Of a stretch of DNA of 36,185 bases, positions 1 to 36,185 are shown piece after piece (position 1 is the stretch's first letter; each line of letters begins with the position of its first letter). This DNA comes from Rubrivivax sp. (lineage in GTDB: Bacteria > Pseudomonadota > Gammaproteobacteria > Burkholderiales > Burkholderiaceae_C): positions 1-36,185 of the forward strand of contig JAJAZC010000204.1 in assembly GCA_026785885.1 (NCBI GenBank). The letters are read 5' to 3'. A program made the translations under genes and the position numbers. The notes below the pieces were generated by a model. It ran no database searches. It was given only the letters and a program-made list of their open reading frames with translations, and was not told the origin of the DNA.

Positions 1-330
1 ACCGACTCGGCGGTGCGGCTGACGCACATCCCCACCGGCATCGTCGTGCAGTGCCAGGACGGCCGTAGCCAGCACGGCAACCGCGACGTGGCCTGGAAGC
101 GCCTGCGCTCGCGCTTGTATGACCACGAGCTGCGCAAACGCCAGGAAGAGCAGCAAAAGCTGGAGGACACCAAGACCGATGTCGGCTGGGGCCACCAGAT
201 CCGCAGTTATGTGCTGGACCAGAGCCGCATAAAGGACCTGCGCACCAACGTCGAGATCAGCAACACCCAGAAGGTGCTGGACGGCGACCTCGACGCTTTC
301 ATCGAAGCCAGCCTCAAACAGGGGCTCTGA
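1..330 (+). CDS. prfB: Peptide chain release factor 2, C-terminal part (5' truncated by window edge)
   Basis: This is the last 109 codons of RF2, which recognises UGA/UAA in the ribosomal A site and triggers peptide release. The frame is open from base 1 and begins [19 protein letters not shown], the stretch that directly follows the catalytic GGQ loop in class I release factors. The GGQ itself should lie about five codons before the window. The segment [15 protein letters not shown] and the ending [12 protein letters not shown] are typical of RF2 rather than RF1. The autoregulatory +1 frameshift site known in many prfB genes would lie far upstream and cannot be judged. pepN follows on the same strand after 45 bases. 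Confidence 0.96.
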
Positions 331-375
331 GAACACCCGGGCGCCACCAGCGCCCTGATTGAGGAGACGCAGCAC

Positions 376-3054
376 ATGCGCCAAGCCAGCACGACCCTGG
401 TCCACCGCGAGGCCTACACCGCCCCGGCGTTTTTCATCCGCCGCGTCGAGTTGAGCTTCGATCTCGACGCTGCCAAGACCTTGGTGACCAGCCGCCTGCA
501 CATCGAGCGCAACAGCGGCCAGCCGCGGCAGCCGCTGCGCCTGCACGGCGAAGCACTCACGCTGCTGCGTGTGCTGGCCGATGGGCACAGCGTCGCCTTC
601 CGCCATGAATCGAGTCAAGGCCACTGCGAGCTGGTGATCGACAACCCGCCCGAGGCCGGCAGCTTCACGCTGGACATCCGCAACACCTGCGCGCCGGACA
701 AGAACACCGAGCTGTCGGGCCTGTATGCCAGCGGCGGCAGCGCGCACCCGATGCTGTCCACGCAATGCGAGGCCGAGGGCTTCCGCCGCATCACCTATTT
801 CCTGGACCGGCCCGACGTGATGGCCGTCTACACCGTGACGCTGCGCGCCGACAAGGCGCGCTATCCGGTGCTGCTGAGCAACGGGAATTTGCTGGAGCAG
901 CGCGATCTGGACAACGGCCGCCACTGCGCCGTCTGGCACGATCCATTCCCCAAACCCAGCTACCTGTTTGCGCTGGTCGCCGCCCGGCTGGTGGTGCGCG
1001 AGCAGCGCATCACCACGCGCGCCGGCAAGGACCACCTGCTGCAGGTCTACGTGCGCCCCGGCGACCTGGAGAAAACCGAATACGCGATGAACGCGCTGGT
1101 GGCCAGCGTGTTGTGGGACGAAGCCCGTTTTGCGCTGCCGCTGGATCTGGAGCGCTTCATGGTGGTTGCCGTGGCCGATTACAACGGCGGCGCGATGGAG
1201 AACAAAGGCCTCAACATCTTCAACACCAAGTACGTGCTGGTGAGTGCGGCTACCGCCACCGACGACGACTTTGCCGGTGTGCAGAGCGTCATCGCCCACG
1301 AGTACTTCCACAACTGGACCGGCAACCGCATCACCTGCCGCGACTGGTTTCAGCTGAGCCTGAAAGAAGGCCTGACGGTATTCCGCGATCAGGAGTTCAG
1401 CATGGACATGGCTGGCAGTGCTTCAGCCCGTGCGGTGTGCCGCATCGAAGACGTGCGCCGCCTCCGGGCTGTTCAGTTTCCGGAAGACGCGGGCCCGATG
1501 GCGCACCCGGTACGGCCCGACAGCTACATCGAGATCAACAACTTCTACACCGCCACGGTTTACGAAAAGGGCGCCGAGGTCGTGCGCATGATGCACACGC
1601 TGGTCGGCCGCAAAGGTTTTGCGCAAGGCATGGCGCTGTACTTCCAGCGCCACGATGGCCAGGCCGTGACCTGCGACGACTTTGCGCAGGCTGTTGCCGA
1701 CGCCAACCCGGGCAGCGGCCTGGCCACGCGGCTCGCAGGCTTCAAGAATTGGTACGCGCAGGCCGGCACACCGCGCGTGCAGGCGCGCACTGCGTATGAC
1801 CAAGCAACGCAGCGCTACACGCTGACGCTGAGCCAAAGTGCAGGTGCCTCACCAGGCCAGCCAAACAAGCAGCCCTACGTGGTCCCGGTTGCCATGGGCT
1901 TGCTGGCAGCCGATGGCCGCGAGCTGCTGGCCGAGCGTGTGCTGGTACTGGACAGCGCCGAGCAGAGCTGGACCTTCGACCACATCGCCCAAGCACCGGT
2001 GCCTTCGCTGTTGCGCGGCTTTTCAGCCCCGGTGTGGCTGGACGACGGCCTAAGCGATGCCGACCGGCTGGTGCTGCTGGCGCACGACAGCGACGCCTTC
2101 AACCGCTGGGAAGCCGGGCAGCGCCTGATGCTGGACCGTCTGCTGCAAGCGCTGCGCAGCAACAGCCCGCCGCAGCTCGACGCGGCCCTGCTGCACGCCA
2201 TGCGCAGCACGCTGCGAGACCCGGCGCTGGACCCGGCCTTCAAGGCGCTGGTGCTGACACCGCCGAGCGAGGCCTACATCGCCGAGCAAATGCTCCCAGT
2301 GGACCCGCAGCGCATCCACACGGCCCGTGAGCAGTGGCTGGCGTTGATGGCCGAGCAGCTGCACGCCGACTGGGTGCAGGCCTTCGACGATCACCAGGTG
2401 CTGGCCGGCTACGACCCGGCGCCGCCGCAGGCCGGCCGCCGCGCACTGGCCAACCTGGCGCTGCGCTTCCTGTGCCTGCACGCGGTGCGCACGGGCGACG
2501 CGGTGTGGCAGGGCCGCGCCTACCAGCGCTTCAAGGACGCGGCCAACATGAGCGACCGCCTGGGTGCGCTGACCGCGTTGGCCGACGCGCAGTCGCCGCT
2601 GGCCGACAACGCCATAGAGCGCTTCCACGCCATGGCTGCCGGGGACGCGCTGGTATTGGACAAGTGGTTCGCGCTGCAGGCCCTGGCTGCCGAGCCCTTG
2701 TCCGGCAACGGAGCGACGTTTGCGCGCGTCAAGGCGCTGCTCAAGCACCCGGACTTTTCGCTGCGCAACCCCAACCGGGCACGCAGCCTGCTGTCGTCGC
2801 TGTTCACCGGTAACCCGGCTGCCTTCCACCGCGCCGATGCTGCGGGCTATGTGCTGTGGGCCGACAAACTGTTGGAGATCGATGCGTTGAATCCGCATGT
2901 GGCCGGCCGCATGGCCCGTGCGCTGGACCGCTGGGCAACACTGGCCGAGCCCTACCGCAGCGCCGCGCGCGAAGCCATCGCCCGCGTCGCGGCACGCAGC
3001 GACATCAGCGGCGATGTGCGTGAGGTCGTCGACCGCGCGCTCGCCCAGCAGTGA
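376..3054 (+). CDS. pepN: Aminopeptidase N (M1 family, alanyl aminopeptidase)
   Basis: This 892-residue zinc metallopeptidase removes N-terminal amino acids from peptides in the cytoplasm. The exopeptidase motif GAMEN is at residues 272-276. The zinc site HEYFH is at 308-312, with the third ligand E331, giving the exact HExxH-x18-E spacing of family M1. The length matches the roughly 880-900 residue proteobacterial PepN with its long helical C-terminal domain. The ATG at 376 is preceded by GAGGAG at a good distance. prfB lies 45 bases upstream and fbp starts 47 bases downstream, so the three may be co-transcribed. No frame problem is seen. Confidence 0.97.
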   Translation: MRQASTTLVHREAYTAPAFFIRRVELSFDLDAAKTLVTSRLHIERNSGQPRQPLRLHGEALTLLRVLADGHSVAFRHESSQGHCELVIDNPPEAGSFTLDIRNTCAPDKNTELSGLYASGGSAHPMLSTQCEAEGFRRITYFLDRPDVMAVYTVTLRADKARYPVLLSNGNLLEQRDLDNGRHCAVWHDPFPKPSYLFALVAARLVVREQRITTRAGKDHLLQVYVRPGDLEKTEYAMNALVASVLWDEARFALPLDLERFMVVAVADYNGGAMENKGLNIFNTKYVLVSAATATDDDFAGVQSVIAHEYFHNWTGNRITCRDWFQLSLKEGLTVFRDQEFSMDMAGSASARAVCRIEDVRRLRAVQFPEDAGPMAHPVRPDSYIEINNFYTATVYEKGAEVVRMMHTLVGRKGFAQGMALYFQRHDGQAVTCDDFAQAVADANPGSGLATRLAGFKNWYAQAGTPRVQARTAYDQATQRYTLTLSQSAGASPGQPNKQPYVVPVAMGLLAADGRELLAERVLVLDSAEQSWTFDHIAQAPVPSLLRGFSAPVWLDDGLSDADRLVLLAHDSDAFNRWEAGQRLMLDRLLQALRSNSPPQLDAALLHAMRSTLRDPALDPAFKALVLTPPSEAYIAEQMLPVDPQRIHTAREQWLALMAEQLHADWVQAFDDHQVLAGYDPAPPQAGRRALANLALRFLCLHAVRTGDAVWQGRAYQRFKDAANMSDRLGALTALADAQSPLADNAIERFHAMAAGDALVLDKWFALQALAAEPLSGNGATFARVKALLKHPDFSLRNPNRARSLLSSLFTGNPAAFHRADAAGYVLWADKLLEIDALNPHVAGRMARALDRWATLAEPYRSAAREAIARVAARSDISGDVREVVDRALAQQ

Positions 3055-3101
3055 TCAGCCTATCCGCACGGATCCATTGACGTCTTCGCGAGACCGACCG
3101 C

Positions 3102-4139
3102 ATGAAACGCATCAGCCTTACGCAGTACCTCGTCGAGCAGCAACGCGAGCACGGCCGCATACCGGCGCAGTTGCGCCTGTTGATCGAGGTCGTGGCCCGC
3201 GCTTGCAAGCGCATTGCCATCGCGGTCAACAAAGGTGCTCTGGGTGATGTGCTGGGCAGTGCGCACAGCGAAAACGTGCAGGGCGAAATCCAGAAAAAAC
3301 TGGACGTCATCAGCAACGAGGTGTTGATCGAAGCCAACGAGTGGGGCGGCCACCTGGCGGCGATGGCCAGCGAGGAGATGGACAGCATCCACGTCGTGCC
3401 GAACCGCTACCCGCAGGGCGAGTACCTGTTGCTGTTCGATCCGCTGGACGGCAGCAGCAACATCGACGTCAACGTCAGCATCGGCACCATCTTCAGCGTA
3501 CTGCGCAAGATAAGCCACACGCCCGGTGTCAGTGAAGACGACTTCCTGCAGCCGGGCAAACAACAGGCTGCTGCCGGCTATTGCGTCTACGGCCCGCAGA
3601 CCACGCTGGTGCTGACGCTGGGCAACGGCGTGGCGCTGTTCACGCTGGATCGCGAGACCGGGTCCTGGCTGCTGACGCAGACCGATGTGCAGGTGCCGCA
3701 GGACACCAAAGAGTTTGCGATCAACATGTCCAACATGCGGCACTGGGACAGCCCGGTGCGACAGTACATCGACGAATGCCTGGCGGGCCGTGACGGCCCG
3801 CGCGGCAAGGACTTCAACATGCGCTGGGTCGCCAGCATGGTGGCCGACGTGCACCGCATCCTGACGCGCGGCGGCGTCTTCCTGTACCCCTGGGACCAGC
3901 GCGAGCCCGACAAGCCCGGCAAGCTGCGCCTGATGTACGAGGCCAACCCGATGGCCTTCATCGTCGAGCAGGCCGGCGGCGCCGCCACCAACGGCCGCGA
4001 GCGCATTCTGGACATCGTGCCGAGCAAGCTGCACGAGCGCGTCAGCGTGCTGCTCGGCTCGCGCAACGAGGTGGAGCGCGTCACTGCGTACCACGCCGCG
4101 GCGGCTGCGGAGGCCGGAGCAACCGAAGGACGCGCTTAA
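3102..4139 (+). CDS. fbp: Fructose-1,6-bisphosphatase, class I
   Basis: This 345-residue cytosolic enzyme hydrolyses fructose-1,6-bisphosphate to fructose-6-phosphate in gluconeogenesis and, in autotrophs, the Calvin cycle. The metal-binding signature FDPLDGSSN is present, with D113 and D116, followed by [14 protein letters not shown]. The metal-site glutamates are in the SEEMD stretch near residues 90-93. The C-terminal sugar-phosphate region [18 protein letters not shown] is intact. Length and order match class I FBPases. The start at 3102 has only a weak purine-rich leader. The downstream gene is convergent, 15 bases away, so fbp ends this transcription unit. Confidence 0.97.
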
Positions 4140-4146
4140 CGCGGCG

Positions 4147-4167
4147 GCCGGGCCTCAGGCGCCCGGC
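4147..4167. terminator. Possible bidirectional terminator hairpin between fbp and the VOC gene
   Basis: GCCGGGC at 4147-4153 pairs with GCCCGGC at 4161-4167 around a 7-base loop, between two convergent genes. There is no T-tract on either side, and the hairpin overlaps the last codons of the VOC gene. It is therefore only a candidate. Confidence 0.35.
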
Positions 4168-4583
4168 ATCGGCTTGCTGGCGCCGTTGATGGCCCAGGCC
4201 GTGCCGAAACGGCCTGTGACCATGCCGAAGGCCTCGGCCCAAAAGGTGTCGGCCAGCGGCATCTGCACCGCGCCGCCTTCAGCCAGCGCGCCGAAGATGC
4301 GCTGCGCTTCGGCCACCGTGTCCAGCGTCAGCGCCAGCATCACGCCCAGCATCGGGCTATGGCCCACGCCTGGCGGCGTGTCGCCGGCCATCAGCCCGAA
4401 GTCCTTGTGCTCCAGGTAGGCGTGCTTGATCAGGTCGGACTCGACCCTGGGCATGTCGCCGCCAGCGGGCGCCTGCGAATAGCTCATCAGCGCCTTCAAT
4501 TTGGCGCCCAGCAGGCCAGCGTAGAACGTCATGGCTTCGGCGCAGCGGCCGTCAAAGGAAAGGTAAGCGGCGAGTTGGGTCAT
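4155..4583 (-). CDS. VOC family protein (PhnB / glyoxalase-like)
   Basis: A 142-residue protein of the vicinal-oxygen-chelate superfamily, PhnB-like subgroup. It begins MTQLAAYLSFDGRCAEAMTFYAGLLGAK (shown here in part) and has the two beta-alpha-beta-beta-beta halves of this small dimeric fold. The pattern of a folded helix AEAMTFYAGLLGAKL, a central HAYLEHKDFGLMAGD and a terminal FGTAWAIN is typical. The ATG at 4583 has GGAG six bases before it; an in-frame ATG two codons upstream overlaps that GGAG and is less likely. The substrate is unknown, since this family covers resistance proteins, dioxygenases and uncharacterised enzymes. It is convergent with fbp and stands alone. Confidence 0.85.
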   Translation of the reverse strand: MTQLAAYLSFDGRCAEAMTFYAGLLGAKLKALMSYSQAPAGGDMPRVESDLIKHAYLEHKDFGLMAGDTPPGVGHSPMLGVMLALTLDTVAEAQRIFGALAEGGAVQMPLADTFWAEAFGMVTGRFGTAWAINGASKPMPGA

Positions 4584-4802
4584 GGTCATCTCCAGCGTTC
4601 GAGTTGCGGGTTGAGGTGCGGGACTGCGACACCGTGTGCAGCCACCGGTGGCACGACGACGCACCGTATGCCGGGTCGACACGCGGTGGCAGCCGTCCTT
4701 CCAAGGAAGTAGGCGCGGCGGGCAGCCCTGTCCGCATCGGCGGGATGGCGGCGTACTCCAGATCAAGCGGATCGTCCGGCATCCGCCTTCAGGAGTCTCG
4801 AC

Positions 4803-5159
4803 ATAGCTACCGCACCACCCGTTTCGCCCACGCTGCCACTGCAGCGCCCGCCCGCCTGGGCTGCACGTCAGGCGCTGCGCCTCGTCGCGCTGCCGCTGGC
4901 AGTGACGCTGATTGCCACCGCAGTGCTGCTGGCAACCGATGCGCTGCAGGCGATCGAAGCGGTGTCTGCGGACCCAGCAGCGCCCACAGCCATAGCCACA
5001 ACCACAGCCACAGCCACAGCCACAGCGGCAGTCGGAGCCGCTGTCGGACATGCCGCATTGCCCCCGGCCCGGCCCGCACCGAGCAGCACAGTGCCCGATG
5101 CAGCCAGTGTGGTGTTTGCAGCCGAGCCAGACGCGGCCGAGGCAGCACCGGGCTTTTGA
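4803..5159 (+). CDS. Possible small membrane protein with Ala/Thr repeat, no standard start codon
   Basis: An open frame here would encode about 118 residues: a hydrophobic segment RLVALPLAVTLIATAVLLAT flanked by arginines, then an Ala-Thr low-complexity stretch, then a Pro/Ala-rich tail ending APGF. AGGAG at 4791-4795 is well placed seven bases before the codon ATA at 4803, where a start codon would be expected. The first GTG in frame (4902) would cut into the membrane segment. Either an ATG has mutated to ATA, translation uses ATA, or this is not a gene. I recognise no family. It lies between the divergent VOC gene and the transglutaminase-like gene. Confidence 0.35.
   Translation: MATAPPVSPTLPLQRPPAWAARQALRLVALPLAVTLIATAVLLATDALQAIEAVSADPAAPTAIATTTATATATAAVGAAVGHAALPPARPAPSSTVPDAASVVFAAEPDAAEAAPGF
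4984..5025. repeat. Hexanucleotide tandem repeat (CCACAG-like, seven units)
   Basis: Seven consecutive 6-base units: CCACAG, CCATAG, CCACAA and then four copies of CCACAG. The run sits inside the doubtful small membrane ORF, where it encodes an Ala-Thr repeat. The pure run at the 3' side suggests recent slippage. Confidence 0.85.
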
Positions 5160-5346
5160 GGACTACCCGCGCTGCGATCCGCGGCGCGCGGCTTTGCAGG
5201 TGCCACGTAGCTGCATTGGCGGTAGCGCATTACGCACCTGCAGCTCCACCGGCAATGGCCTGCATTCCTACACGCTGACACGCAGCGTACGGATGGCGCA
5301 ATTACTGCTTGGACAATGCAATTCCGCGTTGATTCAAACACCTGCC

Positions 5347-6234
5347 ATGTCTGCCGACCAAAAACCTTCGCTTGCGCCTATGTCTACGCCTGCGACTGCG
5401 CCCGCGTTTTCTCCTGCGTCCCAGCCCACTGCTTCCCCGGCGCCGATCAGCAACTGGACCATCGACTGTCAGCTGGCCTACGAGCTGAACGATCCGACCC
5501 ATTTCATCTTTCAGATCCACGCCTGGCACGGTGCCGATCAGCAGGTGCTGGCCGAATCACTGGAGCTATCGCCCGGCGTCGCCAGCCACGTCTACCTCGA
5601 CCCGCTGTCGCACCACCGCACTCTGCGCCTGCAGGCGCCGCAAGGCGTGTTGAAGCTGCACTACCAGGCCACGGTGCATGTGGCGCCCCGCCTGCGCGAT
5701 ACGGGCGCTGCCGAGTTGCCGGTGCAGGACCTTCCCGATGCGCTGGTGCACCAGCTGATGCCGACGCGCTACTGCGAATCGGACCTGTTGGCGCGAGCTG
5801 CGTACAAGCTGTTCGGCAACTTGCCGCCCGGCTATGCACGGGTGCAGGCCATCAGCGACTGGATCCACGACAACGTCGACTACGTCATCGGCACCACCGA
5901 CACCACAACCACCTCGTGCGACGTCTTCCGGCAGCGTGCGGGCGTGTGCCGCGACTTCGCGCATCTGGGCGTCACGTTCTGTCGCGCGCTCAATATTCCG
6001 GCGCGTCTGGCGGTGGGGTATGTGCGCTTCAACCAACCGCCGCCGGACTTTCACGCTGTGTTCGAGGCTTACCTGGGCGGCCAGTGGGTGCTGTTCGACC
6101 CGACGCAGATGGCCCCGGTGGAGCACCTGGTGCGCATCGCCTGCGGCCGCGACGCCAAGGACGTTGCCTTTTCCACGATCTTCGGCCAGGCGACGATGCT
6201 GACGATGACACCCGACGTGCAGCCTGCGGCCTAA
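5347..6234 (+). CDS. Transglutaminase-like cysteine protease family protein
   Basis: A 295-residue protein with an N-terminal Pro/Ala/Ser-rich stretch (about residues 1-35), a beta-rich N-terminal domain of the type found before bacterial transglutaminase cores, and a transglutaminase-like domain from about 160 to 270. The catalytic triad is visible: C201 in GVCRDFAH, H236 in DFHAVFEAYL and D251 in LFDPTQ. Such proteins usually act as cysteine peptidases or amidases and are often found beside COG0388/alpha-E operons, but no such partner is seen here. The start is uncertain: ATG at 5347 lacks a clear ribosome site, and the second ATG eleven codons on is also possible. No signal peptide is obvious. 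Confidence 0.85.
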   Translation: MSADQKPSLAPMSTPATAPAFSPASQPTASPAPISNWTIDCQLAYELNDPTHFIFQIHAWHGADQQVLAESLELSPGVASHVYLDPLSHHRTLRLQAPQGVLKLHYQATVHVAPRLRDTGAAELPVQDLPDALVHQLMPTRYCESDLLARAAYKLFGNLPPGYARVQAISDWIHDNVDYVIGTTDTTTTSCDVFRQRAGVCRDFAHLGVTFCRALNIPARLAVGYVRFNQPPPDFHAVFEAYLGGQWVLFDPTQMAPVEHLVRIACGRDAKDVAFSTIFGQATMLTMTPDVQPAA

Positions 6235-6306
6235 ACCGTGCCGGTGGGCTGACGGCTCGGCCGTGGGTCACAGCCGCGTCACCGGCCCGGGCGAACATCG
6301 ACGCCC

Positions 6307-7191
6307 ATGCTTCCGATCGATTCCAGCATGGACGCAGCCGAGCCAGCGCAGACCTTGCGCGTGCGCACGGTGTGGATTTCCGATCTGCACTTGGGCACGC
6401 CCGGCTGCCAGGCGCGGGCCTTGCTGGACTTCTTGCGTGATGTCGATTGCGAGACGCTGTACCTGGTGGGCGACATCATCGACGGCTGGCAATTGCGCCG
6501 GTCTTGGTACTGGCCGCAGCTGCACAACAACGTGGTGCAAAAGATTCTGCGCAAGGCGCGTAAGGGCACGCGGGTGATTTCCGTGCCCGGCAACCATGAC
6601 GAATTTGCGCGCCGCTACGTGGCCCACAAGTTCGGCGGTGTCGAGGTCATGGACGAATGCATTCACGTTTTGAAGGACGGCCGCAAGCTGTGGGTCACCC
6701 ACGACGACCTGTACGACGGCGTGATTCAGTGCGCGCGCTGGCTGGCCACCACCGGCGACGTGGCTTACGAGCTAACGCTCAAGTTCAACCGCTGGTTCAA
6801 CCGCGCGCGGGCAGGTGTCGGGCTGCCGTACTGGAGCCTGTCGCGCTACTTGAAGATGAAGGTCAAGCGCGCCGTCAGCTACGTCGGCGACTTTGAGCAA
6901 GCGGTGGCCCGTGAAGCGCGCAAGCGCGGGGTGCAGGGCGTCGTCTGCGGCCACATCCACCGCGCAGAAATCCGCGACATCGACGGCATCCTGTAGTGCA
7001 ACGACGGTGACTGGGTCGAAAGCCTGACGGCGTTGGTCGAACACACCGACGGGCGGCTGGAGATCATCGACCGCAGCATTGGGCAGCGGCATCCTGCGGT
7101 GCAAGCTGCGCCCCGCACTGCCGATCTGGACGATCTGCCGGACGACGTGCCAGTCCCGGTGGCCGCGCTGCGGGCCGGCCTGCTGCGTTGA
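6307..7191 (+). pseudogene. COG2908 metallophosphoesterase (LpxH-like), interrupted by an in-frame TAG
   Basis: The frame encodes a calcineurin-type phosphoesterase with all metal motifs: D26 and H28 in ISDLHLG, GDIIDGW, GNHD and GHIH. The close relative LpxH cleaves UDP-2,3-diacylglucosamine, but this roughly 290-residue subgroup is usually a second, non-LpxH phosphatase. At 6994-6996 a TAG stops the frame after DIDGIL. The same frame then continues CNDGDWVESLTALVEH and runs to TGA at 7189-7191. In relatives the interrupted position is a Tyr (TAC/TAT), so one base change explains the stop. The 229-residue upstream product keeps every metal ligand but loses the C-terminal strand and tail, so residual activity cannot be excluded. 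Confidence 0.85.
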
Positions 7192-7246
7192 CGCGGGCAG
7201 CGTACGGCCGGCCGCCAGCATCACCCGCGCTGCAACAGCGTCAGCC

Positions 7247-7973
7247 CTAAGCTGCCAGGGCGTTCACCCCGGCGTCAACGGCGGCCGCAGGCAACGGGCC
7301 GGTGCTGCCCCGCCCGATGCCCAGGTACTCGAACCCCAACGTAGCCACCGCCTGCGGCTCGTACAGGTTGCGGCCGTCGAACAGCACCGGCGTGCGCATC
7401 GACTTGCGCAGCCGCACGAAGTCTGGGCTGCGGAACTGGCGCCACTCCGTCACGACCAGCAGCGCATCGGCGCCCTCGGCGGCTGCTCGATGGCCGCGCC
7501 TCTTTCAGGAACTCCAGGTTGGAGACGACGGCAAACGGCAGCAGCGCAGTGCGCCGGCGCAAAGCATCGGCCGCCGCCAGACGCACGCGCTCGGCGGTAC
7601 CCACCGGCACCGTGCTTTTGTTGACGATGAATTTGCACTCGAGCATGTGCCCGCCGATGGTGGCCGCAGCGGCCAGCACGTGCGCCAGATCGGCCGAGCC
7701 GTCCTGCGCGGCGGGCGTGCCGACGGCAGTAAAGACGATGGTTCCGTAGACCACCGCCGACGCAGCGTCGGTTGTGAAGTGCAGCCGGTTGGCCTGCGCG
7801 TTGCGCAGCACCATCTCGGCCAGCCCGGGCTCGTGAATCGGCAGGTGACCGGACTGCAGGCCGGCGATGCGGGCGGCGTCGATATCGACACAGAAGACGC
7901 TGTTGCCCATCTCAACCATGCAGGCAGCGGTCACGAGCCCAACGTAGCCGGCGCCGAACACGCAGACCTTCAT
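7247..7973 (-). pseudogene. ugd: UDP-glucose 6-dehydrogenase remnant with internal deletion and frameshift
   Basis: The intact enzyme oxidises UDP-glucose to UDP-glucuronate with two NAD+. Here 158 codons of the NAD-binding domain are normal (MKVCVFGAGYVGLVTAACM to NLEFLKE). The reading then fails: a GGG run expected at KEGAAIE has lost one G near 7500. A few codons later the sequence jumps, in a different frame, to the C-terminal piece AAEGADALLVVTEWRQF, ending GFEYLGIGRG. About 200 residues are missing, including the central helices and the catalytic cysteine motif (GGSCFPKD in the family). The start codon overlaps the stop of the upstream glycosyltransferase as TGATG, showing former translational coupling. 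It cannot be functional. Confidence 0.9.
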
Positions 7974-9151
7974 CAAGGCTCGCCCATCAGTTGCTGCACG
8001 GTGGGCGTCCGTGCGGGCGCACCGGCGCGCTCCAGCAAATCGGCCAGGATGTCGGTCACCTCGTAAACGGCCTGGTTGTCGATGGCCTGCAAGCGCTTAT
8101 GCAGCGCCGGCAGCTTATGCAACACGGCCGCCACGGCGCCAGGCAAGGCACGCACCGAAGGCACCACCTGGCCGACACCCTGCTCGCGCACCCAGCGGGT
8201 GTTGAAACGCTCTTGCGGCATCGTCCACGCGTTGTGAAACGTGATCACCGGCAGGCCCATGTGCACGGCCTCACTCAGGCTGCCGGGCCCAGGCTTGCCG
8301 ATGAAGTAGTCGGCCAGCCGCATCACCCGCGCGACCTCAGGCGTGAAGCCGATCACCGCATGCGGCGCAGCGCGGTGCAAACGCCGCAGCCCGGCCGCCA
8401 ACGGCTGGTTGTGGCCGCACATCAGGATCAATTGCTGATCACCCAGCCGCTTGGCGATCGACAGCATCTGCGTCGAACCCTGGCCGCCGAACAACACCAG
8501 GCCGGTCGGTCGCTCGGGGTCCAGACCCAGCGTTGCAAGACCGGCCTTGCGGTCCAGGCCGCGCGAGGCTTGGCTCGCTGCATAGAACGACGGCCGCATC
8601 ACCATGCCACTGGTCAGCGACAGCTGGTCTTCGCGATAGCCCGCGGCCTGCGCCTGGGCCAGCGCTTCGGTGCTGCCGCAGACGATGTGCTGCTGCTGGC
8701 CGGGCTCGATCCAGAAGTGCGGCGGCAGGTCCGCCATGTCGGTGAGCACCGTGACGTAAGGCACACCGGGCAGCGTGCCGGCCAGTGACTCGTACAGCGC
8801 GCGGTTGAAGTTGGGAATAAGCGAGACAACGAGGTCCGGTTCGGTACGCAGCCAATGCTGTTGCAAGGCCTGCACCAGCCGACCGTGCGTGAGGCGGATG
8901 AGGCCCTGCAACAGCTTCAACTCCTGCGCCAGACCCAACGTCCAGCCGCGAGCCAGGCGCCGGTTGTAGAGATCTTCGGGGTCGATGCCGGTGAGGCGCC
9001 GGAAGCGACCCCGCGGGTCCAGCACCTCAGTCAGGTTGACCAGTTCAACCCGCCACGGCCGGCCCTGCTGTGCAATGGCTTCCTGCAAGGCCAGTGCTGC
9101 AGCGCGGTGGCCGCCGCCGGCATTGAAGTGAACGAGTGCGATGCTCTTCAT
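7973..9151 (-). CDS. MGDG-synthase-like glycosyltransferase (GT28 / galactosyldiacylglycerol synthase family)
   Basis: A 392-residue glycosyltransferase of the MurG/MGDG-synthase type. The N-terminal acceptor motif FNAGGGHRAAALAL (residues about 8-21) matches the MGDG-synthase domain. The C-terminal nucleotide-sugar half shows LVLFGGQGS and the donor motif IGKPGPGSLSEAVHMGLPVI. Relatives move a hexose or hexuronate from a UDP-sugar to diacylglycerol at the inner membrane. A partner ugd (now broken) overlaps its stop codon, so UDP-glucuronate is a reasonable donor guess. The ATG at 9151 has GGGGA a few bases upstream. It is the only member of this cluster with an undamaged frame. Acceptor and sugar are inferred, not shown. 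Confidence 0.85.
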   Translation of the reverse strand: MKSIALVHFNAGGGHRAAALALQEAIAQQGRPWRVELVNLTEVLDPRGRFRRLTGIDPEDLYNRRLARGWTLGLAQELKLLQGLIRLTHGRLVQALQQHWLRTEPDLVVSLIPNFNRALYESLAGTLPGVPYVTVLTDMADLPPHFWIEPGQQQHIVCGSTEALAQAQAAGYREDQLSLTSGMVMRPSFYAASQASRGLDRKAGLATLGLDPERPTGLVLFGGQGSTQMLSIAKRLGDQQLILMCGHNQPLAAGLRRLHRAAPHAVIGFTPEVARVMRLADYFIGKPGPGSLSEAVHMGLPVITFHNAWTMPQERFNTRWVREQGVGQVVPSVRALPGAVAAVLHKLPALHKRLQAIDNQAVYEVTDILADLLERAGAPARTPTVQQLMGEP

Positions 9152-9256
9152 GCTTGTCCCCGATGCTCCCGGCCTGACATGACACTGCGGTGAAGGCGTG
9201 GCGACAGTCCGGTGAAGGTGTCGATGGGTCGAGCGACCGAGTCTGGAGGTTAAGTC

Positions 9257-9342
9257 ATGCGAGTGGCGCATGCGAGTGGCGCATGCAAGCCGGTCATGCA
9301 ACAGGCTCAGGCAAGCCGGTCATGCAACAGGCTCAGGCAAGC
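9257..9342. repeat. Two adjacent tandem repeats (13-base x2, 26-base x2.2)
   Basis: A 13-base unit (ATGCGAGTGGCGC) is repeated exactly at 9257-9269 and 9270-9282. A 26-base unit is repeated exactly at 9285-9310 and 9311-9336, with six bases of a third copy. The second 26-base copy contains the last codons and stop (TGA at 9320-9322) of the phosphatidylserine decarboxylase frame, so the duplication grew out of the 3' end of that gene. Confidence 0.92.
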
Positions 9343-10182
9343 GCATTGGGGCCTGGCCCATGCGGATGCGCGCACCTGCTGCGATGCCCGGCGCGAGTGC
9401 AAAACCCGGCGGCACGAAAACGATGATCGTCGAGCCGTGCTGGAACCAGCCAAGCTCCTGCCCTTTTGGCGACCGCCACATCGCAAGGCATCTCGACCGG
9501 ACCACGGTACGTCAGGTGCAGCAGCACATCCAGCGCATGCAGCCGCCGGCTGGCCACCAAGATCGCCGCCACCGGCACCAGGGCCACCGGGTAGTCACCC
9601 CGCGCCAAGCGCAGCCGCAGCACCGCTCGCTCGTTGCGGCAGAACAACCGCTCCACGCGGGCCAGCGCAATCGGATTGACGTTCCAGGTGTCGCCACTGC
9701 GGTAGCTGACATGCTCCAGCCGCGCGTCGTGCGGTGCATGGAAGCGGGTGGTACATGGCCGACGTTAGCCGCAGCGTTACGTAGCTGCCGTGGTGGAACG
9801 GGGTGCTGTCCTGCGTCGGCCCGAACAGCTCCTGCAGTCGAAACAAAAAGCCTTTGGCCTGGAACACCACGGTGCCATCGACCGAGCCGCAGGCGCCAAC
9901 GATGGCATCGCAGGGACTGGCCAAAACCTGCGGGTCGGCTTCCACGGGCCGCGCGCCCGGGCGCAGCTCACGCATGAAGCAGTCGTGCAGGCTGGCAAAA
10001 CGCTGCTGTTGCGCATCGCTCAGATCCAGCTTGGTGAGCAGGCGCCACGCCGCGATCGAGCAGCGCGCCAGCCAGGGGTTGCGGATGCGGCTGAAGCGGC
10101 CCATCAGCCGAGTCAGCAACAGGCGCGGCACCCGGTTGGTGAGCAGGAAGTTGCTGTCTTCCTGCTGCAGAAAGCGCCGCAA
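9320..10182 (-). pseudogene. psd: Phosphatidylserine decarboxylase with two +1 frameshifts
   Basis: Psd makes phosphatidylethanolamine from phosphatidylserine with a self-generated pyruvoyl group. Joining three frames gives a normal-sized protein of about 286 residues. It runs QQEDSNFLLTNRVPRLLLTR at the N-terminus, ASPCDAIVGACG, then SGDTWNVNPIALARVERLFC, VALVPVAAILVAS and finally WFQHGSTIIVF, where HGS is the processing site. The first break is one extra base in a GGG run at 9746-9748 (after SAMYH). The second is one extra base in TTTT at 9474-9477 (after VAVAK). The first open start is TTG at 10182, with a stop codon upstream in frame, so the 5' end may also be eroded. Both indels lie in homopolymers, so sequencing error must be considered. 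Confidence 0.85.
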
Positions 10183-10248
10183 CGGGCGATGTTCATCACG
10201 CTGTCAATCTCACCGGTTGGACCTGCTGGCTTGCCAACGGATCGCACC

Positions 10249-11676
10249 ATGGACCCATCTTTTGCATCCCCTGCCCTGCCTGCCCTGACTGCTTTGGGTC
10301 TGGCTTTGTTGGCCTGGACGCTGCCGCGCGCCCGGCGCCGTTTGCAGCTGTCGCGGGCCAAGCACCGCTCGCTGGCCGGGCACGCGCGCATGGCCAAGCG
10401 CATCGCCGGGATGGTGCCGGGCTACGCTTATGACGAAGCCCGCTTTTTTGCATCTGATGGCGCGCCGCCGCAGGTGCAGGCCTTGCGCCGCGCCGGTCTG
10501 CAGCGCTTGAGCGATACCTACGCCCGCCGTTACCCCCAGAGCGCCGCGATGACCGCGCAGGCCCGCGACGCTTTGTCGGATTTGCAGTTCACCGGCAGCT
10601 ACCGCGTGCCCTTCCAGTGAGCACCGTTTCTGCGCCAGCACTTGCAGATCGGCAGCTTCTTGCAAGCCTCCTCCGGCGTCATGGTCGAGGACCTGGATGG
10701 CAACGTTTTCTACGACCTCACCGGGTCTTATGGCGTCAATGTGCTGGGCTACGACACCTACAAGGCCTGCCTCGCCGAAGGCGCGGCCGCCGCGCAGGCG
10801 CTGGGCCCGGTGCTCAGCGCATGCCACCCCGCGGTGCTGTCCAACGTGCAACGGCTGCGTGCAATGTCCGGCCTGGACGAAGTGTCCTTTCACATGTCCG
10901 GCGCCGAAGCCGTGATGCAGGCCGTGCGGTTGGCGCTCCATCACATGCGGCGCAGCTACCTCGTGCGCTTTTGCGGCGCCCACCACGGCTGGTGGGAGGA
11001 CGTGCAGCCCGCCCCCGGCAACCCGCTGCCGCCGCGCGAGACCTACACGCTCGAAGACCTGGACGAGCGCAGCTTGCAGGTGCTGCAGAGCCGCCGCGAC
11101 ATCGCCTGCGTGTTGGTCAAGCCGCTGCAGGCGCTGCACCCCAACGCGCCCGCGCCGGCGGACTCGTCGCTCGTCGACAGCACGCGCCGCGCCGGCTTCG
11201 ACCGCGGGCGCTGCTCGGCCTGGTTGCAACGGCTGCGCGAGGCCTGCACCAAGCGCAGCATCGTGCTGATCTTCGATGAGTTCTTCGTCGGCTTCCGGCT
11301 CCCGCCTGGCGGTGCCGACCTGTTTTCGATTCCGAGCTTCAGCCAGACCTTCGGCAATGTGACGGCCGAGGCGCTGGATAGCGGCCTGCCGGTGGTGGCC
11401 TTCGATCGCGCGGCAACCGCACAGCTGATCACGCACGGTGAACAAGGCCCGCGCAGGCCATGCGACGACGCGCTAGGTTTCGCCAACGCCGCCGTCGCAC
11501 TGGCCACCGATGCCGACAGGCACCGCCGATTCGAGCAAGCTGCACGGGCGCGCGCACTGGCGCTGGACTGGGACTCGGTCGTGTTGCGATCGGAAGCCGT
11601 GGTGGCGGCGATCGTTCACGGCGCCGCTCTATCGAGCCGGCAGGCCGCTGCCGTGATCGGCGCACGGGCGGCTTGA
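10249..11676 (+). pseudogene. Class III aminotransferase fused by deletion to a GT4 glycosyltransferase tail, with in-frame TGA
   Basis: Residues 1-123 carry a hydrophobic N-terminal helix (LTALGLALLAWTLPRARRR) and a region ending LQFTGSYRVPFQ. A TGA at 10618-10620 interrupts the frame, which continues FLRQHLQIGSFLQASSG with hallmarks of glutamate-1-semialdehyde-aminomutase-like class III aminotransferases (DLDGNVFYDLTGSYGVNV, SFHMSGAEAVMQAVRLA, VLIFDEFFVGFR). At about 11311-11322, after PPGG, the sequence changes in frame to a family 4 glycosyltransferase C-terminus: ADLFSIPSFSQTFGNVTAEA, LDSGLPVVAFD, QLITHGEQG. The PLP lysine segment of the aminotransferase and the acceptor half of the glycosyltransferase are gone. 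At least about 1.4 kb must have been deleted, estimated from usual family lengths. The chimera cannot perform either reaction. Confidence 0.85.
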
Positions 11677-11700
11677 CCAACGCCGCAGGAGATCGTTTTT

Positions 11701-11724
11701 GCCTGTGCGTCGTGGGGCACAGGC
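11701..11724. terminator. Hairpin just 3' of tmRNA (possible ssrA terminator or processing site)
   Basis: GCCTGTGC at 11701-11708 pairs perfectly with GCACAGGC at 11717-11724 around an 8-base loop, seven bases beyond the tmRNA CCA end. In the direction of ssrA transcription it is followed by A's and not T's, so it is not a textbook intrinsic terminator. Confidence 0.4.
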
Positions 11725-11731
11725 GAATGAC

Positions 11732-12105
11732 TGGTGGAACCGGGGGGAATCGAACCCCCGTCCGCAAGCCTTCGCCGGACGGTTCTACATGCGTAGCTGT
11801 CTGATTTGGATTTAAGTGCTTCGGTCGCGCAGCAGCACGCTACCGAAGCCCCGATTCATTTGGTTTTAAGCCCACAACGAATGACACGCTGCAGGACGAG
11901 CCTATGTGAATGACCTCGCAGTCATTGACCTTTCGATCTCAGACCCAGCCCATAGACAAGCTGTTGCGAGGCTCACCGGTTTTAAGCGGCGAGGGCGTAC
12001 GTTTGATCGTTCGCAGTTACTTTGTTTCCAGTGGATTTACGAGCGAACTGGTGCTCGGCATGCCCCGCGCCGACTCCGAACCCACGTCGAAGCCAAGTCG
12101 GTCCC
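11732..12105 (-). ncRNA. ssrA: Transfer-messenger RNA (tmRNA), one-piece
   Basis: The RNA rescues stalled ribosomes by acting first as an alanyl-tRNA and then as an mRNA for a degradation tag. The 3' end reads as a T-arm plus GGTTCCACCA. The 5' end GGGACCG pairs with CGGTTCC of the acceptor (one G-U pair), which sets the 5' boundary at 12105. The tRNA-like 5' part holds GGCTTCGACGTGGG. The tag frame at 12014-11982 reads GCG AAC GAT CAA ACG TAC GCC CTC GCC GCT TAA, giving A-ANDQTYALAA with the conserved LAA end. Length is about 374 nt, as in other one-piece tmRNAs. The plus-strand ORFs across it are artefacts. Confidence 0.97.
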
Positions 12106-12111
12106 ATGCCC

Positions 12112-12142
12112 GGGAGTTTAGGTCAAATTCAGCGTTTGCAAG
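12112..12142 (-). promoter_or_regulatory. Candidate ssrA promoter inside the 3' end of gph
   Basis: On the minus strand TAAACT lies about 9 bases before the tmRNA 5' end and resembles a -10 box. A TTGCAA-like hexamer lies about 15 bases further upstream. Both overlap the last codons of gph. The match to sigma-70 consensus is moderate and the spacing short, so this is tentative. Confidence 0.35.
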
Positions 12143-12813
12143 AGCTGGAGCGGCTCTTGCAGCACGTGGTCTGCGCCCCAGTCTTCGATGGGCGCAGCAC
12201 TGCCGGTGTAGCCCCAAGCAGCAGCGATGGCGCCCATACCCGCGGCGCGGGCAGCGAGCATGTCGCGATGGTCGTCGCCTATATACAGGCAGCTGGCGGC
12301 CGCACAACCGACGCGACGTGCTGCCTCTAACAGCGGCGCCGGGTGCGGCTTGGTCTGCGGCGTGCTGTCACCCCCGACCAGAACCTGATGTCCGGCCAGC
12401 ACCGGGAAGGCCTGCACCAGCGGTACTGCAAAACGCAGCGCCTTGTTGGTGACGATGCCCCAACACATGCCGTGTTGCTGCAACGCCAATATCAGCGCCG
12501 CTACGCCGTCGAAAGCTGTTGTCAGTTGCAGCATGCGCGCCTCGTAGCGGTCGTGAAACTCGTCGCGGTGGCTGGCGTATGCAGCCTGGGCTGGCACCAC
12601 GTCCAGCGCCGCACCCAACATGCCGCGCGCACCAGAGCCGGCATGCGGGCGCAGCAGCACATAAGGCAACTGCGCCAGGCCGCGCGCCAGGCGCATGTCG
12701 TTGGCCGTCCCGGCCAGGTCGGGTGCGCTGTCCAGCAGTGTGCCGTCGAGATCGAACAAGACGGCAGCCACGTGCGGCTGTGTGTGCTTGTTGTGACGCA
12801 CGTTGGCGCGCAC
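12118..12813 (-). CDS. gph: Phosphoglycolate phosphatase (HAD superfamily)
   Basis: A 231-residue HAD hydrolase that removes phosphate from 2-phosphoglycolate formed in DNA repair or by Rubisco. The nucleophile motif is FDLDGTLLDSAPD with D21 and the acid/base D23. Motif II is the VTNK stretch, motif III the lysine in QTKPHPAP, and motif IV GDDHRDMLAARAAG. The alpha-helical cap lies at about residues 30-100. GTG at 12813 is taken as start; AGGAG lies only one base before it, so GTG four codons later (12801) is an alternative. It starts 11 bases after the ubiG stop, as in many Burkholderiales where ubiG-gph are co-transcribed. Assignment against other HAD phosphatases rests on this context. 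Confidence 0.85.
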   Translation of the reverse strand: MRANVRHNKHTQPHVAAVLFDLDGTLLDSAPDLAGTANDMRLARGLAQLPYVLLRPHAGSGARGMLGAALDVVPAQAAYASHRDEFHDRYEARMLQLTTAFDGVAALILALQQHGMCWGIVTNKALRFAVPLVQAFPVLAGHQVLVGGDSTPQTKPHPAPLLEAARRVGCAAASCLYIGDDHRDMLAARAAGMGAIAAAWGYTGSAAPIEDWGADHVLQEPLQLLQTLNLT

Positions 12814-12824
12814 GCTCCTACCAA

Positions 12825-13532
12825 TTAACCCGGGCGACGGCAGGCGATCAAATAGTTGACGCTGGTGTCGTCCGCCAACCAGTACCGGCGCGTCAGCGGG
12901 TTGTATTGCAAGCCGCGGCTGGCCTCATGCGTCAAGCCGTTGTCACGGCACCAGCGCGCCAGCTCACTGGGGCGAATAAAGCGTGCGTACTCGTGGGTGC
13001 CGCGTGGCAGCAGGCGCAGCACGTACTCCGCGCCGACGATGGCAAACAAAAAGGCCTTGGCATTTCGGTTTAGCGTGCTGAAGAACACCCAGCCACCCGG
13101 TTTGACCAGTGTGGCGCAGGCGCGTACGACAGCCGCGGGGTCGGGGACATGCTCCAGCATTTCCATGCAGGTCACGACGTCGAACATTGCTGGGCTTTGT
13201 ACGGCCAGTGTTTCGGTAGCGACCTCGCGGTACTCGACGTTGTCAACGCCGGTCTCCAGCGCATGCAGGCGGGCTACAGCCAAAGGCCGTGCTGCCAGGT
13301 CGATTCCGGTCACCTTTGCGGAGCGGCGTGCCATCGCCTCGGCCAGGATGCCGCCGCCACAACCGACATCCAACACCACCCGGCCCTGCAGCGGCGCGAG
13401 GGTGTCGATCCACTCTAGGCGCAGCGGGTTGATCTGGTGCAGCGGCCGAAACTCACTGTCCGGGTCCCACCAGCGGTGGGCAAGTTCACTGAACTTCGCC
13501 AGTTCTTGCGCGTCGACGTTTTGCGTGTTCAT
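12825..13532 (-). CDS. ubiG: Ubiquinone biosynthesis O-methyltransferase
   Basis: This 235-residue SAM-dependent methyltransferase performs both O-methylations in ubiquinone synthesis. It begins [20 protein letters not shown], the conserved UbiG N-terminus. The SAM-binding motif [16 protein letters not shown] is at about residues 54-68. The acidic TGIDLA and the post-motif [12 protein letters not shown] are present, as is the membrane-lipid-binding loop around [20 protein letters not shown]. The ATG at 13532 is natural because the homology begins at once. It lies downstream of the ompA terminator and upstream of gph on the same strand. Confidence 0.96.
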
Positions 13533-13552
13533 ACCGAGGATCGTAGGGGCAG

Positions 13553-13577
13553 AAAAAAACCCCGCCGTGGCGGGGTT
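13553..13577 (-). terminator. Rho-independent terminator of ompA
   Basis: AACCCCGCC (13558-13566) pairs with GGCGGGGTT (13569-13577). On the minus strand the hairpin is followed by seven T's (13559-13553). It lies 34 bases after the ompA stop and separates ompA from ubiG. Confidence 0.92.
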
Positions 13578-13610
13578 CTGAACGTAGCGGCCTCGCGGCG
13601 GCTGACGGAA

Positions 13611-14288
13611 TTACCGGCGGGTGCGGGTCCCGACGACCTCAACCTCAACACGGCGGTTTTTGGCCCGGCCTTCGGCGGTCTTGTTGTCGGCCACAGGCTG
13701 GCTAAGACCTTTGCCTTCGGTGTAAACGCGATTGGTCTCGACGCCCTTGCTAATCAAGAACTTCTTGACCGCCTCGGCACGAGAGATCGACAACTTCTGG
13801 TTGTAGCCCGCGCTGCCAACAGAGTCGGTGTGACCCACAGCAATGATGACTTCCAAATTGACACCCTTGGTCTTGTCAATCAGATCCGTCAGTTTGGCTT
13901 GCGCGTCCGGCTTCAGCACAGACTTGCCGAAGTCGAAGAAAGCATCAGCCGCGAACGTGACCTTCTCGCTAATCGGAGCGGGCGGCGGCGGTGGCGGTGG
14001 CGTCGCAGCAGGCGGAGTTACAGGCGCTGCAGCAGGCGGGGGTGGCGGCGGTGGGGGTGGCGGGGGAGCGCGCGGGGGCGGGGGCTTAATAGCTCCGTCG
14101 CAACTCTCAAGCGCGGTGGCTGGCGTCCAGCCGGCATCGCGCCAGCAGAGCTCATTGGTGCCGTTTTTCCAGACGGTGCCGTCCGTGGCACGCCAGTTAT
14201 CAATCGACTTCGCCTGCGCGAATACTGCGATCGGGGCGGCAAGTGCAGCGGTTGCAAATAACACCGCCACCTTGTTCAATTTCTTCAT
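13611..14288 (-). CDS. ompA: OmpA-family outer membrane protein with proline-rich linker
   Basis: A 225-residue envelope protein. A signal peptide (MKKLNKVAVLFATAALAAPI..VFA) should be cut at A24/Q25. A short N-terminal region with a Cys pair (C48, C63) follows, then a linker almost entirely of Pro/Ala at about residues 69-105. The C-terminal OmpA domain binds peptidoglycan: FDFGKSVLKPDAQAKL, GHTDSVGSAGYNQKLSISRA and GRAKNRRVEVEV. There is no eight-strand barrel, so it tethers the envelope and is not an OmpA porin. This is the usual Burkholderiales form next to ubiG and gyrA. The ATG at 14288 has AGGAG at ideal spacing. A strong terminator follows, as expected for an abundant protein. Confidence 0.93.
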   Translation of the reverse strand: MKKLNKVAVLFATAALAAPIAVFAQAKSIDNWRATDGTVWKNGTNELCWRDAGWTPATALESCDGAIKPPPPRAPPPPPPPPPPPAAAPVTPPAATPPPPPPPAPISEKVTFAADAFFDFGKSVLKPDAQAKLTDLIDKTKGVNLEVIIAVGHTDSVGSAGYNQKLSISRAEAVKKFLISKGVETNRVYTEGKGLSQPVADNKTAEGRAKNRRVEVEVVGTRTRR

Positions 14289-14329
14289 GATTCTCCTCTC
14301 GAGGAAAGCCGCAGACGAGCCTGCGTAAC

Positions 14330-14349
14330 GTCCAAAACGGTCCAAAACG
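14330..14349. repeat. 10-base tandem duplication in the ompA leader
   Basis: GTCCAAAACG occurs twice back to back, 42-61 bases upstream of the ompA start, in the ompA-gyrA intergenic region. On the ompA strand it reads as two copies of CGTTTTGGAC. It could be an operator or chance. Confidence 0.7.
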
Positions 14350-14577
14350 ACAAGTGACAAAACTAGCGAAAAACGGGCAAATTCCCGCAGCCGCGGGCAC
14401 TTACCACCGACAAAACATTGTGCCATAGGGTGTCGGCTCGGCTGCATTTTGGCCCCTGCCTCCGCGCTGCCCCGAGCCGCTGTTGCGCATCTGCGACAGG
14501 GCCGCCCCCCCCGTAGAATCCCGATCGGTTCGCCGCGGCTGCCTTGGCCTTGCGGCCCTCTTCCACCCGACTTTTGC

Positions 14578-17298
14578 ATGAGCGCCTTCGCCAAGGAAAC
14601 ACTTCCCACCAGTCTCGAAGAGGAGATGCGCCGGTCGTACCTGGATTACGCGATGAGCGTAATCGTCGGCCGCGCACTGCCCGATGCGCGTGACGGCCTT
14701 AAGCCCGTGCATCGCCGGGTGTTGTTTGCGATGCACGAATTGGCCAACCACTGGAACCGGCCGTATAAAAAGAGCGCGCGCATTGTTGGCGATGTGATTG
14801 GTAAATATCACCCGCACGGCGACACGGCGGTGTACGACACGATCGTGCGCATGGCGCAGGAGTTCAGCCTGCGCCACATGCTGGTCGATGGCCAGGGCAA
14901 CTTCGGCAGCGTCGACGGCGACAACGCCGCGGCCATGCGCTATACCGAAATTCGCTTGTCGAAAATTGCGCACGAGATGCTCGAGGACATCGACAAGGAC
15001 ACCGTCGACTTTGCGCCCAACTACGACGGAAGCGAGCGTGAGCCTACGGTGCTGCCGACGCGGCTGCCAAACCTGCTGGTCAACGGCAGCGCCGGAATCG
15101 CGGTCGGCATGGCCACCAACATTCCGCCGCACAACCTCAACGAGGTCGTCGACGCCTGCCTGCATCTGTTGAAGAACCCAGATGCCGCGCTGGACGAGCT
15201 AATGGAGATCGTGCCGGCGCCGGACTTTCCCACCGCCGGCATCATCTATGGCCTCGGTGGCGTACGCGAGGGTTACCGCACCGGCCGCGGCAAGGTCGTG
15301 ATGCGGGCCAAGTGCCACTTCGAGGACATCGACAAGGGCCAGCGCCAGGCCATCATCGTCGACGAGATTCCGTATCAGGTGAACAAGAAGACCCTGCTTG
15401 AGCGCATGGCCGAGCTCGTCCACGAGAAGAAGCTCGAAGGCATCAGCCACATCCAGGACGAGAGCGACAAGGACGGAATGCGGGTCGTCATCGAGCTCAA
15501 GCGCGGTGAAGTGCCCGAGGTGGTGTTGAACAACCTGTACAAGCAGACGCAGCTGCAGGACACCTTCGGCATCAACATGGTGGCGCTGATCGACGGCCAG
15601 CCGCGCCTGTGTAATCTGAAGCAGCTGATCGACATCTTTCTCGAGCACCGCCGCGAGGTGGTGACCCGGCGCACGGTGTACGAGTTGCGCAAAGCGCGCG
15701 AGCGTGGCCACGTGCTGGAAGGTCTGGCGGTCGCGCTAGCCAACATCGACGAGTTCATCGAGACCATCAAGACCAGCCCCACCCCGCCGGTGGCCAAAGC
15801 CGCACTAATGGCCAAGAGTTGGGACAGCAGCATGGTTCGCGAGATGCTCGCGCGTGCCGAGGAAAGCACCGCCGGCGGTCGCGCTGCGTATCGGCCCGAG
15901 GGCCTGCCCACCAGCTACGGCGTGCAGCCAGACGGCCTGTACCGCCTCAGCGACGACCAGGCGCAGGAAATCCTGCAGATGCGCCTGCAGCGCCTGACGG
16001 GGCTTGAGCAGGACAAGATCATCGGCGAGTACCGCGATGTGATGGCGCAGATTGCCGACCTTCTGGATGTGCTGGCACGCCCTGAGCGCGTGACCTCCAT
16101 CATCAGCACCGAGCTGGCTGAGCTGCGCCATGAATTCGGCCAGACCAAAGCCGGCGCGCGCCGCAGCGTCATCGAGCGCAACGCGCTGGAGCTGGGCACC
16201 GAAGACCTGATCACGCCCACCGACATGGTGGTCACGCTCAGCCACACCGGCTACATCAAGAGCCAGCCGCTGATCGAGTACCGCGCGCAAAAGCGGGGCG
16301 GGCGTGGCAAGCAGGCCACGCAGACCAAGGAAGACGACTGGGTCGACCAGCTCTTCATCGCCAACACCCATGACTGGATCCTGTGCTTCAGCGACCGCGG
16401 CCGGGTTTACTGGATCAAGGTGTGGGAAGTGCCCCAGGGCTCACGCGCCTCACGCGGGCGGCCCATCGTCAACATGTTTCCGCTGCAGCCGGGCGAAAAA
16501 ATCACCGTCGTGTTGCCGTTGACCGGGCAGTTCCGCAGCTTTCCGGCCGATCACTACGTCTTCATGTGCACTGCTTTGGGCATTGTGAAGAAGACGCCGC
16601 TGGACGACTTCAGCAACCCGCGAAAGGCCGGCATCATCGCTGTCACGCTGGATGACGGTGACTACCTCATCGGCGCCGCGTTGACCGACGGCAAACACGA
16701 CGTGATGCTGTTCAGCGACGGCGGCAAGGCGGTGCGTTTCGACGAAGGCGACGTCACCGCGCATGGCCGCCAAGCGCGCGGTGTCAAGGGCATGTCGCTC
16801 GAAGATGGTCAGAGCGTGATCGCCATGCTGGTGGCCGAGGACGAAACACAAAGCGTTTTGACCGCCACGGAAAACGGATTCGGCAAACGCACCAGCATCG
16901 GCGAGTACACCCGCCATGGCCGCGGCACCAAGGGCATGATCGCGATTCAGCAATCTGGCCGCAATGGCCGTGTGGTGGCTGCCACGCTGGTGCGGCCGGC
17001 CGACGAGATCATGCTGATCACCGACAAGGGTGTGCTGGTGCGCACCCGCGTCAGTGAGATCCGAGAGCTGGGCCGGGCCACCCAGGGCGTGACCTTGATC
17101 GCACTGGACAATGGCACCAAGCTGTCGGGGCTGCAGCGCATCGTTGAGAACGATGCGCCTGCTTTAGGCATCGAAGGCACTGAAAGCGCCAACGGCGTCG
17201 ACGGCGCCTCAATCCCCGACACACCCGACACACCCGACACACCCGAAAGCCGCGACAGCGGCGGCATTGCCGGCGAGCCCGGCCCGGAAGGATTCTGA
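14578..17298 (+). CDS. gyrA: DNA gyrase subunit A
   Basis: This 906-residue subunit of gyrase cuts and rejoins DNA to introduce negative supercoils. The catalytic tyrosine is Y122 in [11 protein letters not shown]. The quinolone-determining region reads [10 protein letters not shown] with T83 and D87, numbered as in E. coli. Thr at 83 occurs naturally in many species, and the common resistance changes to Ile/Leu at 83 or Asn/Gly at 87 are absent. The GyrA box region is QKRGGRGKQ. The C-terminal DNA-wrapping beta-pinwheel follows from about residue 530. The extreme tail is acidic, with TPD repeated from a 9-base tandem repeat. ATG at 14578 fits the family start, and upstream in-frame codons are not conserved. 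The stop overlaps the next start. Confidence 0.97.
17218..17244. repeat. 9-base tandem repeat x3 in the gyrA tail
   Basis: GACACACCC is repeated exactly three times in frame, encoding DTP units in the non-conserved acidic C-terminal tail of GyrA. The following unit has diverged. Confidence 0.9.
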
Positions 17299-17933
17299 TG
17301 TTGAAGTTTTCAATGCCGATGGCGCTAAGTGCTGCGTGTAAAGCGACGGCCCTGACAGCCGTCCTGGTGACGGCCAGCGCGGCCTCCTGGGCGCAAGCGC
17401 CGGCCGCTGCACCTGCCGCGACGGCGCAAGGCAAGAAGGAATTGATCGCCCGTGTATTGCAGCTGCAGCAGCCGGGCATCGAGGTCATGGCCAAGGGTCT
17501 GGCGGAGCAGCCAGCACTGCAGCTGATGCAGCAGGCCAGCCAGGCGCTGCAACGCCTGCCGGCCGAGCGCCGCGAAGCCGTGGCCCGCGACATCGAAGCC
17601 GACCTTCGCAAGTACGCCGATGAGGCCGTGCCGATCGTGCGTGACCGGGCCTTGAAAGCCGCACCGCTGACGATTGCACCGATGCTCGAGGAGCGCATGA
17701 ACGAAGACGAGTTGCGCCAGGTCATCGCGATGCTGGAATCCCCGGTGATCCGTAAGTTCCAGGGCATGGCCGGCGACATGCAGCGGGTGCTGACGGAGAA
17801 GGTGGTCGCCGACAGCAAGTCCGACATCGAACCCAAGGTGCGTGCCGTGCAGCAGACCGTGGCCAAGCGCTTGGGCATTGAACCCACGCCGAACGGCGGC
17901 GCTTCGGGCCCGGCCGCCCCGGCCAAGAAGTAG
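17298..17933 (+). CDS. Secreted DUF2059-type protein
   Basis: A 211-residue protein with an N-terminal signal peptide, probably cut at about A32/Q33 (ASAASWA/QAP), for export to the periplasm. The mature part is helical. It contains DUF2059-like features: KKELIARVLQLQQPGIEVM, a long amphipathic middle, and the segment NEDELRQVIAMLESPVIRKFQ that marks this family. The C-terminus is a Gly/Ala/Pro-rich tail. The function of the family is unknown. Its ATG overlaps the gyrA stop (TGATG), so it is translationally coupled to gyrA, an arrangement common in related genomes. pheA follows 30 bases later. Confidence 0.85.
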   Translation: MLKFSMPMALSAACKATALTAVLVTASAASWAQAPAAAPAATAQGKKELIARVLQLQQPGIEVMAKGLAEQPALQLMQQASQALQRLPAERREAVARDIEADLRKYADEAVPIVRDRALKAAPLTIAPMLEERMNEDELRQVIAMLESPVIRKFQGMAGDMQRVLTEKVVADSKSDIEPKVRAVQQTVAKRLGIEPTPNGGASGPAAPAKK

Positions 17934-17963
17934 CTGCCAGCCGGCCCGTTCCAGACGCTGCGC

Positions 17964-19079
17964 ATGAGTTCACCCGACCGAGACGCCGCCCCTGCGCCAG
18001 CAAGCCTGCTGGCGCTGCGCGAGCGCATCGATTCGGTCGACATCGAACTGCTGGCGCTCTTGAACCGGCGAGCCCAGCTGGCGCTGGAAGTCGGTGAGCT
18101 GAAGAAGCAACAAGGCTCGGTAGTCTTCCGCCCCGAGCGCGAGGCGCAGGTCATCGACGGCCTCAAGGCGGGCAACCTTGGCCCGCTGCAGACCGCCAGC
18201 GTTGCGCCAATTTGGCGAGAAATCATGTCGGCCTGCCGCGCGCTGGAGACGCCCACGCGGGTGGCCTACCTCGGCCCGGCCGGCACCTTTAGCGAAGAAG
18301 CAGCGCTGGGTTTTTTCGGCTCGTCGATCGTGCGCGTGCCCTGCGCCAACTTCGATGAGGTTTTCCACGTAACGGCCACCGGCGCGGCGGATTTCGGCGT
18401 CGTGCCCGTAGAAAACTCCACCGAGGGCGTGGTCACTCGTTCGCTCGATCTGTTCTTGCACACGCCGTTGTTCATCATTGGCGAGACCAGCCTTTTCGTG
18501 CGCCACAACCTGCTGCGCCGCGCCGAGTCGCTTGACGACATCAGCGCGGTGTTGGCGCACCCGCAGGCGCTGGCGCAGTGCAACGCCTGGCTGTCCGCAC
18601 ACCTGCCACAGGCCGAGCGCCGGCCGGTTGCCAGCAATGCAGAAGGCGCGCGCCTGGCTGCTTTGGACGGCAGCGTGGCGGCCATCGCGGGCCAGCGCGC
18701 GTCCAGCGAGTTCGGGCTGCACGTGCTGGCGCCAGCAATTCAAGACGACGCGCACAACCGCACCCGCTTTGCTGTGTTGACGCACCCGCAGCGCCACCCG
18801 GCGCCACGGGCCTCGGGCCACGACTGCACGAGCCTGGTGGTCTCGGTCAGCAACCGGCCCGGCGCCGTGCACGACATGCTGGTACCGCTGAAGGCGCACG
18901 GCGTATCGATGAGCCGCTTCGAGTCGCGGCCGGCGCGCTCCGGCCTATGGGAGTACTACTTCTACATCGACCTCGAGGGCCACCCCGACGAGCCGCATGT
19001 CGCGCAGGCGCTGCAGGCGCTGCGTGAGGTCTGCGCGTTTTTCAAGGTCCTGGGCACGTACCCGGTCGACGCCAAATGA
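17964..19079 (+). CDS. pheA: Bifunctional chorismate mutase / prephenate dehydratase (P-protein)
   Basis: This 371-residue enzyme converts chorismate to prephenate and then to phenylpyruvate for phenylalanine synthesis. An AroQ-type chorismate mutase covers about residues 13-95 (LRERIDSVDIELLALLNRRAQ). The prephenate dehydratase covers about 97-277 (VAYLGPAGTFSEEAAL, GVVPVENSTEGVV, and the TRF motif in HNRTRFAVL). An ACT regulatory domain follows at about 290-365, with SRFESRPARSGLWEYYFYID containing the ESRP phenylalanine-binding motif, so feedback inhibition is expected. ATG at 17964 is 30 bases after the DUF2059 gene. In related genomes serC usually precedes and hisC follows; neither is here. 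Confidence 0.96.
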   Translation: MSSPDRDAAPAPASLLALRERIDSVDIELLALLNRRAQLALEVGELKKQQGSVVFRPEREAQVIDGLKAGNLGPLQTASVAPIWREIMSACRALETPTRVAYLGPAGTFSEEAALGFFGSSIVRVPCANFDEVFHVTATGAADFGVVPVENSTEGVVTRSLDLFLHTPLFIIGETSLFVRHNLLRRAESLDDISAVLAHPQALAQCNAWLSAHLPQAERRPVASNAEGARLAALDGSVAAIAGQRASSEFGLHVLAPAIQDDAHNRTRFAVLTHPQRHPAPRASGHDCTSLVVSVSNRPGAVHDMLVPLKAHGVSMSRFESRPARSGLWEYYFYIDLEGHPDEPHVAQALQALREVCAFFKVLGTYPVDAK

Positions 19080-19185
19080 GGCTGCCACGCCCACCTCGAT
19101 CGCTGCCGTCGGCATTTGGCGCTTATTGGCGCGGCCTCATCCGCGCCAGGCCCCAGTCGGCCGGCCTGGCCGCAGCCTGAACCGC

Positions 19186-20199
19186 ATGTTCACGCAGCTC
19201 GGTCTTATCGGTTGCGGTTTGATGGGCGGCAGCTTTGCGCTGGCGCTCAAGCGCGCCGGGCTCGTCAAGCGGGTGGTCGGCTACAGCAAGTCGCCTTCCA
19301 CCACCGAGCGCGCGCGCAAGCAGGGCGTCATCGACGTTGCCGCCGAGTCCGCTTTGCTGGCCGTGGCCGGCTCGGACATCGTGCTGATTGCGGTGCCGGT
19401 GGCAGCCACCGAAACCACCTTCAAGGCCATCCGCCACCTGGTAGATCCCGGTGTGCTTTTCATGGATGTCGGCAGCACCAAGCGCGATGTGGTGGATGCG
19501 GCGCGGCGGGTGCTGCGCGAACGCATCGCGTCCTTCGTGCCGGCGCACCCGATCGCTGGCAAAGAGGTCTCGGGCATTCAGCACGCCGACGCAGCTCTGT
19601 ACAGTGGACGTCAGGTGATCATCACGCCGCTGCCGCAAACCGCGCCCGATCTGGTGCAGAAGGCCACCGACGTCTGGTCGGCGATCGGCGCGCAGGTGCT
19701 GCGCATGACGCCCGAGAACCACGACGCCGCTTTTGCTGCAGTGAGCCACCTGCCGCACCTGCTGGCGTTTGCCTACTTTAGCGCCGTCGTCAACCAACCC
19801 GCAGGCCGCGATTTCCTGTCGCTGGCCGGGCCCGGCTTCCGCGACTTCACGCGCATTGCGGCCAGCAACCCGGAAACCTGGCGCGACATCCTGGTGGCCA
19901 ATCGCGAAGAGGTGCTCAAACAATCGCAGCGATTCCGCCAGGCGTTGGACGCGTTGGAGCACGTCATGCGCGAAGGCAATGCCGATGCGCTGGAAGGCTT
20001 GATCCGCAGCCCGGCCGAAGGACGGTCGCAATGGCAGATGGGCGCGGCGCGCATCTCACCAGCAGCGACAGCGGCGGGCAGCGGCAGCACCGGCCCGCAT
20101 GCAAGCCCAGGTGCAAGCCCAGGCACCAGCACCAGCGCCAGTGTCGGCAGTACGCCGGGCGGCAGCAGTGCCGGCGGTAACGTCAACACGCGGCTCTGA
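19186..20199 (+). CDS. tyrA: Prephenate dehydrogenase with low-complexity tail
   Basis: A 337-residue NAD(P)-dependent enzyme that turns prephenate into 4-hydroxyphenylpyruvate for tyrosine synthesis. The Rossmann motif [11 protein letters not shown] (G9, G11, G14) opens the protein. [11 protein letters not shown] and the substrate-site [12 protein letters not shown] are typical. The conserved enzyme ends near residue 290. The remaining 45 or so residues are Gly/Ser/Ala/Pro-rich ([16 protein letters not shown]) and look like repeat-derived filler. ATG at 19186 matches the family N-terminus. About 106 bases without a gene separate it from pheA, at the place where hisC is common in relatives. 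Confidence 0.94.
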
Positions 20200-20210
20200 G
20201 GCCACGCTGC

Positions 20211-20279
20211 CGGCCAATCGCACGGCCAATCGCACGGCTACTCACCCGGCCATTCACCCGGCCGCTCACCCGGCACCCA
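20211..20279. repeat. 12-base tandem repeat, five units plus partial, between tyrA and aroA
   Basis: Units at 20211, 20223, 20235, 20247 and 20259: CGGCCAATCGCA twice, then CGGCTACTCACC, CGGCCATTCACC and CGGCCGCTCACC, with a partial sixth. The run is in frame with aroA and would read as the four-residue repeats [16 protein letters not shown] and AAHP if translation began upstream of the ATG at 20297. Confidence 0.92.
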
Positions 20280-20296
20280 CTTCTTCCAACGCGCCG

Positions 20297-22360
20297 ATGT
20301 ACGACATCCCCCAGCTCGACCTGCCGCCGCTGCACGGCGCTTCGGGCACCGTGCGGCTGCCGGGTTCCAAGAGCATCTCCAACCGCGTGCTGCTGCTGGC
20401 CGGCCTTGCCACGGGCACGACCGCCGTGCATGCGCTGCTGGACAGCGACGACACACAGGTGATGCTGGCGGCGCTGCAGACGCTGGGCTGCAGACTGCAC
20501 TGGCAAGGCGGCGGCGACGCGCGCGTTTTGCACATCACGGGCTTGGGCGGCCGGCTGTTGGTGCACGAGGCCGACCTGTTTCTGGGCAACGCCGGCACTG
20601 CGATGCGCCCGCTGGCAGCCACGCTGGCCGTGCTGGCCACGCTGCAAGGCGGCCACTTCACGCTGCGCGGCGTGCCGCGCATGCACGAGCGACCGATCGG
20701 CGACCTCGTCGATGCCTTGTTGCCACTGGGCTGCGATGTGCAGCCGCTCGGCCGGCCTGGCTACCCGCCGCTGGTCGTCCGTGGCCAGCCGGGTGGTGTG
20801 CTGCAGGCGCGCACACCCATCCGCGTGCGCGGCGATGTCTCCAGCCAGTTTTTGACCGCGTTGTTGATGGCGCTGCCGTTGGCTGCTGTTGACAGCGACG
20901 TCGTGATTGAGGTCGAAGGCGCGCTGATCTCCAAGCCCTACATCGAGATCACGCTGAATCTGCTGGCGCGCTTTGGCATCGTTGTGCAGCGCGCGGGTTG
21001 GCAGCGCTTCACGATCCCGCAGGGCAGCGCTTACCGCAGCCCGGGTGTGCTGCATGTGGAAGGCGACGCATCGTCGGCCTCCTACTTCATCGCCGTCGGC
21101 GCAATTGCCGCGCATGGCGGAGCGCCGCTCCGCATCGTCGGCGTTGGGAGCGACTCGATCCAGGGCGACATCCGCTTTGTCGACGCTGCGCAAGCCATGG
21201 GTGCGCTGGTCAAGAGCGGGCCGGGCTGGCTGGAGGTGCACCGCGGCCGCTGGCCCTTGAGCGCCTTGTCGATGGATTGCAACGCCATCCCCGACGCCGC
21301 GATGACGCTGGCCGTGATGGCGCTTTACGCCGAAGGCACCACGCGCCTGACGGGCATCGCCAGCTGGCGCGTAAAGGAAACCGACCGCATTGCAGCCATG
21401 GCTGCCGAGCTGCGCAAACTCGGCGCCCACGTTGTCGACGGGCCGGACCTTATCGAGGTCACGCCACCCGAACACTGGCAAGCCGCCGCCATCCGCACCT
21501 ACGACGACCACCGCATGGCGATGTGCCTGTCGCTGGCCGCCTTCAACCCGCTGGCTGCCAGCGGCAGCGGCCGGCCGGTGCCGGTGCGCATCCTCGATCC
21601 GGGCTGTGTTGCCAAAACCTTTCCGGACTACTTCGAGGCGCTGTTCGGCGTCGCTGCTGCCGAGCACGTGCCAGTGATTGCGATCGACGGCCCCACTGCA
21701 TCGGGCAAAGGCACGCTCGCCGCCGCGGTGGCCCAGCGGCTGGGCTACGGCCTTCTCGATTCTGGCGCGCTGTACCGCGCGGCCGGGCTGGCAGCTGTGG
21801 CCGCCGGTATTTCGCCCGATGACGAAGCCGGCGTGGCCGCTCTGGCGCGCGCGCTGCCGCTGCGCTTTGGCCAGGGCCCCGAGGCCGGCCGCACTTGGCT
21901 GGACGGGCGTGAGGTCACTGAGGCGTTGCGGCTGGAAAGCACAGGGGTGCTGGCTTCGCGCGTGTCGGAGCTGCCGGCCGTGCGGCTTGCGCTGCACGGG
22001 CTGCAGCTGGCCTTTCGCCGCGCACCCGGCCTGGTCGCCGACGGGCGCGACATGGGCACCGTCGTGTTCGCCGATGCAGCGCTCAAGGTGTTCCTCACCG
22101 CAAGCGCCGAGCACCGCGCCGAACGCAGGCATAAGCAGTTAATATCAAAAGGTTTTCCCTCTAATATTGCCGACCTTCGATCTGACCTGGAGGCCCGGGA
22201 CCAACGCGACATGCAGCGCAGCGTTTCACCCTTAAAGCCGGCCGAAGACGCGCAGTTGCTGGACAACTCCGACTTGAGCATCGAAGCCTCGGTGCAGCAG
22301 GTTCTGTCGTGGTGGCGGGCGTCGGGGCCGTTGGCGGGCGTGCTTTCCAGCGCGTCCTGA
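20297..22360 (+). CDS. aroA-cmk: Fused 3-phosphoshikimate 1-carboxyvinyltransferase / cytidylate kinase
   Basis: A 687-residue two-domain protein. The AroA (EPSP synthase) part covers about residues 1-450: PGSKSISNR for substrate binding, [20 protein letters not shown] and TYDDHRMAM. The class with Gly-Thr-Ala-Met is the ordinary glyphosate-sensitive type. The cytidylate kinase part starts near residue 459 with [13 protein letters not shown] (P-loop at 465-473), then LDSGALYRA and [12 protein letters not shown], ending in the CMP-binding RDQRDMQRS region. It thus serves both aromatic synthesis and CMP/dCMP phosphorylation. Such fusions are known in Comamonadaceae-type bacteria. The start is uncertain because the frame is open upstream through a 12-base repeat; ATG at 20297 matches AroA homology. 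The cmk part has an AT-rich patch near 22136-22170. Confidence 0.95.
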
Positions 22361-22558
22361 CAACGGCGCCTTTAACGGGCCGCCCGCAAGCAATTTAGTC
22401 AAAGCAGTCCCCAGGTCCTTCGCACCGTTCCGTGGCCGTCCGGCCCGTCGCCTTTCAAACGCGACACGGTGTGCAGGTTGTGCAACCCCAACCGCGGCAC
22501 CCCGCCGCCAGCAAGCCCGGCTCTGCCATCCACTCCTCCGGGTCAGTTTAGGAAATCA

Positions 22559-24277
22559 ATGTCTGTTCAAACCACGGTCACCGCCAAGGGCGGCGACGGC
22601 TCTTTTGCCGCTCTCTTCGAGGAATCCCTCAAGAGCAACGACATGCGCGTCGGCGAAGTCATCTCCGCCGAAGTCGTGCGCATCGAGTTCAACCACGTCG
22701 TTGTCAACGCCGGGCTGAAAAGCGAGAGCTACGTCGCCATTGAAGAGTTCAAGAACGATCAGGGCGAGCTCGAAGTGCAGGTCGGCGACTTCGTCTCCGT
22801 CGCCATCGACGCCGTCGAAAACGGTTACGGCGACACCATCCTGAGCCGCGACAAGGCCAAGCGCTTGGCGTCCTGGATGAGCTTGGAGAACGCGCTCGAG
22901 TCCGGCGAGTTCGTCACCGGCACGGTCAGCGGCAAGGTCAAGGGCGGCCTCACGGTGCTCGTCAACGGTATCCGCGCCTTCCTGCCTGGCAGCTTGCTCG
23001 ACACGCGTCCTGTCAAGGACATGACGCCGTACGAAGGCAAGACCATGGAGTTCAAAGTCATCAAGCTGGACCGCAAGCGCAACAACGTGGTGCTGAGCCG
23101 GCGTGCGGTGGTCGAAGCTTCGATGGGCGAAGAGCGCGCCAAGCTGCTGGAGACGCTGTCCGAAGGCGCCATCGTGCACGGCGTGGTCAAAAACATCACC
23201 GAATACGGCGCGTTCGTCGACCTTGGCGGCATCGACGGCCTGCTGCACATCACCGACATGGCCTGGCGCCGCGTGCGTCACCCGAGCGAGGTGGTCACGG
23301 TCGGCCAGGAGCTCACCGCCAAGGTGCTGAAGTTCGACGCCGAGAAAAACCGCGTATCACTCGGCCTCAAGCAGCTGGGCGACGACCCGTGGCACGGTGT
23401 GTCGCGCCGTTACCCCAACAGCACGCGCCTGTTCGGCAAGATTACCAACATCGCCGACTACGGTGCGTTTGTCGAGATCGAGCCTGGCATCGAAGGCCTG
23501 GTGCACGTATCCGAAATGGACTGGACCAACAAGAACGTCGCGCCGGCCAAGGTTGTGACACTCGGCGAGGAAGTCGAAGTCATGGTCCTGGAAATCGACG
23601 AGGACAAGCGCCGCATCAGCCTGGGCATGAAGCAGTGCAAGGCCAACCCCTGGGAAGAGTTCAGCTCCAGCGTCAAGCGCGGCGACCGCGTCAAGGGCCC
23701 CGTCAAGAGCATCACCGACTTCGGCGTGTTCATCGGCCTCACGGCTGGCATCGACGGCCTGGTGCACCTGTCCGACCTGTCCTGGCACGAGCCGGGCGAG
23801 ACGGCGGTGCGCAACTACAAAAAGGGCCAGGAAGTCGAAGCCCTGGTGTTGGCCGTGGATGTGGAGCGCGAGCGCATCAGCCTGGGCATAAAGCAGTTGG
23901 ACATCGACCCGTTCACCAGCTTTACGACGCTCAATGACCGCGGCGCCATCGTCGACGGCAAGGTCAAGAGCGTCGACGCACGCGGCGCCGAGATCCAGCT
24001 CAACGACGACGTCACTGGCTACCTGCGTGCTTCCGAGCTCAGCCGCGACCGCGTCGAAGACGCGCGCAACATGCTCAAGGAAGGCGACGACGTCAACGTC
24101 ATGGTGATCAACGTGGACCGCAAGATGCGCTCAATCCAGTTGTCCATCAAGGCCAAGGACAACGCCGACGAGCAACAGGCCATGCAGGGCCTGAAGCAAA
24201 GCAACGAGCGCGAGAACGCCGGCACCACGAGCCTGGGTGCGTTGTTGCGCGCCAAGCTCGACAAGGGCAACGAGTAA
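22559..24277 (+). CDS. rpsA: 30S ribosomal protein S1
   Basis: This 572-residue protein binds mRNA at the 30S subunit and helps start translation of structured or weak-SD messages. It contains six S1 repeats. The first two bind the ribosome (about residues 36-100 and 118-185), and the four classical RNA-binding ones begin near 205, 290, 377 and 464, each with a pattern like GxVxxITxYGAFVxL (for example [26 protein letters not shown] and [13 protein letters not shown]). ATG at 22559 has TAGGAAATC before it, the best-supported start. About 200 bases separate it from aroA-cmk, enough for its own promoter, though I could not pick one with confidence. A strong terminator follows. Confidence 0.97.
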
Positions 24278-24287
24278 GTCCTGCCCC

Positions 24288-24321
24288 AACCGGGCCTGGG
24301 GCAACCCGGGCCCGGTTTTTT
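24288..24321 (+). terminator. Rho-independent terminator after rpsA
   Basis: AACCGGGCC (24288-24296) pairs with GGCCCGGTT (24309-24317) and is followed by a run of T's to 24321. It begins 11 bases after the rpsA stop. Confidence 0.92.
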
Positions 24322-24383
24322 CATGGCGGCCTGGCGCGCGAGTGCACGGGCGGGCCCCACAAGACAAGAACGGCGAATCACCG

Positions 24384-24689
24384 ATGACCCGATCCGACCT
24401 CGTCACCCGCCTGGCTGAACGTTTTTCGCAGCTGACGCAGCGCGACACCGAGTTCGCCGTCAAGACCATCCTCGACGCCATGAGCGACGCACTGGCACGC
24501 GGGCACCGCATCGAAATCCGTGGCTTCGGCAGCTTCAGCATCAACCGCCGCCCACCCCGCGTGGGCCGCAATCCGCGCAGCGGCGAGCAGGTCACGATCC
24601 CTGAAAAGCTGGTGCCGCACTTCAAGCCCGGCAAGGCCCTGCGTGAGTCGGTGGATGCGCAATTGCCGCCCGACGTTGACCGCTTCTAA
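24384..24689 (+). CDS. ihfB: Integration host factor subunit beta
   Basis: A 101-residue HU/IHF family protein. With IhfA it bends DNA sharply and takes part in replication, recombination and transcription. Helix pair [14 protein letters not shown]...AVKTILDAM is followed by the signature [25 protein letters not shown] (shown in part: IEIRGFGSF and GRNPRSG). The intercalating proline is P64 in GRNP. The C-terminal arm ends [18 protein letters not shown] at 24384 matches the family start exactly. It follows the rpsA terminator, so it probably needs its own promoter or read-through. Confidence 0.96.
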
Positions 24690-24765
24690 GCACGCTGTCG
24701 GCCCCGGGGCACGGCCAGCGCAGATTGCGCGGCAACACGGGCCGAGTGCCTAGAATCCGCGCCGC

Positions 24766-25098
24766 ATGCGCGTCATCTCCTGGCTCATTCGGGCCTTCAT
24801 CTTCTTCACGCTGTTCGCCTTTGCGCTGAACAACCGCCAGCTCACGACGGTGCATTGGTTCTTCGGCGTGCAGTGGCGCGCGCCACTGGTGATCGTGGTG
24901 TTGGCGGCCTTTGCGGCCGGCTGTGCCGTGGGCGTGCTGGCCATGTTGCCGGGCGCCTGGCAGCGCTGGCGGCTGAGTCGGCGGCGGCTGCCGCGCATGG
25001 CGACCGCAAAGGTGCCCGTCCCGCCCCACGCAACGCCAACCGGCAGCGTGCTGCCTTCGGAGTTCGGCACCGAGCACCCGCCGCGTGTGGGCCCCTGA
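24766..25098 (+). CDS. lapA: Lipopolysaccharide assembly protein A (DUF1049 / LapA)
   Basis: A 110-residue inner membrane protein with two membrane segments (about residues 5-21 and 40-62) and a short basic then Pro-rich cytoplasmic tail. NNRQLTTVHWFFG between the segments and the position directly upstream of lapB identify it as LapA. In E. coli LapA and LapB (YciM) work with FtsH to control LpxC and so the amount of LPS. ATG at 24766 is 76 bases after ihfB. The gene order rpsA-ihfB-lapA-lapB is widely conserved in proteobacteria. The tail is longer and more proline-rich than in E. coli. Confidence 0.9.
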   Translation: MRVISWLIRAFIFFTLFAFALNNRQLTTVHWFFGVQWRAPLVIVVLAAFAAGCAVGVLAMLPGAWQRWRLSRRRLPRMATAKVPVPPHATPTGSVLPSEFGTEHPPRVGP

Positions 25099-25124
25099 CG
25101 GCTTGTCGGCCTGAAGCGCAGGGC

Positions 25125-26276
25125 ATGGAGTTCGACTTTCAGTGGCTGTTGATCGGCCTGCCGGTGGCTTTTGCACTCGGCTGGATGGCTTCGCGGCTGG
25201 ATCTGCGGCAGCTCAAGCGCCAGCGCGACGATTCGCCGCGCGCTTACTTCAAGGGCCTGAATCTGCTGCTCAATGAACAGCAGGACCAAGCCATCGACGC
25301 CTTCATCGAGGCGGTGCAGAGTGATCCCGACACCACCGAGCTGCACTTCGCTCTGGGCAACCTGTTTCGCCGCCGCGGCGAATTCGAGCGCGCGGTCCGT
25401 GTGCACCAGCACCTGCTGGACCGTGCCGACCTGAAGGCCATTGAGCGCGACCGCGCGCAGCTGGCCCTGGCGCAGGACTTCATGAAGGCCGGCCTCTTCG
25501 ACCGCGCCGAAGCCGCTTGGCGCGCTTTACGTGGCAGCAGCTATGAAGGCGAAGCGCAGCTGGCACTGTTGTCGCTGTACGAACGTTCGCGCGACTGGAT
25601 GCAGGCCGCCGACATTGCGCGCCGGCTGGAGCAGCAGGGCCAGGCCACCTTCGCTGCCCGCGTTGCGCACTACGAATGTGAATTGGCCGAACAGGCCGAC
25701 GCGCAAGGCGACGACGACTCCGCCAGCGCCGCCTTGCAACGTGCGGCCGTGGCCGCACCCGACGCCGCGCGGCCCGGCGTGCTGGCCGGCGCCCGCTTGC
25801 GCCGCCGCGGTGACCATGCTGCTGCGCTCGACGCGTGGGAGCGGTTGCGCAAGCAGCATGCGACGGCTTTCCTGCTGGTGGCGCCGGACTACGCGGCTTC
25901 GGCCCTGGCCTGCAACCAGGCCCCGCGCGCCCAGGCCATGCTGACGGCGGCGCTGGCCGAGCTGCCGGCCATAGAGCTGCTGCTGGCGCTGGCGCAGGTC
26001 GACGGCTCGGCGCCGCAGCAGCGCCTGCCGCGGCTGCTGGAGCACCTGAAGGCGCACCCCACGCTGTCGGCTGCGCAGTTGCTCTTTTCCGTGCCGCCGC
26101 AGGACTGGACCGATGAAGCCCGCAGCGCGCTGCGCGACACCGTCGCCCGCGCCGCCCGGCCGCTGCAGCGCTACCGCTGTGCCGCTTGTGGCTTCGAAGC
26201 GCAGCACTACTTCTGGCAGTGCCCCGGCTGCCTCAGCTGGGACAGCTACCCGCCGCAGCGCATCGACGCGCTGTAG
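25125..26276 (+). CDS. lapB: Lipopolysaccharide assembly protein B (LapB/YciM), TPR protein with zinc ribbon
   Basis: A 383-residue inner membrane-anchored regulator of LPS synthesis that promotes FtsH degradation of LpxC. The N-terminal anchor is FDFQWLLIGLPVAFALGWMAS. Tetratricopeptide repeats fill about residues 35-340. The C-terminal rubredoxin-type metal site has C352xxC355 (CAAC) and C366xxC369 (CPGC), all four cysteines present. ATG at 25125 fits the family and is 26 bases after lapA. About 280 bases of repeat-rich sequence follow, before the convergent waaC gene. Confidence 0.94.
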   Translation: MEFDFQWLLIGLPVAFALGWMASRLDLRQLKRQRDDSPRAYFKGLNLLLNEQQDQAIDAFIEAVQSDPDTTELHFALGNLFRRRGEFERAVRVHQHLLDRADLKAIERDRAQLALAQDFMKAGLFDRAEAAWRALRGSSYEGEAQLALLSLYERSRDWMQAADIARRLEQQGQATFAARVAHYECELAEQADAQGDDDSASAALQRAAVAAPDAARPGVLAGARLRRRGDHAAALDAWERLRKQHATAFLLVAPDYAASALACNQAPRAQAMLTAALAELPAIELLLALAQVDGSAPQQRLPRLLEHLKAHPTLSAAQLLFSVPPQDWTDEARSALRDTVARAARPLQRYRCAACGFEAQHYFWQCPGCLSWDSYPPQRIDAL

Positions 26277-26281
26277 ATGTT

Positions 26282-26533
26282 GGCCCCACGCTCACTGCCT
26301 TCGCTGCCCCCCCGAGGGGGCGCTTGCAGCGGCCCGGCGGAGACGGTTCCGCGCAAGGCCTTGGTCGCGGGGGCCCCCACGCTTCCTGCGGTCTCTGCCA
26401 GCAAGGGGGCTGAGTGCCGCGGCTCCAGGTCTGCCTGCACGAACCTGGACGGCACGAAGGCCGGGTGCGTCTCGCCCACGGCGCTCGGCTAGCGGCCCGG
26501 CAGAGCCGGTTCCGCGCGAGGCCTCGATCGCGG
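26282..26533. repeat. REP-like repeat array between lapB and waaC
   Basis: A 43-base unit at 26328-26370 recurs at 26491-26533 with about five mismatches. In addition, a motif with CCCACGCT, TCTGC/TCGCTGC and a CCCCC/GGGGG palindrome at 26282-26320 recurs in a changed form at 26371-26411. The palindromic CCCCCCCGAGGGGG core resembles short extragenic repeats common in Burkholderiales between convergent genes. No gene is seen in 26277-26558. Confidence 0.75.
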
Positions 26534-26558
26534 ACTTAAGCCTGTTGTCGGCCTTTAG

Positions 26559-27518
26559 TCAGCCTGCAAGCTGCAGCTCGAACATGGCCAGCACGTCGCT
26601 GCGCGAGGGCACCTGGTTCCTGCCGCCGATGCTGGCCACCGAGCCCGGCCCGGTGATGCCGGCCAGGCCCGGCTCGTGGTCGCAGTAGATGCCCAGTGTC
26701 GGCCGCCCCAGCGCAGCCGCCAAATGCGTGAAGCCGGTATCGAGCCCGACGATTTGCTGCGCTCCGGCCAACACCGACGCGACCTCGCCGACCTTCAAAA
26801 ACGGCGGCACGTCGCCGTTGCAGCCCGCAGCAATGCTCTCGGCCAGCGACTGCTCCTCCGGCCGGCCCCACAGCACCACCGGCATCCAGCCCAACTCCAG
26901 CATGCGCTTGCCGATGGCCACCCAGTGCCGCTGCGGCCACAGCTTGTCGCGGCGGCTGGCGTTGGGAATCAGCAGGCCGTAGGTGGCACGCGGCAGCCAC
27001 ACTGCCCTGGGCGCACGCAGGCCGAAGTCCGGCGGCGTCTGCGGCATTGCATAGTCCAGGTGCGCGGCGGCCAGCGCGCGGCAGCGCTCCACGGCGTGGG
27101 TCTGGCGCGCCACCGCGGCGGTGCGCTGATATAGCCAGGCAGCGGCCGGCTCGCGGATGCTGGCGCGGTCATAACCCGCCACCGGTGCATGCGCCTGGCG
27201 CGCCCACAGCGCGCTCTTGAGCAGACCCTGCAGGTCCAGCACCAGGTCATAGGGCTCGGCGCGCAGGGCCTGGCGCAACTGGCGCATTTGCGCCCAGGTG
27301 CTGCCGCGCAGCAGCGTCTGGCGCCACTTGCGCCACTGCATAGGCAGCACCCGCCGCAGCCGCGGGTTCATTAGCGGGATGGCCGCAAAAGGCGCCTCCA
27401 CGAGCCAGTCGATCACCGCGCCCGGGTGGTGCGCCACGATGTCGCTGACTGTCGGCTGCGCATGCACGACGTCGCCCATCGACGAGGTCTTGACGATCAG
27501 GATGCGCGGCGGGCTCAA
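26559..27518 (-). CDS. waaC: Lipopolysaccharide heptosyltransferase I
   Basis: A 319-residue GT9 enzyme that adds the first L,D-heptose to Kdo2-lipid A on the cytoplasmic face of the inner membrane. The N-terminus ILIVKTSSMGDVVHAQPTVSD is the classical WaaC opening. LDLQGLLKSALWAR and the ADP-heptose site region GLDTGFTHLAAALGRPTLGIY are present. Length matches WaaC. The TTG start at 27518 overlaps the stop of the DUF4254 gene by four bases (TTGA), pointing to coupled translation. Frame and motifs are intact. Confidence 0.92.
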   Translation of the reverse strand: MSPPRILIVKTSSMGDVVHAQPTVSDIVAHHPGAVIDWLVEAPFAAIPLMNPRLRRVLPMQWRKWRQTLLRGSTWAQMRQLRQALRAEPYDLVLDLQGLLKSALWARQAHAPVAGYDRASIREPAAAWLYQRTAAVARQTHAVERCRALAAAHLDYAMPQTPPDFGLRAPRAVWLPRATYGLLIPNASRRDKLWPQRHWVAIGKRMLELGWMPVVLWGRPEEQSLAESIAAGCNGDVPPFLKVGEVASVLAGAQQIVGLDTGFTHLAAALGRPTLGIYCDHEPGLAGITGPGSVASIGGRNQVPSRSDVLAMFELQLAG

Positions 27519-28180
27519 GACGCGCGCAGCTCTCGGACCAGCTGCGGATTCAGCCGCGGGTCGTTGTACATCTTAAATTGGCGGTAGACCTTGAAGTAGG
27601 CGCGGCCGGCCGCCGCGTCGGCAAGCAGCGCGTCGAAGCAGCCGGCCAGATCGGCGCGCTGCTGCTGCAGCCGCAACAGCTTGCCGCGGCTGGCCTGGCG
27701 GTGCTGCTCATCGACGTCCAAGCGATCGGCTTGAAATTGCATGGCGCGCACTTTGAGCGCCAGGATCGACAGCCGATCGACCATGCTACCGGCTGTTTCG
27801 CTGTTGAGCCGGGCGCCGGGCGGCACCTGCGCAGCCGGTGCGTCGCTGCGTGCGGAGGCAACGTCTACCAGCTTGAGCGCCAGCAGCAGCAGCTCGTCGA
27901 TTCGTTCTGTCGCGTCGTTGCGCAACTGGTTGTAGCCGTCGATTGCGCGCTTGTTGGCCGCGATCTCGGCCGCCGGCACCGTGGTGCGGCGGGCCAGATC
28001 TTCTTCAGCCCACAAGCAGCTGTTGTTGCGGTGATTGGCCGCCAGCCAACGGCCGAGTTCAGTGGCATCTACAGCGGTCGAAGCCGGCTCTGTGTGCGGC
28101 CAGCCGGGCCCGCTCAACAAGCGGTCTTGCAGCGCGGTGACCTGGGCGGCCGTGAGGGGAAGCGACGAATTCGTGGGCAT
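27515..28180 (-). CDS. DUF4254 domain protein
   Basis: A 221-residue, probably cytoplasmic protein of the DUF4254 family. Supporting features are the N-terminal helix, the stretch NHRNNSCLWAEEDLARR near residues 50-66, and IDGYNQLRNDATERIDELLL, followed by helices including SMVDRLSILALKVRAMQ. The C-terminus YFKVYRQFKMYNDPRLNP is typical. The family has no proven biochemical role. It is repeatedly found with glycosyltransferase 9 genes, and here it overlaps waaC and is divergent from another GT9 gene, which suggests a part in LPS core synthesis. ATG at 28180 is chosen; an extension of eight codons to 28204 would use a non-ATG start. Confidence 0.85.
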   Translation of the reverse strand: MPTNSSLPLTAAQVTALQDRLLSGPGWPHTEPASTAVDATELGRWLAANHRNNSCLWAEEDLARRTTVPAAEIAANKRAIDGYNQLRNDATERIDELLLLALKLVDVASARSDAPAAQVPPGARLNSETAGSMVDRLSILALKVRAMQFQADRLDVDEQHRQASRGKLLRLQQQRADLAGCFDALLADAAAGRAYFKVYRQFKMYNDPRLNPQLVRELRAS

Positions 28181-28205
28181 CGGACCTGCAAGGTGCACTG
28201 GCAAA

Positions 28206-29294
28206 ATGAGCCGCGATTATCTGCTGCCCATGCCCACGCTCCCACCCCCTGCCCTGATCGTGCGCCTGCGCAACTGGGTCGGTGATGTGACGCTCAGCCT
28301 GCCGCTGTTACAGCGCCTGGCCGATGAAGGTCACGCGTTGACGCTGGTGGGCAAAGCCTGGGCGCGTGACCTGCTGGCTGCGCAAGGTTGGCCGGTGCAT
28401 GTGCTGCCAGCCACCACCCGCGAGCGCGTTGCGCTGCTGCGCCGCTTGCGCTTGGCGATCGGTCAGCCAAAGGGTCAGCAACCGGATCTGCAGTCCGGTG
28501 CACCAACGGCTCAACAGACAGGTGCGCCACTGGCTGCGCGGGCCGGTGCGCGGACCCGATTGCTGCCGCGCGGCGGTATCGACGCGTTGTGCCTGCCCGA
28601 TTCTTTCTCCAGCGCGCTCGATTTCCGCCTGGCCGGCCTGCGCGCGTTGGGGCATGCCTGGGAAGGCCGCAGTCTGCTGCTGGGCCGCGCGGTGAAGCGG
28701 CCGCGGGGCACGCACGAGCTGCAGGTTTACTGGCAGCTCGGCGATGCGCTGCTGGGGCGCAGTGCGCCGCTGCCGGCGCGCATCGGCCTGCGTGCGACCG
28801 CAGCGCAGCGAGTGCAGGCGCGTGCGCTGCGCGCAGCCCACGGCATCGAAGCCGGCTATGTGCTGATCTGCCCCTTCGCCGGCGGCACCTGGAACCAGCA
28901 GGACAAGACCTGGCCGGCCTTTGCCGGCTTTGTGGCGCACGGCCTGCAGGCTTACGGCCGCCGCATCGTCGTATGCCCTGGGCCCGGCGATGAAGAACGC
29001 ATCGCGCGCGAACACTTTGCCGGCGCGCAGCTGTTGGCCGGGGTTGACCTGGGCGTCTACACAGCGCTGCTCGAAGACGCGGCGCTGATGCTGTCCAACG
29101 ACACCGGGCCGGGCCACATGGCCGCTGCCGTCGGCACGCCGCTGGTGTCGATCAACGGGCCCAGCGATCCGCGTCTGTGGCGCCCGTGGGGCCCCTCCGT
29201 GCAGGTGCTGGGCGGCCATGGCGTGTGGCCCGATGTTGCGGCTGTGCGCGATGCCGTAGCCGGCGCGCTGGCAGCGCGCCAGAGTGCCGCTTGA
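28206..29294 (+). CDS. Glycosyltransferase family 9 (heptosyltransferase II-like)
   Basis: A 362-residue GT9 protein. ALIVRLRNWVGDVTLSLPLLQRLA matches the N-terminal acceptor-side helix of heptosyltransferases. The C-terminal donor site is LSNDTGPGHMAAAVGTPLVSINGPSDP, followed by RLWRPWG. It probably adds a heptose or related sugar to the LPS inner core. Between LRLAIG (about residue 85) and GIDALCLPDSFSSAL lies a low-complexity insert of about 40 residues rich in Gln, Gly, Ala and Pro that normal relatives lack. ATG at 28206 is used; ATG eight codons later is a good alternative, since homology starts after it. Only 25 bases separate it from the divergent DUF4254 start. Confidence 0.85.
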   Translation: MSRDYLLPMPTLPPPALIVRLRNWVGDVTLSLPLLQRLADEGHALTLVGKAWARDLLAAQGWPVHVLPATTRERVALLRRLRLAIGQPKGQQPDLQSGAPTAQQTGAPLAARAGARTRLLPRGGIDALCLPDSFSSALDFRLAGLRALGHAWEGRSLLLGRAVKRPRGTHELQVYWQLGDALLGRSAPLPARIGLRATAAQRVQARALRAAHGIEAGYVLICPFAGGTWNQQDKTWPAFAGFVAHGLQAYGRRIVVCPGPGDEERIAREHFAGAQLLAGVDLGVYTALLEDAALMLSNDTGPGHMAAAVGTPLVSINGPSDPRLWRPWGPSVQVLGGHGVWPDVAAVRDAVAGALAARQSAA

Positions 29295-29481
29295 AGGCGC
29301 GGCGCAGGCTGACTGCTCCGAGCCACCCCCGCCTGGGCCACCCCCGGCCGGGTGCCCCCGCACAGCACCGCCGCGGGGGAATGACCGGTGGCAAACCACT
29401 TTGCAGAATGGCTTCCAGCCCACCGAGACATGCGGTCACGGCGGGCCGGCACAACCCTTCAACTGTATTCAGGAGCACCCC

Positions 29482-29889
29482 ATGATTCGCCACCTCATCG
29501 CCACGCTGCTGGCCGTTTTTGCCCTTAACGCTTTTGCCGCCGCCGACGCCAACAAGGCCAGTCAGGCCGAGCTGGAATCGGTCAAGGGCATCGGCCCGGG
29601 CTTGTCCGGCAAGATCCTCAAAGCCCGTGAGGCCGGCACCTTCAAAAACTGGGGCGATCTGGTCGACCGCGTCGGCGGCATCGGCCCCGGCAACGCAGCG
29701 CGCTTCTCGCAGGCCGGGCTGACGGTGGCTGGCAGCAGCTACGAAGGCAGCGCCACGGCGGCAGCCAAGCCGGCACGCAACGCCAAAGCCACCGCCGCCG
29801 ATGGCAGCGACGCGGCACCGAAGGCTGGCAAGGCAGACAAGGCAGACAAGGCCGACAAGACCAGCAAGGTCGTCAAGCCAGCAGCCTGA
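29482..29889 (+). CDS. ComEA-like helix-hairpin-helix protein
   Basis: A 135-residue exported protein. The signal peptide MIRHLIATLLAVFALNAFA is probably cut after residue 19. Two helix-hairpin-helix motifs follow: ELESVKGIGPGLSGKIL (about 31-47) and DLVDRVGGIGPGNAARF (about 60-76), the DNA-binding unit of ComEA, which pulls DNA into the periplasm in natural transformation. The tail from about residue 90 is Ala/Lys-rich with a GK-ADK-ADK-ADK pattern derived from a 9-base repeat; such basic tails could aid DNA binding. ATG at 29482 has AGGAG at ideal spacing. No other competence gene is nearby, so a role in uptake is likely but unproven. Confidence 0.85.
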   Translation: MIRHLIATLLAVFALNAFAAADANKASQAELESVKGIGPGLSGKILKAREAGTFKNWGDLVDRVGGIGPGNAARFSQAGLTVAGSSYEGSATAAAKPARNAKATAADGSDAAPKAGKADKADKADKTSKVVKPAA

Positions 29890-30020
29890 TCAAAGCAGTG
29901 CGGCCATCGGCCCGGGTTCGTCAGCCTTGGTCTGGCGGTCTGGGTCGGTCAGCTCGGGTCTGTCGGCGCGCGTTTTTCACATCGAGCGTTTAGCCGCATG
30001 CCATTGCTCTAAGCAGGCAG

Positions 30021-31304
30021 TCAGGGCAGCACCAGGTCCGGCGGCTTGGCGCTCACAGCGAGTTGAGCGAGTTCATCGCGTTCCGCCCGTTCCGCCCGTT
30101 CCGCACCAGGCACCCACTTCCAGCCGAAGAACTGCAGCACCTCGTCCTTGCGCGCCAGCGTGTCGGCTTCACCCAGGGCCAGCAGCTCGCGTGTGAAGGG
30201 CGCCTCGAACAGCAGATAACTCGCCAGCGCCGTACCGCGTGCCTGCTTGCCCTGCCCGCCGACACCCACGCCGCGTAACAGCGCGCGCACCGGTGCCGGC
30301 AGCGCCGTCAGGTGCTTGGCTGCGATGTCGTCCAGCCGCTCTGAAGGTGAGATCACCAGCGTCTCCAGCGGCCGCAGCTGCGAATCGGCCAGCGCCGCCT
30401 CGGGCAGCAGCGCGAGCGTGCGGTTGATGCGCTTCATGCGCTCGATGTCGACCGCCAGGGCATCCAGAAAAATGCTGGCCATCGCATGGCCCGCAATCTG
30501 CGCCAGGTTCGGGTAGTCGCTGCTGGCGACGACGCGGCCCGGCGGCTCCTGCATGCGCCCGGCGCCGATGATCACCAGCCGCTGTGCGCCCAGGTGCACC
30601 GCGGGCGACAGCGGTGCCGTCTGGCGCATCGAGCCATCACCGAACCAGCCTTGCACACCGGCCACATCGAGCGCCGTGGCCGGAAACACAAACGGGATCG
30701 CCGACGAAGCCAACAGGTGCGCTTGCGTCAGCCGCTGCTGCACGGCCACGCGCTGCGAGCGCTGCCACGGCGCAATGGGCACCGCCGCGTCGTAGAAGGT
30801 GTGGTGCTCGCCGCTGGTGTAGCTGCTGGCGGTGACGGCCAGTGCGTGCAGGTGGCGCTGCTCAAACATCGACGGCAGCCGCGCGAGCGGCACCATGCGC
30901 TCGAGCATCTCGGCCAGCGGTGTGTTGTCCAGCAGTGAGCGCGGCTTGGCGCGGCGCCAGCGCGCAATCACCCAGCCGACTGAGAGCATCGTCAGCCACT
31001 GCGCGCCGGTGCGGATGACGCCCAGCGAATCGGCGCGGTAGACCTGCTCGGCACTACAGTTTTGCCAGACCTTGGTCAGCACCTCGACGGTGGCATCGAA
31101 GCGGTCGGCCTGCGCAGCCAGCACCGACGCGTTGATGGCCCCGGCCGAGGTGCCGCAGATGATGCCGAACGGGTTGCTGGCCTGACTCCGCGGGCCCGAT
31201 GCTTTACGCCGCAGGCCGGCCAGTGCGCGCAGCACGCCCACCTGGTAGGCCGCCCGGGCGCCGCCGCCGCTCAAGACCAGCGCGGTCAGCGGCGTGTCGT
31301 ACAC
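30021..31304 (-). CDS. Patatin-like phospholipase family protein
   Basis: A 427-residue serine hydrolase of the patatin family. The oxyanion loop LSGGGARAAYQVGVLRAL is at residues 11-28. The nucleophile elbow GTSAG has S53, and the second member of the Ser-Asp dyad is D223 in FGDGSM. Relatives release fatty acids from phospholipids or other lipids. There is no clear signal peptide. The non-conserved C-terminus contains AERAERAER from a 9-base repeat. GTG at 31304 is used as start because the oxyanion motif follows directly. It lies downstream of the small secreted protein gene on the same strand (31-base gap). Confidence 0.88.
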   Translation of the reverse strand: MYDTPLTALVLSGGGARAAYQVGVLRALAGLRRKASGPRSQASNPFGIICGTSAGAINASVLAAQADRFDATVEVLTKVWQNCSAEQVYRADSLGVIRTGAQWLTMLSVGWVIARWRRAKPRSLLDNTPLAEMLERMVPLARLPSMFEQRHLHALAVTASSYTSGEHHTFYDAAVPIAPWQRSQRVAVQQRLTQAHLLASSAIPFVFPATALDVAGVQGWFGDGSMRQTAPLSPAVHLGAQRLVIIGAGRMQEPPGRVVASSDYPNLAQIAGHAMASIFLDALAVDIERMKRINRTLALLPEAALADSQLRPLETLVISPSERLDDIAAKHLTALPAPVRALLRGVGVGGQGKQARGTALASYLLFEAPFTRELLALGEADTLARKDEVLQFFGWKWVPGAERAERAERDELAQLAVSAKPPDLVLP

Positions 31305-31334
31305 GACACCGCCGTGGGGCCGGGCACGGGCACG

Positions 31335-31799
31335 TCAGTCCTTGTTTTTGCCGTGACCTTTGCCGTGGCCCTTGTCGCCGTCCCGGTCCTTGTCTTTGTG
31401 CTGGCCCTTGCCTTTGCCTTCGTAGCGCACATGGTCGTCGTACCACTGGTCCTGCACAAAGTAGACCGGTACGCCGCACGCGCCGTAGTCACCGCAGTGC
31501 TTACGCCAATTTTTGCGGTGGCCCGGTGGCACCCACAGATACATCGGCTGCGGTGGCGCCACCACGGCCACCGGCCGCACGATGATCACCGGCTGCGCCA
31601 CCACCACCTGCGGCTGCGGGAAGCGGCCGATGTCGATGCGCCCGTACACGCCGGGCTGGCTGATCTGTACCGACACGCCGACATCGGCGGCCGTTGCTGG
31701 CGCTGCGGCCAGCATCAAGGCGCCCATGCTCAGGGTTGCCGCCACGGCGGGTTTCAGTGCAACCGTCAGTGCGGTGATCCAGGCTGGCTTGTTTTTCAT
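31335..31799 (-). CDS. Secreted protein with basic His/Lys/Gly tail, unknown function
   Basis: A 154-residue protein with a signal peptide probably cut near residue 37 (APATA/ADV). The mature part has a region rich in Pro, Val and Gln (QPQVVVAQPVIIV). A conserved-looking block follows, PPGHRKNWRKHCGDYGACGVPVYFVQDQWYDDH, with two cysteines (quoted here only by its ends PPGHRKNW and YFVQDQWY). The last 28 residues are almost only K, D, H, G and Q. I know similar short proteins from Burkholderiales genomes, but none with a proven role. The His-rich tail suggests metal or polyanion binding. GGAG lies at a good distance before the ATG. It sits between dnaE and the patatin gene. Confidence 0.8.
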   Translation of the reverse strand: MKNKPAWITALTVALKPAVAATLSMGALMLAAAPATAADVGVSVQISQPGVYGRIDIGRFPQPQVVVAQPVIIVRPVAVVAPPQPMYLWVPPGHRKNWRKHCGDYGACGVPVYFVQDQWYDDHVRYEGKGKGQHKDKDRDGDKGHGKGHGKNKD

Positions 31800-31884
31800 C
31801 GGTGGCTCCGTTCAGACGAATCGTGATGATCCACCAGGGCAACGGCTGAGCAAGCACTTTGGATGGCCGCCAAAGCCTGCCATT

Positions 31885-34800
31885 TCACTCGTACACGATT
31901 CGCGCCGCGCCGCCGTGTGCAATGCCACGCCAGCGGCCCAGCGCTTCGTCGCAGGGCCAAAAGCGCGCTTCGTCACCCAGGTCCAGCTCGGCCGTGGCTG
32001 CGGCCCGTCTGAGCCGCAGCCGCACGGACAGGCCCTGCACCAACGGCCCGTGTTCGCCATCCACCTTGCGCGCCGGCCACAACTTGAGCACATCGGCCAC
32101 CGGTGGCGTGCCGCCGTTGACATCCACCTGCAGGTAGCGGCCGAAGCGCGCCCGCGCCGCGGCCAGATCCCAGACCTGCGTCACGTTCAGACGCCAACCG
32201 CCGCTGAAACGGTCGGGCTGCAGCCGGCCCTGCACGATCACCAACTGGTCTTCGGCAGCCAGCTCGCGCTGTGTCTCGAAGACCTCGTCGCTGGCCACCG
32301 CTTCGACGGTTTCGCTGCCATCGTCGAGCCTGAAGATCAGCACCCGTCCGCGCTGCCCGCTGACGCTGCGCGGATCGGTGACGATGCCGGCCAGCAGCTG
32401 CGCCTCGCGTGCCTCACCGCGGCCGCCCCCGCCCCCGCTGCCCATGACATCGGCGATGGCTTGGCGGCAGAAGCGCCGCACCTCGTCCTTCCAGGCATCG
32501 AACAAGTGGCCCGATAGATAAAAGCCGAGTGCTGCCTTTTCCTGCATCAGCCGCTCGCGGATGTCCCAGGCCGTTATGTTGACCAGCGCCGGCTCCTGCC
32601 GGCTGCTGCCATGGCCGCCGGACGCGTCGGCACCCTCGCCGCCATTACCGCCATCACCGCCATCCCCGAAGTCGAACAAGCCCACCTGCAGCGCGTTGGC
32701 CGCTTGCGTCTCCGCCCACTCGAAAGCCAGCCCCACGCTGGCCAGCAAGGCCGCACGCGCGGCAAACGGGCCGCCAGGCATCGACGGGTACAAGCTATCG
32801 AATGCACCGGCCTTGACCAGCGCTTCGACCGCGCGCTTGTTGACCGCCTTGCGATCCACGCGCAGGCAAAAGTCGAACAAACTGTGGAAGGGCCCGCCGC
32901 CACCGCCCTGGTGCGTGCCCTGCCCTTCACGCGCCGCGACGATGGCATCGATGGCGCCCTGCCCCGTGCCCTTGACCGCGCCCAGGCCATAGCGCACGGT
33001 GCGGTCGTCGATGGGCTCGAAGCGGTGCGTGCCGCGGTTGATGTCCGGCGGCTCAAAGCGGATGCCGAAGATCTTTGCGTCGTTCAGCAGCACCTTGAGC
33101 TTGTCGGTGTTGTCGGCTTCGACCGTCATGTTGGCGGCGTAGAACTCGGCCGCGCAGTGCACCTTGATCCAGGCCGTGTGATAGGCCAACAGCGAGTAGG
33201 CCGCGGCGTGGCTCTTGTTGAAGCCGTAACCGGCAAACTTCTCCATCAGGTCGAAGACCTCGTCGGCCTTCGCGGCGCTGATGCCTTTGGCCGCCGCGCC
33301 CTCGCGGAAGATGCTGCGGTGCTGCGCCATCTCCTCGGCCTTTTTCTTGCCCATCGCGCGGCGCAGCAGATCGGCCTTGCCCAGCGAGTAGCCGCCCAGC
33401 AGTTGCGCCGCCTGCATCACCTGTTCTTGGTAGACGAAGATGCCGTAGGTCTCACCCAGCACCGTCTCCAGCAGCGGGTGCGGATAGGTGATCGGCTCCT
33501 TGCCGTTTTTGCGCGCGCAGAAGCTCGGAATGTTCTCCATCGGCCCGGGCCGGAACATGGCGTTGAGCGCAATCAGGTCTTCCAGCCGGCCCGGTTTGGC
33601 CTCACGCAGCATGGCCTGCATGCCGCGGCTTTCAAACTGGAATACGGCCTCGGTCAGACCGTCGGTGAACAGGCGGTACACCCGCGCGTCGTCCAGCGGC
33701 AGCGACTCGTAATCGAAGGCCCCGCGGTCCTTGCGCCGCGCGCGGATGAACTGTTTGGCCAGCTCCAGAATCGTCAGCGTCGCCAGGCCCAGAAAGTCGA
33801 ACTTCACCAGGCCGATGGCCTCGACGTCGTCCTTGTCGAACTGGCTCACCGCGCTGTCGCTGCCCGGCTGCTGGTACAGCGGGCAAAAGTCGGTGATCCT
33901 GCCCGGCGCAATCAACACGCCGCCGGCATGCATGCCGATGTTGCGCACCAGGCCTTCAACCCGTGTGGCCAGCGCCAGCAGCTCGGCCACTTCTTCTTCG
34001 GCCTTCTCGCGCTGCTCCAGCTCCGGCACTTCTCGGCGCACGTAGATCACGCCAGGGTCGGGCTCGGCCGGCGGCTTGGGCATGGGCGCCAACGTGTAGG
34101 TCCGACCCGGTAGACCGGGCACCAGCTTGGCAACGCTGTCGACATGGCCGTAGCCCATGCCCAGCACACGCCCCACATCGCGCAGCGCGGCCTTGCTGGC
34201 CATGGTCCCGAAGGTCACGATCTGGCTCACCGCATCACGGCCGTATTTGTCCTTCACATACTCGATCACACGCTCGCGGTTGCTTTGGCAGAAGTCGATG
34301 TCAAAGTCGGGCATCGACACCCGCTCGGGGTTCAGGAAGCGCTCGAACAGCAACTGGTAAGCCAGCGGATCGAGGTCGGTGATGAACAGCGCGTAAGCCA
34401 CCAGGCTGCCTGCCCCGGAGCCGCGGCCCGGGCCCACCGGGCAGCCGTTTTCCTTGGCCCAGACGATGAAGTCCGAGACGATCAGAAAGTAGCCCGGGAA
34501 GCCCATCTGCACAATGGTGTCGAGCTCGAAGTCCAGGCGCTGCAGATAGCGCGGCCGCTCTTTGTCGCGCCGTGCAAGGTCGGGGTACAAGTGGAGCAGG
34601 CGCTTGTCCAGGCCGGTGTGAGAAGCCTGGCGGAAGTAGGCATCGATGGGCATGCGCCGGCCTTCGCCACCCGCCACCAGCGGCGTCGGAAATGCCGGCA
34701 GTTGCGGCTTGCCCAGCACCAGGCTCAGGTTGCAGCGCTTGGCGATCTCAACGCTGTTGGCCAGCGCGGAAGGCACATCGGCAAACAGCGCTGCCATGTC

Positions 34801-35535
34801 CGCCTGCGTCTTGAAATACTGCTCGCGCGTGAAGCGTTTGGCGCGCCGCGGGTTGGCCAGCGTTTCACCTTCGGCGATGCACACGCGCGCTTCGTGCGCG
34901 TCAAAGTCGTCCGCATGCTGAAACTGCACCGGGTGCGTCGCCACCACCGGCAGCTGCAGGCGCGCAGCCAGTGCAACGGCTGCACGCACATGTGGCTCGT
35001 GCGCCGGCAACCCGGCACGCTGCAGCTCCAGATAAAAGCGGCCAGGAAACATCTCGGCCAGGCGCTCAGCCAGCGCCTGCGCGCGGTCTGCCTCACCCGA
35101 CAGCAGCGCCATGCCGACCGCCCCGAGGTCGCCGCCCGACAAGCAGATCAACCCGCCACCCAACTCGGCCAGCCATTCCCATTTCATCCAGGCCTGCGCA
35201 CGCTGCGCATTGCTGACCCAGCCGCGGGCCAGCATCTCGCACAGGTGCAGATAGCCGCTGTTGTTTTGCGCCAGCAGCAACAAGCGGCTGGCTTGCCGGT
35301 CACCCCCGGGCAGGCCGCCGTTGGGCTCCATCAGCACGTCGACACCGATGACGGGTTTGACGCCGTGGCTGCGGCAGGCGCTGTAAAACTTGACGGTGCC
35401 GAACAGGTTGTTGAGATCGGTGATGGCCAACGCGCCTTGGCCATCGGCCCGCGCTGCTGCGGCAAGCGGCTCGATGCGCAACATGCCGTCGACGACGGAG
35501 AACTCGGTGTGGGTACGCAGGTGGACGAAGGGCAT
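31885..35535 (-). CDS. dnaE: DNA polymerase III alpha subunit
   Basis: A 1216-residue replicative polymerase catalytic subunit (DnaE1 type). The N-terminal PHP domain opens with FVHLRTHTEFSVVDG. The palm carries PDFDIDF with catalytic D412 and D414 and a third aspartate D580 in LVKFDFLGL. Then come the fingers (MGKKKAEEMAQ, GYGFNKSHAAAYS), the beta-clamp-binding region and a C-terminal OB fold (LLAGIVTDPRSVSGQRGRVLIF). It is slightly longer than the usual 1160-1180 residues because of Gly/Asp-rich inserts (GDGGDGGNGG, encoded by a 9-base repeat at 32639-32665, and a poly-Gly stretch). ATG at 35535 fits the family. It appears monocistronic or heads the run to the patatin gene. Confidence 0.97.
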   Translation of the reverse strand: MPFVHLRTHTEFSVVDGMLRIEPLAAAARADGQGALAITDLNNLFGTVKFYSACRSHGVKPVIGVDVLMEPNGGLPGGDRQASRLLLLAQNNSGYLHLCEMLARGWVSNAQRAQAWMKWEWLAELGGGLICLSGGDLGAVGMALLSGEADRAQALAERLAEMFPGRFYLELQRAGLPAHEPHVRAAVALAARLQLPVVATHPVQFQHADDFDAHEARVCIAEGETLANPRRAKRFTREQYFKTQADMAALFADVPSALANSVEIAKRCNLSLVLGKPQLPAFPTPLVAGGEGRRMPIDAYFRQASHTGLDKRLLHLYPDLARRDKERPRYLQRLDFELDTIVQMGFPGYFLIVSDFIVWAKENGCPVGPGRGSGAGSLVAYALFITDLDPLAYQLLFERFLNPERVSMPDFDIDFCQSNRERVIEYVKDKYGRDAVSQIVTFGTMASKAALRDVGRVLGMGYGHVDSVAKLVPGLPGRTYTLAPMPKPPAEPDPGVIYVRREVPELEQREKAEEEVAELLALATRVEGLVRNIGMHAGGVLIAPGRITDFCPLYQQPGSDSAVSQFDKDDVEAIGLVKFDFLGLATLTILELAKQFIRARRKDRGAFDYESLPLDDARVYRLFTDGLTEAVFQFESRGMQAMLREAKPGRLEDLIALNAMFRPGPMENIPSFCARKNGKEPITYPHPLLETVLGETYGIFVYQEQVMQAAQLLGGYSLGKADLLRRAMGKKKAEEMAQHRSIFREGAAAKGISAAKADEVFDLMEKFAGYGFNKSHAAAYSLLAYHTAWIKVHCAAEFYAANMTVEADNTDKLKVLLNDAKIFGIRFEPPDINRGTHRFEPIDDRTVRYGLGAVKGTGQGAIDAIVAAREGQGTHQGGGGGPFHSLFDFCLRVDRKAVNKRAVEALVKAGAFDSLYPSMPGGPFAARAALLASVGLAFEWAETQAANALQVGLFDFGDGGDGGNGGEGADASGGHGSSRQEPALVNITAWDIRERLMQEKAALGFYLSGHLFDAWKDEVRRFCRQAIADVMGSGGGGGRGEAREAQLLAGIVTDPRSVSGQRGRVLIFRLDDGSETVEAVASDEVFETQRELAAEDQLVIVQGRLQPDRFSGGWRLNVTQVWDLAAARARFGRYLQVDVNGGTPPVADVLKLWPARKVDGEHGPLVQGLSVRLRLRRAAATAELDLGDEARFWPCDEALGRWRGIAHGGAARIVYE
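32639..32665. repeat. 9-base tandem repeat x3 inside dnaE
   Basis: CCGCCATTA, CCGCCATCA and CCGCCATCC follow one another in frame and encode the GDGGDGGNGG insert of DnaE, in a variable linker before the C-terminal OB region. Confidence 0.85.
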
Positions 35536-35712
35536 CGGGCGATTTTAGGTGGGGCGTTGCAACGTCGACCTTGCTTCGGTCGCTCCGCGCCAGGTTGTGT
35601 CAGCTCGCGTTGCGGGGGGGTTGCGGGACGCGTCTTGCGCCGTGTCGCGGCGGGTCGCTTGTCGCGTCAGGCTGCGCACGGCGTGACGTCGGGTTGCTTG
35701 TGGCGTCGCTTC

Positions 35713-35932
35713 GGGTGGTGTTCGGCAGGGGGCTCCGAGTGGGGTGGTCGGTGAGTACACCGACTGCACTGCGCTGCTCACCTCCGGGTCGCGCGGCCCA
35801 ACTCGCTACGTTCGCTGCGCTCACTGCGCTCAAACAGTGGCCGCGAGTTAGTTGTTGATGCGCGCGTTGCGCGCCGATTCGGAGGCTGCGCTGCTCGGCG
35901 CTCCCACCAGTCGCCCCTGCCGAACACCACCC
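35713..35932. repeat. 20-base inverted repeat pair
   Basis: GGGTGGTGTTCGGCAGG begins at 35713, and its reverse complement CCTGCCGAACACCACCC ends at 35932. The match extends to about 20 bases and the arms are about 180 bases apart. The left arm of the longer inverted repeat lies inside this pair. Confidence 0.85.
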
Positions 35933-36167
35933 GCCGCTCTGGCACCAGAGTCGCGGTCCCGTGTTCAAGGCCGCCACGGTGTTGGTTCACGCATCTCGAC
36001 AAGGTCACGGTGGTTGCAGCAAAGGCGGGTTCGGGCAGGCCGTGGCGCGCCTGTGTGGCGCCGAGCAGCGAAGGGTGTGCGGCCAGCGCGCGCAGCGCGC
36101 CTCGAAAACATACTCGTGGCCACTGTCTGAGCATAACGAACGAAGTGAGTGAAGCAAGTTGGCCGCG
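35791..36167. repeat. Long imperfect inverted repeat (about 55-base arms)
   Basis: The left arm (35791-35847) contains CGCGGCCCAACTCGCT, TTCGCTGCGCTCACT and CAAACAGTGGCCGCGAG. The right arm (36113-36167) is its imperfect reverse complement, with CTCGTGGCCACTGTCTG and AGTGAGTGAAGCAAGTTGG. About 265 bases lie between the arms. There is no transposase frame. It looks like paired REP-type elements or a small non-autonomous element. Confidence 0.75.
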
Positions 36168-36185
36168 GGCCGCATGCCCGAGCAG

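Follow-up and report, generated by a model that had tools for sequence, protein, structure and literature searches.

Broken remnant of a probable Pho-regulated membrane-lipid replacement cluster in a Rubrivivax genome

Six genes and a deletion scar at the locus

The window (the whole stretch of DNA that was analysed, 36,185 nucleotides from Rubrivivax sp.) carries at positions 6307-11676 remnants of a PlcP-like phosphoesterase, Ugd, a phosphatidylserine decarboxylase (PSD), a class III aminotransferase (AT) and a GT4 glycosyltransferase, together with a GT28 glycosyltransferase of the MGDG-synthase type, which is the sole unbroken gene among the six. A preliminary description made from the sequence had placed six genes here, only the MGDG-like one with an intact frame, and had noted damage of several kinds (nonsense, indel, large deletion); we located all six where it had placed them, the GT28 gene is one open frame of 392 codons, and stops, frame changes and deletions were all observed. 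The features are as follows:

5346-6231, transglutaminase, outside the cluster
6307-7191, forward strand, plcP-like calcineurin phosphoesterase, pseudogene (PF00149, 46.8 bits)
7247-7973, reverse strand, ugd (UDP-glucose 6-dehydrogenase), pseudogene (PF03721, 156.6 bits)
7973-9151, reverse strand, GT28 lipid glycosyltransferase (MGDG-synthase type), intact (PF04101, 28.2 bits)
9329-10209, reverse strand, extra phosphatidylserine decarboxylase gene (psd), pseudogene with frame changes (PF02666 in pieces)
10252-11313, forward strand, class III aminotransferase with an N-terminal hydrophobic stretch, pseudogene (PF00202, 59.2 bits)
11311-11316, deletion scar (AT C-terminus, whole Mpo1-like gene and GT4 N-terminus missing)
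11314-11676, forward strand, GT4 glycosyltransferase, C-terminal fragment (PF13692, 41.6 bits)

The phosphoesterase frame (6307-6996) closes with a TAG at 6994-6996, and conserved sequence continues in frame to 7191; the match to the protein of Malikia spinosa (locus L054; 68% over query positions 7-253) runs through this one internal stop, and a conserved HGD has become HDD. An LpxH-like identity, as first proposed, does not hold: the window piece scores 39.6 and 35.5 bits against two curated LpxH cut-offs of 134 and 190.35 bits, and the five full-length relatives, all five of which also fail, score 35.2-49.3 and 30.0-41.7 bits. The predicted enzyme is instead a candidate PlcP-like phosphoesterase, set apart from LpxH by these curated scores.

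The ugd remnant has a frame change and an internal deletion of about 222 codons, such that it matches residues 1-158 and then 381-440 of the Ugd of a relative (L048); two further intact PF03721 genes lie elsewhere in the same genome (C78 and C219). The psd remnant lies in pieces in several frames, with three frame changes by our reading, and its pieces match the L054 PSD (itself a near-full PF02666 domain, 181.9 bits, positions 1-197 of 198) at 60, 52 and 65%; an intact psd is present elsewhere in the genome (C69). The AT gene has an in-frame TGA at 10618-10620 and is then cut at about residue 346, so that the C-terminal 200 or so codons, including a conserved YGK lysine, are gone; the AT profile scores 604.7 bits on the window (positions 6-373, one TGA). 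The PF00202 match and the hydrophobic stretch bear out the earlier reading of a class III aminotransferase with a membrane-anchor-like N-terminus. In relatives the AT has a conserved N-terminal part of about 110 residues, hydrophobic stretch first, and the L054 protein matches PF00202 at 125.2 bits; its YGK lysine K362, which we take to be the PLP lysine, is invariant in 13/13 sequences. An AlphaFold model of the AT (4 sequences, mean pLDDT 44.9) was set aside.

The deletion that fuses AT to GT4 spans about 2.2 kb (by coordinate arithmetic from relative L051) and leaves only the last 108 or so aligned residues of GT4 (L054 GT4 query positions 298-405). Because the order in relatives is AT - Mpo1-like - GT4, and a search of the whole assembly gave no Mpo1-like match, a seventh gene, Mpo1-like, has been lost here; the original list of six lacked this one because it is deleted. 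The Mpo1-like product is a small membrane protein that resembles the Mpo1 fatty acid dioxygenases (PF06127, titled 2-hydroxy-palmitic acid dioxygenase in Pfam) in its conserved histidines and a weak profile match (21.8 and 16.9 bits), and differs from them in falling under the cut-off of 24 and in having no PDB relative by sequence; a Foldseek search with its AlphaFold model (7 sequences, pLDDT 64.8) gave no match (best E 3.9).

The GT28 C-domain clears its Pfam cut-off (28.2 bits for PF04101, cut-off 22), and the N-domain stays under its own (21.5 bits for PF06925, cut-off 25). A profile of relatives plus the window protein (A4) matches plant MGD1 (4wyi, E 1.6e-40) and a bacterial processive glucosyltransferase (9wde, E 2e-28); unlike MGD1, the cluster GT28 belongs to a subfamily of Burkholderiales-type genomes, Gammaproteobacteria-titled MAGs and Acidobacteria. 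The L054 GT4 scores best against glycolipid synthase families (130.8 and 112.6 bits, in each case under the equivalog cut-off), so that both glycosyltransferases of the cluster are of a lipid type by their matches.

Intact sets and PHO boxes in relatives

Where the preliminary description had allowed that these genes might prove scattered in relatives, targeted tblastn gave the opposite: many relatives hold the whole set in the same gene order, and the core genes co-occur almost strictly. Among 397 genomes sampled from the phylum (own genome left out; three first-look candidates scored per genome, up to eight in a repeat), AT was found in 24 and the Mpo1-like gene in 24, with 23 common to both, that is, together in 23 of the 25 genomes having either. 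Within the same genus (n = 36), 25 genomes have both and nine have neither. In all 25 with both, a PSD shares a contig with AT or the Mpo1-like gene, and 22 of these genomes carry a further PSD elsewhere; the nine genomes with neither have exactly one PSD each. A housekeeping role for the cluster PSD is rejected on the strength of that second copy in most cluster genomes. The PlcP-like gene follows the same division (23/25 versus 1/9), and GT4 adjoins its close relatives at three loci (L104, L106 and L107). PSD, AT and the Mpo1-like gene are thus a nearly inseparable trio, which also occurs in Malikia, in other classes of the phylum and on a Sphingomonas plasmid; some loci of the other classes add a methyltransferase (best family PmtA, 156 bits against a cut-off of 390). 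Ugd and GT28 occur in a subset of the relatives' clusters, and LplT lies beside GT4 in some. The idea of a dedicated lipid pathway therefore gains from the syntenic sets and the co-occurrence, with the amendment that the core includes the Mpo1-like gene and that Ugd and GT28 are accessory.

Near-consensus PHO boxes (sites counted at a match of at least 11/14, with control genes scored over the same 250 bp as cluster genes) lie upstream in 26/33 same-order loci (25/32 with L102 dropped as a near copy of L043) and in 9/15 other loci, compared with 2/279 control genes. Each locus is scored over as many as five genes pooled, and five random control genes would contain a site in 3.8% of draws. Over whole loci, 83 matches of at least 11/14 were found in 577 kb of cluster loci and five in 336 kb of control. 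No such site was found in 7/33 same-order and 6/15 other loci, and sites are few or missing upstream of particular genes (GT28, 2/21; PlcP-like, 4/22; LplT, 0/6; PSD in other loci, 0/15). Known Pho-type neighbours (pst-phoU, ppk-ppx, phoX, glpQ, ppk2 or phnCD) lie beside 5/35 cluster loci and 0/20 control loci, which is not significant alone (p 0.09; this and our other p values ignore relatedness, and the 35 is inflated by several GT28-only loci that are near copies of each other). A locus 93-98% identical to L054 (L056) was left out of the PHO-box, Pho-neighbour and constraint counts. The PHO boxes upstream in relatives' loci support the proposed connection with phosphate limitation.

A proposed lipid replacement pathway and its chemistry

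Replacement of membrane phospholipids is the way in which many bacteria cope with low phosphate. PlcP-Agt remodelling under phosphate starvation is described for Pseudomonas aeruginosa, Pelagibacter and Methylosinus (PMC8528852, PMC4796936, PMC9239053); some methanotrophs have another diacylglycerol glycosyltransferase near plcP (PMC9239053), and six types of plcP neighbourhood are distinguished in marine bacteria (PMC4796936). The cluster shares with this remodelling system a putative PlcP-like phosphoesterase, lipid-type glycosyltransferases and PHO boxes, the last present in relatives' loci and lacking in the window remnant (best site 10/14), and departs from it in the trio, the text on marine plcP neighbourhoods naming no decarboxylase, aminotransferase or Mpo1-like protein (PMC4796936). 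No description of a PSD-AT-Mpo1 set was found among the literature matches listed (titles and starts of abstracts, subscription journals being mostly outside the coverage). The cluster reads as a variant of PlcP-Agt remodelling, a Pho-regulated phospholipid replacement with an undescribed PSD-AT-Mpo1 core. The trio and its PHO-box-like sites point to a step of membrane lipid synthesis or turnover that we did not find described.

We consider it probable that the region is what remains of such a cluster after a recent breakdown; in relatives the intact set would work along the following lines. PhoB would activate the divergent promoters under phosphate starvation, and the PlcP-like enzyme would strip phosphorylated head groups to leave diacylglycerol. 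GT4, with GT28 where present, would add sugars to it from putative donors; in some genomes Ugd may contribute UDP-glucuronate. The extra PSD, AT and the Mpo1-like protein would act jointly on a single additional lipid, the likeliest role being synthesis or turnover of a lipid that bears an amine. The amine chemistry, and an amino or sugar head group on the product, are predictions from the gene content. Relatives that keep the set whole probably switch it on to rebuild their membranes when phosphate is scarce. A more specific scheme, which we regard as speculative and unlikely, makes the trio successive steps on the way to an amine lipid free of phosphorus: the Mpo1-like protein would oxidise the 2-hydroxy-acid head group of a glycerolipid, AT would aminate the keto acid to a serine-like group, PSD would decarboxylate this to an ethanolamine-like one, and the PmtA-like enzyme would methylate it in some genomes, giving a phosphate-free stand-in for PE or PC in several proteobacterial classes at low phosphate.

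The core may alternatively make a long-chain amine or beta-amino fatty acyl lipid (sphingoid-like) rather than exchange a head group, a reading we regard as rather unlikely. The nearest PDB match of AT is the aminotransferase domain of mycosubtilin synthase (173 bits), and AT also matches the aminopentol aminotransferase 6hbs (70 bits). The mycosubtilin synthase domain acts on acyl thioesters, so that an acyl-chain chemistry is conceivable for AT; the title of the Mpo1-like gene's Pfam family points the same way. AT shares its domain and invariant YGK lysine with that enzyme and with glutamate-1-semialdehyde aminomutase, and differs from both in being stand-alone, in its N-terminal part and in lying beside PSD and Mpo1-like genes. 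On the Sphingomonas plasmid about 10 kb separate the trio from a class I/II aminotransferase, a putative serine palmitoyltransferase, which adjoins an acyl carrier protein; however, this protein is matched at 46% in only 1/61 genomes (G051, which has no AT) and at no more than 37% in every cluster genome, and a sphingolipid pathway is rejected on this ground. PSD, moreover, is a head-group enzyme, and the PmtA-best methyltransferase accompanies it in some loci of other classes.

Local decay and the surviving GT28

That the cluster is in fact whole in this organism, and that the breaks are errors, is quite unlikely, although the assembly is fragmented and of metagenome type (227 contigs, 89.9% complete), errors commonly take the form of small frame changes and clean deletions, and no near-identical assembly was found among 60 relatives or 42 named loci, where very near records may be absent. 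In our constraint test the broken genes differ in 40/1158 aligned columns at which all relatives agree, compared with 0/348 for GT28, and AT alone has 12 unique violations in 328 columns. The PlcP-like and PSD genes rank only third, PSD does not exceed its relatives in mean amino-acid difference (0.320 versus 0.323), and codon-position ratios give no clear signal by themselves. Relaxed constraint is seen on the broken genes, and GT28 is still constrained.

We scanned 30 single open frames outside the cluster. A Pfam family is matched by 20 complete frames and by one that runs off the window edge, all of them free of internal stops; nine gave no Pfam match, and most of these nine are probably not genes. 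No further broken gene was found in the window outside the cluster. Across the genome, a single ABC_tran match of 74 contains an internal stop and, by our reading, another is divided into two, and none of 23 Epimerase matches has a stop. The breakage is local to the cluster and not general, the Mpo1-like gene is absent from the whole assembly, and the decay looks real. That housekeeping lipid genes (LpxH, PSD, Ugd) are loosely gathered here without sharing a pathway is very improbable: the patchy presence of Ugd and GT28 and the LplT neighbours would suit this reading, but the LpxH cut-offs are not reached, other PSD and Ugd-type genes exist elsewhere in the genome, and the trio hardly ever separates.

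The window is a natural case of loss that separates the core from a GT28 able to persist without it. We infer that this lineage has lost the PlcP-like enzyme along with the amine branch, while GT28 kept a use independent of the rest. In one relative (G024), GT28 and the PlcP-like gene are present, and AT and the Mpo1-like gene were found nowhere in the genome.

The damaged cluster and its intact counterparts

The cluster lies at positions 6307-11676 of contig C204 in a host genome of 3.33 Mb (227 contigs, 89.9% complete), and its genes are as follows.

Genes of the cluster at 6307-11676, from left to right
First, + strand: PlcP-like calcineurin phosphoesterase, broken
Second, - strand: ugd, broken
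Third, - strand: GT28 (MGDG-synthase-type) glycosyltransferase, frame intact
Fourth, - strand: psd (phosphatidylserine decarboxylase, PSD), broken
Fifth, + strand: class III aminotransferase (AT), broken
Sixth, + strand: GT4 glycosyltransferase, tail only, a fragment

As the preliminary description had stated, the MGDG-like gene, GT28, has the sole intact frame of the six, and the damage is of several kinds. The PlcP-like gene has an in-frame TAG with conserved sequence beyond it, and HDD in place of the conserved HGD; ugd is missing about 222 internal codons and has lost its reading frame; the pieces of psd are spread over several frames; and AT has an in-frame TGA and is truncated at about residue 346, where GT4 is fused to it from about residue 298. 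At 9240-9340, immediately upstream of where the intact GT28 begins, there are two short duplications in tandem, with units of 13 bp and ~30 bp; the promoter there may have been rearranged. A tmRNA gene (11732-12105; tag ANDQTYALAA) directly follows the GT4 fragment.

A search of relatives for the intact set (20 regions, 42 loci, then 15 and 17 further regions), which the same description had proposed, returned whole clusters, mostly in one order: GT4, Mpo1-like, AT, PSD, GT28, (Ugd), PlcP-like. The window's order including Ugd is that of relatives' locus L035 and, except for extra genes before the PlcP-like gene, that of L048. LplT adjoins GT4 in several loci, and in Malikia spinosa (L054) the PlcP-like gene is placed beyond LplT, unlike the usual order. 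To the six genes of the proposed set relatives add a seventh, encoding the Mpo1-like small membrane protein (about 200 residues; PF06127 match of 21.8 bits, below the cut-off of 24; predicted model all helix, at low to middling confidence). This gene is absent from the window, and a whole-assembly search found no copy anywhere in the host genome.

Constraint on the remnants

We counted alignment columns at which one sequence differs while all others agree (per 100 aligned columns, window versus the mean of the others). The window ranked first for AT (3.7 versus 0.43; 18 sequences), GT4 (4.8 versus 0.51; 16) and Ugd (6.0 versus 1.83; 6), third for the PlcP-like protein (2.2 versus 0.75; 16) and PSD (1.8 versus 0.57; 19), and last for GT28 (0.0 versus 0.59; rank 18 of 18); pooled, the broken genes had 40 unique differences in 1158 columns versus 0 in 348 for GT28. 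By mean amino-acid difference the remnants stand out only moderately, and PSD not at all, which makes a recent loss of the cluster probable.

Elsewhere in the window 20 complete open frames have family matches and none is interrupted, in a scan that took open frames, so that damaged genes in unassigned stretches (for example, 4.6-5.3 kb) could escape it; across the host genome, ABC_tran had one stop and one split among 74 matches. An intact PSD on contig C69 and two other Ugd-type genes on C78 and C219 mean that basic lipid synthesis need not suffer from the losses. In related genera serC lies between the ORF after gyrA and pheA; it was not found there in the window (17298-17964), and the 211-aa ORF in that interval has no Pfam match.

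Core and accessory genes

AT, Mpo1-like and PSD genes are almost always found together in relatives' genomes; co-occurrence within the six-gene set had been proposed as a check. Among 36 same-genus genomes, AT occurs in 25, Mpo1-like in 27 and both in 25; G010 and G022 have Mpo1-like without AT, with the gene at or near a contig start in both. In all 25 genomes with the pair, a PSD shares a contig with the AT or Mpo1-like gene; a second PSD lies elsewhere in 22, and the cluster PSD is the only one found in G015, G026 and G028. Each of the nine genomes that lack both genes has a single PSD. The PlcP-like gene is present in 23 of the 25 genomes versus one of these nine. GT28 (E 1e-60 or better) occurs in 23 of the 36, including G024, which has no AT, and is missing from AT-bearing G004, G011, G019 and G034. 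In a phylum sample (397 genomes, our own left out), AT and Mpo1-like were each found in 24 and shared by 23, with G187 and G321 as exceptions.

Within the fetched stretches, GT28 also occurs without other cluster genes (L055, L059-L061, L063-L073, L082-L085, L088 and others, from Hydrogenophaga, Thiomonas, MAGs and Acidobacteria), and so may function alone. In L094/L095 (G050:C7:19935-20696), two internal stops interrupt a PlcP-like gene that adjoins a GT4, and the same genome also has a stop-free PlcP-like gene; loss of such genes may be recurrent.

PSD, AT and Mpo1-like are all present in each of 15 loci that fall outside the order; one is on a plasmid of Sphingomonas parapaucimobilis, and of the other 14 one carries the label same class. 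Some add a methyltransferase (best family PmtA, 156 bits against a cut-off of 390 in the one protein tested), and others have a GT4 of about 890-958 residues between AT and PSD. In L140, L142 and L146 this large GT4 adjoins the AT, PSD and Mpo1-like genes, at a place that in other genomes is occupied by a phosphatase gene and a separate GT4 gene; its N-terminal part, with a DLHCHD or DMHCHD motif, is presumably PHP-like and had no Pfam match in the one protein tested.

PHO-box-like sites and proposed working

PHO-box-like sites (at least 11 of 14 matches to CTGTCATNNNNCTGTCAT) numbered 83 in the cluster loci, which span 577 kb, versus 5 in a 336 kb control (surroundings of other PSD genes in 20 genomes). 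Within 250 bp upstream, sites in same-order loci precede GT4 (19/29), Mpo1-like (20/31), AT (13/30), PSD (10/30), PlcP-like (4/22), GT28 (2/21), Ugd (1/6) and LplT (0/6), and in the other loci AT (6/15), Mpo1-like (4/15) and PSD (0/15), counts that are not independent because divergent gene pairs share sites. Pooling GT4, Mpo1-like, AT, PSD and PlcP-like, 26 of 33 same-order loci (25 of 32 without L102, a near copy of L043) and 9 of 15 others have at least one site; at equal upstream length, 2 of 279 control ORFs do, some of which are not genes since they were picked without gene calling. The window itself has no site at this threshold (best 10/14). Genes of pst-phoU, ppk-ppx, phoX, glpQ, ppk2 or phnCD adjoin 5 of 35 loci with the cluster and likewise 5 of 35 with GT28 only, none of the 15 other loci and none of 20 controls, an enrichment that is not significant when tested by locus (p 0.09).

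Three papers (PMC8528852; PMC4796936; PMC9239053) describe PlcP-Agt remodelling as established in other proteobacteria, with PlcP leading to diacylglycerol, Agt enzymes to MGDG and GADG, and PHO boxes preceding the genes. This scheme accommodates the PlcP-like protein, GT4 and GT28 of the cluster; the PSD, AT and Mpo1-like trio is additional to it. Among the matches listed, no literature description of this trio was found, and PMC4796936, in its text on six types of plcP neighbourhood, makes no mention of it. By its apparent working, the cluster seems to be a new variant of PlcP-Agt-type remodelling; we do not claim membership, PlcP and the product being predicted. We favour a reading in which, when phosphate is limiting, the trio would jointly make an amine-bearing lipid or turn it over. 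The solved structure nearest to AT is the aminotransferase domain of mycosubtilin synthase (173 bits), followed by glutamate-1-semialdehyde aminomutases (129 bits); AT could accordingly act either on an acyl chain or on a head group.
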